Shown here: piece after piece, positions 1-64,000 of the stretch | How the letters are laid out: every line of letters starts with the position of its first letter | Numbering within the stretch: position 1 is the stretch's first letter | NCBI GenBank assembly: GCA_023255735.1 | Contig: JAGDVP010000010.1 | Location: 62,001-126,000 of the forward strand | Length of the DNA stretch: 64,000 nucleotides | Source: Halothiobacillus sp. | GTDB taxonomy: Bacteria > Pseudomonadota > Gammaproteobacteria > Halothiobacillales > Halothiobacillaceae | Direction: 5' to 3' | Notes under the pieces: generated by a model | Seen by the model: the letters and a program-made list of their open reading frames with translations, nothing else | The model's database searches: none | Told to the model about the DNA's origin: nothing | Translations under genes and position numbers: made by a program

Positions 1-1043
1 ACGCCATCCACTAATTCGGCTTCGCTGAGTTTTCCCGCCGGCTTGCCATCAATATACAACAAATTAGGCTGGCCGCCGGTAAGACCAATGGCGGCCTCAC
101 GCGCCTCCCCAGGCCCGTTGACGACACAGCCGATGACGGCCACATCCATTGGGGTATCGATGTCTTCCAGTCGGCCTTCAAGCGCATTCACCGCTTTAAT
201 AACATCAAACTCTTGGCGCGAGCAGGAAGGGCAGGCAATTAGGTTGATGCCACGATTGCGCAGGCGTAGCGATTTTAAAATATCCCAGCCGACCTTAATT
301 TCTTCCACGGGATCGGCGGCCAGCGAGATGCGGATGGTGTCGCCAATGCCTTCGGCTAACAAAAGCCCGAGGCCGACGGCGGATTTCACCGCCCCCGATC
401 GCAGCCCACCGGCTTCGGTGATGCCTAAGTGTAAGGGTTGCTCGATTTGGCTGGCCAGTGCGCGATAGGCCAAAACGGTCATCCACACATCGGAGGCTTT
501 GAGTGAGACTTTAAACTCGGGGTAATTGAGTTTGTCGAGAATATCAATATGGCGCAGCGCCGATTCCACCATGGCATCTGGGGTGGGTTCGCCATATTTT
601 TGCTGTAAATCTTTTTCGAGCGAGCCTGCATTCACGCCAATGCGCAGCGGAATGCCTTTATCGCGCGCGCAATCAATCACCGCGCGCACCCGATCGGCTC
701 TGCCAATATTGCCGGGATTAATCCGCAAACAATCTGCGCCAAGCTCGGCCACGCGCAGGGCGATGCGGTAATCAAAGTGAATATCGGTAATGAGGGGAAT
801 ATCCACTGCGCGGCGAATTTTGCCGAAGGCTTCAGCCGCCGCCATGGTCGGCACCGAGACCCGTACCAAATCGGCGCCCGCTTTTTGAATCGCCTGTATT
901 TGGGCAATGGTCGCCGCCACATCGCAGGTATCGGTGTTGGTCATGCTTTGCACCGAAATGGGCGCATCGCCGCCGATGGCCACACGGCCAACCTGAATTT
1001 TGCGCGAGAGGCGTCGAATCGTGGGTGAGGCAATGTGGCTCAT
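1..1043 (-). CDS. ispG: 4-hydroxy-3-methylbut-2-en-1-yl diphosphate synthase (flavodoxin), partial
   Basis: IspG (GcpE) converts methylerythritol cyclodiphosphate to HMBPP, the penultimate step of the MEP isoprenoid pathway, using a [4Fe-4S] cluster. The minus-strand frame is open from an ATG at 1043 to the window edge, about 347 codons, so only the last few tens of residues are missing. Visible hallmarks are the N-terminal VQSMTNT segment, [15 protein letters not shown], the cluster cysteines C271 and C274 (CPSC) and C306 in GCVVNGPGE, followed by E313. This spacing matches the E. coli enzyme offset by one residue. The start codon overlaps the rodZ stop (ATGA), so the two are translationally coupled. 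ispH, the last enzyme of the pathway, is also in this window near 57-58 kb. Confidence 0.95.
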
Positions 1044-2230
1044 GGGCCGCCCACCTTGGTGCGCACCACGCCGGTGGTGGTGTTGGGCGCGCCGAGTTTA
1101 ACGGGTTCCCCTTTCCATAAAACGGTCACTGCCGCAGGGTTGCCAAGGATGACTGAAAAAGGCCCAGCGCCTGGCAAGCTGCGCTCGCTGCCTTTTTTGA
1201 GTACGTCGTAAATCAACCGCTTGCCCTTGGCATCTTGCACTTCGACCCAGCAATCGGCGCTGTTGGCTTTAATCACAAGATTGTTATCGGCCGCAGTTGC
1301 TGGCGCGGGCGCAGGTAGATTGGGTGCGCTATCGGCCGCGTTTGCTGCCGGGGGATTAGCCTGTGCCTGAGTGGTCGGATTAAGCCCGGGCGATTCCTGC
1401 GCGCCGAACGGCGGCGGTGGCGGCAATCCGCCTGATAATGCTGTTTGGCTTGATTCGGTTGAGCGGTTGGTTGCGGGGATTGCCTCTGTGGGCGCCGCGG
1501 CAGGCAACGCGCTGGGCGATGAGCCGGCTGCGGGTGCGCTGGCATTGGGGGTGCTCACCGCGCCATTCATTGGAATATCGATGGCAATGGGTGCTGGCTC
1601 AGCGCTCGATTGCGGCGCTATGAGGCGGGTGTTTTGGCTTTGAGGCAGGCCAATGAGGCTCGCAATGCGTTGCTGCCAAGCACTTGGAAGGGCGAATACG
1701 GCGACGGTGATTACCCCGGCGATAATGAGTACGGTGGCAAGCCAGCCCCACACGCGCCCGCCCCGCGCTTGCGGGTTATGGTGCGGGGTGTGCGTGGCTT
1801 TACGGCTCGACATTACATCAAGCGGCGCGCGGGCGTGGGTATTGAGTGACTCTGTGCGCGGGTTGATGGTGCGCTGAGCTTCAAACGCGGCCAGCAGTTG
1901 GGCGGCATCGGTATCGAGCAGGCCGGCCCAATGTTTAAGGTAAGCGCGCACATAAATGGGTTCTGGGGCTTCATCGAGCCGGTTGGCTTCAATCAGCTCC
2001 ACGATGCGCAAATCAAGGTTGAGCGATTGTGCCAGATCACCCGGGCTTAAGCCCTTGCTGTTGCGTGCATCACGCAACAGCGCGCCTAAGTTATTCTGGG
2101 GGCTGTTGTGCGCTGGCTCTTTGGCCGTGACGGCGTCGGATGTGGCCGCATTGCGACTGAACACCAGAGGCGCTCCGCCGGATGGGTTAGAGGCGGCTTT
2201 ATGGGTAGCTGATGGGTCGTTTGAAGGCAT
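1040..2230 (-). CDS. rodZ: Cytoskeleton protein RodZ
   Basis: RodZ is a bitopic membrane protein that links MreB to the cell-wall elongation machinery. The 396-residue product shows the family layout: a cytoplasmic Xre-like helix-turn-helix at about residues 48-115, one transmembrane helix at about 161-184, a long Pro/Ala/Ser/Thr-rich periplasmic linker at about 200-320, and a C-terminal DUF4115 beta domain containing a WVEVQDAKG segment. It is longer than E. coli RodZ (337 residues), mainly through a 45-residue N-terminal extension and the linker. It lies in the overlapping run rlmN-pilW-rodZ-ispG, as in many Gammaproteobacteria. The call rests on architecture plus synteny. Confidence 0.9.
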
Positions 2231-3036
2231 TATTTTGCTCCGCTATTGTACCATTTGGCGGCAGCTGAATCAGGGAAGCGGCCTTTTAAAATTAATACAT
2301 GATTGGCGAGCGCAGTTTGATCGCCCGTAGCTCGGTCGATACGGATGGCCAATTGCAAGGTGTCGGGGGTGTTGCGGTTGCTGGTTTCAAACGCTTTCAT
2401 GGCGGCTGCCGCAGCGGCATATTTTTTTAAGGCAAAGTTCACGCGCGCTAAACCTATGAGCGCAGAGCCGTAGCCGGGTGATTTATCTAACGCCGCTTGA
2501 TATTGCGCGAGTGATTGAGCTAGGTTGCCTTCGGCCTCATAACACACCCCAGAATTGGTGAGCGCAAACTCCGGCGTTTTATACAGCGGGTCGCTATAGG
2601 CTCGGTTAAACAGAGATTGGGCGCGTGAATAGTTTTTTTGCCCGCAGAGGTAGGTGGCGTAATTGTTGTCTAAATCGGAGTTGTTAGGATCGAGCGCGTA
2701 GGCTTTTTCAAACTCAGCTCCCGCCTGCTGCGCTTCACCGAGGCGATCGAGCATAAGCGCGTAGGCGTGGTGCGCGGGGGCGAAGTTGTTGTCGAAATAA
2801 ATGGCCCGCTTGATTTTCTCGACCGCTACATCCATGTGACCTTCGTTCATGTATCCCACACCCAATTCGGTGTTGATTTGGGCGGCGCGTTGATTTTCAT
2901 TGGGGTTGGTGGGCAGATTGTTGGGGTTGCCTGGTGGATTTTGCCCCACGCTCGCGCAACCCGTAACCAAAGCCACTGCCAACACGAGCAACGCCCGTGC
3001 GGCGGTTGAGCGAAAACGACGTACACGCTGGTGCAT
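2230..3036 (-). CDS. pilW: Type IV pilus biogenesis/stability lipoprotein PilW (PilF)
   Basis: This 268-residue TPR lipoprotein is expected to help the PilQ secretin assemble in the outer membrane. The N-terminus has a basic stretch, a hydrophobic core and the lipobox VTGC with the lipidated Cys at about residue 27. The mature part is a series of TPR-like helical repeats (for example MNEGHMDVAVEKIKRA and NNYATYLCG). The stop and the rodZ start share one base, and its own start shares one base with the rlmN stop, so the run is tightly coupled. No other pilus gene is in the window. The name PilF is used for the same protein in Pseudomonas. Confidence 0.88.
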   Translation of the reverse strand: MHQRVRRFRSTAARALLVLAVALVTGCASVGQNPPGNPNNLPTNPNENQRAAQINTELGVGYMNEGHMDVAVEKIKRAIYFDNNFAPAHHAYALMLDRLGEAQQAGAEFEKAYALDPNNSDLDNNYATYLCGQKNYSRAQSLFNRAYSDPLYKTPEFALTNSGVCYEAEGNLAQSLAQYQAALDKSPGYGSALIGLARVNFALKKYAAAAAAMKAFETSNRNTPDTLQLAIRIDRATGDQTALANHVLILKGRFPDSAAAKWYNSGAK

Positions 3037-4235
3037 TAACTTTTCTCCAAAGTAACCTTGATTTCCGTCAATCCCATTTCGGCTAAGCGCGCACTGCGCC
3101 GGGCTTTATCTTCAAATTCGCCGACCAGTTGGCCGCAAGCTGCATCGATGTCATCACCGCGTGTTTTGCGCGGCACGGTATTAATGCCGGCTGCTTTGAG
3201 CACGCTGCGAAAGCGCTCAATTCGGTTCCGCGATGAACGCTGGTAGCCCGATTCAGGAAACGGGTTGAACGGTATCAAATTGATTTTAACCGCATCCCGG
3301 CGCGTACCGAGTAACGCGATGAGGGATTCGGCGTGTTTGATCTCATCGTTCACGCCTTCGAGCATGACATATTCATAAATAATGGCACCGTGCGGTACCA
3401 CCTGGGCATAGCGGTCGCAGGCGGCCATCAGGTCTTTTAGTGGATACTTTTGATTAATCGGCACCAAAACATCCCGCAGGGCATCATCGGGTGCGTGTAG
3501 GGAAATCGCCAGCGCCACGGGGAGCCTCTCGGCGAGGCGGTCAATGGCCGGCACAATCCCCGAGGTGGAAACCGTTACGCGCCGCCGCGAGAGCCCGTAG
3601 GCGTTGTCATCCAACATTAAAGTGGCCGCATTCACCACGGCCTCAAAGTTGAGCAGGGGCTCGCCCATGCCCATGAATACCACGTTGCTGATGGCTCGGT
3701 TGTGATTGACCGCGCGGGTGACCATTCGTTCAGCTAACCATAATTGCCCCACAATTTCGGCGGTGGTGAGGTTGCGGTTGAAGCCTTGGCGGCCGGTAGA
3801 GCAAAAGGTGCAAGCGAGCGCGCAGCCCACTTGAGAGGATATACATAGGGTCGCGCGGTCTTCTTCGGGGATGTAAACCATCTCAACCGAGCCGCCGCCT
3901 TCTAATTCGAGCAAAAATTTGCGGGTGCCGTCACTGGATTGTTGATCCAGCCGGACCTTTGGGGCGCGAATACAGGCCAAGGCTTTGAGCTTATCGCGCA
4001 GGCTCTTGGCCAGATCCGTCATGTCATCGAAGTCAGCCACGCGCCGCTGATGCACCCATTTGAGCACTTGCGTTGCGCGAAAAGGCTTTTCACCCAGCGC
4101 GTTGAACCAATCACGCAGCTGCTCAGGGCTTAAGCCGAGCAGGTTGATTTTGCCATCCCCACCCTCGCTACCCACAACGGGGGCGGGAATCGTCGCAGGC
4201 TGGTTGCTTGTCACAGGGCTGACCTCGAACATCAA
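3036..4235 (-). CDS. rlmN: Dual-specificity 23S rRNA/tRNA adenine C2-methyltransferase RlmN
   Basis: RlmN is a radical-SAM enzyme that methylates C2 of A2503 in 23S rRNA and A37 in some tRNAs. The radical-SAM cluster motif C138-ALA-C142-TF-C145 is clear. The glycine-rich SAM segment GMGEPLLN and the C-terminal catalytic cysteine context DAACGQL are also present. The protein is 399 residues, slightly longer than E. coli RlmN (384) because of an N-terminal extension, so a downstream start cannot be excluded. ndk lies only 3 bases upstream of its annotated start. The ndk-rlmN-pilW-rodZ-ispG order is standard in Gammaproteobacteria. Confidence 0.95.
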
Positions 4236-4238
4236 AAC

Positions 4239-4667
4239 TTATCGACGAGCCGTAATTTCTTCAGGCTTGAAGAAGTACGCAATTTCAATAGCGGCATTTT
4301 CGACGCTATCTGAGCCATGCACGGCATTGGCATCAATTGAGTCGGCAAAATCAGCACGAATGGTGCCCTTTTCGGCTTTTTTCGGATCGGTTGCGCCCAT
4401 CAAATCGCGATTGACTTGCATGGCGTTTTCGCCTTGGAGCACTTGCACAAATACGGGGCCTGAAATCATGAAGCTGACCAATTCACCAAAGAAAGGGCGC
4501 TCACGATGAACCGCATAAAATCCTTCAGCCTGCGCGCGGGTGAGTTGCATCATGCGGGCAGCAATTACAGTTAAACCGGCCTCTTCAAAGCGGGTCACAA
4601 TTTTACCGATGACATTTTTGGCTACGGCATCGGGCTTAATAATCGACAAAGTACGTTCAACGGCCAC
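4239..4667 (-). CDS. ndk: Nucleoside diphosphate kinase
   Basis: Ndk transfers the gamma-phosphate between NTPs and NDPs through a phosphohistidine. I choose a GTG start at 4667 because an AGGAG ribosome binding site lies just upstream and it gives the family's usual N-terminus ([14 protein letters not shown]) and a 142-residue length. The longer frame to 4682 would start at a TTG and read through the ribosome binding site. The catalytic H117 lies in the NAVHGSDS motif, the same position as in E. coli. It is followed by rlmN. In relatives this gene ends the iscRSUA-hscBA-fdx block, but here iscR is the immediate upstream gene. Confidence 0.95.
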
Positions 4668-4841
4668 GGGGTATCTCCTCAACAGGCATTAATTAAAAAG
4701 GAATTTTGTTAAAAATCGAAGGGGGCTGAGTTTAACGCCTTGCGGTCAAACAATCCATGACAGCCGATCGCGGGCAGAACTTGGCTGCCCCTTGTGCGGT
4801 GTTGGCTGGCCACATCGCCGCCCGGCGAATCTTGCGCGGAA

Positions 4842-5345
4842 TTAATTTTTGTGCCGCAGCCCCGCCCCTTTAAGCCCTGCTATGTGATCGCGCTCACGCG
4901 CATCATGCAGGGTTCGGTCTTGGGTCTTGGCGATGCCAATGAGCTCGGGGTTGGCGATTAAGTCGGCCAAAGAAATTCCGCTCAAAAAATCATGTATTTG
5001 CGCGGAGAGCCCCATCCAAAGGTTGTGCGCCAAGCATTTGTGGCCATTTTGGCAATTGCCTTTGCCCGCGCAGCGCGTGACATCCACCTCTTCATCGACG
5101 GCGATCACAATTTGCGCCACGTTGATATCGCAAGCCTGCCCGGCAAGCTGATAGCCCCCGCCCGGACCGCGCACGCTTTTGACTAAACCCGCGCGCCGCA
5201 ATTGAGCAAATAGCTGCTCAAGGTAGGAGAGCGATAATTCCTGGCGCTCGGCAATATCGGCCAAGGCGATGGGTTCGCCAAGATCGTGAAGCGCGAGATC
5301 CAGCATGGCCGTCACAGCGTAGCGACCTTTGGTCGTAAGTCTCAT
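4842..5345 (-). CDS. iscR: Rrf2-family Fe-S cluster regulator IscR
   Basis: IscR is a [2Fe-2S] transcription factor that senses cellular Fe-S status. The 167-residue product has the Rrf2 winged-helix N-terminus (MRLTTKGRYAV, residues 1-65) and cluster ligands C92, C98, C104 and H107, exactly as in E. coli IscR. A ribosome binding site AGGA lies 7 bases before the ATG. It follows cysE at a distance of 156 bases. What is odd is the downstream side: iscS, iscU, iscA, hscB, hscA and fdx, normally cotranscribed with iscR, are missing and ndk comes next after 174 bases. The regulator must act on targets elsewhere, perhaps a SUF system; that is inference. Confidence 0.93.
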   Translation of the reverse strand: MRLTTKGRYAVTAMLDLALHDLGEPIALADIAERQELSLSYLEQLFAQLRRAGLVKSVRGPGGGYQLAGQACDINVAQIVIAVDEEVDVTRCAGKGNCQNGHKCLAHNLWMGLSAQIHDFLSGISLADLIANPELIGIAKTQDRTLHDARERDHIAGLKGAGLRHKN

Positions 5346-5501
5346 AACAAAATCCTAAGGTTAGGCCAGCCGAGCAGGGTGGCGTGCAATATCTATTGGG
5401 GCGGCGCTTGCCCCTGCGCATTCGCCCGCGGGATCAAGTGCCAAGCCTGACAATAACTAAGGCTAATTCTTGGTTAATTAACAACGTAATACAAGCGCAA
5501 T

Positions 5502-6386
5502 TTACGATGAACCGGCAGGTGGGTTGGCATCCCTCGGCGGGGCGGGTGTGGGCTCGGTTTGGGGCGGACAACCCACTACATCTGCGCCGGTGCGGGCTTC
5601 ATCCTTGGGCGCGCGCGTTAGATGGCAGCCGGCTAAACTGGGCAGTGGGGTGTCATCGGCGGGTGCTTCGGTCGCGCCACCGTCCATCTGCGCTTGCAGT
5701 TGTCGAACCCGGGCGGCTAAGCTGGCTAAACGATCATCCCCCGCTTGAACATGATTCAGTAGCCGATCAATGACCTCGGCCACGGGATCGGGCATGTCTT
5801 GCGCCACGCCATAGGCATCAAAGCCTAAGCGCTGGGCAATGCGGGCTTGCTGCTCTGTGATGCTGGGTCGCTGGCCAACAATCCGCGCCGGAATGCCCAC
5901 CAAAGTGGTGCCCGGCGGCGCATCTTGCAGCAGCACGGCATTGCTACCAACGCGCACGCCATCGCCCAAAGTGATGGGGCCTAATACTTTTGCCCCCGCA
6001 CCCACCACCACGCCATTGCCGAGCGTAGGGTGGCGCTTACCCGCCGACCATTGGGTGCCGCCTAAGGTCACGCCATGATAGAGCGTGCAATCATCGCCAA
6101 TTTCAGCCGTTTCGCCAATCACCACGCCCATGCCATGATCGATGAAAAAGCGGCGGCCGATTTTCGCCGCCGGATGAATTTCAATTCCGGTGAGCCAGCG
6201 GCTGAGATTGGCCACCATGCGCGCCAATAAGGTGAGCCGCCAACACCAGAGTTGATGCGCGAGCCTGTGCCACCAAATGGCATGAATCCCGGGATAGGTC
6301 AGTGCAATTTCTGTGCGGCTGCGCGCGGCCGGATCGCGGGCAAAGACGCTATCAATATCCTCTTTTATCCGATGCCATACACTCAT
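5502..6386 (-). CDS. cysE: Serine O-acetyltransferase
   Basis: CysE acetylates L-serine with acetyl-CoA, the first committed step of cysteine synthesis. The product is 294 residues. It has the helical N-terminal domain, a left-handed beta-helix of hexapeptide repeats ([29 protein letters not shown]) and the catalytic-region motif [10 protein letters not shown]. The C-terminal 70 or so residues are Pro/Ala-rich and unlike the compact core, so they are probably a lineage-specific tail. The start overlaps the trmJ stop by 4 bases. The order trmJ-cysE-iscR links sulfur assimilation to Fe-S regulation and is conserved in many Gammaproteobacteria. Confidence 0.93.
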
Positions 6387-7282
6387 TGCGGGTTACCTTG
6401 CTTGGGTGGGCGCGGGATTGCCTCGGGGTGGGGCTCGCTTGAAAGCGCGGTGAGCATGCCTTGGATGAGGGCAAGCTCGCTGCTCAAGGGCTGTGCCCGC
6501 CGACACATCACCCGCAGTTTGCTCATGAGCCGCGCCCGGTTATCGGCAATATCAGAGGCGATTGTGGCGCCGCGGACGAAAAACGGCGTTTGATCCAGTA
6601 AATTCGCTAAACGATCTTCAAAGGCTTGCCATTGTGCCAGAGTGGCTTGCATGGCTAGTGGCTGGTTTGCCGCCCTGTCTGCTTCTCTGTCTGCCGCCCT
6701 GTCTGCCGCCCGGGTGGCGGGCGCCAATGCAGCGCTTTGCGCTGCAATATAAAGCTCATAGGCCACGATTTGCACGGCCTGGCCAAGATTTAACACGGGA
6801 TACTCAGGGTTTGCCGGAATTTCGATCACCCGCTGCGCCCAAGAAAGCTCAAAATTACTGAGCCCCGTGCGCTCCGCGCCAAAAACAATGCTGATTAGCC
6901 CTGCGCCGGTTTGTTGATCTGCTGCAATGGTTTCTGCGGCTGCACGCGCCGTCCACACCGGTAAAGGCAGCTCCCGAGGGCGCGCCGTGGTGGCCCATAC
7001 CGCAACAGAATCCGCCAAGGCGCTGGGTAAATCGGCCACCACCGTCGCATGATGCAATACATCGGCGGCATGTTTTGCCGTCGCCAGCGCCAGCTCATCG
7101 ATACCTGCCGTGGGCGCCACCAATACCAAGCGGGCTAAGCCCATGTTTTTCATCGCCCGCGCCACAGCGCCCAGATTGCCGGGGTGGGATGTGCCGCACA
7201 GTACAATTTGAATTGGGCGGGCTTGGGTGCATGGCCGCACGTTTGGGGGGGCAAAGGCAGGGTTGGCTTGCGAGCGCGTCAT
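6383..7282 (-). CDS. trmJ: tRNA (cytidine/uridine-2'-O-)-methyltransferase TrmJ
   Basis: TrmJ is a SPOUT-class enzyme that 2'-O-methylates position 32 of tRNAs. The N-terminal SPOUT domain (about residues 25-180) shows [32 protein letters not shown] and the knot motif [17 protein letters not shown]. The first of these is typical of the TrmH/TrmJ family. A short Ala/Asp/Arg repeat ([16 protein letters not shown], encoded near 6665-6725) separates it from a helical C-terminal domain and looks like slippage of a 12-base unit. The gene is divergent from suhB and overlaps cysE. This position next to suhB supports TrmJ over other TrmH-family members. Confidence 0.9.
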
Positions 7283-7321
7283 GAGCTGATAATTTTTCCG
7301 AAAATTTGCGCTTAGTTTAAG

Positions 7322-7327
7322 TATAAT
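7322..7327 (+). promoter_or_regulatory. Candidate sigma-70 -10 box for suhB
   Basis: A perfect TATAAT lies in the trmJ/suhB divergent intergenic region, about 70 bases before the suhB start. No good -35 hexamer is seen at 16-18 bases upstream, so this is only a partial promoter call. Confidence 0.4.
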
Positions 7328-7396
7328 GCGCAGTTCTAAATTTTATGCCGTATGCCAGCCGGCTCACTTTGAATTGAACCTGCGAACTCACCTATT

Positions 7397-8188
7397 ATGC
7401 CCCATCCTATGTTAACCATGGCAGTTCGCGCAGCGCGCGCTGCTGGAACCGTTATCTCCCGCGCGACCGACCACGTAGCCGATCTCACCATCGAAAGCAA
7501 ACAGCGTAACGATTTTGTGAGTGAAGTCGATCGCCAGGCCGAACACGCCATCATCGATATTTTGAAACGCGCTTACCCTGATCATCATTTTTTAGGTGAA
7601 GAATCGGGCGACACGGGCAGTGAGCTGAGTGAATACCGCTGGATTATCGACCCACTCGATGGCACAACCAATTTTTTGCATGGCTTGCCCCATTATGCCG
7701 TATCGATCGCGCTCGAATATCAAGGGCGCCTTGAGTTAGGCGTGATTTACAACCCGAGCAATCAAGAACTTTTCACCGCTGAACGCGGCGGCGGGGCGTT
7801 TTTGAATAATCGGCGCATCCGCGTGGCCGGCTTACGCTCACTTGAAGGCGCGCTCTTGGGCACGGGTTTTCCGTTTCGCGCCGATCAAGATGTGGAGCGG
7901 TATCTGAAAACCTTCCGCGCGCTGCACGGCCCGTTATCGGGGATTCGCCGGGCGGGTTCCGCGGCGCTGGATTTGGCCTATGTGGCGTCCGGCCGGCTCG
8001 ATGGCTTTTGGGAATTTGGGTTGCTGCCCTGGGATATGGCCGCAGGCATCTTGATGGTGCGTGAAGCAGGCGGGATTGTGATTGATTTTTCAGGCAAAGA
8101 AGAGTTTATGACTTCAGGCAATGTGATTGCCGCCAACCCCAAAATTACGCACGCCATGCTCAAAGCCATCAGCACAAGTTTGGCTTAA
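7397..8188 (+). CDS. suhB: Inositol-1-monophosphatase SuhB
   Basis: SuhB is a Mg2+-dependent inositol monophosphatase that also takes part in rRNA transcription antitermination in E. coli. The 263-residue product carries the family motifs GEESG (residues 67-71), IDPLDGTTNF (84-93, metal-binding D85 and D88) and WDMAAG near residue 215. The N-terminus MPHPMLTMAVRAAR closely resembles E. coli SuhB. It is monocistronic, divergent from trmJ, and followed by a strong bidirectional terminator. Its position beside trmJ is typical of Gammaproteobacteria. Confidence 0.95.
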   Translation: MPHPMLTMAVRAARAAGTVISRATDHVADLTIESKQRNDFVSEVDRQAEHAIIDILKRAYPDHHFLGEESGDTGSELSEYRWIIDPLDGTTNFLHGLPHYAVSIALEYQGRLELGVIYNPSNQELFTAERGGGAFLNNRRIRVAGLRSLEGALLGTGFPFRADQDVERYLKTFRALHGPLSGIRRAGSAALDLAYVASGRLDGFWEFGLLPWDMAAGILMVREAGGIVIDFSGKEEFMTSGNVIAANPKITHAMLKAISTSLA

Positions 8189-8231
8189 GCTTTAGGAGGC
8201 CAGAAGTAAGGGGACTCTATTTCCCGCCCAT

Positions 8232-8266
8232 AAAAAAAGCCGCAGGCCTAACCTGCGGCTTTTTTT
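8232..8266. terminator. Bidirectional intrinsic terminator between suhB and secF
   Basis: An 8-bp GC-rich stem, GCCGCAGG (8239-8246) and CCTGCGGC (8252-8259), has a 5-base loop. It is flanked by seven A on the left and seven T on the right, so it can end transcription from suhB on plus and from secF on minus. Confidence 0.92.
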
Positions 8267-8283
8267 CATCCCGCATTTTGCTG

Positions 8284-9222
8284 CTAAGGCGCGTGATCGA
8301 CGAGCTTTTCTTTATCGGTGATTTTCAACAAATCGCGGCGCTTCAAACCTAAATCGAGCGATAAGCTTGCGGCAACATAAATCGAGGAGAAGGTGCCAAG
8401 GACAATACCGACCAGCAAGACGAGCGAGAACCCGTGCAATGTTTCGCCGCCAAACACATATAAGGCCAACACAGATAAAAACGTGGTTAACGCGGTGATA
8501 ACGGTGCGCGACATGGTTTGATTGACGGAAATATTCATGATTTCAATTTCGCTGCCTTTGCGGATTTTGCGGAAATTTTCGCGCATCCGGTCAAACACTA
8601 CGATCATGTCGTTGATGGAATACCCAGCTAAGGCTAAATAGGCCGCCAAGACGGTGAGATTAAACTCAATGCCGGTCAGGCTGATAAAGCCAAACACCAT
8701 GATTAAATCGTGCGAGAGGGTGATGACCGCGCCGGTCGCCATTTTGAGCTGATAGCGCAAGCTTACAAAAATCAGCAAGCCGGCTAAGACCACAAGCATG
8801 GCCAGGCCGCCTGAATTGAATAGCTCTTTGCCGACCGCCGGCCCCACATATTCTACCCGCCGCATGGTGACGCCGGCATCTTCGGTTCTAAGCAGGCTTA
8901 AGACATGATCGGCCAGTTGGTTTTGGTTGCCTGTTTTGGCGGGGGGCAGGCGGATCATGACCGATTCGCTGGAGCCAAAATATTGCACGACGGCTTCGGG
9001 AAATTCATTTTTTTTGAGTACCGCACGAATCGCCTCAAGATCCGCGGCTTTGGTGTACCCCACTTCAATCACAACCCCGCCGGTAAAATCAAGCCCCATA
9101 TTAATGCCGCGGGTGGATAGCGAGACGATGGAGACGATTAGAAACACCAAAGATAGTGCGTAGGCGTAATAGCGCTTGCCGAAAAAATCGACTTTGGCGT
9201 CATAGGGAAACAAATTCAACAT
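8284..9222 (-). CDS. secF: Protein translocase subunit SecF
   Basis: SecF pairs with SecD in the inner membrane and uses the proton gradient to help move proteins through SecYEG. The 312-residue product has an N-terminal membrane helix followed by STRGINMGLDFTGGVV, a periplasmic domain, and five C-terminal membrane helices with the motifs ALAGYSINDMIVVFDRMRE and NQTMSRTVITALTTF. It starts 42 bases after the secD stop, forming a yajC-secD-secF unit. Transcription probably ends at the bidirectional terminator shared with suhB. Confidence 0.96.
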   Translation of the reverse strand: MLNLFPYDAKVDFFGKRYYAYALSLVFLIVSIVSLSTRGINMGLDFTGGVVIEVGYTKAADLEAIRAVLKKNEFPEAVVQYFGSSESVMIRLPPAKTGNQNQLADHVLSLLRTEDAGVTMRRVEYVGPAVGKELFNSGGLAMLVVLAGLLIFVSLRYQLKMATGAVITLSHDLIMVFGFISLTGIEFNLTVLAAYLALAGYSINDMIVVFDRMRENFRKIRKGSEIEIMNISVNQTMSRTVITALTTFLSVLALYVFGGETLHGFSLVLLVGIVLGTFSSIYVAASLSLDLGLKRRDLLKITDKEKLVDHAP

Positions 9223-9264
9223 AATACGGTTCTCTTTAAAGCGGGGCTCAGCGGCACGCGGGCG

Positions 9265-11127
9265 TTAAATGGAAATTTGGGTTAAGCGCGCACGCCGACC
9301 ATAAATCAAATTCACCAGTGCGCGGGTGACCATAATGGCCGTAAACAACGAGGCAGAAATCCCGATAATCAGCGTTACCGCAAAGCCTTTCACAGGGCCT
9401 GAGCCCAATCCGAACAATACGATAGCCGCGAGTAGGGTGGTAATGTGCGAATCGATAATCGTGGCAAACGCGCGCTCATAACCGGCTTTAATGGCCGCCT
9501 GCGGGGTAAGCCCATTGCGCAGTTCCTCGCGGATTCGCTCGTTAATCAGCACGTTGGCATCCACGGCAATCCCCAAGGTGAGCACCATGCCCGCAATCCC
9601 CGGCAAGGTGAGTGTGGCTTGGAGCAATGAAAGCACGGACACGATAAGCACGAGATTCACCCCGAGGGCGACCACGGCGGTCACGCCAAACACGCGGTAG
9701 TAAATCAGCATAAATACAGCGACCAACGCAAAGCCTAAGATGGAAGCATTCACGCCGGCTTGGATATTTTGCGCGCCTAAGCTTGGGCCGACGGTGCGCT
9801 CTTCAACAATATCCATGGGCGCGCGCAGGGCGCCGGCGCGCAACAGCAACGCTAAATCGCGGGCTTCATTGGGGGAATCCAGCCCGGTAATTTGGAAGCG
9901 GTTGGCCAGTTGATCTTGAATGGTGGCGACATTAATGACCTGCTCGATCACTTTTTTCTCTTTGACGGGCGCGCCGTTCACCATTTTGGTTTCGCTGCGG
10001 TGCTCAATGAACACGACACCCATTTGCTTGCCGATATTTTGCCCGGTGATGTCGGCCATGCGGCGCGCGCCCTGGCCATCTAAATTCACAAATACCGCCG
10101 GTGAGCCGGAACGTTGATCAAACCCCGACGAGGCGCCGGTGATGCGATCGCCGGTGACGATCACTTGACGTTTTAACAAGACCGGCTGGCCGTTTTTCTC
10201 GTGATACAGCCGCGCATCGGGTGGCGTGCGTCCCGATTGTTGGGCATCGATCCAATCGGTGGGCGTGCCCGAGACTAAGCGAAACTCGAGTGTGGCGGTG
10301 GCGCCGATAATCTCTTTGGCGCGAACGGTATCTTGGATGCCGGGCAGTTCCACCACGATGCGATCATCGCCCTGTTGCTGAATGAGCGGTTCGGCAACCC
10401 CTAATTCATTGACGCGATTACGCAGGGTGGTGATGTTTTGATCGATGGCGGCTTTGCGCTCCGCTTGCGCGCCTACCTCGGTGAATTGGGCGGTGAAATA
10501 TGGTTGGGTATTGCGCTCATCTTTGGCAAAAACGAGCTCAGGATATTTGCCGGTTAAGGCGGTAATGGCGGCATCCCGGGCGGCGGCATCCGGGAAGCGC
10601 ACAGCAATTTCGGTGCCTTTATCCACATCGGCGCTAATGTAGCGAATATTGGCCTCGCGCAAATCACCCCGCATGCCATCCACCCGACGCTCAAGCGCGG
10701 TTTTAATGGCGGCTTGCATGTCGATTTGCATTAAGAAATGCACGCCGCCACGTAAATCTAGCCCCAAATACATCGGCTTAGCGCCTAAATTTTGCATCCA
10801 GCGCGGGGCGGCGGGCGCCAGATTGAGTGCTACGGGATAATCATCACCCAAGGCTTCGCGCACCACGTTGACGGCTTTGAGCTGGGCATCGGTGGAATCG
10901 AACTGAATGAGGCCATCTTTATCTTCGATGCCCGCACTTTTTACGGTGATGTTGGCGGCTTTAAGCGCAGCAACCGCCTTATCGACGGCGGCTTGATCCA
11001 TCACGGCATTGCGTTTAGAGATTTGCAGTGCCGGGTTTTCCCCGTAAATGTTGGGCAGGGCGTAAAACAGTGCAAAAAACAGCACCAAAACAATGAGTAG
11101 ATTTTTCCACCAAGGATAACGATTCAT
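9265..11127 (-). CDS. secD: Protein translocase subunit SecD
   Basis: SecD is the larger subunit of the SecDF translocation motor. I choose the ATG at 11127 because it gives MNRYPWWKNLLIV, matching the family's N-terminus (MLNRYPLWK in E. coli). The frame can extend to a TTG at 11163 without a ribosome binding site. The product is 620 residues: one N-terminal helix, a large periplasmic P1 region beginning after LYLGLDLRGGVHFL, and five C-terminal helices with LTLGIAVDANVLINERIRE. Gene order yajC-secD-secF is standard. Confidence 0.96.
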   Translation of the reverse strand: MNRYPWWKNLLIVLVLFFALFYALPNIYGENPALQISKRNAVMDQAAVDKAVAALKAANITVKSAGIEDKDGLIQFDSTDAQLKAVNVVREALGDDYPVALNLAPAAPRWMQNLGAKPMYLGLDLRGGVHFLMQIDMQAAIKTALERRVDGMRGDLREANIRYISADVDKGTEIAVRFPDAAARDAAITALTGKYPELVFAKDERNTQPYFTAQFTEVGAQAERKAAIDQNITTLRNRVNELGVAEPLIQQQGDDRIVVELPGIQDTVRAKEIIGATATLEFRLVSGTPTDWIDAQQSGRTPPDARLYHEKNGQPVLLKRQVIVTGDRITGASSGFDQRSGSPAVFVNLDGQGARRMADITGQNIGKQMGVVFIEHRSETKMVNGAPVKEKKVIEQVINVATIQDQLANRFQITGLDSPNEARDLALLLRAGALRAPMDIVEERTVGPSLGAQNIQAGVNASILGFALVAVFMLIYYRVFGVTAVVALGVNLVLIVSVLSLLQATLTLPGIAGMVLTLGIAVDANVLINERIREELRNGLTPQAAIKAGYERAFATIIDSHITTLLAAIVLFGLGSGPVKGFAVTLIIGISASLFTAIMVTRALVNLIYGRRARLTQISI

Positions 11128-11256
11128 CAAAAATGCCTGTGGGGTGTCGACCGTGACACGCAATTATAGCGCCTATAAATCAAAGAGTTATGGGCGCGTG
11201 GATAAATAACAACCAAATGGCTCGGCACGCGTTAAGCCTGCCGTGTGCCGCAGAGC

Positions 11257-11598
11257 TTACGCTTCGCGGGTATCTTTCAGTGTGCCTTTGGGCATCACGG
11301 TGGCCACGGCATTGCGCTGAACCACCATGGTGACGTTATCGGCCACTTCAATAATCAAAAACGCTTCGGTGACTTTAACAACCCGGCCAAGCAAGCCCCC
11401 ATTGGTGATAATTTCATCCCCTTTTTCAATCGATTCAACGAGTTTTTTGAGTTCTTTTTGACGCTTAACCTGGGGGCGAATCAGTAAAAAATACATCACA
11501 CCAAAAATGAGGATTAAGGGCAGAAAAGTCGCGATTAAGCTGGGTTGCTGGGCGGCTGTGGGGGCGGCATCGGCCATCGCATCGGAGATAAAAAACAT
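11257..11598 (-). CDS. yajC: Preprotein translocase accessory subunit YajC
   Basis: YajC is a small single-span inner-membrane protein that associates with SecDF. The 113-residue product has one membrane helix at about residues 21-42 (ATFLPLILIFGVMYFLLI). The family signature RPQVKRQKELKKLVESIEKGDEIITNGGLLGRV follows. The gene lies upstream of secD and downstream of tgt by 134 bases. That gap contains an 11634-11651 inverted repeat (CAGTCA/TGACTG) with no T-tract, so it does not look like a terminator. Confidence 0.95.
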   Translation of the reverse strand: MFFISDAMADAAPTAAQQPSLIATFLPLILIFGVMYFLLIRPQVKRQKELKKLVESIEKGDEIITNGGLLGRVVKVTEAFLIIEVADNVTMVVQRNAVATVMPKGTLKDTREA

Positions 11599-11732
11599 AC
11601 AGGGCTTTTCCTTTACTCTTGGGTTTTAATAAGCAGTCAGCGGGGTGACTGGGCTAAAATTCGCTGATTAGTATGCCACAGGCGCGCTAAGTTCCTGGCC
11701 TTTTTGCCGGTATTACCGCGTGTGGCGTCCAC

Positions 11733-13959
<2,227 letters not shown>

Positions 13960-14021
13960 GAAGCGCGCAGTTTAACACGGCTTTTGCTGATGTAGGTTTC
14001 GTTACAAAGGTTTTGGTTAGG

Positions 14022-14534
14022 AGCCATCCTGTGGCTTCAAGCCCATCCCTGTATGCAATCTCGGCGCCCATCATGGGTTATCGAGTTCGGGAAAATATGA
14101 CCCATCCTTGGGTACTCATGCGGGTTTTTAACTCAAGCAATCAATTTAATCGCTGGTCAACCAAGCAGTTAAACAAATCCCTCTGCCCGGCACGGCAAAT
14201 CTTTTGCCGCTTTTCTTAAAGGTGGTTATTCCCTCAACCAGCATCTTCCTTGCTGCCTCATCCTTGAAGCCTGCTACTTGGGACATCCTGTCCTGGTTAT
14301 CCTTAACCGGAGCGACCTTGCTCTGTTAGCCCATCCTGGGCGACTGTCCTTTTATCCGTCCTTGAGTCATCCTTGATGATTTGCTCATCCTGAGCGTACC
14401 GCCCCCCATCCTCGGGGTGCGAATCATCCTTTAAAATTATGTCCTATAACTTAAACACCGATGCGTCATGCGGGGTGCTTAATCGGCTTCTTGCTGCTCT
14501 ATCCTGAGCACGGAGCTATCATGCCGAACAAATG
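14022..14534 (-). ncRNA. csrB: CsrB/RsmZ-family CsrA-sequestering regulatory RNA
   Basis: No protein gene fits the 650 bases between queA and the esterase. Read on the minus strand it is a chain of short hairpins with different stems but the same loop core, AGGA or AGGAT. Examples are GCTC-AGGAT-GAGC (14383-14395), GCCC-AGGAT-GGGC (14329-14341), GGAC-AGGAT-GTCC (14281-14293), GGTTA-AGGA-TAACC (14295-14308), CCCC-GAGGAT-GGGG (14404-14417), GCTC-AGGATA-GAGC (14496-14509), TTAT-AGGAC-ATAA (14437-14449), ACCCA-AGGA-TGGGT (14100-14113), AGCCA-CAGGA-TGGCT (14022-14036) and CAGCA-loop-TGCTG (14239-14255). CsrB-type RNAs bind many CsrA dimers through exactly such CAGGAUG loops. A -10-like TACAAC at 14546-14541 puts the 5' end near 14534. 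The 3' end is uncertain: the dense hairpin core stops near 14239 and two more hairpins lie further on. Confidence 0.85.
14193..14217 (+). terminator. Terminator-like hairpin inside the CsrB-like locus
   Basis: CGGCAAA (14193-14199), loop TCT and TTTGCCG (14203-14209) are followed by CTTTTCTT on the plus strand, the form of an intrinsic terminator. No plus-strand gene lies upstream. On the minus strand the same stem marks the end of the dense GGA-hairpin core but has no adjacent T-tract. Confidence 0.45.
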
Positions 14535-14588
14535 TGACAAGTTGTAGCGCCAAGGCGCCATAGTTCCGTCAGAATGGGCGATTTGTTG

Positions 14589-14606
14589 TGTAAGAATTTT
14601 CTTACA
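14589..14606 (-). promoter_or_regulatory. GacA (UvrY) upstream activating sequence
   Basis: TGTAAG-AAAATT-CTTACA on the minus strand is a perfect match to the GacA operator TGTAAG-N6-CTTACA found upstream of rsmX/Y/Z and csrB genes. Its centre is about 63 bases from the inferred start of the CsrB-like RNA. It begins 5 bases from the esterase stop codon at 14612, so it is a true intergenic element. It implies control by a GacS/GacA (BarA/UvrY) system encoded elsewhere. Confidence 0.85.
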
Positions 14607-14611
14607 GAATT

Positions 14612-15442
14612 TTAGGGTGTGCGGGGTTGGTCCAGCCGGCCAAACGGCGCGCAGCCTTGGGTGAAAAATAAGCGTAGGCTCTGCATAAAGCCTGCGGGGT
14701 CTTCGGTATGCGGCCAGTGTTTGGCTTTATTTAAGGTGTTCAGGCAGGCGGCGGGAAAGTTGCGGGCGATAATAGGGCGATCGTCCGGCCCAATATAAGC
14801 CGAGCCCGCGCCGCGAATAAATAACGAAGGCCCGCAAAAAAAACCGTGGAGCTCGGGCATCAGCGAGGTTTCGGGGTAGGCTCGCTCTAAGGCATCCAAA
14901 TTAAAGCGCCAGCGCCAAGTGGTTTGGTTATTTTGAGTTTCTTGGCTTAGGTTGGCGGCCAAGAATGCCCGCACATCGGGATCAAATACAAAGGGCGCCA
15001 TTTGGGTTTTCGCCTGCGCGCGCGAGGTTAAGGTGGCCAGATTAACCGCGCGCAGCGCCGTAAACACCTCGTTATGCCAGGCAGGGTAGGCTTTAGGGGC
15101 GATATCCACCACCACCAGGTGGGTGAAGCGCTCGGGCGCCCGATCGGCCAGCACCATGGCGAGTTTGCCGCCTAGGGAATGACCAATGAGCCGCGCTCGC
15201 TCCAAGCCTAAGCGATCCATCAACCGCAGCACGTCATCAGCCATGGCCTCGAAGCACAGGTTGTCAATCCATGGCGAACGGCCGTGGTTGCGCAGATCAA
15301 GGTTAATGACACGGTAGGTATCGGACAAATCACGCGCCACGCCGCGCCAATTCGCGGAGGATCCAAATAAACCGTGCATAATGAGTACCGGTAATCCCCC
15401 GCCCGATTCTTCAAAGTTAAGCATAACGGTTGAATGGGGCAT
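14612..15442 (-). CDS. Alpha/beta-hydrolase, YbfF-like esterase
   Basis: This 276-residue protein is an alpha/beta-fold hydrolase. The oxyanion-hole segment MHGLFGSSANW (residues 22-32) and nucleophile elbow GHSLGG with S89 are clear. The LDLRNHGRSPW stretch is characteristic of the YbfF-type esterases. The exact substrate cannot be read from sequence; the family acts on short acyl esters and thioesters in vitro. I choose the ATG at 15442, which has an AGGAG site 11 bases upstream, over a TTG at 15472. The stop codon lies next to the GacA operator of the neighbouring RNA gene. Confidence 0.82.
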   Translation of the reverse strand: MPHSTVMLNFEESGGGLPVLIMHGLFGSSANWRGVARDLSDTYRVINLDLRNHGRSPWIDNLCFEAMADDVLRLMDRLGLERARLIGHSLGGKLAMVLADRAPERFTHLVVVDIAPKAYPAWHNEVFTALRAVNLATLTSRAQAKTQMAPFVFDPDVRAFLAANLSQETQNNQTTWRWRFNLDALERAYPETSLMPELHGFFCGPSLFIRGAGSAYIGPDDRPIIARNFPAACLNTLNKAKHWPHTEDPAGFMQSLRLFFTQGCAPFGRLDQPRTP

Positions 15443-15584
15443 GGCTTGATGGGCTCCTGGGGTAATGTGCAAATCGGTTCAGTGGCTTTGAATTGCGCGG
15501 CGCATAATACCTTATTGTGGATGCCTTATTGTGGTGGGGCATTGGTTCCTGCTGACCTTTCTTAAATAACGATAGAAGTGCTGT

Positions 15585-16919
15585 ATGTTTATTATCGATG
15601 GCTCGGCGGGTGACTCAGCTGCGGGCGTTTGTGTTGATTTGCCGCGGCCAGATTTAAATGCGCCGCGGGTTTTTCCGGTGCAAATTACGCGCGCAGCGGC
15701 TTTATTGGATTTAATTCAAGACGAGGGGATTCCCAGTGATCGCGCGTTGGCTCACGCCTTTCGAGCCGAGCGCGGCATGGGCAAGCGCGACCGCACGCAA
15801 TTGCAGGTTTTGGTGTTTTTTGTGCTTCGCTATTGGCGCACGTTAGATGTGCTGATGGATTTACCGCTTGATACCGAGCGGGGTTCATCTTTACCGCGTT
15901 TGGGGGTTGCTCTGGCCTTAGCCGACAGGTTAGACGACACTTTGGCGGCGTTGACCGGTGTGGATGGCGCCGTGATTGCTCGCCGCCTTGCTGCGCCCAT
16001 GTCGCTTGCGGCGCGGTTGAATTTGCGTGATGGCGATATGCAGCGTTTGCGGGCGGCGTTTGGGGCCGAGGCGGCAACCGTCGGGCTGGCGTTACTTGCG
16101 CGCGCGCCGCTGGATATTCGCACCAATACGCGCGTCACCACGCCCGATGCCTTGCGCGCCGAGTTGCACGCGGCGGGCATAGCCAGTGAGCCGATTGCAG
16201 GGTTAGCGCACGCTTTGCGCCTGGTTGATAACGCGGCGCTCACCCAGCTTGACGCATTTAAAACGGGCGCCTTTGAGGTTCAGGATGCGGGTAGCCAATG
16301 GATTATCGAAGCGTGTCAGGCACAAAGCGGCATGAGTGTGCTGGATTTGTGCGCAGGCGCGGGGGGCAAAGCACTGGGGTTGGCGCAAGTGGTGGGTGAG
16401 ACGGGGCGGGTTTTGGCCTGCGATGTGGATTTCGAGCGCTTAAGCCGGCTGCCTTTGCGCAGTGAGCGCGCGGGCTGGAAAAATATTGAGTGCCAACCGA
16501 TTGACCATGGCCAAGATCGAGAAGTTGTCCGGCGCGCGCCCTTTGATCGCGTGTTGATCGATGCGCCGTGTTCTGGCTCGGGCACGGTTCGTCGTCACCC
16601 AGAATTAAAGCAAGCCGCTATTGATTTAACCGCTTTGGGCGCCATTCAAGCGCAGCTCCTAGATGATGGCGCAGAAGTGACACGCCCGGATGGTTTGCTG
16701 ATTTACGCCACCTGTAGCTTATGGCTGGATGAAAACGAGGCGCAGATTGAGGCGTTTTTGCGCCGTCATCCCGCGTGGCGCCTTGAGCCTTTGCCGGCCA
16801 CGATTGCCGATTTTGTGGCGCCGGCCGCGGTTGAGCCTGCCTGTGGCATGGCCAGAATTCGCCCCGATAAACAAGGGGGCGATGGATTTTTCTTTGCCGT
16901 GTTGCGCGCGCCAAGCTAG
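15585..16919 (+). CDS. rsmB: RsmB-family RNA (cytosine-C5)-methyltransferase
   Basis: RsmB methylates C967 of 16S rRNA using S-adenosylmethionine. The 444-residue product has an N-terminal NusB-like helical domain (about 30-175) and a C-terminal methyltransferase domain. The latter has the SAM motif DLCAGAGGK (254-262), the IDAPCSGSGTVRRHPE motif with C329, and the catalytic ATCSL motif with C377. The two cysteines mark a C5-methyltransferase. It is not next to fmt/def here, unlike in E. coli. No clear ribosome binding site precedes the ATG, and an extra 25-residue N-terminus may mean a downstream start. Confidence 0.9.
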   Translation: MFIIDGSAGDSAAGVCVDLPRPDLNAPRVFPVQITRAAALLDLIQDEGIPSDRALAHAFRAERGMGKRDRTQLQVLVFFVLRYWRTLDVLMDLPLDTERGSSLPRLGVALALADRLDDTLAALTGVDGAVIARRLAAPMSLAARLNLRDGDMQRLRAAFGAEAATVGLALLARAPLDIRTNTRVTTPDALRAELHAAGIASEPIAGLAHALRLVDNAALTQLDAFKTGAFEVQDAGSQWIIEACQAQSGMSVLDLCAGAGGKALGLAQVVGETGRVLACDVDFERLSRLPLRSERAGWKNIECQPIDHGQDREVVRRAPFDRVLIDAPCSGSGTVRRHPELKQAAIDLTALGAIQAQLLDDGAEVTRPDGLLIYATCSLWLDENEAQIEAFLRRHPAWRLEPLPATIADFVAPAAVEPACGMARIRPDKQGGDGFFFAVLRAPS

Positions 16920-17019
16920 CCTGCAGGCATTTTTGGGCTATCGACAAATCGAGGCGGGCACGGCAAACTCATTGCCTTGATTTTTATTTGCGTTGTATGG
17001 CGCTGGCACGGTGATTTTC

Positions 17020-17238
17020 ATGATCCCATCGGTGTTTTTTTATCGCGCGGCGGCTGCAAGCTTAATCATGCTGGGCGCGTTGCTGACAGGTTGTGGGCAA
17101 AAAGGGCCGCTGGTTTTACCGCCTCAAGCTCAAACTCAAGCCCAAGCCCAGGCTCAAACCCAGGCTCAAATTCCTATCGCGCAAAGCCCGCAGCCTAACG
17201 TTGCCGCGCAAATGGCCACAAAATCCCTTTCTAACTAA
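17020..17238 (+). CDS. lptM: LPS translocon maturation chaperone LptM (YifL-like lipoprotein)
   Basis: This 72-residue lipoprotein has a signal peptide ending in LLTGC and the family signature CGQKGPL immediately after the lipidated Cys. LptM helps LptD form correct disulfides in the outer membrane. The tail is a low-complexity Gln/Ala/Thr repeat from a degenerate CAAGCT/CAGGCT hexamer array (17121-17175). It sits 23 bases upstream of lysA, its usual neighbour. I start it at the ATG at 17020; the frame reaches back to a TTG at 16993. Confidence 0.85.
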   Translation: MIPSVFFYRAAAASLIMLGALLTGCGQKGPLVLPPQAQTQAQAQAQTQAQIPIAQSPQPNVAAQMATKSLSN

Positions 17239-17261
17239 CCCCAGAGCGGAGCCGCCCTGTC

Positions 17262-18557
17262 ATGAGCCGTTTACCCTACCCCCAACTTGCCCGCGATGCC
17301 AATCAGGCGCTCATGCTTGACGGTTATCCGTTAAGCCAGATAGCCGATGCATTCGGCACGCCGACCTATGCCTACTCAAGCGCAGCGATTACCCAAGCCT
17401 ATCACGCGCTTGCTGCCGCCTTTGGTGATCGCAAGCACCAAATTTGTTATGCCGTTAAAGCTAACAGTAACCTTGCCATTTTGGCGCTATTGGCAAGGCT
17501 TGGTGCGGGGTTCGATATTGTGTCGGGCGGGGAGTTAGCGCGGGTGCTCAAAGCGGGCGGTGAGCCGGCAAAAGTTGTTTTTTCTGGGGTGGGCAAGCGC
17601 GCAGATGAAATTCGTTACGCTTTGCGTGTCGGTGTCGGCTGCTTGAATGTGGAATCCGCAGCTGAGCTTGCGCGAATTAGCGCGATCGCCAAAGATATGA
17701 ACTTAGTTGCGCCCATTTCGCTGCGGGTCAACCCCGATGTGGATGCCAAAACGCACCCCTATATTTCGACCGGCTTAAAAGACAATAAATTCGGGATTCC
17801 GATCGAGCAAGCGCCCGATTTATATCGCAAGGCCGCGCGCGATCCGCATCTTAGCGTCGTCGGCATTGATTGTCATATCGGCTCGCAGTTGACGGATGTG
17901 AGCCCATTTGCGGCGGCGGCGGAACGGGTGCTTTCTTTGCTTGATCTTTTGGTGCTCGAAGGGATCGAATTGCATCACCTTGATTTAGGCGGTGGCTTGG
18001 GTATTGCCTACACCGATGAGCATTCACCTACGGCGGCCGACTGGGTCAGCACGGTGGTGGGGGTGATTGATCGTCATCCCATTGCGCGGCGCTTGCCGAT
18101 TATGCTGGAGCCGGGGCGGTTTTTGGTGGGTCCCTCGGGGGTTTTGTTGAGCCGAGTGGAGTATTTGAAGCCGCATAACGCGGTGGGCAAAAATTTTGCC
18201 ATTATCGATGCCGCCATGAACGATCTCATACGCCCGGCACTGTATGGCAGTGTGATGGAGATTGTGGCGGTTGCGCCCGACCCCGCTCAACCCACCGCGA
18301 CGTGGGACGTGGTGGGGCCGGTGTGTGAAACCGGTGACTTTTTAGGCCGTGCCCGCGAGTTAGCGCTTAAAGAAGGCGATTTGGTGGCTATTTTGGGGGC
18401 GGGTGCCTACGGTTTTTCCATGGCTTCCAACTACAACACCCGAGGTCGGCCGGCGGAAGTGCTGATTGACGCAGGCCAAGCGCACCTGATTCGCGCGCGG
18501 GAAACCGTGGAATCTTTGTGGGCCAATGAGTGCATTGCCCCGTCAACAGGGTCCTAG
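17262..18557 (+). CDS. lysA: Diaminopimelate decarboxylase
   Basis: LysA decarboxylates meso-diaminopimelate to lysine using pyridoxal phosphate. The 431-residue product shows the PLP lysine in YAVKANSN. It also has the type III fold motifs GFDIVSGGEL, CHIGSQL, HLDLGGGLGI, EPGRFLVG, GPVCETGDF and GAYGFSMASNYN. The GPVCETGDF cysteine contributes to the substrate site of the other subunit. It follows lptM. The usual downstream partner dapF is absent and a peroxiredoxin-glutaredoxin gene comes next. Confidence 0.97.
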   Translation: MSRLPYPQLARDANQALMLDGYPLSQIADAFGTPTYAYSSAAITQAYHALAAAFGDRKHQICYAVKANSNLAILALLARLGAGFDIVSGGELARVLKAGGEPAKVVFSGVGKRADEIRYALRVGVGCLNVESAAELARISAIAKDMNLVAPISLRVNPDVDAKTHPYISTGLKDNKFGIPIEQAPDLYRKAARDPHLSVVGIDCHIGSQLTDVSPFAAAAERVLSLLDLLVLEGIELHHLDLGGGLGIAYTDEHSPTAADWVSTVVGVIDRHPIARRLPIMLEPGRFLVGPSGVLLSRVEYLKPHNAVGKNFAIIDAAMNDLIRPALYGSVMEIVAVAPDPAQPTATWDVVGPVCETGDFLGRARELALKEGDLVAILGAGAYGFSMASNYNTRGRPAEVLIDAGQAHLIRARETVESLWANECIAPSTGS

Positions 18558-18597
18558 CTGAGGATAGCCATGGCGCTCATTAATCGGGTTCATCTGA

Positions 18598-18634
18598 ATA
18601 GTTTTATTCTATGAAAATAATTGAATTTTTTAAT
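18598..18634 (+). promoter_or_regulatory. Candidate OxyR-binding element
   Basis: ATAG-TTTTATT-CTAT (18598-18612) fits the OxyR half-element ATAG-N7-CTAT. A weaker second copy, ATTG-N7-TAAT (18620-18634), follows after the expected 7-base spacer. It lies 105 bases before the peroxiredoxin-glutaredoxin start, where an OxyR activation site would be expected. No oxyR gene is in the window. Confidence 0.4.
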
Positions 18635-18738
18635 TTCAAACCCATGGCGGCTTCGCGTATTGTCATCAAACTTCAATGAAGTTGTTTTTTACTCAGTCGC
18701 CTGTTTTTAATTTTTACAAGAGTTTCAAGGAACCCATC

Positions 18739-19473
18739 ATGCTCGAAAATCGTGAAGGCCAACGCGTCCCGAATGTTACATTCCGCACCCGCCAACATAA
18801 TCAATGGGTCGATGTCACCACCGACGATTTATTCAAAGGCAAAACCGTGGTCGTGTTCTCATTGCCCGGCGCGTTTACGCCTACCTGCTCATCAAGCCAT
18901 GTGCCCCGTTTTAACGAATTGGCGCCCGTGTTCTTCAAGCACGGTGTCGATGACATCCTCTGCCTGTCGGTGAACGATACTTTTGTGATGAACGAATGGG
19001 CGGTGGATCAAAAAGCCGAGCACGTTCGTTTTATTCCCGATGGCAATGGCGATTTTAGTGCCGGCATGGGCATGCTGGTCGATAAAGAAAACTTAGGTTT
19101 TGGCAAGCGTTCATGGCGTTATTCCATGCTAGTGCGTGATGGTGTGATTGAGAAAATGTTCATCGAGCCGAATGTCGAGGGCGACCCGTATGAAGTCTCC
19201 GATGCCGATACGATGCTCGATTGGTTGGCACCGAACGCGGTTAAACCCCACTCGGTGATGTTGTTCTCGCGGCGCACGTGCCCGTTTTGTGCAAGGGCCA
19301 AAGGCATGCTGCACGATGCGGGCATGGCGTTTGATGAAATTTTGGTCGGCGAACAGGTTAATTTGCGCGCCTTGCGTGCCGCAACCGGCTCAGAATCTGT
19401 GCCGCAGGTATTTATCGACGGCCAATTGATTGGCGGCAGCGATAAACTGGCAGAGTGGATCGCCGCGCGCTAA
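18739..19473 (+). CDS. Peroxiredoxin-glutaredoxin hybrid (hyPrx5/PGdx)
   Basis: This 244-residue fusion reduces hydroperoxides with glutathione. Residues 1-165 are a Prx5-type peroxiredoxin with peroxidatic C50 in [14 protein letters not shown]. Residues 170-244 are a glutaredoxin with the CPFC active site (C181, C184) and the GSH-binding [13 protein letters not shown] and GGSDKL motifs. Size and layout match the Haemophilus and Neisseria enzymes. I choose the ATG at 18739 because AAGGAA lies just upstream; the frame extends to 18676 without support. Glutathione reductase, which would regenerate GSH, follows after 176 bases, giving a coherent peroxide-defence pair. Confidence 0.94.
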
Positions 19474-19649
19474 TCGATTTTCTTTATTCGTTTTATCGGG
19501 GTGCCGGCTCCGGCCGGTACCGAATCCCCAAAAGATAGGCTGCTAGGGTGGGAAAAAATCCGCCACAGGCCGTGTCTTTTTGGGTTTCGGTATCAACCCG
19601 TGGCGCACTGCTCATCTGTTTTAGTTTGGCAAAAATCAGGAATATCCCC

Positions 19650-21029
19650 ATGAATACCCCTCTATCTACCCAGTTCGATTTGATTGTTTTGGGCGGCGGC
19701 TCGGGCGGCCTGGCTATCGCCGAGCGGGCGGTGCAATACGGTAAAAAGGTTGCGGTTATTGAGCCGGCGCATTTAGGCGGCACCTGTGTCAATTTGGGTT
19801 GCGTGCCGAAAAAAGTGATGTGGTATGCGGCCAATATGGCGCATGCCCGGCATGAGGCGCAAAGCTGGGGCTTTGCGCCAGTGCATGATGGTATCGATTT
19901 TGCCAAGCTCGTGGCGGGGCGCAACCAGTTTGTCGAAAATATTCGCCATTATTGGGATGGTTATGCGGTGGATTTGGGCGTTACCGTTATCGCTGGGCGC
20001 GGCGTGCTGCGCTCGGCAACCGCAGTTGAGGTGAATGGCAACATTTATACCGCGCCGCATATCGTGCTTTCCACCGGTGGCAAGCCGTTTGTGCCGCCCG
20101 TGCCTGGAGCGGACTTGGGTATTGATTCAGATGGATTTTTCGCACTGACCACTCTGCCCGAGCGGGTGGCGGTGATTGGCGGTGGCTACATTGGGGTTGA
20201 GTTGGCCGGCGTACTGCGTTCATTGGGCAGTGCGGTGACCTTGCTGGATATGCTCGATTCGGTGATTGCCCCGTTTGATGTGATGTTGCGCGAAGTAGCC
20301 ACTGAGAATTTGCGCAATTTAGGCGTTGAAATGCATTTGCCGTTTCGCGTGCAGCAGCTGATTCAAACCGAGGCAGGCAAGTTTATCCAATCGGCTGATG
20401 GTGCGCAGTTAGGCCCTTTCGACACCATCATCTGGGCGGTGGGTCGCGCCCCAAACACGCCGGATTTGGGGCTTGAGGCGGCGGGTGTCGAGGTGCTTAA
20501 AAATGGCATTATCCCGACCGATGACTATCAAAATACCAACGTGCCCAGCATTTTTGCCATTGGGGATATTACCGGCCGCGCGCCACTCACCCCCGTGGCT
20601 ATTGCCGCCGGGCGGCAGTTGGTGGAACGGCTCTATAACAACAAACCCGACGCAAAGCTTGATTACCGCGACATTCCGACCGTCGTGTTCGCCCATCCGC
20701 CGATTGGCACCGTGGGTTTAACCGAAGCGGCGGCGCGGGCGGAGTTTGGCGATGCGGCCGTCACAATTTATGAAACCCGTTTTACGCCCATGCGCTACGC
20801 ACTCTCGGCACAGGGGTTTAAAACCGCGATGAAGCTGGTGTGTGTTGGCGATGAGCAACGCGTGGCGGGCTTGCATATCGTGGGCGATGGCGCTGATGAA
20901 ATGTTGCAAGGTTTTGCGGTGGCGGTGAAGGCGGGCTTAACCAAGGCGCAATTTGATGCCACGGTTGCGATTCATCCCACGGCTTCTGAGGAATTGGTCA
21001 CGCTGAAAACCCCGCGCAGCGATACTTAA
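19650..21029 (+). CDS. gor: Glutathione-disulfide reductase
   Basis: Gor reduces GSSG with NADPH and FAD. The 459-residue product has the FAD dinucleotide motif GGGSGG, the redox-active disulfide in [13 protein letters not shown] (C46, C51), and the NAD(P)H motif GGGYIGVE. It also has [14 protein letters not shown] and the C-terminal dimer catalytic motif HPTASEE. The ATG at 19650 has an AGGAA ribosome binding site; the open frame upstream to 19548 is not family sequence. It lies between the peroxiredoxin-glutaredoxin gene and metR. Confidence 0.95.
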
Positions 21030-21030
21030 G

Positions 21031-21954
21031 ATGTTTTTAGAGACCCGCCACCTGCGAACCATTCGCGCGATTGCCGAGAGCGAATCGCTGGCACTGGCGG
21101 CAGAGCAGCTCCACCTAACGCAGTCGGCGCTATCGCATCAAATCCGTGCCATCGAGGCGTATTACGGCTTGCCCTTATTCTCGCGCCGATCTCGCCCCAT
21201 GCAACCCACCCCGGCGGGGCGGCGTTTTTTGCAAGCGGCCGCGCAAGTGTTGCCGATGATGGATGAATTGGATCGAGATTTGCGGCAATTGGCGGGCGGC
21301 GATACCGGGCGCCTCTTTATTGCACTGGAATGTCACTCGTGTTTTTCATGGTTGCTCCCCACCTTAGATGCGTACCGCGAGCAATGGCCGAATATCGACA
21401 CCGATTTATCGCTCTCGCACAGCTTTGATGCCTTGGATGCGCTAATGCGGGGACTGGTGGATGTGGTGGTAAGCTCCGATCCCGTGGATAACCCCGAACT
21501 GTGCTTTGTGCCGTTGTTCCACTACGACATTATGCTTGCCCTAGCGCCCCAGCACCCTTTGGCGGCCGAGGCGTTTATCACCCCCGCCATGTTGGCCGAT
21601 CAAACGGTGATTACCTACCCTGTAAGCCGACACAGGTTAGATATTTTTTCACGGTTTTTGGAGCCTGCCGGCATAGAGCCTGCCGCTACGCGCAGCTCAG
21701 AGCTCACCGTGATGATTGCGCAGTGGGTTGCTAATGCGCGCGGCGTATCGGCATTGCCCGCTTGGGCGGTGGCCGATGAGCTGGCTCGGGGCGCTATTGT
21801 GATGCGCCCCTTGGGGGCTTCGGGCATGCATGCCACCTTGTATTTTGCCTTTCGCCGGCCGGAGCGCGATTTGCCTTATGTAGTGGCTTTGGTGGAAACC
21901 GCTCAGCGCTCGGCGCGCAAAGTGCTAGCCGATATTCGCATCGCGCACTTTTAG
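21031..21954 (+). CDS. metR: LysR-type regulator, MetR-like
   Basis: MetR controls methionine genes in response to homocysteine. The 307-residue product has the LysR helix-turn-helix (residues 3-62, LHLTQSALSHQIRAIE). The effector domain is strikingly MetR-like: ALECHSCFSWLLP, VVSSDP, ALAPQHPLA, TYPVSRHRLDIFSRFLEPAG and SALPAWAV all match E. coli MetR in order. It starts one base after the gor stop, so the two are probably cotranscribed. No metE, metF or metH lies nearby, so its local role is unclear. OxyR was considered because of the context, but the effector motifs argue against it. Confidence 0.85.
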   Translation: MFLETRHLRTIRAIAESESLALAAEQLHLTQSALSHQIRAIEAYYGLPLFSRRSRPMQPTPAGRRFLQAAAQVLPMMDELDRDLRQLAGGDTGRLFIALECHSCFSWLLPTLDAYREQWPNIDTDLSLSHSFDALDALMRGLVDVVVSSDPVDNPELCFVPLFHYDIMLALAPQHPLAAEAFITPAMLADQTVITYPVSRHRLDIFSRFLEPAGIEPAATRSSELTVMIAQWVANARGVSALPAWAVADELARGAIVMRPLGASGMHATLYFAFRRPERDLPYVVALVETAQRSARKVLADIRIAHF

Positions 21955-21955
21955 C

Positions 21956-24553
21956 CTATGCGCTCAGCGAGGGGGCTTCTGGGACTTGGCATTTTTCGGC
22001 CAAGAAATCGCCCTGAACCCAAACAATGCCGGCCGAGCGCGCCGCAGCAAGGTGCTCTGGCGTTTGGATTTGGGTGGCAATCACCGTAACCTGCAGGGCG
22101 CGCGCCAAGCTAAGCAAACTATCGATAAAGGCACGATCGCGCGCTATGCGCTCATGATGGCTCAACCAATCGGCATCAATTTTGATGTAATCGACCGCAT
22201 ACCGGCGCAAATGCTGAAAAATCCAATGACCTGAGCTCGCGTTTTCGATGGCGAACTTAAACCCATGGCCGTGGAGTGATTCAATAAAGCGATCGAGCAT
22301 CGTCAGATCAGCCAGCGATTCGCGCTCATTGAGTTCGAGCACTAAACGATCTCGGGCAATCCCGGCTTGATCGGCGCTTTGTGCGATGCTTTGTAAGAAA
22401 TTGGGCGCACGAACGGTGCGCGGCGAAATGCGCACAAACAATAAGCGCTCACACTGCTGCACGGCGGCTGATTGTAAAAGGGTTGTAATGACCGAGCGAT
22501 CGAAGGTTTCAATTTGTCCCCGTCGCTCGATTTGGCATGCAAACTCATTGGCCAAATGCCAGTGCCCCTCAATGTGCACCTGCGCAAAGAGCTCGATCGC
22601 AACCCGTTGCAATAAAAGCTCAGAACCTGCCTCGGTGGGCGCATCTTGGGTGGCGAAAATGGATTGATAAAACAGCGCGGGCGGCTCGTTGATAAGGGCA
22701 TCGACCAGCGCTTGTTCATCCACGCCTGGCGGGGGTGCGGGATCAAGCAATTCATCGGGGTTGGGTAGCGCGTATTGGTTTTTGCCCGCATTTTTCGCGC
22801 GATACATTTGGTTATCGGCAATGGCAAAAAGCCCGCGCGCCGTGGTTGCGTGGCAGAGCCCAATGGCAATACCAATCGACAAGGAAGCCCGCACCGTCTG
22901 ACCATCGGGTGTTTTTATGGCCAAATTACGCAGACGCAAGAGCAGCCGATCGGCCACCATGCGGGCTTCTTTCTCGCCGGCCTCGGGCAAAATGGCCGCA
23001 AACTCATCGCCGCCATACCGCGCCACCATATCGCCCGCCCGCATCGAATCTTGAATTTGCTCCGCCACTTGGCGCAAAAACAAATCACCAAAGGCATGGC
23101 CGTACGAATCGTTGATGGTTTTGAAGTTATCCATATCGATTACCAGCAAACTAAACGCGTAATCGTGGCGTTTAGCGCGCCCCACTTCGTAGTCCAATAG
23201 CGACCAAAACATCCGTTGATTATAGAGCTGGGTTAAGGGGTCGCGGGTGGCGTAAAACTCCAGATCCTCGGTGTGTTTTTCGATCGCCCGCACGGAACCT
23301 ACCACGTTGAGCATGGTGGATAATATGGACTCAATGACCAAGCGGGCGACGGCAGATTGATCGTGCGCGAAGGGCAAAATTAACCCCACCACGCCGCGCA
23401 TAGGCGGGGTATCCATCGTGAGCACTTTGGTGCGAATTTCAAGCGTGCGTGCATTGGTCAGCACCGGGCTGTTGGCGGGTTCCATCGCATGCTGCCTTGG
23501 CACCAAAGTAGCCGCCGCGACCCCCAGCGTTTCACTTATCCGTTGTTGTACGCGAAAACTCATGGTTGCTGCCACGTTTTCATCGGTGGCATCAAACCAA
23601 AATAGCTCAACCCCCGGCGGGCGATCCCCCACCGCAAACGCAGTAAAAACGCCGTGAATGGGGAGCACGGTGTTGATTTCCCGCAATAAATCGCGCACAT
23701 AACGCCGCCAATCGCGCACCACATCGGAGGTAATGACAAAGCGCTCAAGTAGGCGGATTTCAAATTCCAACAGGTTGCGATCAACGGCCAGATTACGCAA
23801 CTTATCGGTAAGTGTATCCACCTCGACCAGCACATCATCCAGCTCAGAGAACCCCGTGTGGGCATCGCTGAAGCGGATATGCGCCAAATCTTCCACCCGC
23901 TCGACCCGGCTAATGGCCGATTTCAGCCGCCTGAGCGATCGCCCCATGCGATCCCCGAGCAGCAAGGCAATCAACAAAGCCGCCAATAAAGGCATCGGCA
24001 TAATAAGCAAGAGGCGATTAAAGAGGTCTTGATGGGCTTTTTGGGTGAGCGCGGCAACCGGCTGGGTGATGGAAAGCACGCCCAACACATTGCCCGCCGT
24101 CGCGTTGGTATGACAGCGCAGACATTGCGCTTCGGCAATTAAGGGGCGATCGTAGCGAATAATGCCCTTTTGCATTTGGCTTGTGGTTTGCCCGCTTGCA
24201 AACACCGATAAAACTTGTGAATCGGCATTGGGTTGATCGATGGGGCCAAATAAGTCAATGACTTTGCTCCCCCGATACAGCTCGATTTGCGCCCCATTAA
24301 CGCCGCCTTGGCTGCGAATGGTTTGCAAAAACTCGTTGAGCTGCGCGCGCGTCCAGCCTTGGCGCATAATTTGATACATGGCATTGAAGGTGCCATCAGC
24401 CAGCGAGGCCGACATCTCGGTGGCGGATTGGCGCACCGTGCGATCAAACACATCGGCGGTGGTCCAATACATGGCCAGCGCGACCAAAATCGAAACCGCC
24501 AAGGCAGCAGCCACAATTAAAAGCCGAATGGAGCGTAGCCACCGTGGAATCAA
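21956..24553 (-). CDS. Membrane diguanylate cyclase with c-type heme sensor and degenerate EAL domain
   Basis: The 865-residue protein has two membrane helices (about 5-28 and 180-200) flanking a periplasmic sensor that contains a CLRCH heme c motif (144-148). A HAMP-like and GAF-like region follows. Next is a GGDEF domain with an intact GGDEF (514-518) and inhibitory RxxD site (505-508), then a C-terminal EAL-type domain. In the EAL domain the catalytic EAL is replaced by PALFY, so phosphodiesterase activity is doubtful. The TTG start at 24553 is chosen because AAGGA lies 7 bases upstream and it starts just before the first helix. The open frame upstream is basic, Pro-rich and overlaps engB. 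Redox or ligand control of c-di-GMP synthesis is inferred. Confidence 0.87.
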   Translation of the reverse strand: MIPRWLRSIRLLIVAAALAVSILVALAMYWTTADVFDRTVRQSATEMSASLADGTFNAMYQIMRQGWTRAQLNEFLQTIRSQGGVNGAQIELYRGSKVIDLFGPIDQPNADSQVLSVFASGQTTSQMQKGIIRYDRPLIAEAQCLRCHTNATAGNVLGVLSITQPVAALTQKAHQDLFNRLLLIMPMPLLAALLIALLLGDRMGRSLRRLKSAISRVERVEDLAHIRFSDAHTGFSELDDVLVEVDTLTDKLRNLAVDRNLLEFEIRLLERFVITSDVVRDWRRYVRDLLREINTVLPIHGVFTAFAVGDRPPGVELFWFDATDENVAATMSFRVQQRISETLGVAAATLVPRQHAMEPANSPVLTNARTLEIRTKVLTMDTPPMRGVVGLILPFAHDQSAVARLVIESILSTMLNVVGSVRAIEKHTEDLEFYATRDPLTQLYNQRMFWSLLDYEVGRAKRHDYAFSLLVIDMDNFKTINDSYGHAFGDLFLRQVAEQIQDSMRAGDMVARYGGDEFAAILPEAGEKEARMVADRLLLRLRNLAIKTPDGQTVRASLSIGIAIGLCHATTARGLFAIADNQMYRAKNAGKNQYALPNPDELLDPAPPPGVDEQALVDALINEPPALFYQSIFATQDAPTEAGSELLLQRVAIELFAQVHIEGHWHLANEFACQIERRGQIETFDRSVITTLLQSAAVQQCERLLFVRISPRTVRAPNFLQSIAQSADQAGIARDRLVLELNERESLADLTMLDRFIESLHGHGFKFAIENASSGHWIFQHLRRYAVDYIKIDADWLSHHERIARDRAFIDSLLSLARALQVTVIATQIQTPEHLAAARSAGIVWVQGDFLAEKCQVPEAPSLSA

Positions 24554-24557
24554 GAGG

Positions 24558-24567
24558 TTGTCCTTGT
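24558..24567 (-). promoter_or_regulatory. CsrA-like binding site over the diguanylate cyclase ribosome binding site
   Basis: ACAAGGACAA on the minus strand matches 8 of 10 positions of the CsrA consensus ACANGGANGU and contains the AAGGA ribosome binding site of the TTG start at 24553. CsrA bound here would block translation. Confidence 0.4.
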
Positions 24568-24698
24568 CATAACTTTTTTGGTGCTGTTTTTTAGCACAAG
24601 ATTCTGCGCATAAGGCCGCATTCCCTGCGGTCGAATCAATTAGCGTTTTAGTATAATCAAAAATTCCCAATGTGGAATTAAGGTTTATTGGGGGGGTA

Positions 24699-25391
24699 TT
24701 AATCCGGCGCCAAGGCGGCGGGTGGTGTAAGGTCGGTTTGGGCGGGTGAAAGCGCTTCTTCAGATTCGGGCGCCGCTTCAGGCTCGGGGGGGCGCTCAAT
24801 GCCGGTGGCCAGCCACGCGCTTAATATCGCCCGCGCCTGTGGCACACCCACCCCGCGCAGCCCCGAGAAAGGCAGCCACTCGACGCCCGCGAGAGAGGGT
24901 TCTCGCTTTAATGCGAACACCGCCTTGCTTACTTCATTTTGGCTGAGTTTGTCGCACTTATTGAGCAGGCATAAAATAGGCAGCGCTCGACCAAGCGCGT
25001 ATTCGATCATTTGCTGATCGGTTTCTTTTAAGGGATGGCGAATATCCATAATCACCACCACCCCTGCCAACGAACGGCGCTCCGCAAAATAGGCGGCCAA
25101 CGCATCGCCCCAGCGCCGGCGCATCGCCTCGGGTACTTTGGCATAACCATAGCCCGGCAAATCGACAAACCGCCGGGTTTCGTCACTTAAGCCAAAGAGG
25201 TTGATTAGCTGAGTGCGCCCCGGTGTGCGGGAGGTACGCGCCAAACTTTTTTGCCCCACGAGCGCGTTGAGCACGGTGGATTTGCCCGCGTTCGAGCGGC
25301 CAGCAAACGCGATTTCAGCGCCGAAATCATCGATTAGTTCTTTTGTTGACGGTGCGCTTTTAATAAAAAATGCCGTCCGGAAGTCAATCAT
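24699..25391 (-). CDS. engB: Ribosome biogenesis GTP-binding protein YsxC/EngB
   Basis: EngB is a small GTPase needed for 50S subunit assembly. The 230-residue product shows G1 GRSNAGKST, a conserved RTSRTPGRTQLINLF segment, G3 DLPGYGYAKV, and G4 NKCDK. The C-terminal 25 or so residues are Pro/Glu/Ala-rich and outside the core. It is divergent from cytochrome c4, a common arrangement in Beta- and Gammaproteobacteria. Confidence 0.95.
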   Translation of the reverse strand: MIDFRTAFFIKSAPSTKELIDDFGAEIAFAGRSNAGKSTVLNALVGQKSLARTSRTPGRTQLINLFGLSDETRRFVDLPGYGYAKVPEAMRRRWGDALAAYFAERRSLAGVVVIMDIRHPLKETDQQMIEYALGRALPILCLLNKCDKLSQNEVSKAVFALKREPSLAGVEWLPFSGLRGVGVPQARAILSAWLATGIERPPEPEAAPESEEALSPAQTDLTPPAALAPD

Positions 25392-25584
25392 CGCCTACGC
25401 TCTCTTTGGGGAAATTACGTCGCCATCATACGCCCCCCTGCACGCGCAGGTGAAAATGCCGTGCATTGCTTGATAAACTCAGTCTCGTGGGTATTGATGG
25501 ATCGGCATCCTATGCGGCGGTTATAGCTGCTAAACTGCGGCGGTTTTGGAGATAAAACCTCAGAGGGGCATCTTGACTAAGATC

Positions 25585-25624
25585 CGCCCGGCGCGGATAA
25601 CCAAAGGGTTGATCGCGCCGGGCG
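25585..25624 (+). other. Long GC-rich inverted repeat in the engB/cytochrome c4 gap
   Basis: The 320-base gap between engB and the cytochrome c4 gene has no coding frame I would support. It contains an 11-bp perfect inverted repeat, CGCCCGGCGCG (25585-25595) and CGCGCCGGGCG (25614-25624). The loop can extend the stem by AACC/GGTT. No T-tract follows, so it is not an intrinsic terminator; a leader structure or operator is possible. Confidence 0.5.
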
Positions 25625-25711
25625 AGGCTGGAATTGCTGCCTGCTTGCCCGCCCAAGGTGGGGTGTTTTTGAGTTGGGATGATTTTTGAATTGATTTTGA
25701 ACAGGTGCCCT

Positions 25712-26362
25712 ATGAGTCAGTCACGTTTACCGATTGTTGCTTTTGTGCTCCGCCAAATCGCGCTTAAAGGCGCTTTGGCTCTTGGTTTAACCTTATCCGG
25801 CAGCATGGCGGTGCTGGCGGGTGGCGATATTGCTGCGGGTTTAGAGGCCAGTAAAACCTGCGCCGCCTGCCACGGCGCCGATGGCAATAGCATGGTGCCC
25901 ATGTTCCCCTCTATTGCGGGGCAAGGGGCGGGCTACATCGCCGAGCAGTTACACGCCTTTCGGGATGGCAACCGCGTTAATGCGCTCATGAGCCCGCAGG
26001 CTAAAGCGCTAACCGATCAACAAATCACCGATTTGGCGGCCTATTTTGCAGCGCAAAAACGTGTGGTGAAAACGGCCAGCACGGATGACTCCATCCCCGG
26101 CGCGCACTTATGGAAGTTTGGTGGTCACGCCAACACGATTGCCGCGTGCGCGGCTTGCCATGGCGCTCAAGGCCAAGGCAATCAACCGGCGGGTTTTCCG
26201 GCATTGCGCGGTTTAACCTCACAATATGTGCTCGAATCACTTATGGCCTATCGCAATAATGAGCGCAAAACCGAGCACGCCGACATTATGGTCAGCATCG
26301 CATCAAAATTGAGCGACGATGATATGAAGGATTTGGCTAAGCATGTGGCAACGTTCCCCTAA
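25712..26362 (+). CDS. Diheme cytochrome c4
   Basis: Cytochrome c4 is a periplasmic or membrane-attached two-heme electron carrier to terminal oxidases. The 216-residue precursor has a signal peptide (about 1-36) and two homologous cytochrome c domains, each with CAACH (C50-H54 and C146-H150). A downstream methionine ligand is available in each half (ALMSPQ; MVSIAS). It precedes the system II maturation genes resB and ccsA, which would attach its hemes. The ATG at 25712 gives a normal signal peptide; the frame extends to 25679. Confidence 0.92.
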   Translation: MSQSRLPIVAFVLRQIALKGALALGLTLSGSMAVLAGGDIAAGLEASKTCAACHGADGNSMVPMFPSIAGQGAGYIAEQLHAFRDGNRVNALMSPQAKALTDQQITDLAAYFAAQKRVVKTASTDDSIPGAHLWKFGGHANTIAACAACHGAQGQGNQPAGFPALRGLTSQYVLESLMAYRNNERKTEHADIMVSIASKLSDDDMKDLAKHVATFP

Positions 26363-26510
26363 CGCCAGATAAGCGCTTTTGGGTTCGCCGCCGTGCGGTT
26401 GTTCGGGCTTTTTAAGTGTTTTGCGGCGTGGCACCTAAACCTGAGTGCCCAGCTCGGGAACTTGTGCCGAACGATGCGCTCTTAGTGCTTCGATACGAGA
26501 TTTCTGACTC

Positions 26511-26516
26511 TATAAT
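26511..26516 (+). promoter_or_regulatory. Candidate -10 box for resB-ccsA
   Basis: A perfect TATAAT lies 31 bases before the resB start. The -35 region at 16-17 bases upstream (CTTCGAT) is a poor match, so only the -10 element is supported. Confidence 0.4.
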
Positions 26517-26546
26517 TAACTTAAAATTAGACCAAAGGCTGAGCGC

Positions 26547-28676
26547 ATGTCCGATTCCTTGAATAGTTCTAATCCGGCCTCTACGAGGTCAGATGCCGCA
26601 TCTGGTGGGCCGATTCGGGTGATGCAGCCCATTGGCCTCACCAAGCGGCTTTTGCTTTGGCTCACCTCCATGAATTTGGCTGTGACCTTGCTCGTGTTTT
26701 TGGCCATTGCGTCTGTGATTGGCACGGTGCTCAAGCAGAATGAGTCATTTAGTAGCTATCTTGATGTGTTTGGGCCGTTTTGGTTTGCGGTATTTCGCAA
26801 TTTATCGCTTTTTGATGTGTACTCCGCCACTTGGTTTGTGGCTATTTTGCTCTTTTTAGTGGCCTCGACCTCTTCGTGCGTGATCCGCAATGCCCCGAAT
26901 TTTTTGCGCGACATGCAGAGTTTCCGCTTAAATGCGCAAGAAAAATCCCTGCGTGCATTTGCCCATCAAGCGGATATGCGCAGCGAGTTAGCCCCCGAGA
27001 TACTCATCCCCAGGATTCAGGCGGCGCTCAAAAGCGCAGGCTTTTCAAATCGTGTTAAAGCCTCTGCGCATGAAACCCTCATCTCTGGCCGCAAAGGCAG
27101 CATTAACCGGATTGGTTATGTGTTGACGCATTTGGGGATTATCGTGATTTTGCTCGGCGGTTTGCTTGATAGCAAAATGCAGCTCAAATTGATGGATATG
27201 CTCGGCATGGTTAAGGTCGAGACGGCCAATATCCCTGTGAGTGAGGTGCCCGCAGCGAGCAAGGTGCCCGTGGGCGGCCTGCAAGCGTTTCGTGGCACGG
27301 TGAATATTCCTGAGCACAAGTGGGGCGATGTGGTGTTCATCGGGCTTAAAGACGGCTATGTGGTGCAAGAACTGCCGTTCAAAGTGTTCGTCAATAAATT
27401 CAGCATTGAGCATTACGATACGGGGATGCCCAAATCGTACATGTCGAACGTGACGCTCACCAATAAAGCGACCGGCGCAGAAATCACCAAAACCATCGAG
27501 GTGAATCATCCGGTTCACTACATGGGCTACAACATTTTTCAATCCAGTTTTGGCGATGGCGGCACCAAGCTTAAAATGGAGGCGTGGCAGCTCGGCGGCA
27601 AGGCGGGTGTGGCGCAACCCATTGACTCGGCAGTATTTGATAAAAAGAACTTTGATTTTAACGATCAAAAGTATCGGCTCGAATTCACCGATTTCCGCCA
27701 GTACAACATCAATCCGGTGATTGGCGCCGATGGACTTGAGCACCAAGTCAATTATGGTCCTTCGATTACTTTCAAGCTGCGTAACGCCGCGGGCGAGGCG
27801 ATTGAGTACCAAAACTATTTTTACCCTGTCACGTTTAAAGAGCATCAGTATTTCTTGAGTGGCGTTAAGCGCAGCATTGGCGGCCAGCAGCAGTTTCTTT
27901 ATATCCCCGCGGATAAAAACGGCTCAATCAAAACGTTTATGGCTTTTCTAGCAACGCTGACCGATCCGTCCAAAATGCAAATCATTGCGGCCGAACTGAT
28001 TGGTGATGCAGGGCATGCGACCGGTGCCGATGCCGCCGCCAACGCGAAACTCACCCAAGCCGCCAGCGCTTCGATTGCTCAATTGGTGGATGTGTTTGTG
28101 CGCCAAGGCTTCCCCGCCATGCAATCTAAAATTGAAACAGCACTTGCCGATCGCAAGCTCACCCCCGAGGCATCCAAGCAGGCGGAGCAAGCCTCTATCA
28201 GCGTGGTGCGCTCGGTATTGGAACGCGCGTTCTTAGATACGCTGACGCAATTGGGTGATAAACAAGACTTTACCGATAAAGATGCTAAATTCTTTGATGA
28301 TGCCATGGATGCCATTTCTGCCTTGCCAGCGTATGGTTCACCGATTTTGGTTCAGCCTGTGAGTTTTGAGCAGATCCAATCTACCGGCTTAGAAGTATCC
28401 CGCGCGCCGGGTGCTATTTGGGTCACCATCGGCTCGATCATGTTGGTTTTGGGTATTTTTATGGGCTTTTACATCCATTACCGTCGGCAGTGGATTTTGG
28501 TTAAACCGGAAGGCCTCGGTGCGCGGCTGCTGGTTGCGGGATCGGATGTGCGTAAAAATATTGATTTTGATCGAGATTTTGCCTTGTTTTGCGGTGAACT
28601 TTTGGCGATCACCGAGTCAAAACTAAACCTAGAACCCAGCCCGACCGAATCGGGCACACCGGGCACCCCCGCTTAA
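26547..28676 (+). CDS. resB: Cytochrome c biogenesis protein ResB/Ccs1
   Basis: ResB and CcsA form the system II heme-export and heme-ligation complex. The 709-residue product has N-terminal membrane helices (LLLWLTSMNLAVTLLVFLAIASVIGTVL and a second near residue 90). A third helix lies at about residues 190-210 (IGYVLTHLGIIVILLGGLLDSK) and a final one near residue 635. In between is a large periplasmic domain with VNHPVHYMGYNIFQSSFGDGG. It is longer than many homologues, with an extended Ala-rich region near 470-580. ccsA follows after 83 bases. Confidence 0.95.
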   Translation: MSDSLNSSNPASTRSDAASGGPIRVMQPIGLTKRLLLWLTSMNLAVTLLVFLAIASVIGTVLKQNESFSSYLDVFGPFWFAVFRNLSLFDVYSATWFVAILLFLVASTSSCVIRNAPNFLRDMQSFRLNAQEKSLRAFAHQADMRSELAPEILIPRIQAALKSAGFSNRVKASAHETLISGRKGSINRIGYVLTHLGIIVILLGGLLDSKMQLKLMDMLGMVKVETANIPVSEVPAASKVPVGGLQAFRGTVNIPEHKWGDVVFIGLKDGYVVQELPFKVFVNKFSIEHYDTGMPKSYMSNVTLTNKATGAEITKTIEVNHPVHYMGYNIFQSSFGDGGTKLKMEAWQLGGKAGVAQPIDSAVFDKKNFDFNDQKYRLEFTDFRQYNINPVIGADGLEHQVNYGPSITFKLRNAAGEAIEYQNYFYPVTFKEHQYFLSGVKRSIGGQQQFLYIPADKNGSIKTFMAFLATLTDPSKMQIIAAELIGDAGHATGADAAANAKLTQAASASIAQLVDVFVRQGFPAMQSKIETALADRKLTPEASKQAEQASISVVRSVLERAFLDTLTQLGDKQDFTDKDAKFFDDAMDAISALPAYGSPILVQPVSFEQIQSTGLEVSRAPGAIWVTIGSIMLVLGIFMGFYIHYRRQWILVKPEGLGARLLVAGSDVRKNIDFDRDFALFCGELLAITESKLNLEPSPTESGTPGTPA

Positions 28677-28759
28677 AACTGCTAGTTAGGCTTGGTGTTG
28701 CCGCTTTAAAGTAAGCCCATTGGGGCTGCTGATTGTTTTTGTACTCAGGAGTAACTGAT

Positions 28760-29968
28760 ATGTCTGTGCCTAAAGAACACATGATACCGATGCTAGATGC
28801 CTCGATGAAAAAACCCATGGCACGCTTGCGCTTAATTGATGGCATTTATGCCTTAATTTTGTTTGCGGGCGCTTATTATGCGTATGCCAATTATGGCTCT
28901 GCTATGGGTTATTACGGTTCAGGCACATTGTGGGGTACGGCGGCGGGATTAGCCTTTTTAGGTTGGCTATGGCCGGCCACGCGCACTTTGGTAGCTGTAG
29001 TTGCCGTGTTTGCGTTGCTCACTTTGTATCAATACGGTTTATATACACCCGGCGGGTTAGCGGTTGGCCGCATTAAGCTGCACGAGATTCAAGAGGGTCA
29101 TTTTTTTCTGACCTATTTCTTATCAAGTCCAGCCGCCACCATGTGGATGGTGACCTTATTCGCCTTGGCGATGCCCACGTATTTTTTTGGCCTGTGGCGC
29201 CGGTCTGAGTTCACCCTTAAAGTTGGCAGTGGCTTGGTTTGGAGTGGCATTGCGATGGGCTTTATCGGGTTTTTTGCTCGGTGGCGTGAATCGTATTTAA
29301 TCAATTTTGATTACGGCCATATTCCGGTAAGTAATCTATATGAAGTGTTTGTGGTGTTCAGTGTGTTCACCTCAATTTTGTATTTATACTTTGAACGCCG
29401 CTACAAAACCCGCGCCCTCGGCGGCTTCGTGATGGCGGTGGTCACCGCCGCGCTTGGTTTTTTAATGTGGTATCAATTCGCTCAGTCGGCCAATACCATC
29501 GAGCCTTTAGTGCCTGCGCTTAAAAGCTGGTGGATGAAAATCCATGTGCCGGCCAATTTTATTGGTTATGGCAGCTTCGCTATTTCAGCCATGGTCGGTG
29601 TGGCTTATTTGCTCAAAGAGAAAATGGGCGGCGATGGCAGCAATGACCGCCTGCCTTCATTGGCCGTGATGGATGACATCATGTACAAATCCATTGCATT
29701 GGGTTTTGCCTTCTTCACGATTGCAACCATTTTGGGCGCCATGTGGGCCGCCGAAGCTTGGGGTGGCTACTGGAGCTGGGATCCTAAGGAAACCTGGGCG
29801 CTGATCGTTTGGTTGAATTACGCCGCTTGGTTGCACTTGCGTTTAAGCAAAGGCTGGCGGGGCACAGCGATGGCGTGGTGGTCGGTGGGTGGCTTGCTGG
29901 TTACCACGTTTGCCTTCCTTGGGGTGAACATGTTCCTCTCCGGCTTGCACTCCTACGGTAAGCTATAG
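28760..29968 (+). CDS. ccsA: Cytochrome c biogenesis protein CcsA (ResC), WWD domain
   Basis: This 402-residue polytopic membrane protein carries the heme-handling WWD motif, WGGYWSWDPKETWALIVWL, near residues 330-350. It has about eight hydrophobic helices and conserved histidines flanking the motif. With ResB it delivers heme to apocytochromes in the periplasm. The ATG at 28760 follows AGGAG; the frame extends nine codons upstream. The name is used inconsistently in databases (ccsA, ccsB, resC). Confidence 0.95.
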   Translation: MSVPKEHMIPMLDASMKKPMARLRLIDGIYALILFAGAYYAYANYGSAMGYYGSGTLWGTAAGLAFLGWLWPATRTLVAVVAVFALLTLYQYGLYTPGGLAVGRIKLHEIQEGHFFLTYFLSSPAATMWMVTLFALAMPTYFFGLWRRSEFTLKVGSGLVWSGIAMGFIGFFARWRESYLINFDYGHIPVSNLYEVFVVFSVFTSILYLYFERRYKTRALGGFVMAVVTAALGFLMWYQFAQSANTIEPLVPALKSWWMKIHVPANFIGYGSFAISAMVGVAYLLKEKMGGDGSNDRLPSLAVMDDIMYKSIALGFAFFTIATILGAMWAAEAWGGYWSWDPKETWALIVWLNYAAWLHLRLSKGWRGTAMAWWSVGGLLVTTFAFLGVNMFLSGLHSYGKL

Positions 29969-30005
29969 CCGCTTCGCAGTCCCTTTGAGGATGCGCTGAA
30001 ATGAG

Positions 30006-30029
30006 CCCCGCTTTGGCGGGGTTTATTTT
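30006..30029 (+). terminator. Intrinsic terminator after ccsA
   Basis: CCCCGC (30006-30011), loop TTTG, GCGGGG (30016-30021), followed by TTTATTTT. It ends the cytochrome c maturation unit. Confidence 0.88.
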
Positions 30030-30163
30030 GCATCGAATTTATTTCGGGGTTTATATCGGGCGAACATCCCGCGTTTTCAGTTGTCTATGCCGTACAATCG
30101 TCACGCTAGGAGCATGGGGCGGCACAGGCTCTTTGTTTAACACAAAAATTGATGGAGTTTTTT

Positions 30164-30862
30164 ATGGCTATTTTGAATACAGGCACAATCACAGGAGCCG
30201 GTTTTCTGCGGGTGATTTTTTTGGGTTTGACGCTGGGTTTAGCGCCCTTATCAGCCCTGCACGCGGCCGATGCGGTAGCGCCCCCCACGGCAGCGGTTAA
30301 GTTGCAAGAAAATGTGAACTATCGCGCGGTCATTACCGATGAGGTGGTGCCTCAGGGCAAAATTCTTGTGCAAGAGCTTTTTTGGTATGGCTGCCCGCAT
30401 TGTTTCCATCTTGAGCCTGCCGTTGATGTTTGGCGAAAAACCCTGCCCGCGAATGTTGAATTTGAGCCTTATGCGCTGCCCCTAACACCCGCTTGGGTGC
30501 CTTTGACCAAGGCATTTTTTGCCGCCAAGCTGATGGGCGTGTTACCGCAAACGCATTTGCAAGTTTTCGCTGATATTCATGTTAAAAATATGCGCCCAAC
30601 GACCACCGAGCAAATAGCTGATATGTATGCCGATCTTGGGGTAAATCGAGCGCAGTTTTTGCAAATGTATGATTCCTTTGGCGTGGATAATGCGGTGCGT
30701 CAAGCTCAAGCGGTTGGCCAAGATGCGGGGGTCACCGGCGTGCCCGCGTTGTTAATTAATGGCAAATACTTGGTGACCGGGGATATGGCGGGTAGTAATG
30801 AGGCTATGTTGCCCATTGCGAGCGCGTTAATCGCTAAAATTACCGCTGATCATCAGAAATAA
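30164..30862 (+). CDS. dsbA: Thiol:disulfide interchange protein DsbA
   Basis: DsbA introduces disulfides into secreted proteins. The 232-residue precursor has a signal peptide ending near ALHAADA (about residue 36) and a thioredoxin fold with CPHC (C77, C80). An inserted helical domain and the cis-proline loop TGVPAL follow. The ATG at 30164 has GGAG six bases upstream and is preferred over two earlier ATGs. It lies downstream of ccsA, as often seen beside system II genes. Confidence 0.93.
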   Translation: MAILNTGTITGAGFLRVIFLGLTLGLAPLSALHAADAVAPPTAAVKLQENVNYRAVITDEVVPQGKILVQELFWYGCPHCFHLEPAVDVWRKTLPANVEFEPYALPLTPAWVPLTKAFFAAKLMGVLPQTHLQVFADIHVKNMRPTTTEQIADMYADLGVNRAQFLQMYDSFGVDNAVRQAQAVGQDAGVTGVPALLINGKYLVTGDMAGSNEAMLPIASALIAKITADHQK

Positions 30863-30931
30863 TCAGGGGCGTACCAACCAAAGGCTGCGTTGGTAGATGC
30901 AAGGTTCAACGCGCATTTTGGAGCGGTGGGG

Positions 30932-31795
30932 ATGACCAAGCCAGAGATAATTGAGCACCGAGCCAATCAAAGTGCCCCGCCGGTTTTTTTAGATCAGCCG
31001 GCGGGCTTAACCCCCTCAGCTGCGCCCACCTTGAAGCTTTTGTCTTACAACATTCAGGCGGGCATTGGCACGCGGCATTTTCGAGACTATGTACTTAACG
31101 GCTGGAAGCATGTACTGCCCTTTCCTGAGCGCATGCACAATTTAGATCACATCGCGCAACTTTTGGGACAGTTTGATTTGATTGCCCTGCAGGAAGCCGA
31201 TGGCGGCTCGCTGCGCAGCCATTTTCTCAACCAAATTGAGTATTTGGCGCTCAAGTCGGGCTTGCCTTTTTGGGCTTCGCGGATTAATCGTGATTTGGGC
31301 CATTGGGGGCAGCATGCGCTGGGCTTATTGGCGCGCTGCGCGCCTTTGAATGTGGAACGCTACGCTTTGCCTGGGCGTATTCCGGGACGGGGTGTGTTGC
31401 TGGCTGATTTTAACTGGCATGGGCAACCGCTGCGGGTACAGGCGAGCCATTTATCTTTAAGCCAGCGTGCGCGGGGTTTGCAGCTCGATCGGGTGATTAG
31501 TCGCTGCAATGAGCATTCGGGCATTAATTTCGTGATGGCGGATTTTAACTGCACACCCAGCAACCGGGATTTACAACGGCTGTGCGCCGAGGCCGATTTA
31601 AAGCTGCCCCCCATACCGCCCAACACCTATCCAAGCTGGCAACCCAAGCGTGCCATTGATCATATTTTGGTAAGCGCTCGCGTTGAGATTGAATCAGTGG
31701 CGGCGTTAACCTATGGCGTATCCGACCACACGCCGTTAGCCATGGCGGTGCGTTTGCCACCGCTGGAACATAAAAGCCCGCTGTACGGTTTTTAA
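30932..31795 (+). CDS. Endonuclease/exonuclease/phosphatase-family protein
   Basis: The 287-residue product is an EEP-fold metal-dependent hydrolase. Its motifs in order are LLSYNIQAGIG, LIALQEAD (metal-binding Glu), VMADFNCTPSN, and YGVSDHTPLA (catalytic Asp-His). The family includes DNA repair nucleases, phosphatases and sphingomyelinases, and the substrate cannot be told here. There is no signal peptide. The ATG at 30932 has GGAG eight bases upstream. It follows dsbA and precedes a diguanylate cyclase gene by 17 bases, so the two may be cotranscribed. Confidence 0.82.
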   Translation: MTKPEIIEHRANQSAPPVFLDQPAGLTPSAAPTLKLLSYNIQAGIGTRHFRDYVLNGWKHVLPFPERMHNLDHIAQLLGQFDLIALQEADGGSLRSHFLNQIEYLALKSGLPFWASRINRDLGHWGQHALGLLARCAPLNVERYALPGRIPGRGVLLADFNWHGQPLRVQASHLSLSQRARGLQLDRVISRCNEHSGINFVMADFNCTPSNRDLQRLCAEADLKLPPIPPNTYPSWQPKRAIDHILVSARVEIESVAALTYGVSDHTPLAMAVRLPPLEHKSPLYGF

Positions 31796-31812
31796 TGCGT
31801 TGAGGATGAGCG

Positions 31813-33186
31813 ATGAATGAGAAGGTAAAAACGGACTACCGCGAGAAATACGAGCAATTGCTGGCGGAATTTAGCGCGCTTGAGGCCAACGAACAGCGCC
31901 AGCAAGAGTTACTGCGCAGCTTGCTTGGTCGGGTGTTATTTGCGGTTGATAAAGCCTATCCAGAGCTTGCATCAACTTGCCAATCGCTGCGGGATGTGCT
32001 GCGTAAAACGGGCGATGCCCCCCTGCCGATTGCCGTTTTACAGCCAGGCATTGAGCAGCTTGGGGAAGCGATTCGAGCGATTGAGGCGGGCAGTTTAGCG
32101 CCGGATCGCGCGGAGTTAAATGCACAAATCCCCGCGGCTGATAAAGCCGATGTGCGCGATTTTTTGCCGCTGTTGCTGGAGCGCGTCGCTTTTACTGAGG
32201 CTATGGAAGCGCGGCGCGCCAAGCTCTTGGCGGTTTTGCAAAATCCGCGCGATTTGACCCTCAATTCAATTTTAATTGATCGAGCGGCCTCGCTAATTAA
32301 CGATATGCGCCGCGCGCTTGAGCAAGAAAAAATTGAGCTGACGGAGTTTTTACAGCAGCTCACTGATGCCTTGTTTGAAATTGATCAAAGCACTGTGCTG
32401 AACTTAAATGATGTTCAAGCCCAGCGTGAATCGCAAAAGGCCTTGAATACGGCCGTAACAGAGCAGGTGGCTGATATTCATCGCACGGTGGCCGATGCCA
32501 CGGATTTAGATGAGCTGAAACGGGTGGTGCGCGAGCGCATTTCGCGCATTAGTGAACATATTCACAGCTTTCGTCAGGCGGAAGATCGCCGCTTAAGTAC
32601 CGTTGAGCAGGAAAATCACGCCATGCGTGACCGCATTGCACGGCTTGAAGCCTCGCGCAGCCACTTGCAAGAGCAGCTTGTGGCCAGCACGCAAAAAATG
32701 CTGCGTGATACGTTAACAGGCTTGCCCAATCGCCTGGCATTTGATGAGCGCATCACGCTTGAGGTTGCCCGAATGCGACGAGAAAACGGCGCATTGTGTT
32801 TGGCGATATGGGATATCGATCACTTCAAAAAGGTGAACGATACCTTCGGTCATCAAGCCGGCGATAAAGCGCTGCATGTCGTCGGCAAAACCCTCAATAA
32901 ACTCATTCGGGATGTGGATATGGTGGCACGCTACGGCGGTGAGGAGTTTGTGATGATTCTCCCGCGCGCCAATTTGCAACAAGCGTTTGTGGTGCTGGAA
33001 CGAATTCGAGAAACCTTGGCAAATACCGCGTTTCGGTTTAAGGATCAGCCGTTAAAAATCACCTTATCTTGCGGTGTGGCCGAGTTCTCATCCAATGAAA
33101 CATACGAAGCGGTGTTGGCGCGCGCCGATGAAGCCCTTTATTTTGCCAAAGCCCATGGCCGCAACCGCACCGAGATGGCGCATTAG
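31813..33186 (+). CDS. Soluble diguanylate cyclase with coiled-coil N-terminus
   Basis: This 457-residue protein has no membrane helix or recognisable sensor domain. Residues 1-290 are predicted mostly alpha-helical with long coiled-coil stretches (for example 240-295). Residues 295-457 are a GGDEF domain with the active motif GGEEF (375-379) and an inhibitory RxxD site (366-369) at the standard spacing of five residues. It should make c-di-GMP with product feedback. Its leader TTGAGGATGAGCG overlaps an AGGA core that could also be bound by CsrA. It is the second c-di-GMP enzyme in the window. Confidence 0.9.
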   Translation: MNEKVKTDYREKYEQLLAEFSALEANEQRQQELLRSLLGRVLFAVDKAYPELASTCQSLRDVLRKTGDAPLPIAVLQPGIEQLGEAIRAIEAGSLAPDRAELNAQIPAADKADVRDFLPLLLERVAFTEAMEARRAKLLAVLQNPRDLTLNSILIDRAASLINDMRRALEQEKIELTEFLQQLTDALFEIDQSTVLNLNDVQAQRESQKALNTAVTEQVADIHRTVADATDLDELKRVVRERISRISEHIHSFRQAEDRRLSTVEQENHAMRDRIARLEASRSHLQEQLVASTQKMLRDTLTGLPNRLAFDERITLEVARMRRENGALCLAIWDIDHFKKVNDTFGHQAGDKALHVVGKTLNKLIRDVDMVARYGGEEFVMILPRANLQQAFVVLERIRETLANTAFRFKDQPLKITLSCGVAEFSSNETYEAVLARADEALYFAKAHGRNRTEMAH

Positions 33187-33245
33187 CCTTCATGCGGCAA
33201 ATTAATCCCCGGCATGATTGATTTGGCCATGGCGCGGGTGGCGTT

Positions 33246-34439
33246 TTAACTAAGCCGATTGTATGCCTGAGTGAGTAGCGCCAATGCCTGCACACTATCG
33301 CGCTGATGTTGGGCGATATCGGCGGCTAATTTTAAGCTAGGTCCATCGGGTTGATTGACGAGGCTGGGTGCAAGTGTTTGCAGCGCGCGGGCTTCATCGC
33401 CGCTCAACCAGGCTAGATATGCGGTGGCATAAGCACGGGTGGCCTCATCAACGCTGCCGCGTGATTGACTCATCCAACCCTCCAGTTGCAAAAGCGCCCG
33501 CGCTGGATTGGCGGGGGGAATGGCCACCCATGCGCGCAGCAGCTCATTGGTGGCGTGTTGGCTTAAGGCTTTTTCCAGCACGCGCTCGGCATTAGCCGGT
33601 TGCTTAAGCTTAAGCCACGCTTGCGCCACGCTGATTAATAAGGCCGCATCGCTGCGCAAAGCTTTGGGTACGTCTGCCCAGAGCGCGGTGAGCTGATCGG
33701 GTTTGTTTTGGCGCGCCAGTTGTTCGATTAAGCCGCGATACACGCCAAGTGATAACCGGTGCAAATTCTGCTCAGTTAAGCCCGGCCAATGTAACTTTCG
33801 CAGCACCGGGAGTAGGAGCGCTAATTTTTCCCAATCGGCCGCGCTGTAGAGGGTTTCGGCCAAGGCGCAGGTAATGGCTTCATCTTTGGGATGCCGCAGG
33901 GCGAGCGCTTGGAGTAACTCAATAGCTGGGCCTAGGTTGTGTTGTGCGTGGAGGCGATTGGCGATGTGCAGGGCTAAATAATCAGCAAAACGCGGAAAGT
34001 TTGCGCGCACCTCATCGAGTATCGTTAAGGCGGCCGAGGTGTCTTCTTTAGCAATGAGTGCATCCGCCGCCACAACATAGTGCATGGGGGCGACGCTTGC
34101 GTGCTTAATTTCGGTGAGCGCCAATTTACAGGCAACATCAAACCTGGCGCGCACAAGCTCAGCCCAAGCTTGCAGCAGTTGCTCATCGGCTGCTGCGCGT
34201 TTTTGGCGCGCCGTGCGTTGCCGCCAAAAGGTGGGAATATTCAATAGGGCGGCAAGGATGCGCCAAGCCAAGCTCAATGCGACAAATGCGATGAGCAAGA
34301 GGGCGAGCAGACCCAGTGCCGAGGTTTGTAAGTGCCAGCCCAGCAAGGCAATGTCGGCGGTGCCGGGGTCGCGAACAAAATAAACCAGCGCGATGGCCGC
34401 GAGGCTGAGTGCTAGGATGATGAAAATTAGGCGCTTCAT
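33246..34439 (-). CDS. hemY: HemY, TPR-type protein of the hemCDXY operon
   Basis: HemY is an inner-membrane protein with two N-terminal helices (about 3-20 and 40-62) and a cytoplasmic or periplasmic TPR-rich region. Its role in heme metabolism is not settled despite the name. The 397-residue product fits the family in length, in the N-terminal segment LLALLLIAFVALSLAWRI, and in repeats such as ALRHPKDEAITCALAETLYSA cut into TPR units. Its start overlaps the hemX stop (ATGA). It is the last gene of hemCDXY. Confidence 0.88.
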   Translation of the reverse strand: MKRLIFIILALSLAAIALVYFVRDPGTADIALLGWHLQTSALGLLALLLIAFVALSLAWRILAALLNIPTFWRQRTARQKRAAADEQLLQAWAELVRARFDVACKLALTEIKHASVAPMHYVVAADALIAKEDTSAALTILDEVRANFPRFADYLALHIANRLHAQHNLGPAIELLQALALRHPKDEAITCALAETLYSAADWEKLALLLPVLRKLHWPGLTEQNLHRLSLGVYRGLIEQLARQNKPDQLTALWADVPKALRSDAALLISVAQAWLKLKQPANAERVLEKALSQHATNELLRAWVAIPPANPARALLQLEGWMSQSRGSVDEATRAYATAYLAWLSGDEARALQTLAPSLVNQPDGPSLKLAADIAQHQRDSVQALALLTQAYNRLS

Positions 34440-35668
34440 GGTTGCGCCTCCCCTGAGTTAGGGCCGGGGCTAGTTAGGCTCGGGCTGGATGGCGCTAGTG
34501 TGGCCTTGGCGGCTTGCCACGCGCTGAAAATGGGTGCCAAGCGCACGCCTTGGGTTTGGGTATCGCTTTGCAGCTGGCTTAAGGTATCGAGCACGGCTTG
34601 GGGGGCGGGCGCTTGGCTTGCGTAATGGCTTGTAATCCAGCTTTTGGCTTGGGTGATGGCGGCTGTGAGCGATGGGGTGTCGCGGGCGAGCAAGGCTTCG
34701 CGCACGGCGGTTAGCCAGAGTAAGGTTTCACGATCGGCGGCCGCGCGCGCGCTGGCTTTAACTGGCTCATCAAAGCGGGTAAGGCTAAATTGCTGTGAGA
34801 ACCAGTCTGCCACGGGCTGCCAGGCCGCTTTAGGCCAGCTGATGTACCACGGTGCTTGGGTTGCTGATTCTTGTGAGGGCGCTTGGCTGCCTACTTGGCC
34901 GGATGGGGGGGTGCCCGGTGCGCCCGCAACCGATTTAGGTTCGCTCCCAGCCAAAGGCCAGCCGCCGATTTGCGCTGCCGCGCGATACAAGCTGAGTGCT
35001 ATGCCCACCCGATCAAAGGCGGCGGCCGAGTTAAGCTCGGTTAAGGCTTCGCTAATGGCGGCGCGTACGGGCAGCATTTGCGGCAAGGCTGTGCGCGCGA
35101 TATGGCCATCGGCGAGTTTGAGCGCGATTGCGGCACCGGCAGGGTCGTTGGCAATGCTTAAACGCTCTTGCGCACGGGTGAGCAAAAACTCGATATCAGC
35201 CAATTGCCATGCCATCTCGCCGCGCCCGAGTCGCTCTTGAATGCCGGCGATTTTACTTTCGATCGCACTAATTAGCTGCGCATCCGCGTGTTGGCTTGCT
35301 TGATGCTCTGCGCGCAATTGCGCAAGGGTTTCACGCTCGGATTTAATTTGCGCTTGGGTCTGGTTGAGCTCCGTTTGTGCGGCAGCAAGCGATTGGCTGA
35401 AAGCGGTTTGTTCTGCGCGCTGATCAGCTAAAACCGCGTTGATGCGGTCGGCATTGGTTTGAAAGAGTTTAAAGCCAACCCACGAGAGGCTTGCGAGCGA
35501 ACCGGAAAAAACCACAAAAAAAGTGAGCAGCCAATACGCATAAACCCGGTTGGGAGGGATGGGGCGTTCTGGCTCATCCTTGGGTTCGTCGGATGCGCGA
35601 CCAATCACCGGATCGATCGGCTGCCGATCGTGCGGCACTGCGGGTTCGGGTGTTTGAGGTTGGGTCAT
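34436..35668 (-). CDS. hemX: HemX, putative uroporphyrinogen-III C-methyltransferase-like membrane protein
   Basis: HemX is a single-span membrane protein of unproven function, once annotated as a methyltransferase, always encoded between hemD and hemY in Gammaproteobacteria. The 410-residue product has one helix at about 43-65 and a coiled coil at about 75-135. A folded C-terminal domain follows, with DIEFLLTRAQERLSIANDP and TLLWLTAVREALLARD. A Pro/Gly/Ser-rich insertion near 245-275 is variable. AGGA lies upstream of the ATG at 35668. Confidence 0.87.
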   Translation of the reverse strand: MTQPQTPEPAVPHDRQPIDPVIGRASDEPKDEPERPIPPNRVYAYWLLTFFVVFSGSLASLSWVGFKLFQTNADRINAVLADQRAEQTAFSQSLAAAQTELNQTQAQIKSERETLAQLRAEHQASQHADAQLISAIESKIAGIQERLGRGEMAWQLADIEFLLTRAQERLSIANDPAGAAIALKLADGHIARTALPQMLPVRAAISEALTELNSAAAFDRVGIALSLYRAAAQIGGWPLAGSEPKSVAGAPGTPPSGQVGSQAPSQESATQAPWYISWPKAAWQPVADWFSQQFSLTRFDEPVKASARAAADRETLLWLTAVREALLARDTPSLTAAITQAKSWITSHYASQAPAPQAVLDTLSQLQSDTQTQGVRLAPIFSAWQAAKATLAPSSPSLTSPGPNSGEAQP

Positions 35669-35713
35669 GAGCTTATCCTGCGTTGTTCTAAGTGAGTCTC
35701 GTCGCGCATTGGC

Positions 35714-36574
35714 TTACGCGGGCTTGACTTTGGCGGGTGTGGGGTTTGCTGTGTATGTTATTGCTTGGGTTGCTGTCTGGATTACTGCTTGGGCTAGCGC
35801 GGCATCATCGGGCGCATGCGCGCGGGTAATGCTGCCGGTGAAGCCGAGCGCGCGGGCTTGGTGTTCGGTGCGTTCATTAATCACAACTAAGTGGCAGTGT
35901 AACAGCCCGTGCGCCAAGGCGGCAGTGGGTGCCTCATCTGCCAAAGCCCGCAAGCAGGTCAGCGAGGATGGCGCGCTAATCACCCACAGGGCGGGCAGTA
36001 TTTCGGTGGCGGCTTGGTTTGGCGCGCAAATGCGCTGATACACGGCGACGGGCTCGGCGTGGGTGCCTTGGGCGTTTAGGGCATCTTTAAGGAGCTCGCG
36101 CCCCGTGTCGCCGCGAAAAATCCATACCCGATGGCCAAGCATGGCGCCCAAGGGTAATTCGCGCAGCAAGCCTTCGGAATCTTGCGTGGTGGTGGGTGAT
36201 AAAACGGGCGGCACCCCGGGGAAAACGGCCCGCAGGGCTGCCACGGTGGCCGCGCCCACCGCCGCCCAGTGGCAGGCGGGCAGGGTGTTTAATGGGCGCA
36301 ACGCGTGGGCAAAGTGCACAGCGCGCGGGCTTACAAAGATGAGCCAGTCACCGAGGCTGATCTGGTTAATTATTGCAATGGTGGCCGCAGGATGAGACGG
36401 CGGCGTGAAGGCGAGCAAGGGCCAATCAATCAGGCGCGCCTCGGGTAGGCGGGCCAAAATCAAAGCCGCTAAACGCTGATTGCCGCCCGCAGGTCGCGTT
36501 AGGGCAATCAGCGGGCTTGTCTTTTGCGGTTCGGGCGCGCCGCAAGGAATGGGGGCGTTAGACCGGGGTGGCAT
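35714..36574 (-). CDS. hemD: Uroporphyrinogen-III synthase
   Basis: HemD cyclises hydroxymethylbilane to uroporphyrinogen III, the branch point to heme, siroheme and cobalamin. The 286-residue product is typical of this poorly conserved family. It has [19 protein letters not shown] at the start, [14 protein letters not shown] in the middle, and [14 protein letters not shown] near the end. It overlaps the hemC stop. I choose the ATG at 36574, but a TTG at 36583 with a GGAGAG site is an alternative. The C-terminus carries a hydrophobic Ala/Thr/Ile-rich tail that is unusual. Confidence 0.88.
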
Positions 36575-37529
36575 GAATCCCAACGCTCTCCAAAATGCGA
36601 TCGGCCCCAGCGGCCAGCATGCGCTCGGCCAGCGTCCTGCCTAAGGCTTCAGCATCGCTTAAGGCGCCTGTAATTTCATCGTGCAGCATCTCGGTGCCGT
36701 CGGGCCTACCCACCATGCCGCGCAACCAAATTTGATTGTTTGCTTGTAGGACGGCGTGGCCGCCAATCGGCACTTGGCAGCCGCCATTTAAGCGGGTGTT
36801 AAAGGCGCGTTCACACCGCACACGAATTTGGGTGGCTATATCAATCAAGGGTGCGATGAGGGCGTGAATGGCGGCATCATCGCTGCGAGCCTCGATACCG
36901 AGCGCTCCTTGTCCCACCGACGGCAGGGATTGCTCTGGGCTTAAGGCTTGGCGGATGCGCTCATCTAGCCCCATGCGTTTTAAGCCCGCTGCGGCCAGAA
37001 TAATCGCGTCATAGTCGCCGCGATCCAATTTAGCGATTCGCGATTGAATATTGCCCCGCAGCATCGCGATTTTAAGGTGCGGAAATTGCGCCCGAATTTG
37101 GGTTTCGCGGCGCAGGCTTGAGGTGCCCACCACGGCACCCTCGGGTAAATCGGCCAGTTGGGCATAGTGGTTCGATACAAACGCATCGCGCGGATCGTGC
37201 CCTGCCAAAATCGCAAATAACCCCAAGCCGTGAGGAAAGTGCATGGGCACATCTTTCATGGAATGCACAGCAATGTCGGCGCGGTGTTCGAGCAGAGCCA
37301 CCTCCAGCTCTTTTACAAACAAACCCTTGCCGCCAATTTTGGCCAGTGGGCTATCAAGGAGCTGATCGCCTTGGGTGGTCATGCTCACCAGTTCTGCCTG
37401 CAAACCCGGATGCAAGCGCTGTAATTCGGCTGCAACGAACTCGCTTTGCCAGAGCGCCAGCGGGCTTTCGCGCGTGGCGATACGAATCCGCGTGATCGCA
37501 GGGACGAGGGATTGGGTATTCGATGGCAT
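36558..37529 (-). CDS. hemC: Hydroxymethylbilane synthase (porphobilinogen deaminase)
   Basis: HemC links four porphobilinogen units into hydroxymethylbilane. The 323-residue product has [41 protein letters not shown] and LRGNIQSR. The dipyrromethane-cofactor cysteine C251 lies in [12 protein letters not shown]. An AGGAGA site precedes the ATG. It heads the four-gene operon hemC-hemD-hemX-hemY. Confidence 0.97.
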
Positions 37530-37654
37530 GGCACGTCTCCTAAAAATATGAGCGTTATGGTACCCAAGAATTAGGCCTAGCGGGGAGCCGGGTTTTTTGA
37601 GCTATGATTTGCTGACCCCGTATGGGCTTTTAGAAAATGCTCGGAGTGCGTGTT

Positions 37655-38233
37655 ATGCCCAAAAATTTTGTCTCTCGCCGCCGCTGGTTACAAAAAACCT
37701 TGCCCAGCGCATTATTCGGGCTCATAGCCTGGCGGGGCCAAACGCAAGCGATGGCGGCCGATGCGCCGAGTAGTTTGCCGTTTATGGCCGATTTGCGCGA
37801 TGTCCCCCGCGATTTGGCCGCCATGCAGTCGCAAAAAATCCCCATGCTGCTCTTTGTGCATGCCAGCTATTGCGGGTTTTGCCACGAGGTGGATAGCCAA
37901 TTTATACAGCCGATGGTCAATGACCCGGCTTATCGTGGGCGGCTGATTATTCGCCGGGTTGAAATTGATGCCGACGGCACAATTTTAAATGCCCAGGGTC
38001 AAAAGGAAACCAATGCGCATTTTGCAGGGCGGCTTGATGTCCGGCTGGTGCCCGTGGTGGCGTTTTTTGATCCTGAGGGCAAGGAAGTGGGTGCCCGTAT
38101 CACCGGGGTGACGGTGCCGGATTTTTATCCCTATTATTTACAAGAAGGCATAAAACGCGCTGAGCACTGCGCCAAGCAGCCAGATGCCGCGCATTGCACA
38201 CCGGCTAAGGCGGCGGATCAACGCAGTTTGTAG
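37655..38233 (+). CDS. Exported thioredoxin-fold protein, SoxW/DsbE-like
   Basis: The 192-residue protein has an N-terminus SRRRWLQK followed by a hydrophobic stretch and AMAAD, which fits a Tat signal peptide (cleavage near residue 35). The mature part is a thioredoxin fold with active site CGFC (C73, C76) and the cis-proline segment LVPVVAFF. SoxW-type thioredoxins reduce periplasmic thiols and are linked to sulfur oxidation or cytochrome maturation; which applies here is unknown. The ATG at 37655 follows GGAG. Its 3' end overlaps the convergent tonB gene by 16 bases. Confidence 0.8.
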   Translation: MPKNFVSRRRWLQKTLPSALFGLIAWRGQTQAMAADAPSSLPFMADLRDVPRDLAAMQSQKIPMLLFVHASYCGFCHEVDSQFIQPMVNDPAYRGRLIIRRVEIDADGTILNAQGQKETNAHFAGRLDVRLVPVVAFFDPEGKEVGARITGVTVPDFYPYYLQEGIKRAEHCAKQPDAAHCTPAKAADQRSL

Positions 38234-39009
38234 ACCAAGCTAATCGTTAAATTCATGCTATTTATGCCCAGTTTCGCGGGAATGGGGGTGAACTGACCCA
38301 CCCGCGCGATCGCCTCTATCGCCCCGCGCTCCAGTACCGCAGAAGGCGCCGGGGTGAGCAAATGAATGTTCACAATGCGGCCATCGGCTTGCACGGTAAA
38401 GCCCACCTCAACAACCCCTTCCAGATTAAGCCTGCGCGCCAGTGGCGGGTAAAACTTCTCTCGTTCAATGGCGGCGGCGAGGGCGGCTTGATAGGCCGAG
38501 AGAAGATCCTGCTTTGCTTCGTGAATGGGCACGGGCTCAGGGGCTGGAGCGGGTGCGGCCGGTGCAGCGGGTGCTTTGATGCTGGGCTCTGGAGCGGGGG
38601 GCGTGCTTGCCGCAGAAGCGGGGGGCGCCTCGGATGGTTGCGCCGCCGAGCGCGTAGGCTTAGGGTGAGTTTTAGGCTCGGTGTGCTTGGGCGCTGCGGG
38701 CCTGATTTTTTCGGGCTTAGGTTGAGCGATTTTGGGCGATTCTGCGGGCTGAGTTACGGGCTGAACCACGGGCAATGGCTCGGGTGCAGGCTCGGGTAAA
38801 GGCTTAGGTGATGGTTCGGGCGAAGGTTCAGGTGTCGCCTCACTGGGCGGCGTGGGTGTTGGCGCGGGCGCGAACATGCTCAAGGTGATCGGCACGCCGG
38901 CTTCGGGCGGCGTTGGCACGCTGGGTTTCTGCCAAAACCACAACAGCAGGCCTAAAAGCGCACCATGGAGCGCAAGGGTGACTAAAAAACCAACCCGCGA
39001 TGGCGTCAT
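38218..39009 (-). CDS. tonB: TonB energy-transducing protein
   Basis: TonB carries proton-motive energy from ExbBD to outer-membrane receptors. The 263-residue product has one N-terminal helix (about 8-27) and a long Pro-rich periplasmic spacer (about 40-165) of PEP/PKP/PAP repeats. The C-terminal TonB domain contains YPPLARRLNLEGVVEVGFTVQADGRI. It overlaps exbD by 4 bases in an exbB-exbD-tonB operon. The divergent TonB-dependent receptor operon is its likely client. Confidence 0.93.
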   Translation of the reverse strand: MTPSRVGFLVTLALHGALLGLLLWFWQKPSVPTPPEAGVPITLSMFAPAPTPTPPSEATPEPSPEPSPKPLPEPAPEPLPVVQPVTQPAESPKIAQPKPEKIRPAAPKHTEPKTHPKPTRSAAQPSEAPPASAASTPPAPEPSIKAPAAPAAPAPAPEPVPIHEAKQDLLSAYQAALAAAIEREKFYPPLARRLNLEGVVEVGFTVQADGRIVNIHLLTPAPSAVLERGAIEAIARVGQFTPIPAKLGINSMNLTISLVYKLR

Positions 39010-39398
39010 GGCAAGGATTCAGTGCGAATGCTCAAATGTTCAAGTCCCCGGCTTTTTAGCGCGTCAACCACCGTCACAAAGTCACCAAATGCCGTTTTTT
39101 TATCCACGGAACACACAATCACTTGGGTTTTTTCCACGCTATCTAAGCGTGCGTTTAAGGCGGGCTGCGTGATGGGCGCACCATCAAGAAATAAGGCACC
39201 CTCGGCATTGATGCTGATGACTAGCGCAGGGTTGGTGCTGGCCGGTTGCGCCGCCGTCGCTTGCGGTAACGTGACGTTAAGCTCGCCTTGGCTGATAAAC
39301 GTCGCCGTGGTGAGCACAATGGCCAGCAACACCAACATGATGTCGATAAATGGGATGACATTAATTTGATCAAAGCGTCGCAAGGCCACGTTAGTCAT
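39006..39398 (-). CDS. exbD: Biopolymer transport protein ExbD
   Basis: ExbD is part of the ExbBD proton channel that energises TonB. The ATG at 39398 is chosen because it gives the usual ExbD N-terminus (ALRRFDQINVIPFIDIMLVLL) and overlaps the exbB stop (ATGACTAA). The frame open to 39470 is exbB sequence in another frame. The 130-residue product has one membrane helix with the essential aspartate in PFIDIMLVLL (about residue 18) and a periplasmic domain. Confidence 0.93.
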   Translation of the reverse strand: MTNVALRRFDQINVIPFIDIMLVLLAIVLTTATFISQGELNVTLPQATAAQPASTNPALVISINAEGALFLDGAPITQPALNARLDSVEKTQVIVCSVDKKTAFGDFVTVVDALKSRGLEHLSIRTESLP

Positions 39399-39855
39399 CG
39401 CCTCGGGGGGTGGGATATTCTTTGCCTTGGGTGCGTTGCAATTGCCCCCATTGCGCGGTGAGTACATCAATTTTTCGCAAAAAACCGTTGTAAATCAGTA
39501 TGGCGGGTATCGCAACCACCAAGCCCAGCGCTGTGGCTTTCAACGCTAAAGCCAGGCCCAACATAATCTGATTGGCCGCAATATGCCCACTTTGGCCGAG
39601 CTCATGGAAGGTGATTAAAATGCCGAGCACGGTGCCGAGCAAGCCCACATACGGCGCGTTGGCGCCAATGGACGACAACGCGGTGAGGTGGTGCGTGAGC
39701 GCGATAGTGAGCGTTTCTCGATCGGTAAACGCCTCGAGCCGAACTTGCCTGTAGTACAGCCAGCGCTCAATGGAAAGCCAAACCAGCACAAAGCTCATCA
39801 AGCCTAAAATGCCCAAAATAAAGGCATCGAGGTACTGTTGTATAAAATCGATCAT
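39391..39855 (-). CDS. exbB: Biopolymer transport protein ExbB (MotA/TolQ/ExbB family)
   Basis: ExbB forms the pentameric scaffold of the TonB motor. The 154-residue product has three hydrophobic segments (about 12-33, 68-90, 100-125) and the family motif APYVGLLGTVLGILITFHELG. The AALKATALGLVVAIPA-type channel helix is also present. It is short compared with the roughly 240-residue E. coli protein because it lacks the N-terminal periplasmic extension, as in many minimal ExbB proteins. A -10-like TATGAT lies on minus at 39894-39889, 34 bases upstream of the start. Confidence 0.9.
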   Translation of the reverse strand: MIDFIQQYLDAFILGILGLMSFVLVWLSIERWLYYRQVRLEAFTDRETLTIALTHHLTALSSIGANAPYVGLLGTVLGILITFHELGQSGHIAANQIMLGLALALKATALGLVVAIPAILIYNGFLRKIDVLTAQWGQLQRTQGKEYPTPRGDD

Positions 39856-39979
39856 AAAAATCCTAGGCTGCGGGCAAATTTAACGCGCATCATAGCGTAT
39901 CAAATATCCCAGTTTTTCGGCTGGTGTTATTTCGCGGGTGGTTTCGTCATTTCTTGTTCGATAGTGCGGGGACGACTTG

Positions 39980-40010
39980 ATCGATATATACTTTGATAAA
40001 TTATGCGGAC
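39980..40010 (+). promoter_or_regulatory. Possible ModE-like operator upstream of the TonB receptor operon
   Basis: ATCGATATATA (39980-39990) matches the left half of the ModE operator as I recall it (ATCG-N-TATATA). After six bases the right half TAAATTATGCG is only a partial match to TATATAACGAT. A -10-like TATACT overlaps it. Judged from memory of the consensus and weak on one side. Confidence 0.28.
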
Positions 40011-40059
40011 AGGGCGGCGCATTCTTTATTTTAAATTTAAAAAATCAGTTGGAGCCGTG

Positions 40060-42081
40060 ATGAATTCTGTTTTTTCTGGGGCGCTATCCACCCGGCGAAC
40101 GGTGCTTGGCATCGCTATTTTGCTCGCAAATTTACCCGGTGTTGGCTATGCCGATTCGGTATTTGATTTAGGCCAAGTGGATGTTTCAAGTGACAATATT
40201 GCCACCAGCACCGACCCCAGTGCCACGGTGGTGGATGCCACAACCCTGCGCGATCGCAATCAAATCAATCTCGCCCAGGCGTTGCAAGATGTGCCGGGTG
40301 TGACTTTGTCGAGCGGTGGGCAGCGCAACGAGGATCAAGTTTATATTCGGGGGTTTGATTCCACCCAAACCACCCTAAATATTGATGGTGTGCCGGTGTA
40401 TGTGCCCTACGATGGCAATATTGATTTATCGCGTTTTTTAACCGCCGATTTATCGCAGGTGGTGGTTTCAAAGGGTTTGAGTTCGTTGATGTACGGTCCT
40501 AATAATATGGGCGGTAGTATTAATTTGGTAACCAAGCGACCCAGCCAGCCCTTGTCTGGCCGAGTTGATGCAGGTTTTAGCGCGGGGAAAGATGGCGTGT
40601 TTAGCCGCCATGAAGGGGTGCAGCTTGCTAGTCGCCCTAACGATTTGTTTTATGTTCAAGGCGGTGTCGAGCGCTCAAGTTCGGGTAATTATCCGCTCTC
40701 AGCCGCTTATCAGGCCACCCCCGCCCAGCCAACCGGTGAGCGCTTAAATGCCTATTCAAAAATTACCAATTGCAATTTGCGGCTTGGCTTCACACCCAAC
40801 GCAACCGATGAGTACACCGTGTCGTATTACGGTACGTCGGGCAACAAAGGTTCGCCACCGTACACGGGTAAGGTGGGTGCTACCCGCTATTGGCAATGGC
40901 CTGAGTGGAATAAAAATGGTCTGTATTATTTAGGTAAAACAGCGGTAGCGGGCGGCCTGCTTAAAACGCGATTGTATTACGACGCGTTTGATAACAAGTT
41001 GAGCTCGTTCGATAACGCCAGTTACACCACGCAAAACAAACCGTATGCCTTCAACTCGCAATATGCCGATCACAGCACCGGCGGCGGGTTGGAATGGGAT
41101 CGCGGTTTTGGCGCGCACGATATTAAATTGATGGCACAAGCCAAATATGATGTGCATCGCGAGCGTAATTTGGCCGATGGCGCGCAACGTTATGATTCTT
41201 CTTGGTTGCAATTCAAAAGCCACATTTTCAGCATCGGCGGCGAGGATCGCATTGCGTTAGGTGATGCCACTCATCTCACCCTCGGCTATCGCTATGATCG
41301 CTCACAAATAACGCAAGCTCAGGAATATGCGAACAAGGCTGAAACAACCGTGCGCGATATGAAGGTTGCAGGCGCAAGTGGGTCGAATAATCTGCAAGCG
41401 GTGCTGACTCATAACGCGTTCGGTCAAACGTTTCATATTGGCGTGGCGCACAAAACCCATTTCCCGACCATTAAAGATATTTTCTCCTACCGCTTAGGCG
41501 CATCCATTCCCAATCCGGCGCTGGGTGCGGAAGCCGCCAACACCGTGGATGCCGGCGTGAAAGGCCGCATTTTTGGTGGGGCAAATTACTCGGCTACGTT
41601 ATTTACGAGCCGCATTACCGACGCCATCGAAATGGTCGCGCTGACCCCCACGCTCGGACAAAATCAGAATGTCGGCAATGCCAAAAATAGTGGTTTGGAG
41701 CTCACGTTCTCAACGGCTCTGGGCTCAAGTTTTGCGATTACCAGTAATTACACCTACCTTGCACGCACCTTAGGCACGGGCGGGCTTGTCGCTACGGGTA
41801 CGCCTCGGCACAGTGGTTTTGTTGATTTGTCTTGGTTCCCACTCGCGAAATGGACGTTTGATGCCGAATTGCGTGGTTATTCCGCCCGCCAAACGGCAAC
41901 CAATGGCTTGCAGCCCACCGCAGGCTACGCCACTTTGGCAGTGCGCGCGCGCTATGACGTGGCCAAAAACTGGACCCTTCGGGCGGGGGTCGACAACCTA
42001 ACCGACCGCGCTTATCAAGTCACCGAGGGCTTTCCCAGCATGGGGCGCACGGTGTATGGCGATGTGGAGGCGCGGTTTTAA
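40060..42081 (+). CDS. TonB-dependent outer-membrane receptor
   Basis: The 673-residue receptor has a signal peptide ending near VGYADS (about residue 30). A plug domain (about 45-155) contains LAQALQDVPGVTLSSGG, YIRGFDSTQTTLNIDGVPV and MYGPNNMGGSINLVTKRP. A 22-strand-type beta-barrel follows, ending in an aromatic residue (EARF). The ATG at 40060 has GGAG upstream; the frame extends to 40003. It is the first gene of a six-gene run whose members overlap or nearly touch and is divergent from exbB-exbD-tonB. The substrate is unknown; the operon's ModD and FecCD-type importer point to a molybdenum or tungsten species or a metal chelate. Confidence 0.93.
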   Translation: MNSVFSGALSTRRTVLGIAILLANLPGVGYADSVFDLGQVDVSSDNIATSTDPSATVVDATTLRDRNQINLAQALQDVPGVTLSSGGQRNEDQVYIRGFDSTQTTLNIDGVPVYVPYDGNIDLSRFLTADLSQVVVSKGLSSLMYGPNNMGGSINLVTKRPSQPLSGRVDAGFSAGKDGVFSRHEGVQLASRPNDLFYVQGGVERSSSGNYPLSAAYQATPAQPTGERLNAYSKITNCNLRLGFTPNATDEYTVSYYGTSGNKGSPPYTGKVGATRYWQWPEWNKNGLYYLGKTAVAGGLLKTRLYYDAFDNKLSSFDNASYTTQNKPYAFNSQYADHSTGGGLEWDRGFGAHDIKLMAQAKYDVHRERNLADGAQRYDSSWLQFKSHIFSIGGEDRIALGDATHLTLGYRYDRSQITQAQEYANKAETTVRDMKVAGASGSNNLQAVLTHNAFGQTFHIGVAHKTHFPTIKDIFSYRLGASIPNPALGAEAANTVDAGVKGRIFGGANYSATLFTSRITDAIEMVALTPTLGQNQNVGNAKNSGLELTFSTALGSSFAITSNYTYLARTLGTGGLVATGTPRHSGFVDLSWFPLAKWTFDAELRGYSARQTATNGLQPTAGYATLAVRARYDVAKNWTLRAGVDNLTDRAYQVTEGFPSMGRTVYGDVEARF

Positions 42082-43151
42082 TGCAATTTATGTCGCAGAC
42101 TGATGCTCAGGTCTCGGGCTTTGATCCTCGGCGTCGGGCTTGGCTTGCCGGGCTTATTGCCGCGCCGCTCTTGCCTTGGGCGGAGCGCGCGATGGCCGCT
42201 GCGCCCACCCGGGTTTACGGCGCGAATCCGGTGGTGAGTTATCTTTTGGCGGCTTTGGCGCCCGAAACATTTTTAGGTTGGAATTTTCCACCCCCGCCCC
42301 AAAGCCGAGGCTATTTTAGTGATGCGGTATTAGCCAAGCCGGTCATCGGCGGGTTCTTCGGCCAAGGAAAATCGCCCAATGTGGAGGTGCTGCTCTCCAC
42401 GCGCCCAGAGCTTGCGATTGTGTCGGGCGCGGCGGCGGTGGGCACGCAGGTCAGCGAGGTTCAGCTCAAGAAATTGGGCATTGCGGTGAAAAATTTATCG
42501 CTGGATAAAGTGGCGGACTACCCCGCCGCCATTGAAACTTTAGGGCAATGGCTGGGTATTACGGCGCGCGTGCAGCCAGCGGCCGATTTGTGTCGGCGGC
42601 TGTTGGCTCAATTAAATAGCTTGCCCATGCCCCAGCCAGCGCCAGTGATTTATTACGCGGAGCAAGCCAATGGTTTGGCGACCGAGTGTCCGGGGTCATT
42701 TCATGCCGAGGTCTTGGATTTGCTTCACGCAACCAATCCGATGCAATGTCCGGGGGGTAAAACCGATGGCTTTGGCATGGTGCGCATCTCACTTGAGACG
42801 TTATATCAAATGAACCCGCAATGGGTTTTAACCCAAGAGCCCCAAGCGGTGCATGCGTTTGAGCGCGATGCGCGCTATGCCAATTTGGCCGCAGTCAAAA
42901 ACAAGCAAATTCTGCTGGCGCCGCAAGTGCCGTTTCGCTGGATTGATCGACCGCCGTCTTTTATGCGTATTTTGGCTGCATTTTGGCTTTATGATCGGGT
43001 GTACCCTGGGCATCATCGGTTTGATTTGGCGCGCATCACCAAAGAATTTATGCGGGCATTTTTTAATGTCTCAATGAGTGATGACGCGCTTTCTGCCATG
43101 TTAAACCCCCTGTCTGGCGGGATGAGTGCGGGGCAGGCCGCCACCGAATGA
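42081..43151 (+). CDS. ABC transporter substrate-binding protein, FecB/MolA-like
   Basis: This 356-residue protein has an N-terminal DPRRRAWLAGL motif followed by a hydrophobic region and AMAAAP, consistent with Tat export (cleavage near residue 40). The mature part is a class III binding protein with two lobes joined by a long helix. Recognisable segments are RVYGANPVVSYLLAALAPE and PNVEVLLSTRPELAIVSG. Its start shares one base with the receptor stop. The related MolA of Haemophilus binds molybdate and tungstate, but no ligand residues can be assigned here. Confidence 0.85.
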   Translation: MQFMSQTDAQVSGFDPRRRAWLAGLIAAPLLPWAERAMAAAPTRVYGANPVVSYLLAALAPETFLGWNFPPPPQSRGYFSDAVLAKPVIGGFFGQGKSPNVEVLLSTRPELAIVSGAAAVGTQVSEVQLKKLGIAVKNLSLDKVADYPAAIETLGQWLGITARVQPAADLCRRLLAQLNSLPMPQPAPVIYYAEQANGLATECPGSFHAEVLDLLHATNPMQCPGGKTDGFGMVRISLETLYQMNPQWVLTQEPQAVHAFERDARYANLAAVKNKQILLAPQVPFRWIDRPPSFMRILAAFWLYDRVYPGHHRFDLARITKEFMRAFFNVSMSDDALSAMLNPLSGGMSAGQAATE

Positions 43152-44158
43152 AGATCGGTTTAACCTTGCACATGGATGCCGATGTCATTCCCGATGTGGT
43201 GGCGCGTTACCGTGAGCAATTCGATTTGGTGCTACTCGCGGAACAAATGGGGCTCGATTGCATTTGGCTGACCGAGCATCATGGTCAAATTGATAGCCCA
43301 ACGCCGCGGCCTGAATTGTTTATCGCCCACGCCATGGCACGCACGCAGCGGATTAAATTTGGCACGGCGGCATTGCTGTTGGGGCAGCGCGCGCCGCTGG
43401 AGATTGCTGAAATTATCAGCATGCTGTCGGTTTTGGCGCCGCAGCGGATTCAAATTGGCTTAGCCAAAGGCGGGCCGTTTATTGCGCATCAACACATTTG
43501 GGCGGCAGCCGAGCAGCGGGGTGAGCGCTTGCTGGCCGCCTTGCCATTGCTGAAAAATTGGCTTAAAGGTCAAAAGGTTGCTGTGATTGAAGGTGGCGAA
43601 CCGGTGCCCTTGGTGCCTTATGTGTCGCAATTGGCAGACACGCCGCTCTTTGTGGCCACGCGTGACCCGGCCACAATCACGCAAGCAGCTAAGCTCGGCT
43701 TGGGTTTAATGGCCGCGCAGTTTTGGCCTGTGGCGGGGATTCGCGCCTCGGTGGCGCAATACACCATAGAGGCAGGCAAGGCACCTCGGCTTATGGTTGG
43801 GCGGGGTGTGTTGATTGATGACGATGAGCCCCGCGCTCGCCTGCGCGCGCTGGCCCATGTGAACCAAGTGCGCGCCCGTAAACACGCGGCCAAACGTGGC
43901 GGTTTATCTTCTCTGCCCCAGCCTTCGATAACCGATGCCACGCTGCCGCGGGGGATCGATAAAATTACGCTCGACAACATCGATGAATTTGCGCTCATAG
44001 GGTCGGTTGCCACCATCCGCGCAAGGCTGCCTGAGCTTTCGTCCTTGGGTGTGACTGATTTGGCGTTAAATCCTATGACCGACGATACCAGCGAGCGGTG
44101 CGAGCAACTTAATTTGATCGGCCAGTTGCTGCGGGAATTTGTTCAACATCATGATTAA
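43148..44158 (+). CDS. LLM-class flavin-dependent oxidoreductase
   Basis: The 336-residue product is a bacterial-luciferase-like TIM-barrel oxidoreductase that would use FMNH2 and oxygen. Motifs include LAEQMGLDCIWLTEHHG, ARTQRIKFGTAALLLGQRAPLEIAE and PQRIQIGLAKGGP. It is embedded between the binding protein and permease genes, overlapping both (ATGA upstream; 8 bases downstream), so it belongs to the transport operon. I recall luciferase-like proteins of the KPN_01858 type being associated with ModD-containing ABC loci, but cannot verify membership. A role in breaking down an imported chelate is speculation. Confidence 0.82.
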   Translation: MKIGLTLHMDADVIPDVVARYREQFDLVLLAEQMGLDCIWLTEHHGQIDSPTPRPELFIAHAMARTQRIKFGTAALLLGQRAPLEIAEIISMLSVLAPQRIQIGLAKGGPFIAHQHIWAAAEQRGERLLAALPLLKNWLKGQKVAVIEGGEPVPLVPYVSQLADTPLFVATRDPATITQAAKLGLGLMAAQFWPVAGIRASVAQYTIEAGKAPRLMVGRGVLIDDDEPRARLRALAHVNQVRARKHAAKRGGLSSLPQPSITDATLPRGIDKITLDNIDEFALIGSVATIRARLPELSSLGVTDLALNPMTDDTSERCEQLNLIGQLLREFVQHHD

Positions 44159-45149
44159 ATTCGGTATTTTTGGTATTTTGTTTGCTTCTCTGGCGGTGCT
44201 GGCAGGGCTGGGTATTGCGATAGGCCCCTTTGCGATGTCGCCCGGCCAGTTGGTGGGCGTTTTGATGCAGGGGCCTTTTGGCGCGCCTTCCCTGCTGCAC
44301 ACCATTGTTTGGGAAGTGCGCTTGCCCCATGTGGTCGGCGCGGTGCTGATTGGTGCCGCCTTAGCGATTTCTGGGGCGGCCTATCAGGGATTATTTATTA
44401 ATCCGCTGGTGAGCCCGGAAATTTTAGGGGTGTTGGCGGGGGCGGGTTTTGGGGCGGCGTTGGGTTTGGTTTTAAGCGATCACTTTGTCACAGTGCAACT
44501 GCTCTCGTTTATCTTTGGCTTGGTGGCAGTGGGCTTGGCCGTGCTGCTGGCTTGGCGGGTGGGCGATGAAGATGGGCTCATTGTGCTGGTGTTGGCGGGC
44601 ATGATTACCGCCGCGCTCTTTACCGCGTTGCTCTCGTTCATTAAATACACCGCTGATCCCTACGATAAACTCCCCGCCATTATTTATTGGCTTATGGGAT
44701 CCCTTGGGCAAATTACTTGGGCGCAATTGGCGTGGTCGGCGCCCGTGATTGGGCTGGCCAGTATTGGCTTAGTGCAACAAGCAGAGCGGCTCAACATTAT
44801 GAGTCAGGGCGATGAGGAGGCGCAGAGTTTGGGCGTGCCCGTGGTGCAAACGCGTATTCTCATTATCCTGCTCACCACGGTGTTGGCCTCTGTGACGGTG
44901 ATGTTGGCCGGCATGATTGCTTGGGTGGGCTTAATTGTGCCGCACCTGACCCGCTTGCTGTTGGGCGCGGATAACCGTCTGGTGCTGCCGGCCTCCTTGC
45001 TGGTGGGGGCGATTTATTTAGTGGCGGTCGATTTGCTCTCGCGCAATTTTACTTCGGTTGAAATCCCGATTGGCATTTTAACGGCCTTGATTGGCTTGCC
45101 AATCTTTGCGGGCTTACTGTTGCGCTTAGGGGCGAGCGGCTGGCGATGA
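44151..45149 (+). CDS. FecCD-family ABC transporter permease
   Basis: The 332-residue permease has about ten membrane helices and the FecCD/BtuC signature. This includes RLPHVVGAVLIGAALAISGAAYQGLFINPLVSPEILGVLAGAGFGA near residues 55-105 and EIPIGILTALIGLPIFAGLL near the C-terminus. This type II importer family moves siderophores, heme, cobalamin and, in MolBC, molybdate/tungstate. The ATG at 44151 overlaps the oxidoreductase stop; a TTG at 44139 is less likely. It overlaps the ATPase gene by 4 bases. Confidence 0.93.
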   Translation: MIKFGIFGILFASLAVLAGLGIAIGPFAMSPGQLVGVLMQGPFGAPSLLHTIVWEVRLPHVVGAVLIGAALAISGAAYQGLFINPLVSPEILGVLAGAGFGAALGLVLSDHFVTVQLLSFIFGLVAVGLAVLLAWRVGDEDGLIVLVLAGMITAALFTALLSFIKYTADPYDKLPAIIYWLMGSLGQITWAQLAWSAPVIGLASIGLVQQAERLNIMSQGDEEAQSLGVPVVQTRILIILLTTVLASVTVMLAGMIAWVGLIVPHLTRLLLGADNRLVLPASLLVGAIYLVAVDLLSRNFTSVEIPIGILTALIGLPIFAGLLLRLGASGWR

Positions 45150-45856
45150 TCCGCTGCGATCAATTATGCGGCGGTTATCGCGGCAAAGCCGTGTTTGGCC
45201 CTATCGATTTAACTTTTGAAGCGGGCAGTGTGGTGGCATTGCTTGGCGGCAACGGTTCAGGAAAAACCACCCTGCTTAAAACGATTTTAGGCTTGCGTCC
45301 GCCGCTATCGGGGGTGGTGTATTGGCAAAATAAACCCCTGCACGCGTTATCACTGGCCGAGCGCGCCCGCTTGGTGGCTTTTGTGCCGCAGCAGCATAAG
45401 GTGACCTTTGGCTTGCGGGTGCGGGATATTGTGGCCATGGGCAGCAAAGCTGGGCTCATAAAAGCCACTTCAGCAGAAGCATTGGCGCGTGCAGATGCCG
45501 CGTTAGCGCAATTAAAACAAAGCCATTTGGCTGAAAAACGCATCACCGAACTTTCGGGTGGTCAACAGCAACTCATTCTCATTGCCCGCGCTTTGGCGCA
45601 ACAAACCCCAGTTTTGGTGCTGGATGAACCGGTGAATCACCTCGATTGGGGGCATCAACAACGCTTGCTCGATTTAATCGTGCAGTTGGCCGCCACCGAG
45701 CGCACGATTATTTTCTCCACCCACCACCCCGATCACGCCAAGCGGGTGGCGCATCGCTGCGTTTTGATGCGGGCGGGGCAGGTTTTAGCTGATGGGGCTT
45801 GCGTGCAAAAGCTTACCTCCGACGCCCTTAACGATTTGTATCAATTGGATTTTTAG
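45146..45856 (+). CDS. ABC transporter ATP-binding protein, FecE/MolC-like
   Basis: The 236-residue ATPase has Walker A GGNGSGKT (34-41), the Q-loop in VAFVPQQHK, and the signature LSGGQQQ. Walker B LVLDEPVNHLDW and the switch histidine in STHHPDH are also present. It completes a type II importer with the preceding permease and binding protein. ModD starts 4 bases after its stop. Confidence 0.95.
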   Translation: MIRCDQLCGGYRGKAVFGPIDLTFEAGSVVALLGGNGSGKTTLLKTILGLRPPLSGVVYWQNKPLHALSLAERARLVAFVPQQHKVTFGLRVRDIVAMGSKAGLIKATSAEALARADAALAQLKQSHLAEKRITELSGGQQQLILIARALAQQTPVLVLDEPVNHLDWGHQQRLLDLIVQLAATERTIIFSTHHPDHAKRVAHRCVLMRAGQVLADGACVQKLTSDALNDLYQLDF

Positions 45857-45860
45857 TGCC

Positions 45861-46709
45861 ATGATTTATTTTACCACCGCAGAAATTGAGCAATGGCTCA
45901 ACGAAGATTTGCCCTTTCATGATGAAACCACCCGCGCCTTAGGCATTACAGACCAGCCAGGCTGGCTTGAGGTGCGCGCCCGCGAGTCCTCATCGATTAT
46001 CTGCGGCACTGAAGAGCTGGCCCGCATGGCCACATTGCTTGGGCTCGTGGTGCCGGTGAACCAGCCTTCTGGCTACTGCGCGCAGCAAGGCGAGCTCGTG
46101 ATGCGGTTGACGGGCACCGCAGGCAAGCTGCATCAGTGGTGGAAAGTCGCGGTCGTCATGCTGTCGCATTTAAGCGGCGTGGCGAGTGCAACCCGGCGGG
46201 TGGTGGACGCAATTCGCGTGGCTAACCCCCACATCCACTTAGCCACCACGCGAAAAGTGCCACCCGGACAGCGCAAATTAATGGTGAAAGCGGTGCTCAC
46301 CGGCGGCGGGGTGATTCATCGTTTAGGTTTATCGGAAAGCGTGCTGGTATTCGCCCAGCATCGGGCATTTATGCCGAGCGATATGAGTGTGGCTGCGATC
46401 GTGGCGCAACTGCGGCGCGAGTGCACCGAAAAACGCATCATGCTGGAGGCGGAAACAGAAGACGAAGCCATGGCACTCGTCCACGCGGGTGCGGATGTGG
46501 TTCAGTGCGATAAGCTTGCGCCCCCAATACTCAAGCGCTTGGTGCCCAAGCTTAAGGCCATCAATCCGCAGATTGTGGTATCGGCTGCCGGCGGGGTTAC
46601 CCCCGCCAATGCCGCTGAATTTGCCGCCACGGGGGTAGATTTACTCATCACCAGCAGCGTGTACCACGCACTGCCTGCCGATTTTGGTGTCACCATGGGT
46701 GCGTTCTAG
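45861..46709 (+). CDS. modD: ModD, quinolinate-phosphoribosyltransferase-like protein
   Basis: The 282-residue protein has the two-domain fold of nicotinate-nucleotide pyrophosphorylase (NadC). It carries the ModD-type central motif TTRKVPPGQRKLMVKAVL followed by HRLGLSESVLVFAQHR. The C-terminal barrel contains EAETEDEA, GADVVQCDKL and SAAGGVTPANAAEFAATGVD. ModD is encoded in molybdate transport operons of several Proteobacteria; its biochemical role is not established. The ATG at 45861 is used; the frame extends to 45792 inside the ATPase gene. NadC was considered but the HRLGLSE stretch and the transporter context favour ModD. Confidence 0.85.
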   Translation: MIYFTTAEIEQWLNEDLPFHDETTRALGITDQPGWLEVRARESSSIICGTEELARMATLLGLVVPVNQPSGYCAQQGELVMRLTGTAGKLHQWWKVAVVMLSHLSGVASATRRVVDAIRVANPHIHLATTRKVPPGQRKLMVKAVLTGGGVIHRLGLSESVLVFAQHRAFMPSDMSVAAIVAQLRRECTEKRIMLEAETEDEAMALVHAGADVVQCDKLAPPILKRLVPKLKAINPQIVVSAAGGVTPANAAEFAATGVDLLITSSVYHALPADFGVTMGAF

Positions 46710-46759
46710 CGCAGCCTTGCAACCTTGAAGCGCATGGGCGCGCAGGCGGGCAAAATTTT

Positions 46760-46788
46760 TTGCACCCAAGCGTGGGGTCTGTGCGTAT
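46760..46788 (+). promoter_or_regulatory. Putative ECF-sigma promoter of the sigma factor gene
   Basis: TTGCA (46760-46764), 17 bases, then TGCGTAT (46782-46788). The same two blocks at the same 17-base spacing occur 107 bases before the RiPP precursor gene. The expected start would give an 80-base leader for the sigma gene. Confidence 0.55.
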
Positions 46789-46874
46789 TCTTGCTTGGAG
46801 AATCGGCGGGGTAAAAGGCGTGTCTTTATTACCGCGTTTGAATTTAGCTTGAAAACGTAGCAGGAATAAGCCCC

Positions 46875-47510
46875 ATGAGTGTTCAGAGCCCAGAGCCGCC
46901 CCCTTTGCCCCAATCCATTCTTGAGGCCGATGCCCGTTTACCCGATTGGCTTGCCGCTTGCGCTGCGGGCGATCGCGCTGCGTTTAATCGATTGTATCAA
47001 GCCACATCCGGGCGATTATATGGCCTTTGTTTGCGGATTTTGCGTGAGGAGGGTCGGGCGCAAGAATGCTTGCAAGATGTATTTTTGGCCGTATGGCAGC
47101 AAGCGGGCCGGTTCGATCCGGCGCGCGCCTCGGCGATGACCTGGCTTGCCGCCATTACGCACCACCGTGCGATTAGCCTGTCGCGGCGTTTTACCCGTGA
47201 ACTCACCGCCGATGACTGGACCCTATTTCTTACCCACGCCGAGTGCCCCGATCGGACAGATTTGCCTGATGCCGCCCAGCATGCCCCCGATCACGATTGG
47301 CATTTGCTGGATCGAGGGCGGTTGCAAGAATGCTTAGATGCCTTGCGTGCCGAACCGCGCGCGGCGGTGCAGTATGCTTTTTGGCAGGGCGATACCTATC
47401 AAGAAATTGCCGATAAGCTCGCCACCTCGCTGAACACGGTTAAAAGCTGGGTGCGTCGGGCGCTGGTTGAATTAAAAAGCTGTATTGGCCGTGGAGTGAT
47501 GCCCTCATGA
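46875..47510 (+). CDS. ECF-type RNA polymerase sigma factor
   Basis: The 211-residue product has region sigma-2 at about 25-100, with FNRLYQATSGRLYGLCLRIL, AQECLQDVFLAVWQQAGRF and TWLAAITHHRAISLSRR. Region sigma-4 lies at about 150-205, with AFWQGDTYQEIADKLATSLNTVKSWVRRAL. It resembles the SigK/RpoE-like group usually paired with RskA-type anti-sigma factors. Its stop overlaps the anti-sigma start by 4 bases. It likely drives its own gene and the downstream bufA-like gene, which share a promoter motif. Confidence 0.93.
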   Translation: MSVQSPEPPPLPQSILEADARLPDWLAACAAGDRAAFNRLYQATSGRLYGLCLRILREEGRAQECLQDVFLAVWQQAGRFDPARASAMTWLAAITHHRAISLSRRFTRELTADDWTLFLTHAECPDRTDLPDAAQHAPDHDWHLLDRGRLQECLDALRAEPRAAVQYAFWQGDTYQEIADKLATSLNTVKSWVRRALVELKSCIGRGVMPS

Positions 47511-48190
47511 ATCAAACGACCCCGCAAGAATATGTCTTAGGCTTATTAGATCAAGACGATGATGCGGCTTTTGAGCACCTGCTGAAAAGCCAAACTATCT
47601 ATCAAAAAGAAACCGCCGAATGGTCGCTGATAGTCGCCCAAGCTATATCAAGCAAAACGGATGCGCGCACGCCACCTGGCTGGCTGTGGACGCGCATTGA
47701 GCGGCAAATCACCGCGCAAGCGCAAGCGATTGAAGCCGCCAGTCAATTTGGCTGGCGCATGGTGGCCGCGTTCTTGGCGATGGTGGGTTTGGTGGTGGCC
47801 ATCAGCATCACGGTACCCAAAACGCTGCCGTTTAGTGGGCATCATGAGGCGGTATTGGCGTTGAGTGAAACCGGCGCACCAGCCTGGCAAGTTCAGGGCA
47901 ACTTTAAAGACAACGAGCTCAATATTCTGGTGACCCGCAGTGGCCAGGTGGCGGCAGGGCGAACGCCCGTTTTATGGCTGGCCACCCAAGGCGGGCAAAC
48001 GATTGCCGTCGGTCGGCTGCCCACCCAAGTGGGGCAAACCCTGCGGGTGTCGCCCGCGTTGTGGCAGGGCGACATGCAAGCGACAAAACTCGCAATTAGT
48101 TTGGAGCCGGCGCAAGCGAGCATTGGCAACAAACCGCAGGGGCCTGTGGTTTTGATCGAGTCGTGGCATTCATTGCCGGCGGCTTCTTAG
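47507..48190 (+). CDS. Membrane anti-sigma factor, RskA-like
   Basis: The 227-residue protein has a cytoplasmic N-terminal segment (1-80, EYVLGLLDQDDDAAFEHLL) and one membrane helix at about 85-103. The periplasmic domain resembles the anti-sigma-K (RskA) C-terminal domain (PVLWLATQGGQTIAVGRLP). It should hold the sigma factor inactive until an envelope signal arrives. No zinc-binding HxxxCxxC motif is present. Translation is coupled to the sigma gene. Confidence 0.88.
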   Translation: MNQTTPQEYVLGLLDQDDDAAFEHLLKSQTIYQKETAEWSLIVAQAISSKTDARTPPGWLWTRIERQITAQAQAIEAASQFGWRMVAAFLAMVGLVVAISITVPKTLPFSGHHEAVLALSETGAPAWQVQGNFKDNELNILVTRSGQVAAGRTPVLWLATQGGQTIAVGRLPTQVGQTLRVSPALWQGDMQATKLAISLEPAQASIGNKPQGPVVLIESWHSLPAAS

Positions 48191-48209
48191 GTTTATTTTT
48201 CAACGCGGG

Positions 48210-48238
48210 TTGCAACTTTTAGCGCGCACCTTGCGTAT
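48210..48238 (+). promoter_or_regulatory. Putative ECF-sigma promoter of the RiPP precursor gene
   Basis: TTGCA (48210-48214), 17 bases, TGCGTAT (48232-48238), the same pair and spacing as upstream of the sigma gene at 46760. The expected start lies about 75 bases before the precursor ATG. Confidence 0.55.
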
Positions 48239-48320
48239 ATAGCTTGCGGGGGCTATAACTTAAAGGCCTGCCGCAATCCTTATCTGATTGTTTTTTTGTA
48301 CTTATTAGGAGTGTGATTCG

Positions 48321-48548
48321 ATGAAAACGCGTTCAATTCAAAAAACTTTATTAGCTTCAACCGTTATCGCCGGCTGCGTTGCCGCAGGCGCTGCGATGGC
48401 GGCCACAAACCAAAGTCCTTTTGCGAGCAGCCATACCCAAGGCAGCAGTGTGCAATTGGCTGAAATGTCTTGCGGTGGCGCGGCTTCGTGCGGTGGCAGC
48501 ATGAAAAAAGATAAATCAGCCGATAAAACGGATGCCAATAAAAGCTAG
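48321..48548 (+). CDS. Secreted two-cysteine precursor peptide of an MNIO RiPP locus (bufferin/HvfA-like)
   Basis: The 75-residue product has a signal peptide (1-27, ending AAMA). The mature part is about 48 residues, rich in Ser/Ala/Gly/Lys, with only two cysteines in SCGGAASCGG (C51, C57) and a Lys/Asp-rich tail. A lipobox-like VIAGC (C19) within the signal peptide makes a lipoprotein form possible. It lies directly upstream of DUF692 and DUF2063 genes. This is where metal-binding precursors modified on cysteines (BufA1/BufA2, HvfA) are found. It lacks the four-cysteine BufA pattern and the EGKCG repeats of HvfA. A good AGGAG site precedes the ATG. Confidence 0.82.
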   Translation: MKTRSIQKTLLASTVIAGCVAAGAAMAATNQSPFASSHTQGSSVQLAEMSCGGAASCGGSMKKDKSADKTDANKS

Positions 48549-48574
48549 GGTTTAAGTTTGTGATGCAATCACTA

Positions 48575-48609
48575 CGCGCCGAGTCGATCGCCTCATCGGC
48601 GCGTTTTTT
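48575..48609 (+). terminator. Attenuating terminator between precursor and MNIO gene
   Basis: CGCGCCGA (48575-48582) and TCGGCGCG (48596-48603) form an 8-bp stem followed by six T. It ends 15 bases before the MNIO start, so partial read-through would give more precursor than enzyme. Confidence 0.85.
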
Positions 48610-48624
48610 ATTGGAAGGTGCGCG

Positions 48625-49494
48625 GTGGCAAATTTTCAAGCTTCCAAATTAAGCGATGTCGGGCTCGGATTGCGGCGGGGCATGTTGATGCACGAGATCG
48701 AAACCACAACCCCCGATTTGGATTTTTTAGAAGTAGCACCCGAAAACTGGATGCGCTTAGGCGGTGCGGTCAAGCGCCGCTTTGAAGCCTTGCTCGAACA
48801 TTATCCGCTCTATACGCATGGGTTGTCGCTTTCGATTGGCGGCCCCGCCCCGTTAGATTGGGCGTTTATTGATGCGATTAAGCAGTTTCTCGATCGCTAT
48901 CAGCCCGTGCTGTATAGCGAGCATCTCTCGTTTTGCAGCGATCATGCACATCTCTATGATTTAATGCCGATTCCGTTCACCGAAGATGCGGTTAACCATG
49001 TTGTCGCGCGTATCCAACAAGTGCAAGATCGGTTGGGGCGGCGCTTGGTTTTAGAGAATGTTTCGTACTACACCGCGCCCACGGCGGAGTTATCCGAGCT
49101 TGAGTTTATTACCACCATTCTGGCGCGTGCCGATTGCGATTTGCTCTTGGATGTGAACAACGTGTACGTCAATAGCGTCAATCACCAATACGACCCGCGT
49201 GCCTTTATTAATGCCCTACCGCCGGCTCGCGTGCGCTATGTGCATGTGGCTGGGCATTGGCAGATTGAACCTGATTTAATTATCGATACCCACGGCGCGC
49301 CGGTGAGCGACCCGGTGTGGGATTTGCTCAGCCACACTTATACCCGGTTGGGTGCCGTGCCCACCTTGCTGGAGCGGGATTTTGAAATCCCCCCACTTAG
49401 CGAGTTAATGGGCGAAGTCGCGCACATTCGCGCACTCGCCGCCAGCGCCCAGGCCAAGCGTGGCCTCGGCCTTGCCGAGGGCAGCCTTGCATGA
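48625..49494 (+). CDS. bufB: DUF692 multinuclear non-heme iron oxidase (BufB/MbnB/HvfB-like)
   Basis: MNIO enzymes use a di- or tri-iron centre and oxygen to rebuild cysteine residues of peptide precursors into heterocycles. The 289-residue TIM barrel shows the family's metal-ligand motifs in order. These are FLEVAPENWM (35-43), HGLSLSIGG (65-73), YSEHLSF (97-103), LLDVNNVYVN (174-183), VHVAGH (206-211), DTHGAPV (221-227) and LLERDFE (248-254). The start is a GTG with GGAAGG upstream. The gene overlaps its DUF2063 partner by 4 bases. Its substrate is presumably the upstream two-cysteine peptide. Confidence 0.92.
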   Translation: MANFQASKLSDVGLGLRRGMLMHEIETTTPDLDFLEVAPENWMRLGGAVKRRFEALLEHYPLYTHGLSLSIGGPAPLDWAFIDAIKQFLDRYQPVLYSEHLSFCSDHAHLYDLMPIPFTEDAVNHVVARIQQVQDRLGRRLVLENVSYYTAPTAELSELEFITTILARADCDLLLDVNNVYVNSVNHQYDPRAFINALPPARVRYVHVAGHWQIEPDLIIDTHGAPVSDPVWDLLSHTYTRLGAVPTLLERDFEIPPLSELMGEVAHIRALAASAQAKRGLGLAEGSLA

Positions 49495-50246
49495 CTGATT
49501 TTCAAAGCCTGCAACGGCAATTTGCCGCCTTTATTCGCGATCCGCACAACACCCCGCCGCCGCCCGGCTGTGATGCCGCGCGCATGCAGCACTATCATCA
49601 ATTATTTTTTAACAACTTCGATGGCGTGCTTGAACTCGCCTACCCAAGGTTGTGTGCTGAGGTCGGCGCCGCCCCTTGGCTTGAATTAACCCGACTTTTT
49701 TTTCAAACCGTACCGCAGCACTCTCCCTATTTAAGCGATGTGCCCGCGCAGTTTGCCGAATTTCTTGATGCACAAACGGCTCAGTCTTTAAGCGATGGGC
49801 AAATTGAGCTCGCGGCATTTGAGCTCGCGTGTTTTGAGCTTAAAACCGCAGATGATGAACCGCGCCGCACCGATGAGGCCGATCAGCCGCCTCAAGGGGC
49901 TGCGCTCAAACCAACTTGGGTGATTAACCCCGACACGATCTTGTTTGAAAGCCTGTACCCTGTGCACGATCCCAACTGGGATCCCCGCGGCACAGCGCAA
50001 ACCCCCACGTTTTTGGTGTTGGTGCGCGATCCTGCTGGCCTCGTGCAAACCTATGCCGTCTCTTTGGCCAGCGCGCGCCTGTTGCACTTAATTCATGCCC
50101 ATCCCTGGCAACCCTTGGCTGTGGTGATCGACGCGTTAGCCCAAGAGCTCAACCAACCGGCCGCACGGCTATTGCCGCTTGCGCAGCAACAAATTACCCA
50201 ATGGTTCGATGCGCACGTTTTACTGGCGGCAGGTGTGGCGGGTTAA
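49491..50246 (+). CDS. bufC: DUF2063 MNIO partner protein (BufC/HvfC-like)
   Basis: The 251-residue protein has the DUF2063 N-terminal domain (about 5-95, with [32 protein letters not shown] and [12 protein letters not shown]). It also has a C-terminal domain resembling the RiPP recognition part of MbnC-type partners. Such proteins hold the precursor for the DUF692 enzyme. It overlaps the MNIO gene by 4 bases. No DoxX-type fourth gene (BufD/HvfD) follows; radC comes next, 56 bases on. Confidence 0.88.
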
Positions 50247-50302
50247 ATCGGTGCGATGCTTCAAGCCTTTGGTATGCTGCGTTTTTTATCGGAGCGGTAC
50301 TC

Positions 50303-50977
50303 ATGGCAATTACCGATTGGCCTTGTGATGAACGGCCGCGCGAGCGGCTGCTCAAATTTGGCGCGGCGGCGCTCTCGGATGCGGAGCTGTTCGCGATTTT
50401 TCTGCGCACCGGCGTAGCGGGCCGATCGGCGGTCGATTTAGCCCGCGATTTGCTGGCGCATTTTGGCAGCGTGCGCGGGCTTTTGAATGCCAGCCAGACC
50501 GATTTCACGGCGGCCAAAGGCTTGGGCGATGCCAAGTTTGCGCAGTTGCAGGCCGTGTTGGAACTTGCGCGGCGGCATTTCGCTGAAGAGCTCAGTGCCG
50601 GTTCAGTGATGGATTCGCCGGAAACCACCCGCCGGTTTTTGCAGGCAGAGCTGCGCGATGCCACCCAAGAAGTGTTTGCGGTGCTGTTTTTAGATAGCCA
50701 GCATCGGGTACTGGCCTTTGAGCGCCTTTTTTACGGCACCATCAACCAAGCGGCGGTGCACCCGCGCGAAGTAGTGAAAGCGGTGCTACGCCACAATGCC
50801 GCCGCCGTGATTTTGGCGCATAACCACCCCTCTGGTGTGGCTGAGCCGAGCCGGGCTGACCACGACATTACCCTGCGATTGCGCGATGCGTTAAATTTAA
50901 TCGAGGTGCGCCTGCTCGATCACATCATTGTGGGCAATCCGTGTGTTTCGATGGCCGAACGCGGCTTGCTGATTTGA
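50303..50977 (+). CDS. radC: RadC-family JAMM/UPF0758 protein
   Basis: The 224-residue product has an N-terminal helix-hairpin-helix region (about 10-95) and a JAMM metalloprotease-like fold with the metal motif HNHPSG followed by SRADHD. Despite the name its role in DNA repair is doubtful. The ATG at 50303 is preceded by GGAG and gives the family's usual start; the frame reaches back to 50201 inside bufC. Confidence 0.92.
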
Positions 50978-51004
50978 CCCGCGCTTGATTTACAAACGGA
51001 CAGT

Positions 51005-51691
51005 TTAAGTGTGCCAATCAATCGGCGCCTCACCTTGCTCTGTGAGAAAGGCATTGATTTGGGAGAATGGCTTGGAGCCAAAAAAACCGCGATAAGCTGA
51101 GAGGGGTGAGGGGTGCGGGCTTTGGATAATCAAATGCCGCGCATCGGCATTGTATGGCTCGATGAGTGCGCGCTTTTTCTGGGCAAAAGCCCCCCACAGC
51201 ACAAACACCAGCGGCTGATCGCGCGCGGCCAAAGCGGCGATGGCCGCGTCCGTTAGCACCTCCCATCCTTGGTTTTGGTGGCCGGCAGATTGCCCCGCCG
51301 GCACCGTGAGCACGGCATTGAGCAGCAGCACACCTTGCTGCGCCCAAGGCGTCAAATCGCCGCGCGTGTTGTCAATGCCAAGATCGGCTTGCAATTCCTG
51401 AAAAATGTTGTTGAGCGATTTCGGCAAAGGCGTAACCCCTGCCTGCACCGAAAAGCTTAAACCATGCGCATGGCCGGGCGTGGGGTAGGGGTCTTGGCCT
51501 AAAATCACCACTCGCACGCAATCAAAAGGCGTAGCAGTAAAAGCCGCCAGCCAATTGGGTTTGGCGGGGAGAATGGTTTTGCCTGCGCGCAACTCGCGTT
51601 GCAAAAATTCGCGCAGCCGAGCGACAGGCTCGCTTGCAAGGGCGGGTGCAAGCGCCGCTTGCCAGCCGGGTTCCCAGGTGCTGGCGGTCAT
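51005..51691 (-). CDS. ung: Uracil-DNA glycosylase
   Basis: Ung removes uracil from DNA. The 228-residue product has the water-activating motif GQDPYPTPG (D67) and AHGLSFSV, together with LLLNAVLTV. The DNA-intercalation loop HPSPLSAYRGF lies near residue 190. Its start overlaps the pdxH stop (ATGA), so the two are cotranscribed. Confidence 0.97.
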   Translation of the reverse strand: MTASTWEPGWQAALAPALASEPVARLREFLQRELRAGKTILPAKPNWLAAFTATPFDCVRVVILGQDPYPTPGHAHGLSFSVQAGVTPLPKSLNNIFQELQADLGIDNTRGDLTPWAQQGVLLLNAVLTVPAGQSAGHQNQGWEVLTDAAIAALAARDQPLVFVLWGAFAQKKRALIEPYNADARHLIIQSPHPSPLSAYRGFFGSKPFSQINAFLTEQGEAPIDWHT

Positions 51692-52341
51692 GGCATCAGG
51701 CGTTCAATCGTCCAGCCGTCGGCGGTGGGCGTGTATTGGAAGCGATCATGCAGGCGCGAACGGCGACCTTGCCAAAATTCCCACTCATCGGGCAGCAGCC
51801 GATAGCCACCCCAGGCGGGATTGCGCGGCACGTCGCCTGCCGGATAGCGCGCCTCGGTGGCCGCAAAGCGGGCTTCTAGCGCGGCACGGGATTCAATCGG
51901 TTGGCTTTGATGCGATGAGGCCGCCGCCATGCGCGATTTGATCGGCCGCTGATTGAAATACGCCTCGTTATCCGCCTCCGGCAAGCGCTCGATGCGCCCG
52001 GTAACCCGCACTTGCCTATCGGTTTCAGGCCAATAAAACGTGAGTGCGGCGAACGGATTTTCGGCCAACTCTTGCCCTTTGCGGCTGCGGGTATCGGTAT
52101 AAAAACACAGGCCGCGCGCATCCAGGTGTTTTAATAACACATACCGCGCTGAAGGCCGCCCGTCCGCCGCCGCTGTGCTTAAACACATGGCGTTGGAATC
52201 AAAATTACCTGCCGCCTCGGCCTCTTTGAGCCAGGTTTGCAACTGAACCTCTGGCGCCGGGTTTAAGTCGGCGCGGTGCAGCTCGCCATAGGCGTAATCA
52301 CGCCGATTGGCGCGGTGATCAAATTCGCCTGAATCGTTCAT
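51688..52341 (-). CDS. pdxH: Pyridoxamine 5'-phosphate oxidase
   Basis: PdxH oxidises pyridoxine and pyridoxamine phosphates to pyridoxal phosphate with FMN. The 217-residue product shows ARYVLLKHLDARGLCFYTDTRSRKG-type FMN contacts, FYWPETDRQVRVTG, and SHQSQPIESR. The C-terminal RLHDRFQYTP and WEFWQGR motifs are also present. AGGAGA precedes the ATG. Confidence 0.96.
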   Translation of the reverse strand: MNDSGEFDHRANRRDYAYGELHRADLNPAPEVQLQTWLKEAEAAGNFDSNAMCLSTAAADGRPSARYVLLKHLDARGLCFYTDTRSRKGQELAENPFAALTFYWPETDRQVRVTGRIERLPEADNEAYFNQRPIKSRMAAASSHQSQPIESRAALEARFAATEARYPAGDVPRNPAWGGYRLLPDEWEFWQGRRSRLHDRFQYTPTADGWTIERLMP

Positions 52342-52421
52342 GGTGTTCTCCTGATGATTTGGCTCACAAGTTTAGCAGGCTGCTATGCTCATAGCCCTTT
52401 CCCACAAGACAAGAACACCTT

Positions 52422-53060
52422 ATGAATGCCCGCACGAATGCCGCTCATCTTTTTTTATTCCACGGCCTAGGCGCCAGCGGCGATGATCTGGCGCCCGTGG
52501 GGCGGATGTTGGCCGAGCAGGCAGGCATGCTTAAGCTTATTGTGCACACGCCGGCGGCGCCCGTGGCGGCTGTCACAGTGAATGCGGGCACCATGATGCC
52601 CAGTTGGTTTGATATTTACGGGCTTGAGCGCGATGCGCCGGTGGATTTAGCGGGCATTAATGCCATGGCCAAACGCCAAGCGGCCGTGATGGATGCAAAG
52701 GTGGGCGATGCCCCTTTTTGGGTGGGCGGGTTTTCGCAAGGCGGCGTGATGGCGCTGCGTGCCGCCTGCTTAACCCGTCGTGCGCCCGCAGGCGTGCTGC
52801 TGCTTTCGACTTGGCTGCCGGCGGCGGATGCGTTTGCGCTACCAGTCGACCGTGCGGATAGCCCCATTTTTATTGGTCATGGTGATTTTGATACCGTGGT
52901 GCCGCTGGCAGCGGCAAGCCGCATGGCGCACCATCTGATGGCATGCGGCGCAACCCAAGTAACCCAGCATCGCTACGCGATGGCGCACAGCATTTGCCCC
53001 GAGGAAGTCGCGGATATAGCCGCGTGGATGCAAAACTCAATAGAAATAAACTTGTTTTAG
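52422..53060 (+). CDS. Carboxylesterase/phospholipase-family hydrolase
   Basis: The 212-residue alpha/beta hydrolase resembles the bacterial carboxylesterases and acyl-protein thioesterase family. Motifs are LFHGLGASGDD (12-22), the conserved SWFDIYGL, and the nucleophile GFSQGG (S105). The acid GHGDFDTVVP and a histidine in MAHSIC complete the triad. It is divergent from pdxH and stands alone. The natural substrate is unknown. Confidence 0.87.
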   Translation: MNARTNAAHLFLFHGLGASGDDLAPVGRMLAEQAGMLKLIVHTPAAPVAAVTVNAGTMMPSWFDIYGLERDAPVDLAGINAMAKRQAAVMDAKVGDAPFWVGGFSQGGVMALRAACLTRRAPAGVLLLSTWLPAADAFALPVDRADSPIFIGHGDFDTVVPLAAASRMAHHLMACGATQVTQHRYAMAHSICPEEVADIAAWMQNSIEINLF

Positions 53061-53103
53061 ATGGGGTGCTGTATTCACTATAAAAATACGGTTCTAACAG
53101 GTT

Positions 53104-53169
53104 GCTGAAAAACCTCATCTTTAAGTTTTTCAGCCATACCGAGCCCGGTACACGCCCGGGCTCGGTATG
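53104..53169. repeat. Two adjacent perfect inverted repeats in an intergenic gap
   Basis: GCTGAAAAAC (53104-53113) pairs with GTTTTTCAGC (53125-53134). Immediately next, CATACCGAGCCCGG (53135-53148) pairs with CCGGGCTCGGTATG (53156-53169) around a 7-base loop. The T5 of the first arm pair is inside the stem rather than after it. The GTTGCTGAAAAAC edge resembles ends of some mobile elements, but no transposase or target duplication is seen. Confidence 0.6.
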
Positions 53170-53235
53170 TACAAATCAATCGCTTACATGATTAATTTGC
53201 GTGCGGGGCATTCATGCCCTGCTAAAGCACGCCAT

Positions 53236-53260
53236 AAAAAACCCGCCAGTGTCGGCGGGT
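53236..53260 (-). terminator. Intrinsic terminator of the DUF4282 gene
   Basis: On the minus strand ACCCGCC (53260-53254) and GGCGGGT (53247-53241) form a 7-bp stem followed by a T-tract, and it lies downstream of the DUF4282 gene. Confidence 0.85.
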
Positions 53261-53323
53261 GGCGGGGTGGTAATTTTCGGCTGGTGCTGGCAGCCTGCCT
53301 GCCTTAACGCAGTCCTGCTGCTG

Positions 53324-53578
53324 CTAACTTTTATCGGCCATTTTTTGCATGTTCTCGTTAATTTTGAACAGCACGATCATAAGCTCGCTCCAAATGCGAA
53401 CCCCAATGCCGCCGGCCACGATCCAAAATAACCCTTTGAAAAAAGAGCCAAAAGAAAAGCCCCACGGTGCAAACATGGAGCCTATGCCGCTAATTACTAC
53501 CGCCAGCAAGAGCATCCAATACACCACGGTGATGATTTTTGGCGTTAGCATGCTGTTGAAAAATAATAGGTCTTTCAT
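53324..53578 (-). CDS. DUF4282 small membrane protein
   Basis: The 84-residue protein begins KDLLFFNSMLTPKIITVVYW, typical of DUF4282, and has two membrane helices (about 13-35 and 45-68). A short basic or acidic tail follows. No function is known for the family. It is monocistronic with its own terminator. Confidence 0.8.
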   Translation of the reverse strand: MKDLLFFNSMLTPKIITVVYWMLLLAVVISGIGSMFAPWGFSFGSFFKGLFWIVAGGIGVRIWSELMIVLFKINENMQKMADKS

Positions 53579-53714
53579 TGGTAACTTCCTTTTTGATTAA
53601 ATTTAAGCGTTGAACGGATGTCGGGTTTTAATCATCACCGCTGACAGCGTACCGCAAAATCCTTGCAATTAAATGTCAGTACCTTGAATGAGTAAACCGT
53701 GCGCTTTTTCGGCG

Positions 53715-55136
53715 TTAAGCGAGTGCCGCCCTCGCCGCCAGAATTTGCGCGCGCACCTGATTGGGGGCGGTGCCGCCGATAATATCTCGGGCGGCCATGC
53801 TGCCTTCTAGGGTTAATACGGCGAAGACATCCTCGTTAATTTTTGGTGAGAAGGTTTGTAATTGCGCCAAGGGAAGTTCGGATAAATCACAGCCCGCCGT
53901 TTGCGCGTGACGCACGGCTTTGCCGACAATTTCATGCGCGTCACGGAACGGCACGCCTTGGCGCACAAGGTAATCGGCCAAATCGGTGGCGGTGGCAAAG
54001 CCTTGTTTGGCGGCGGCGCGCATCTTTTCGCGGTTGGGTTCAATTGCGGGCATCATGTCGGCAAAGGCGCGCAGGCTGCCCATTAGGGTGTCGATGGCGT
54101 CAAATAGCGGTTCTTTGTCTTCTTGATTATCTTTGTTGTAGGCCAAGGGTTGGCCTTTCATGAGCGTGAGCAGAGCGAATAAATCACCATAAACGCGGCC
54201 GGTTTTACCACGCACGAGCTCCGGCACATCGGGGTTTTTCTTTTGCGGCATAATCGAGCTGCCGGTGCAAAAGCGATCGGGCAGGTTGATAAAGCCAAAC
54301 TGGGCGGAAGTCCATAAAATCAGCTCTTCGCTCATGCGCGATAAGTGCATCATGATGAGCGCAGCGGCGGATAAAAATTCGATCGCAAAATCTCGGTCGG
54401 AGACGGCATCGAGTGAGTTGCGGCTCACGCCATCAAAGCCCAAGAGTTCTGCCACGTACGCGCGATCCAGCGGGTAGGAGGTGCCGGCCAGCGCCGCCGA
54501 ACCCAACGGCAGGATGTTGACGCGTTTACGCACATCGCGCAGGCGCTCGGCATCGCGGGCGAGCATTTCAACCCAAGCGAGCAGGTGATGGCCAAAACTT
54601 ATGGGCTGAGCCACTTGCAGGTGGGTGAAGCCAGGCATAACGGTATCGGCTTCGCGCTCGGCTAAATCAATCAAGCCTGCCTGCAGGCGGGTGAGCTCTT
54701 GGCCGATGCGGTCAATGGCGCCGCGTAGATACAAGCGCACATCGGTGGCAACTTGGTCATTGCGTGAGCGGCCGGTGTGCAGTTTTTTGCCCACATCGCC
54801 AATGCGATCAATCAGCCGCGCTTCGATATTCATGTGCACGTCTTCATAGGCCACAACCCAGGCAAAATCGCCGCGCTCAATATCGAGCAGAATGGTGTGC
54901 AGCCCCGTTGTGATTTTGTCGCATTCATCATCACTTAACACCCCAACTTTGGCGAGCATTTTGGCGTGGGCGATGGAGCCTGCAATGTCTTCGCGAAACA
55001 GGCGCTGATCGAACCCGACCGACGCGGTGAACGCTTCAACAAACGCATCGGTGGGTTCATCGAACCGGCCGCCCCAGAGTTTGACCAGAGGGACATCTGG
55101 GGTGTGATCGGTGGTGTGTTCATCGGGGCGAATCAT
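53715..55136 (-). CDS. argH: Argininosuccinate lyase
   Basis: ArgH splits argininosuccinate into arginine and fumarate. The 473-residue product shows KLWGGRF at the start, [39 protein letters not shown], and the catalytic-loop signature [13 protein letters not shown] choose the ATG at 55136; the frame extends to 55232 but that part is not family sequence. It is divergent from algZ, as in Pseudomonas. Confidence 0.96.
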
Positions 55137-55272
55137 GACGGCATCTCGCTTAAGTTGGCTTTGTTTGCATGGATTGAAGGCGCTCTGCGGTAGTATATCG
55201 TAACCCGCTTTCGGTTCTGCCCCATTGATCAATGCGACCGCGCCTTATTCCATGTACGACAAGGATCCCGTC

Positions 55273-56349
55273 ATGAGTTTTGTCGATGTGCCTGCCAAAC
55301 CCCGCCCGCCCGCCCCGCTGCGCAATGCGGCCTTGCCTGCGTTTTGCACGCCTAGGGTGTTGCTCATTACCTTGCTGTTGGGCTTTGGCGTGGCCTTGCT
55401 TTTAGCCATTGCGCCGGGCGTGGCCGAAGACCGCTGGATGCGGCTTGGCACCACGGCGTGGTTTGTGGCTTGGGTGGTTTTAATCACCACGGGAGTGTTG
55501 TGCGGTCTGCAAAAGCCCTTATGCCGGCTGGCCTTGCCGTGGCTTTTGTTGGTGGTGCTGGCGGTGTTGCAAGCGGCGACCGCGCTCATCAGTGTGCTGG
55601 CGTATCAAACGCTAACGCAATTGGGTTGGGATCCTTTGGAGCGCGAAGGCGAGTTTTTAATCCACAATCAGGCCATCGCCTGGGTGGTGGGGTTGATGGG
55701 GATTTGGATTTTCTCGCTGCATTGGGCGAAAACGCGGCGGGTCACTGCGCAAACCAAAGCGGAATTAGATGCCTTGCACGCGCGAATTCGCCCGCACTTT
55801 TTGTTTAATAGTTTGAACACGGTGGCATCCTTGATTGCCACCAATCCCGAGGCGGCAGAATCGGCCGTATTGGATTTGGCCTCGGTATTTCGAGCCGCAC
55901 TGCATGCGGGGGATGTGGCGAGCTTAACCGACGAAATCGCCTTAAGTCAGCGCTATTTGGCTTTGGAGCAATGGCGGCTGGGTGAGCGGCTGGTTGTGGA
56001 TTGGGTGATGCCGCCCCCGCCCTTGCCGCCGATTACCCTGCCGATTTTAAGCTTGCAGCCATTAGTGGAAAATGCCGTGCGCTATGCCGCCGAGCGAAGC
56101 CAGCAGCCTTGCCCCATTCGCATTGAATGTGTGGTTGGGCGCAATGCCGTGAGTGTGCTGATTGAAAATCCGCTGATTGCATTATCCGAATTGCCGGTTA
56201 CCGGGGGCAATGGCATCTCATTACAGAATATCCGTGATCGTTTAACGCTGATGTTTGGCGAGCGCGCCAGTTTGCGGGCAGGCGAAATTGATGGCAAATA
56301 CCGGGTAAAACTCGTGCTGCCGTTAGATCATCTAGGCGGTGAGGCATGA
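55273..56349 (+). CDS. algZ: LytS-type sensor histidine kinase AlgZ/FimS-like
   Basis: The 358-residue protein has four N-terminal hydrophobic helices (about 30-150). The HisKA_7 segment HARIRPHFLFNSLNTVASLI follows (phospho-acceptor His near 180). The C-terminal ATPase region has LQPLVENAVRYA and GNGISLQNIRDRL. The pair with the following LytTR regulator, with argH adjacent, matches AlgZ-AlgR. In Pseudomonas AlgZR controls alginate and type IV pili. AAGGA precedes the ATG at 55273. Confidence 0.9.
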   Translation: MSFVDVPAKPRPPAPLRNAALPAFCTPRVLLITLLLGFGVALLLAIAPGVAEDRWMRLGTTAWFVAWVVLITTGVLCGLQKPLCRLALPWLLLVVLAVLQAATALISVLAYQTLTQLGWDPLEREGEFLIHNQAIAWVVGLMGIWIFSLHWAKTRRVTAQTKAELDALHARIRPHFLFNSLNTVASLIATNPEAAESAVLDLASVFRAALHAGDVASLTDEIALSQRYLALEQWRLGERLVVDWVMPPPPLPPITLPILSLQPLVENAVRYAAERSQQPCPIRIECVVGRNAVSVLIENPLIALSELPVTGGNGISLQNIRDRLTLMFGERASLRAGEIDGKYRVKLVLPLDHLGGEA

Positions 56350-57053
56350 AGGTTTTGCTGGTGGATGATGAGCCGCTGGCGCGCGCGCGGTTGCGACGAT
56401 TGCTTTTGGTGCATGCGGATATTGAGGTGATCGGCGAGGCGGGCAACGCCAAAGCGGCTGAACGAGCGCTTGCCGATGAGCCGGATCTGATTTTTTTGGA
56501 TATTGAAATGCCGGGCGAGTCGGGGCTCGCCTTCGCTGCCCGCTTGCGCGAGCGGGCTGTACCGCCGGCGATTATTTTCACTACCGCCCACCCGCAGCAT
56601 GCGCTGGATGCCTTTGCGAGCAGCCCGGTCGATTACCTGATGAAACCCATTGAGCCTGCGCGATTGGCTGCCGCCTTGGCGCGGGCACGTCAACCCACTC
56701 GCGCCCAGCAGGCCGAAGAACCCAAACTCAGTATTCAAATTGGGCGCCAATTGCGGTTGATTCCGCTGGCGGACATGGTGGCGGCGGTGAGTGAGGATAA
56801 ATACACCCGGTTTATTTTTTGCGGCGGCGAGGCGATTGTGGATTTGAGCTTAAAAGAGCTTGAAGCCCAATTTGGCGATCGGTTGCTGCGGATTCACCGG
56901 CACGCGGTGATTCTGCGCGCGCGGCTACAGGGCGTGTTAAGTAATGGCAAGGGGGCGCATTTTGCTGAAGTTGATGGGTTGGCCGCGCCGCTTGAAATAA
57001 GCCGTCGGGCGTTGCCCCAAGTGCGGGCGGCTTTGGGCTTGAGCGGTTTTTAA
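56346..57053 (+). CDS. algR: LytTR-family response regulator AlgR-like
   Basis: The 235-residue regulator has a receiver domain (1-118) with phospho-acceptor D52 in [11 protein letters not shown] and the conserved lysine in [11 protein letters not shown]. The LytTR DNA-binding domain (about 130-230) contains [16 protein letters not shown] and [14 protein letters not shown]. It overlaps algZ by 4 bases. It ends tail-to-tail with ispH, overlapping by 4 bases. Confidence 0.92.
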
Positions 57054-58033
57054 GATTCTACGCTGGCTGAATCGGCGCGCAGAGATTTGGGCAGGGCAAA
57101 CACCATGTGCTCCACGATGTGGGGGGCGGTTTCTTCTAGGCGGGCATTAAAGCGGGTTTGAAGGTGGTTTAACACCGCTTGTACCAGTACCTCGGGCGCG
57201 GAGGCGCCGGCTGTGACCCCCACGCGGGTGCAGTGCACAAACCAGTCATCACTGATGTCTTCTGCGCCATCAATGAGATAGGCGGCTATGCCGGCTTGCT
57301 CGGCAATTTCACGCAGGCGGTTTGAGTTGGAGCTGGTTTTTGAGCCCACCACTAAAATCAGATCACAGGTTTGAGTGAGCGCGCGCACCGCATCTTGGCG
57401 ATTTTGGGTGGCGTAGCAAATATCATCTTTTTTGGGGCCTTCAATGGCGGGAAACCGAGCTTTCAGCGCGGCAATCAGGGTTTGGGTTTCATCCACCGAG
57501 AGCGTGGTTTGGGTGGAATACGCAAGGCCATTGGGGTTGTCGATACATAATCCCGCGACATCACTCATGCGCTCAATGAGATGGATTTTGCCGCCAAAAC
57601 GCGCATCAAAATGCCCCATGGTGCCTTCCACCTCAGGGTGGCCGGCGTGGCCAATCAGCACCACATCGCGCCCTAAGCGGGCATGGCGCTCCACCTCTAA
57701 ATGCACTTTGGTGACCAGTGGGCAGGTGGCATCAAAAATGCGCAGGCCGCGTGCGGTAGCGGTTTCTTCAATGGCGCGCGATACCCCATGGGCGGAAAAA
57801 ATCAAGGTGGCTTCATCGGGCACCTCGCTTAAGTCCTCGATGAAAATCGCGCCTTTTTGTTTGAGGTTTTCAACGATAAAGCGGTTATGCACAATTTCAT
57901 GCCGCACAAAAATGGGCGCGCCGAATAATTCCAATGCGCGATCGACAATCTCAACGGCTCGATCCACCCCGGCACAAAAGCCACGTGGGTTGGCAAGCTG
58001 GATTTTCATATCGGGTTGGGCTGGGTGGGTCAT
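57050..58033 (-). CDS. ispH: 4-hydroxy-3-methylbut-2-enyl diphosphate reductase
   Basis: IspH makes isopentenyl and dimethylallyl diphosphate from HMBPP with a [4Fe-4S] cluster. The 327-residue product has the three cluster cysteines in [10 protein letters not shown] (C20), DATCPLV and ICYATQNRQ. It also has [21 protein letters not shown] and [13 protein letters not shown]. The start overlaps the fkpB stop (ATGA); a second ATG eight codons in gives a more usual N-terminus. Confidence 0.97.
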
Positions 58034-58482
58034 GCTGCTGCCTTTTGGCCATTAATGGCGAGAATGTGCACAATAAATTGGATATTTATGCCGGCCAGGG
58101 GATGGTTGAAATCCACGACTAGGGTTTCCTCGTTGATCGCCCGCAGCGTGCCGGCGATGGCATCGCCATTGGGCAAATTAAATTCCACCACATCATTAAG
58201 CTTAAGCGCGAGATGATCCGGCACCTCGCGGCGGGCGAGCTCGTGAATCATCTCGGGATCGGGCGTACCAAAGGCATATTCCGGGGTGAGCAGCAGGCGG
58301 GTGTGCTCGCCCAGCGCCAAGCCAATCAGCGCTTCTTCCAAGCGGGGCTCAAAGCTGCCATCACCCAGCACAAAAGTCAAAGGCTCAGCCTCAAAACTGC
58401 TATCCACCAAGCGATCATCGGGCAAGCGCAGCGCGTAATGCAGGGTAATGGTATCGCCACGGGCAATGCGCGGAATGGTCAT
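58030..58482 (-). CDS. fkpB: FKBP-type peptidyl-prolyl isomerase, SlpA/FkpB-like
   Basis: The 150-residue product has the short FKBP domain with an inserted flap. Motifs are [59 protein letters not shown] and [19 protein letters not shown]. It assists protein folding in the cytoplasm. I choose the ATG at 58482, ten bases after lspA. The ileS-lspA-fkpB-ispH order is standard in Gammaproteobacteria. Confidence 0.93.
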
Positions 58483-58492
58483 GGTTTTTGAT

Positions 58493-59056
58493 TCATGGTT
58501 GATTGGGTTCGGCGGGACGCGGGGCGGGCTTTGGCGCTGGCACGAGCTCAACCATCAACAATAAAATAACCCCTAGCGTGATGGCGCTATCGGCGATATT
58601 AAACGCCGGCCAGTGATACCCCGCCGCGTGAAAATCTAAAAAATCCACCACATAGCCCAAGTTCAGCCGGTCGATTAAATTACCGAGCGCGCCGCCAATA
58701 ATGAGCGCAATGGCCACTTTCACCCACAGGGTGCGCCGAGGCACGCAGTTGGCTTTCGTGCGGCGCGGAATCCGCAGCAACCACACCAGCAGCCCGAAGG
58801 CCACCAGCCCGGCCAGGACGGCAAAGCCCCAGCGTTGCCAGCCGCCGGAATTGGCCAGAAACGAAAACGCGGCGCCGTGGTTATGCAATAAGGTGAGGTT
58901 AAAAAACCCGGTGATCGGCAGCGCGGTGGCGTAGTGCAGATAAGTGGATGCCGCCCATTTGCTGGCGGCATCGGCGGCAATAACGACGAGAGAAAGCAAA
59001 AGCCAAGACAGATTGCCCCAATACAGCCGACCGGGTTTGAATGCGGTGTGGCTCAT
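58493..59056 (-). CDS. lspA: Lipoprotein signal peptidase
   Basis: LspA cleaves prolipoprotein signal peptides after lipidation. The 187-residue protein has four membrane helices, [13 protein letters not shown] at the first, and [12 protein letters not shown]. The catalytic aspartates lie in [22 protein letters not shown] and [12 protein letters not shown] Pro-rich tail follows. Its start overlaps the ileS stop. Confidence 0.96.
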
Positions 59057-61869
59057 GCAAAGCTCCGGGTTTCGCCCGCGCCATCAATATTCTCGATGCA
59101 GCGTCCGCACAGGGTAGGATGCGCGGCATGGCTGCCCACATCGGCTTGTTGATGCCAGCAGCGCTCGCACTTAGGCGCGGTGCAGGCGGCAATGTGCACG
59201 GCAAGCGCCTCGCCGGTGGGCAGGGTTTCGGTTGTCAGATCGGCAGGTTTTTCGATAAGCGGGCGCAGGTGCAGTTCCGAGACAATCAGCACAAAGCGCA
59301 GCTCTTCAAAAATCGGTTTGAGAAACTCAGCCAAAGCGGCATCCCCGTAGAGGGTGACGGTGGCGCTTAAATTGGCTTTGATGAGTTTTTCGTTGCGGGC
59401 GGCCTCGCAATGGCGATTAACCGCGTCGCGCAGGCTAATGATTTTGGCCCAAAAGGCGCGTTGCTCATCCCTAAGTAACGGCTGCAAATCGGTGGTGTGG
59501 GTGGCTAAAAATACCGAGGCGGCGCGCGGTTCGGCTAGGGCGGGCAAATGCGCCCAAAGCTCATCGGCGGTAAATGAAATAATGGGTGCCATCCAGCGGG
59601 TGAGCGCTTCAATGACGCGCCACATCACGGTTTGCGCCGAGCGCCGCATGGGGGCGTTCCTCTGGCCGGTGTAGATGCGGTCTTTCACAATATCTAAATA
59701 AAACGCGCCCAATTCAATCGAGCAGAAATGATGCACGCGGGCAACCAAACTATGAAAATCATAGGCTTCATAGTCAGCGAGCACGGCTTGATGCAGGTGG
59801 GCGGCGTGATCGGCGAGCCAAGCATCTAGCGGCAGTAATTGCTCATCGGGCAGGCAATCAGTGGCGGGGTTAAAGTCGTTAATGTTGGCGAGCAAATACC
59901 GCGCGGTGTTGCGAATGCGCCGGTAGGCATCGCCTGCGCGTTGCAAAATTTCATCGGAGACGGTCATCTCGCCGGAAAAATCGGTCGAGGCGACCCACAG
60001 GCGCAAGACATCCGCGCCCATTTTGTCGATGACTTTTTGCGGCGCAATCACGTTGCCTTGAGATTTAGACATTTTGCGCCCCTGCGCATCCACTGTAAAA
60101 CCGTGGGTGAGCACAGCGCGATAGGGCGCGGCTTCTTTTAAGGCCACACTGGTGAGCAAGGAGGATTGAAACCAGCCGCGATGCTGATCGGAGCCTTCTA
60201 AATACAAATCAGCCGGCCATTCAAGCTCAGGGCGGCGCGCGAGCACGGCGGCGTGGGTGACGCCGGAATCAAACCATACATCCAGCGTGTCGGTGACTTT
60301 CTCATAGTGTTTCGCATCCGCGCCGAGCAAGGTGCCGGGCGCTAATTCAAACCACGCATCAATGCCTTTTTTCTCAATGAGTTTGGCTACTTCTTCAATC
60401 AGGCGCGGGGTATCGGGGTGCGGCTCGCCGGTGGCTTTATCCACGAACAACGCCATGGGTACGCCCCACGTGCGTTGGCGAGAAATACACCAATCGGGGC
60501 GATTTTCGATCATGCCGGCAATGCGGGCGCGCCCCCAATCGGGTACGAAATTCACCGTGTCAATCGCGGCCATCGCCTGCTCGCGCAAAAGGTTTTGCTC
60601 CATCGAAATAAACCATTGCCCGGTGGCGCGGAAAATCAATGGGGTTTTGTGCCGCCAGCAATGCGGGTAGCTGTGGGTAAAGCGGCTGTGCGCCAGCAAG
60701 GCGCCGGATTCACGCAGCGCCTCCAAAATTTTAGCGCCGCCGTCTTTGAGGTTCATGCCACCGACCAGTGGTGTTTCAGGCAGAAAATGGCCACTGCCAT
60801 CAACGGGGTTATCTACCGGCAAGCCATACCGAAGGCCGACTTTAAAGTCATCCTCGCCATGCGCGGGGGCGGTGTGCACAGCGCCGGTGCCGGCATCAAC
60901 CGTGACATGCTCGCCTAAAATAACCAGCACTTGGCGGTTGATCAACGGATGCTGCAGATGGATACCTTCAAGCTCCGCGCCCGGGGTGCGCCCCAGCACG
61001 GTGCCGGCCAGTTTCATGCGTGCTAAGGCCGATTCAAACAGCGCTTCGGCCAAAATCAGGCGGCGGCCGTCGGCTAATTCAACCAACACATAGGTAAGCT
61101 CGGGGTTGAGCGCCACCGCTTGGTTGGCGGGCAGTGTCCAGGGGGTGGTTGTCCATATAACCACTGCCACCGACGCTAGGCTGTCAAGGCCAAAGGCGCG
61201 ATGCACGGCTTGCGCATCGACCGCCATGAATGCCACATCGATTTGATCGGATTGCTTATCTTGATATTCAACTTCCGCCTCGGCCAACGCCGAACCACAA
61301 TCGATACACCAATGCACGGGCTTTTCCCCCCGATGCAAATGCCCGCGCGCAATAATGCCGCCGAGGGCGCGCACAATATCGGCCTCGGTCGCATAATCCA
61401 TGGTTTTATACGGGTGATCCCAATCGCCAATTACGCCTAACCGCTTGAAATCTGCCATTTGGCGCTCGATTTGGCTTTGCGCATACACACGGCAAGCGGC
61501 GCGAAATTCCGCCGCCGAAAGCTTAACCCCGGGTTTGCCGTGCTCGCGCTCAACCATAAGCTCAATGGGCAAGCCATGACAATCCCACCCCGGCACATAG
61601 GGCGCATCAAAGCCCGCAAGCTGCTTGGATTTAACGATAATGTCTTTCAACACTTTATTCACCGCATGACCAATGTGAATATCGCCATTAGCATAGGGCG
61701 GGCCATCATGCAGAATGAATTTTGGCCGCCCCGCACTGGCCGCACGAATGGCGCGGTATAAATCGTGTTCCTGCCATTGGCTTAAACGCGCAGGCTCGCG
61801 CTTGGGCAAATCGCCGCGCATCGGAAAAGACGTGTCGGGCAGGTTAAGCGTTGATTTGTAATCAGTCAC
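59053..61869 (-). CDS. ileS: Isoleucyl-tRNA synthetase
   Basis: IleRS charges tRNA-Ile. The product is 938 residues, the same as in E. coli, when started at the GTG at 61869; the frame extends to 61920. It has HIGH (65-68), the editing-domain [19 protein letters not shown] in [10 protein letters not shown], and a C-terminal zinc finger CERCW with CGRC. No strong ribosome binding site precedes the GTG, so the start is the least certain part. ribF is not found upstream; instead a divergent collagen-like gene lies there. Confidence 0.97.
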
Positions 61870-62091
61870 AGAGAAATCGCCGAATAAAATTAAAGTGGAA
61901 AATAGGCCGCATTGTAGCAAGACTCGCCCAAGCTGCGGCGGTTTGTTCTATGGCTTTATTGCTTGGCGCATCGATGTATCGTTCAAGATTATTGGTAGGC
62001 ATAGGCTTGGTAAATAATAAGCTTAAATTTATAAATGCAGCTGATATGCCAGAAGAAAATCCAGCATGAATTTCAAACCTCAAATGATAAG

Positions 62092-63159
62092 ATGCTGATA
62101 AATATTATTTTTAAGTGGTTTGATTTGATTGTTTGCAAAAGGAGTTGTGGTCATGAAGTTATCGCGTTTTTCGTCACGGGCGTATTTTTACTGAATTTTG
62201 CGGCACTCAATCCGGCACTGGCAGCTACTGCGCCGGTAAATATTTCAGGCTCGCTTTTCAATAAACAATTAGGCGCGGCGCAAACCGGTGTTGTGAACGT
62301 TGTGTTCACGGTTTATAGCACTGCGCAGCCGGGCGCCAGTGTTTTATGGTCGCAAACACTGCCTGTCACTTTTGCTGATGGTCGCTTTAATGTCACTTTG
62401 GGGAATAATCCCGCCAATCCTTTGCCAGATAACCTTGATATTCGCACGGCGGTTGTCGGCGTTCAGATCGGCGCCGATGCGGAACTAAGCCCACGGTTAT
62501 CGTTGATACCGCCTTATGTCAATTCAGCGAATACCGTAACGGGCGACATTACCCCGACCAGTATTGGCATTCGCACAGCGATGGGTGTGGTGCCCATCAT
62601 TGATGCGGCGGGTAACTGGGTGGGTTCGACGGCCGGGCTGCAAGGCGCGGCAGGCCCGGCAGGTCCCGCTGGTGCGGTAGGTGCGGTAGGTCCGGCAGGT
62701 GCGGTGGGTCCGGCAGGTCCCGCTGGTGCGGTGGGTCCGGTGGGTCCTGCTGGTCCTATAGGGGCGCAGGGTGTGCCTGGGCAAGATGGCGCTCCCGGTG
62801 CGACCGGTCCTCAAGGGCCTGCCGGCGTCATGGGGCCTGCAGGCCCCCAAGGCCCTGCCGGGAATTCTTTGCTTTCAAGTTATTACGGTACGAATACCGG
62901 TAACGGTGCGGCGTCCAATGGTGCCGAATGTACGCTGGGCGAAATGCAGCTTTATGCCAATGTAGGGCCGGGTAATGGCGTGCCTGCCAATGGGCAATTA
63001 TTGCCGATAGCGCAAAATACCGCCTTGTTCTCACTCCTTGGAACCACCTATGGTGGCGATGGGAGGAGCACCTTTGCCTTGCCCGACATGCGTGCGGTTA
63101 CACCCAATAATATGACTTGGTTTATTTGCGACCAAGGCATATTCCCATCCAGGCGGTGA
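62092..63159 (+). CDS. Secreted collagen-like protein with phage tail-collar domain
   Basis: The 355-residue frame has a hydrophobic signal-like stretch ending in [10 protein letters not shown] beta-rich domain ([27 protein letters not shown]) follows. Next is a Gly-X-Y collagen-like stretch of about 24 triplets, then a C-terminal tail-collar domain ([51 protein letters not shown]). It is probably a surface or trimeric adhesin-like protein. The best start signal, AAGGAG plus ATG at 62153, is one frame off. It would produce [13 protein letters not shown] then stop, so the gene may be frameshifted at 62185-62189. The ATG at 62092 is kept as a fallback. Confidence 0.65.
62638..62865 (+). repeat. 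Collagen-like Gly-X-Y coding repeat
   Basis: Imperfect 9- and 18-base units of the type GGTCCGGCAGGTGCGGTG encode GPAGAV-like triplets. The first half is nearly identical repeats and the second half is more diverged. Such arrays are prone to length change. Confidence 0.8.
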
Positions 63160-63165
63160 TTAGGT

Positions 63166-63498
63166 ATGAATAATACAAATACATTGGGCAGTCGATCATG
63201 CGTTTCATTGGGGCTTAAGGCTTTAAGCTTTGGGGCTTTTTTGCTCTTGGGTGGTTGCGGCGGGGGTGGTGGCTCTGCCCCTGTGGCTTCTGCGCCAACG
63301 CCCGCCCCTGTGCCTTCCGCGCCGCAGCCAAGCACGGCTGCAAATTACGTTTTAACCCTCACCAGCATTGGGCAGGCGCAAAGTGATTCGGCTTTGTTTC
63401 AAGCTAATCTGGCTCCGCCCCCAGTCAATCAAACGGCGGTTTCAAACGGTTATGTGCTCACGCTGGATTCGACCGAAGCTGTCGCCAATTCCCCGTGA
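63166..63498 (+). CDS. Small putative lipoprotein
   Basis: The 110-residue product has a signal peptide ending in the lipobox LLGGC (Cys near 29) followed by five glycines and a Pro/Ala-rich linker. A short Ser/Thr/Val-rich region follows. I do not recognise a family. It starts 6 bases after the collagen-like gene, so the two may be cotranscribed and act together at the surface. Confidence 0.65.
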   Translation: MNNTNTLGSRSCVSLGLKALSFGAFLLLGGCGGGGGSAPVASAPTPAPVPSAPQPSTAANYVLTLTSIGQAQSDSALFQANLAPPPVNQTAVSNGYVLTLDSTEAVANSP

Positions 63499-63525
63499 TT
63501 ATTGATTTTACGTTGTCGCCACGTC

Positions 63526-64000
63526 ATGCGCGTTTTGCTCAGCCCTGATAGTTTTAAGGGGAGTTTATCTGCCGAGGCGGTGGCGCGGGCGATGGCGGTG
63601 GGCGTGCGTCGGGTTGATCCGAACGCGGGCATTGATTTGCTTCCGATGGCGGATGGGGGCGAGGGGTCGGCGCAATTGCTTACCCGCGCGCTGGGCGGGT
63701 CATGGCGCGCGTTGTGGGTGAACGGCGCCGATGGCACGGCGGTTTGCGCCGGCGTGGGCTGGATTGGCGCAAAAAACATGGCGGTGCTGGATGTGGCCAG
63801 CGTGTGCGGGTTGAATCAAATTGCGCCCGATCAGCGGGATGTGTGGCGGTTTGACACGCGCGGGGTGGGCGAGTTGATTCGGGCGGCGCTGGATTGGGGC
63901 GCCCAAACGCTGCTTATTGGGCTGGGGGGCAGTGGCACGAACGATGCGGGGGCGGGCTTGCTGTTTGCTTTGGGGGCGGTGTTTTTTGATGCAGAAAGCC
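63526..64000 (+). CDS. Glycerate 2-kinase, partial
   Basis: The frame is open to the window edge (158 codons seen of about 380). It carries the family motifs LLSPDSFKGSLSA at the start, LPMADGGEGSA, RFDTRGVGELI and LIGLGGSGTNDAGAG. GarK/GlxK-type kinases phosphorylate D-glycerate to 2-phosphoglycerate. No strong ribosome binding site is visible. Confidence 0.92.
   Translation, partial: MRVLLSPDSFKGSLSAEAVARAMAVGVRRVDPNAGIDLLPMADGGEGSAQLLTRALGGSWRALWVNGADGTAVCAGVGWIGAKNMAVLDVASVCGLNQIAPDQRDVWRFDTRGVGELIRAALDWGAQTLLIGLGGSGTNDAGAGLLFALGAVFFDAES

Follow-up and report, generated by a model that had tools for sequence, protein, structure and literature searches.

Does a 75-residue secreted peptide with two mature cysteines, encoded beside an HvfB-family MNIO in the sulfur-oxidising bacterium Halothiobacillus, define a RiPP class of its own, or is it a divergent member of a known one? 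We analyzed a 64 000-nucleotide window of a Halothiobacillus sp. contig in which genes for an ECF sigma factor, an RskA-type anti-sigma factor, the peptide, the MNIO, and an HvfC-family partner follow one another in one direction, with radC next; a radC homologue also lies downstream of the locus in several relatives. The five-gene arrangement given in a preliminary description is borne out for every open reading frame, and Pfam and NCBIfam matches back all of them except the peptide (Table 1). The assignment as an MNIO RiPP locus likewise stands, with the HvfB- and HvfC-family proteins scoring above their NCBIfam cut-offs. The proposal of a separate minimal class does not: sequence comparison favours reading the locus as that of a divergent captophorin (5-thiooxazole copper peptide) with a single cassette. 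In other bacteria the two enzymes together convert cysteines of this kind to rings that bind copper.

Table 1. Features of the Halothiobacillus locus (positions in the window).
Feature	Position	Strand	Evidence
ECF sigma factor, SigK-like	46875..47510	+	Pfam Sigma70_r2 and r4_2; NCBIfam
RskA-type anti-sigma factor, no Cys	47507..48190	+	RskA_C 33.6 bits (cut-off 29.4)
Precursor peptide, 75 aa	48321..48548	+	ORF; no Pfam/NCBIfam match
HvfB-family MNIO (DUF692), GTG start	48625..49494	+	MbnB_TglH_ChrH E 1.9e-106; HvfB 410 bits (cut-off 360)
HvfC-family partner, DUF2063 + NGO1945_C domain	49491..50246	+	HvfC 162 bits (cut-off 142)
Promoter-like motif TTGCACC-N17-CGTATT, upstream of sigma gene	46760..46789	+	exact match
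Promoter-like motif TTGCAAC-N17-CGTATA, upstream of precursor	48210..48239	+	motif scans
Predicted two-site core, E48 to G59	48462..48497	+	Cys-Gly invariance, 9-sequence alignment; modification inferred
Predicted modified residues C51 and C57	48471-48473 (C51); 48489-48491 (C57)	+	inferred
Terminator-like hairpin + T-run, between precursor and MNIO	48575..48610	+	weak

The precursor comprises an N-terminal hydrophobic signal region reaching to about A27 (read by eye from the sequence), an SPF-x12-AE stretch, the core EMSCGGAASCGG, and a K/D-rich tail. Cys19 lies in the signal region and is not conserved; Cys51 and Cys57 lie in the mature part, as the preliminary description had it, and both Cys-Gly pairs are invariant in a nine-sequence alignment. 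Compared with relatives G003 and G005, the precursor gene has dN values (0.038 and 0.047) far below dS (0.683 and 0.666); it is thus under purifying selection and is no chance open reading frame.

Homologous short precursors upstream of DUF692 genes, which the preliminary description had proposed to look for, are present at 20 loci in two genera: all 10 Halothiobacillus genomes and, in a second genus of the family (g4; 11 genomes, one of them, 64% complete, without an MNIO match), all 10 MNIO loci. Genomes G018 and G025 of the second genus belong to this tally and lie outside the Cys-Gly, PF-register, and 6/6 motif counts given below; G013 and G017, from another genus of the same family, have MNIO loci and were left out of the precursor counts. 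For a wider comparison we surveyed the best 80 of 526 named loci, which makes them the closest relatives rather than a random sample. Four of these loci came from Halothiobacillus and five lacked an upstream ORF that could serve as a candidate. A rule for precursor-like peptides (at least two Cys-Gly motifs) removed another 18, which may hide further precursors, and left 53. In the 18 precursors counted from Halothiobacillus and the second genus, Gly follows Cys at 43/43 positions; in the 53 survey precursors it does so at 440/440, the latter count being partly built in by the selection rule. Lys precedes Cys at 394 of the 440 survey positions and has almost disappeared in Halothiobacillus and the second genus. 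Where the survey precursors carry this Lys, the mature window peptide has Ser, and its cysteines are spaced C-x5-C (five residues, versus four). The distance from PF to the first Cys is 16 residues in 12/18 two-genus precursors and 16–17 in 22/53 survey precursors. Across relatives, the precursors form a series that starts with EGKCG repeats, passes by way of EGSCG and SCGANMKK, and ends at the core of the window. A profile of the leader plus first repeat of EGKCG precursors, scored against shuffled peptides, matched the window leader-core weakly (7.6 bits, E 0.17; 0/49 scored shuffles as high), and it is weakly informative: of the 18 precursors scored, 10 had one to four shuffles that did equally well or better.

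The MNIO points in the same direction as these relatives. It falls below the cut-offs of two other NCBIfam models (BufB 289 bits, cut-off 310; MbnB 57 bits, cut-off 325, which sets methanobactin aside), and its R17 R18 and D252 F253 are the same in three aligned EGKCG-associated enzymes (L079, L094, and L085), unlike five aligned enzymes of Buf1-like (L153 and L154) or Cys-Lys-like type (L155, L157, and L158). The residues Arg15, Arg16, Asp249, and Phe250 of FonB are reported for the EGKCG-type MNIO group, and FonBC acted on a substrate with two repeats while leaving a one-repeat substrate unmodified (PMC13097082). The partner protein had no match among solved structures (phmmer, E ≤ 0.001).

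Set against described classes, the locus has the MNIO-PME1 pair and Cys-bearing secreted precursor of captophorins (the signal being read from sequence) and the cognate HvfB-family MNIO and HvfC-family partner of EGKCG/oxazolin (HvfA) systems. It lacks the repeated EGKCG motif of the latter, as had been described, in both the peptide core and the DNA of the assembly. Equally, the BufA cysteine pattern is absent: bufferin 1 precursors (DUF2282, four conserved Cys, BufB) are not represented, the peptide having no Pfam match, with PF10048 not found in the assembly and the MNIO below the BufB cut-off. Bufferin 2, marked by 6 or 12 Cys together with an enzyme of the Cys-Lys type, is set aside as well: the peptide has two mature Cys, and the enzyme has RDF, not RDD. 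The CxxxxC precursors of PMC12452194, compared by spacing alone, are C-x4-C, against C-x5-C here, and are likewise set aside. The reported lack of a DoxX-type gene extends to the whole 2.06 Mb assembly (93.5% complete; PF07681, E ≤ 0.001) and is not distinctive as a class mark, since the fontiphorin cluster, described as MNIO, PME1, and precursor only, is also without DoxX (PMC13097082). Enzyme type and intermediate precursors connect the peptide to EGKCG captophorins, which argues against a class of its own. We did not find the Halothiobacillus peptide in print: the genus is absent from the main text of PMC12452194 and PMC13097082, although the peptide may be among the hundreds of precursors (1–18 Cys) in Table S2 of the former.

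The clearest new result is regulatory: a promoter-like motif is shared by the sigma gene and the precursor. The closest solved relative of the sigma factor by sequence is SigK (4nqw), to whose cysteines C153 and C203 align; the RskA C-terminal domain is encoded beside this sigma factor bearing both SigK cysteines, which itself scores below the cut-off of the NCBIfam SigK model (144.6 versus 226 bits). The relaxed motif TGCAHC-N17-CGTA occurs upstream of both genes in 6/6 sigma-bearing Halothiobacillus genomes, supporting the earlier claim of sigma control and predicting autoregulation of the sigma gene; the motif was built from these very sites and loosened once further promoters had been read, and the genomes are related. 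Across the 20 loci and the window, 13 of 13 occurrences fall at sigma or precursor promoters (reversed control 0). The narrow motif matches exactly at three places in the assembly (none for the reversed control), the third of which, antisense inside a 725-aa ORF, we take as chance; the relaxed motif has nine matches in the window genome versus six for the reversed control. An extended motif, not matched by the precursor promoter of the window itself, is found three to four times per genome in the six sigma-bearing genomes and not in G004, G006, or G007 (reversed control, two matches across all 10 genomes). Genes for an esterase (E ≤ 1e-40) and an FAD oxidoreductase (E ≤ 1e-30), two further predicted targets, follow the same distribution (6/6 sigma-bearing genomes and 0/3 in G004, G006, and G007, where the peptide operon persists). 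Beyond the peptide operon, nothing in the predicted regulon points to copper. Scans of the region for sigma-70 promoters and terminators gave nothing above shuffles (terminator-like sites, 4 versus 6.1 in shuffles), and the precursor-MNIO intergenic fold is ordinary (z-score 0.30); the weak hairpin there is a possible attenuator.

We consider it probable that, taken as a whole, the locus yields a captophorin that is small and secreted and is controlled by the neighbouring SigK-like sigma factor. The HvfC-like partner would bring the precursor leader to the HvfB-like MNIO, which would oxidise both core cysteines to 5-thiooxazoles, drawing in the carbonyl of the residue before each, with a predicted loss of four H per Cys and eight in total. 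The Sec signal would direct the product to the periplasm, where its two thiolates may capture a soft metal, Cu(I) or another, and so ease stress from metals or oxidants. Synthesis would begin when the RskA-type anti-sigma releases the sigma factor, which would also drive its own gene and a few others.

The regulatory part of this scheme would fall if the sigma and anti-sigma were mere neighbours without control of the peptide. G003, G004, G006, and G007 indeed keep the peptide operon without the sigma gene (E ≤ 1e-20), and the 76 survey loci outside the genus have no similar sigma in flanks of up to 3 kb. However, the two promoters share the motif in every sigma-bearing genome, including those with a divergent arrangement (G001, G002, and G009) and G008, where the sigma gene is on another contig, and we regard mere neighbourhood as quite unlikely. 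G003 retains the motif, its extended form included; G007 has sigma relics only and a near match (two mismatches to the narrow form).

The chemistry could also differ, with the MNIO installing another modification on the Lys-less core (e.g. oxazolone-thioamide, or one ring only) and yielding a different RiPP. Both the residue that precedes Cys and the distance between the cysteines depart from EGKCG, and 5-thiooxazole as the sole MNIO-PME1 product is not settled (PMC13097082). This outcome is nevertheless unlikely given the match of the MNIO residues to EGKCG-associated enzymes and the tolerance of FonBC for Ala, Arg, or Thr in place of the Lys before Cys (PMC13097082). That the peptide is unmodified or vestigial, and the true substrate encoded elsewhere, would fit its lack of a canonical motif and the incomplete assembly (93.5%). 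We judge it very unlikely, as the gene is under purifying selection, a version of it precedes the MNIO at all 20 loci examined in the two genera, and the assembly holds a single MNIO and neither EGKCG-type DNA nor a DUF2282 protein that could supply an alternative substrate.

A bolder reading, which we hold to be less likely than not, is that a captophorin with one cassette arose naturally in Halothiobacillus and the second genus, and that its two thiooxazoles together hold a single Cu(I) in a defined 1:1 chelate. Such a peptide would function like methanobactin, in contrast to the multi-site, aggregating EGKCG-repeat buffers. On this reading, its later capture by a SigK-RskA redox regulon in Halothiobacillus would have linked a copper peptide with the response to oxidants or envelope stress. 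A captophorin could hardly have fewer than two modified cysteines and still chelate a metal with them as a pair. Aggregation hindered stoichiometry and structure work on EGKCG peptides (PMC13097082); a near-minimal natural peptide would be tractable for both. With so little Lys left before Cys in these two related genera, the precursors also offer a natural test of the core residues needed by HvfB-type enzymes. Genomes mostly have either all or none of the predicted SigK-like regulon and retain the peptide operon in both cases, which bears on the ways a metal peptide can be placed under one stress response or another.

Among known systems, the locus resembles oxazolin (HvfA-HvfBC-HvfX of Haemophilus influenzae) and the EGKCG captophorins fontiphorin and gonophorin in its precursor-MNIO-PME1 order, HvfB/HvfC families, signal peptide, leader PF (in many), and Cys followed by Gly. 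It differs from them in having two Cys in an SCGG context instead of many EGKCG motifs, no HvfX/DoxX, and another type of sigma adjoining. Bulbicupramide (MmrA cassette-1 of Microbulbifer) is similar in that a two-Cys cassette was a sufficient substrate, losing eight H, and its product, with two thiooxazoles, bound Cu(I) once reduced (PMC12538549). That cassette is a shortened construct of a multi-cassette EGKCG precursor, whereas the single cassette of Halothiobacillus is a natural gene.

On the regulatory side, we take meningococcal NMB2140-NMB2145 to be an MNIO-DUF2063 operon. ECF control of MNIO-DUF2063 operons is already known from the Caulobacter sigmaF bufferin locus and the H. influenzae RpoE2 regulon (PMC3511200, PMC7907618), and NMB2140-NMB2145 is a Neisseria sigmaE operon (PMC3240639). 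The anti-sigma factors described for Caulobacter, Neisseria, and H. influenzae are of DUF1109, MseR, and HrsE types, whereas Halothiobacillus pairs a SigK-like sigma with RskA, and the sigmaF motif GTAACC-N16-CGAA differs from TGCAHC-N17-CGTA. With SigK-RskA systems (ECF18/ECF19), Halothiobacillus shares two conserved sigma cysteines, the RskA partner, and predicted autoregulation, M. tuberculosis sigK being autoregulated through the Rv0449c promoter (PMC7509140); unlike them, its predicted targets include an MNIO peptide operon. C153 and C203 are 50 residues apart, like C133 and C183 named in PMC7509140.

The five-gene locus is real and conserved. An ORF check of the window recovered all five same-direction ORFs as stated in the preliminary description, and Pfam and NCBIfam profiles matched an ECF sigma factor, an RskA_C anti-sigma factor, an MNIO and a DUF2063/NGO1945_C partner protein. 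The precursor peptide had no Pfam match and a weak, unrelated-looking NCBIfam match under the cut-off. By NCBIfam scores, the MNIO belongs to the HvfB family (410 bits vs a cut-off of 360), below the cut-offs for BufB (289 vs 310) and MbnB (57 vs 325), and the partner to the HvfC family (162 vs 142). The closest solved structure to the MNIO by sequence is 3bww, and two Halothiobacillus-named loci (L073, L074) encode MNIOs 88 and 91% identical to the window MNIO. The source assembly (2.06 Mb, 93.5% complete) contains one MNIO, no EGKCG-type DNA and no DUF2282 protein; DoxX, previously described as missing from the locus, was not found in the whole assembly. A FecCD permease, an ABC ATPase and a quinolinate phosphoribosyltransferase-like protein, which we take to be ModD-like, are encoded just upstream; among the 20 compared loci, the last gene adjoins the peptide locus only in congeners G003 (fragments) and G005. 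A hairpin with a T-run is similar in G005 and not clearly so in most others.

Coordinates of features in the window and in two extracted congeneric loci
Feature	Sequence	Position	Setting
FecCD permease, ABC ATPase, quinolinate phosphoribosyltransferase-like protein	window	44139-46709	just upstream of locus
Narrow motif, site 1	window	46760-46789	upstream of sigma gene
Narrow motif, site 2	window	48210-48239	upstream of precursor
T-run hairpin	window	48575-48610	between precursor and MNIO
Sigma gene and anti-sigma start missing	L032 (G003)	1293-1764	short contig
Sigma and anti-sigma fragments only	L034 (G007)	4265-4485	beside complete peptide operon

The window peptide reads MKTRSIQ...AMA followed, after a cleavage site judged by eye, by ATNQSPFASSHTQGSSVQLAEMSCGGAASCGGSMKKDKSADKTDANKS. 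Homologous precursors, the proposed check on the locus, lay upstream of the DUF692 gene in 20/20 loci of two genera: all ten genus genomes, each with the peptide operon, and, for a second genus in the family, all ten loci with an MNIO (11 genomes searched, one without a match). The gene is conserved at the protein level (dN 0.038 and dS 0.683 against G003; 0.047 and 0.666 against G005). Because Cys19 is absent from the peptides of the nine congeners, only Cys51 and Cys57 are conserved across the genus, which bears out the two-cysteine mature peptide described before. F34, S36, C51 G52 and C57 G58 were invariant in the mature part of a nine-sequence alignment. Two mature cysteines occur in 16/20 precursors of both genera; those of G001, G002 and G009 have four and that of G008 three, in SCGANMKK-type repeats. 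Peptides of the second genus carry AEMACG[AS]G[QK]CG, with the cysteine spacing of EGKCGEGKCG, and one of them matched the window peptide with a BLASTP E of 4e-16, signal region included.

The relation to EGKCG-type precursors was examined in the best 80 of 526 named loci with a related MNIO, after removal of 4 from the same genus, 5 that offered no candidate and 18 failing the precursor rule. The remaining 53 precursors were EGKCG-like with 2 to 16 cysteines, including one with just two (SKCGEGKCG; L080, a Panacagrimonas MAG). Gly followed Cys in 440/440 cases, a count partly built in by a rule demanding at least two Cys-Gly motifs, and in 43/43 cases in the 18 of 20 two-genus precursors covered by these counts (G018 and G025 left out). 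The preceding residue was Lys in 394/440 survey cases and Ser, Ala or Gln in 42/43 two-genus cases. The distance from PF to the first Cys was 16 residues in 12/18 two-genus precursors (2 without a PF match) and 16-17 in 22/53 survey precursors (17 without). A profile test of this stretch, itself weak, gave the window peptide 7.6 bits, a score reached by 0/49 scored shuffles; for 10/18 two-genus precursors, 1 to 4 shuffles were equal or better. The defining EGKCG repeat, tested directly, is lacking as first described, so the peptide stands strictly outside that family. The proposed separate minimal class was rejected, since the enzyme type and the intermediate precursors of relatives tie the locus to EGKCG captophorins; the peptide very probably works like an EGKCG-family member. 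In 12 of the 80 best survey loci (L078, L084, L089, L090, L091, L097, L107, L134, L135, L136, L139 and L147; 8 named Methylophaga), the best upstream candidate was not an EGKCG peptide but a larger protein (249-300 aa) that looks secreted and has a conserved [LM]CGC[PK]I stretch; it may be a protein substrate, or its gene may be unrelated.

In FonB, the fontiphorin MNIO, Arg15, Arg16 and Phe250 lie near the substrate and Asp249 probably acts as the base; in Cys-Lys enzymes, the Phe is replaced by Asp (PMC13097082). The window MNIO has R17 R18 and D252 F253, as do three aligned EGKCG-associated enzymes. WDN or WDS occurs instead in second MNIOs of G004 and G006 (L153, L154), which adjoin multi-Cys precursors, DUF2282-like by eye, and RDD in L155, L157 and L158 (precursors Cys-Lys-like by eye). 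RDF was present in 72/72 and LRR in 63/72 script-parsable MNIO ORFs of the best 80 of 526 loci, even in loci dropped from the precursor set; these residues therefore mark the enzyme group, not the precursor itself. A peptide with two repeats was a substrate of FonBC (MNIO plus partner) and one with a single repeat was not; before Cys, the pair took Ala, Arg or Thr but hardly Glu or Phe (PMC13097082). For MmrA, one cassette with two Cys is reported to have lost 8 H, and Cu(I) bound to the reduced product (PMC12538549). Given these results, the window MNIO could plausibly accept the two-site Ser-Cys-Gly core.

A narrow motif derived from the window's own two intergenic regions, TTGCAMC-N17-CGTATW, had three exact matches in the whole source assembly vs none for the reversed pattern; the third lies inside an ORF and was taken as a chance match. 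A relaxed form, TGCAHC-N17-CGTA, framed after further promoters had been read, occurred at most 300 nt from the precursor start in 7/18 loci (the six sigma-bearing genomes G000, G001, G002, G005, G008 and G009, plus G003) and upstream of the sigma gene in 6/6 sigma-bearing genomes, consistent with the sigma control predicted earlier. Across the 20 compared loci and the window, it gave 13 matches over both strands (492,918 positions; reversed pattern, 0), all at these promoters: 7 precursor, 5 sigma and one sigma promoter remnant in G003. It was less specific genome-wide (9 matches vs 6 reversed in the source genome) and absent from 8 loci of the second genus, where a sigma gene was sought only near the locus.

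An extended form, TGCAHCCRA-N14-CGTA, which unlike the relaxed form does not fit the window precursor promoter, was searched in the ten genus genomes. It gave four matches each in G000, G002, G005 and G008, three each in G001 and G009, four in G003, which has no sigma gene, and none in G004, G006 and G007 (reversed, 2 across all ten). Downstream lie genes for sigma, precursor, an alpha/beta-hydrolase, a protein that by eye resembles FAD oxidoreductases, a DUF3034 protein and, only in G000, a cytochrome-like lipoprotein; two matches, one in G002 and one in G003, lack an assigned gene. In the source genome, the motif precedes the start codons of three predicted targets, the lipoprotein, hydrolase and DUF3034 genes (L161, L162, L163), by about 40-60 nt. 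The hydrolase (E <= 1e-40) occurs in 6/6 sigma-bearing genomes and G003, and the FAD oxidoreductase (E <= 1e-30) in 6/6, being split in G001 between two contigs, with a stop in one of the pieces; G003 shows only a fragment at a contig end, and neither gene was found in G004, G006 or G007. The extended motif with 0 or 1 mismatch precedes the oxidoreductase in 6/6 sigma-bearing genomes (in G001, its 5' piece). G007 keeps, as well as its sigma and anti-sigma fragments, a sequence close to the precursor motif. In G003, the sigma promoter motif directly precedes what remains of the anti-sigma gene, and the missing sigma gene could be a loss or an assembly fault. The motif at both promoters and its co-distribution with sigma and targets make this a well-supported regulatory prediction: in some members of the genus, the peptide operon appears to belong to a SigK-like regulon.

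The best solved relative of the sigma factor is SigK (4nqw), in which two cysteines align with two of its own, 50 residues apart; SigK C133 and C183 have the same spacing (PMC7509140). ECF control of MNIO operons as such is not new; earlier examples are Caulobacter sigmaF (PMC3511200), the sigmaE operon of the meningococcus (PMC3240639) and H. influenzae RpoE2 (PMC7907618). From its gene content, we infer that the H. influenzae DoxX cluster is the hvf operon. As far as literature searches show, two features are new: the mostly Lys-less two-site core that most members of both genera retain, and the predicted SigK/RskA wiring of an MNIO peptide operon with its motif.
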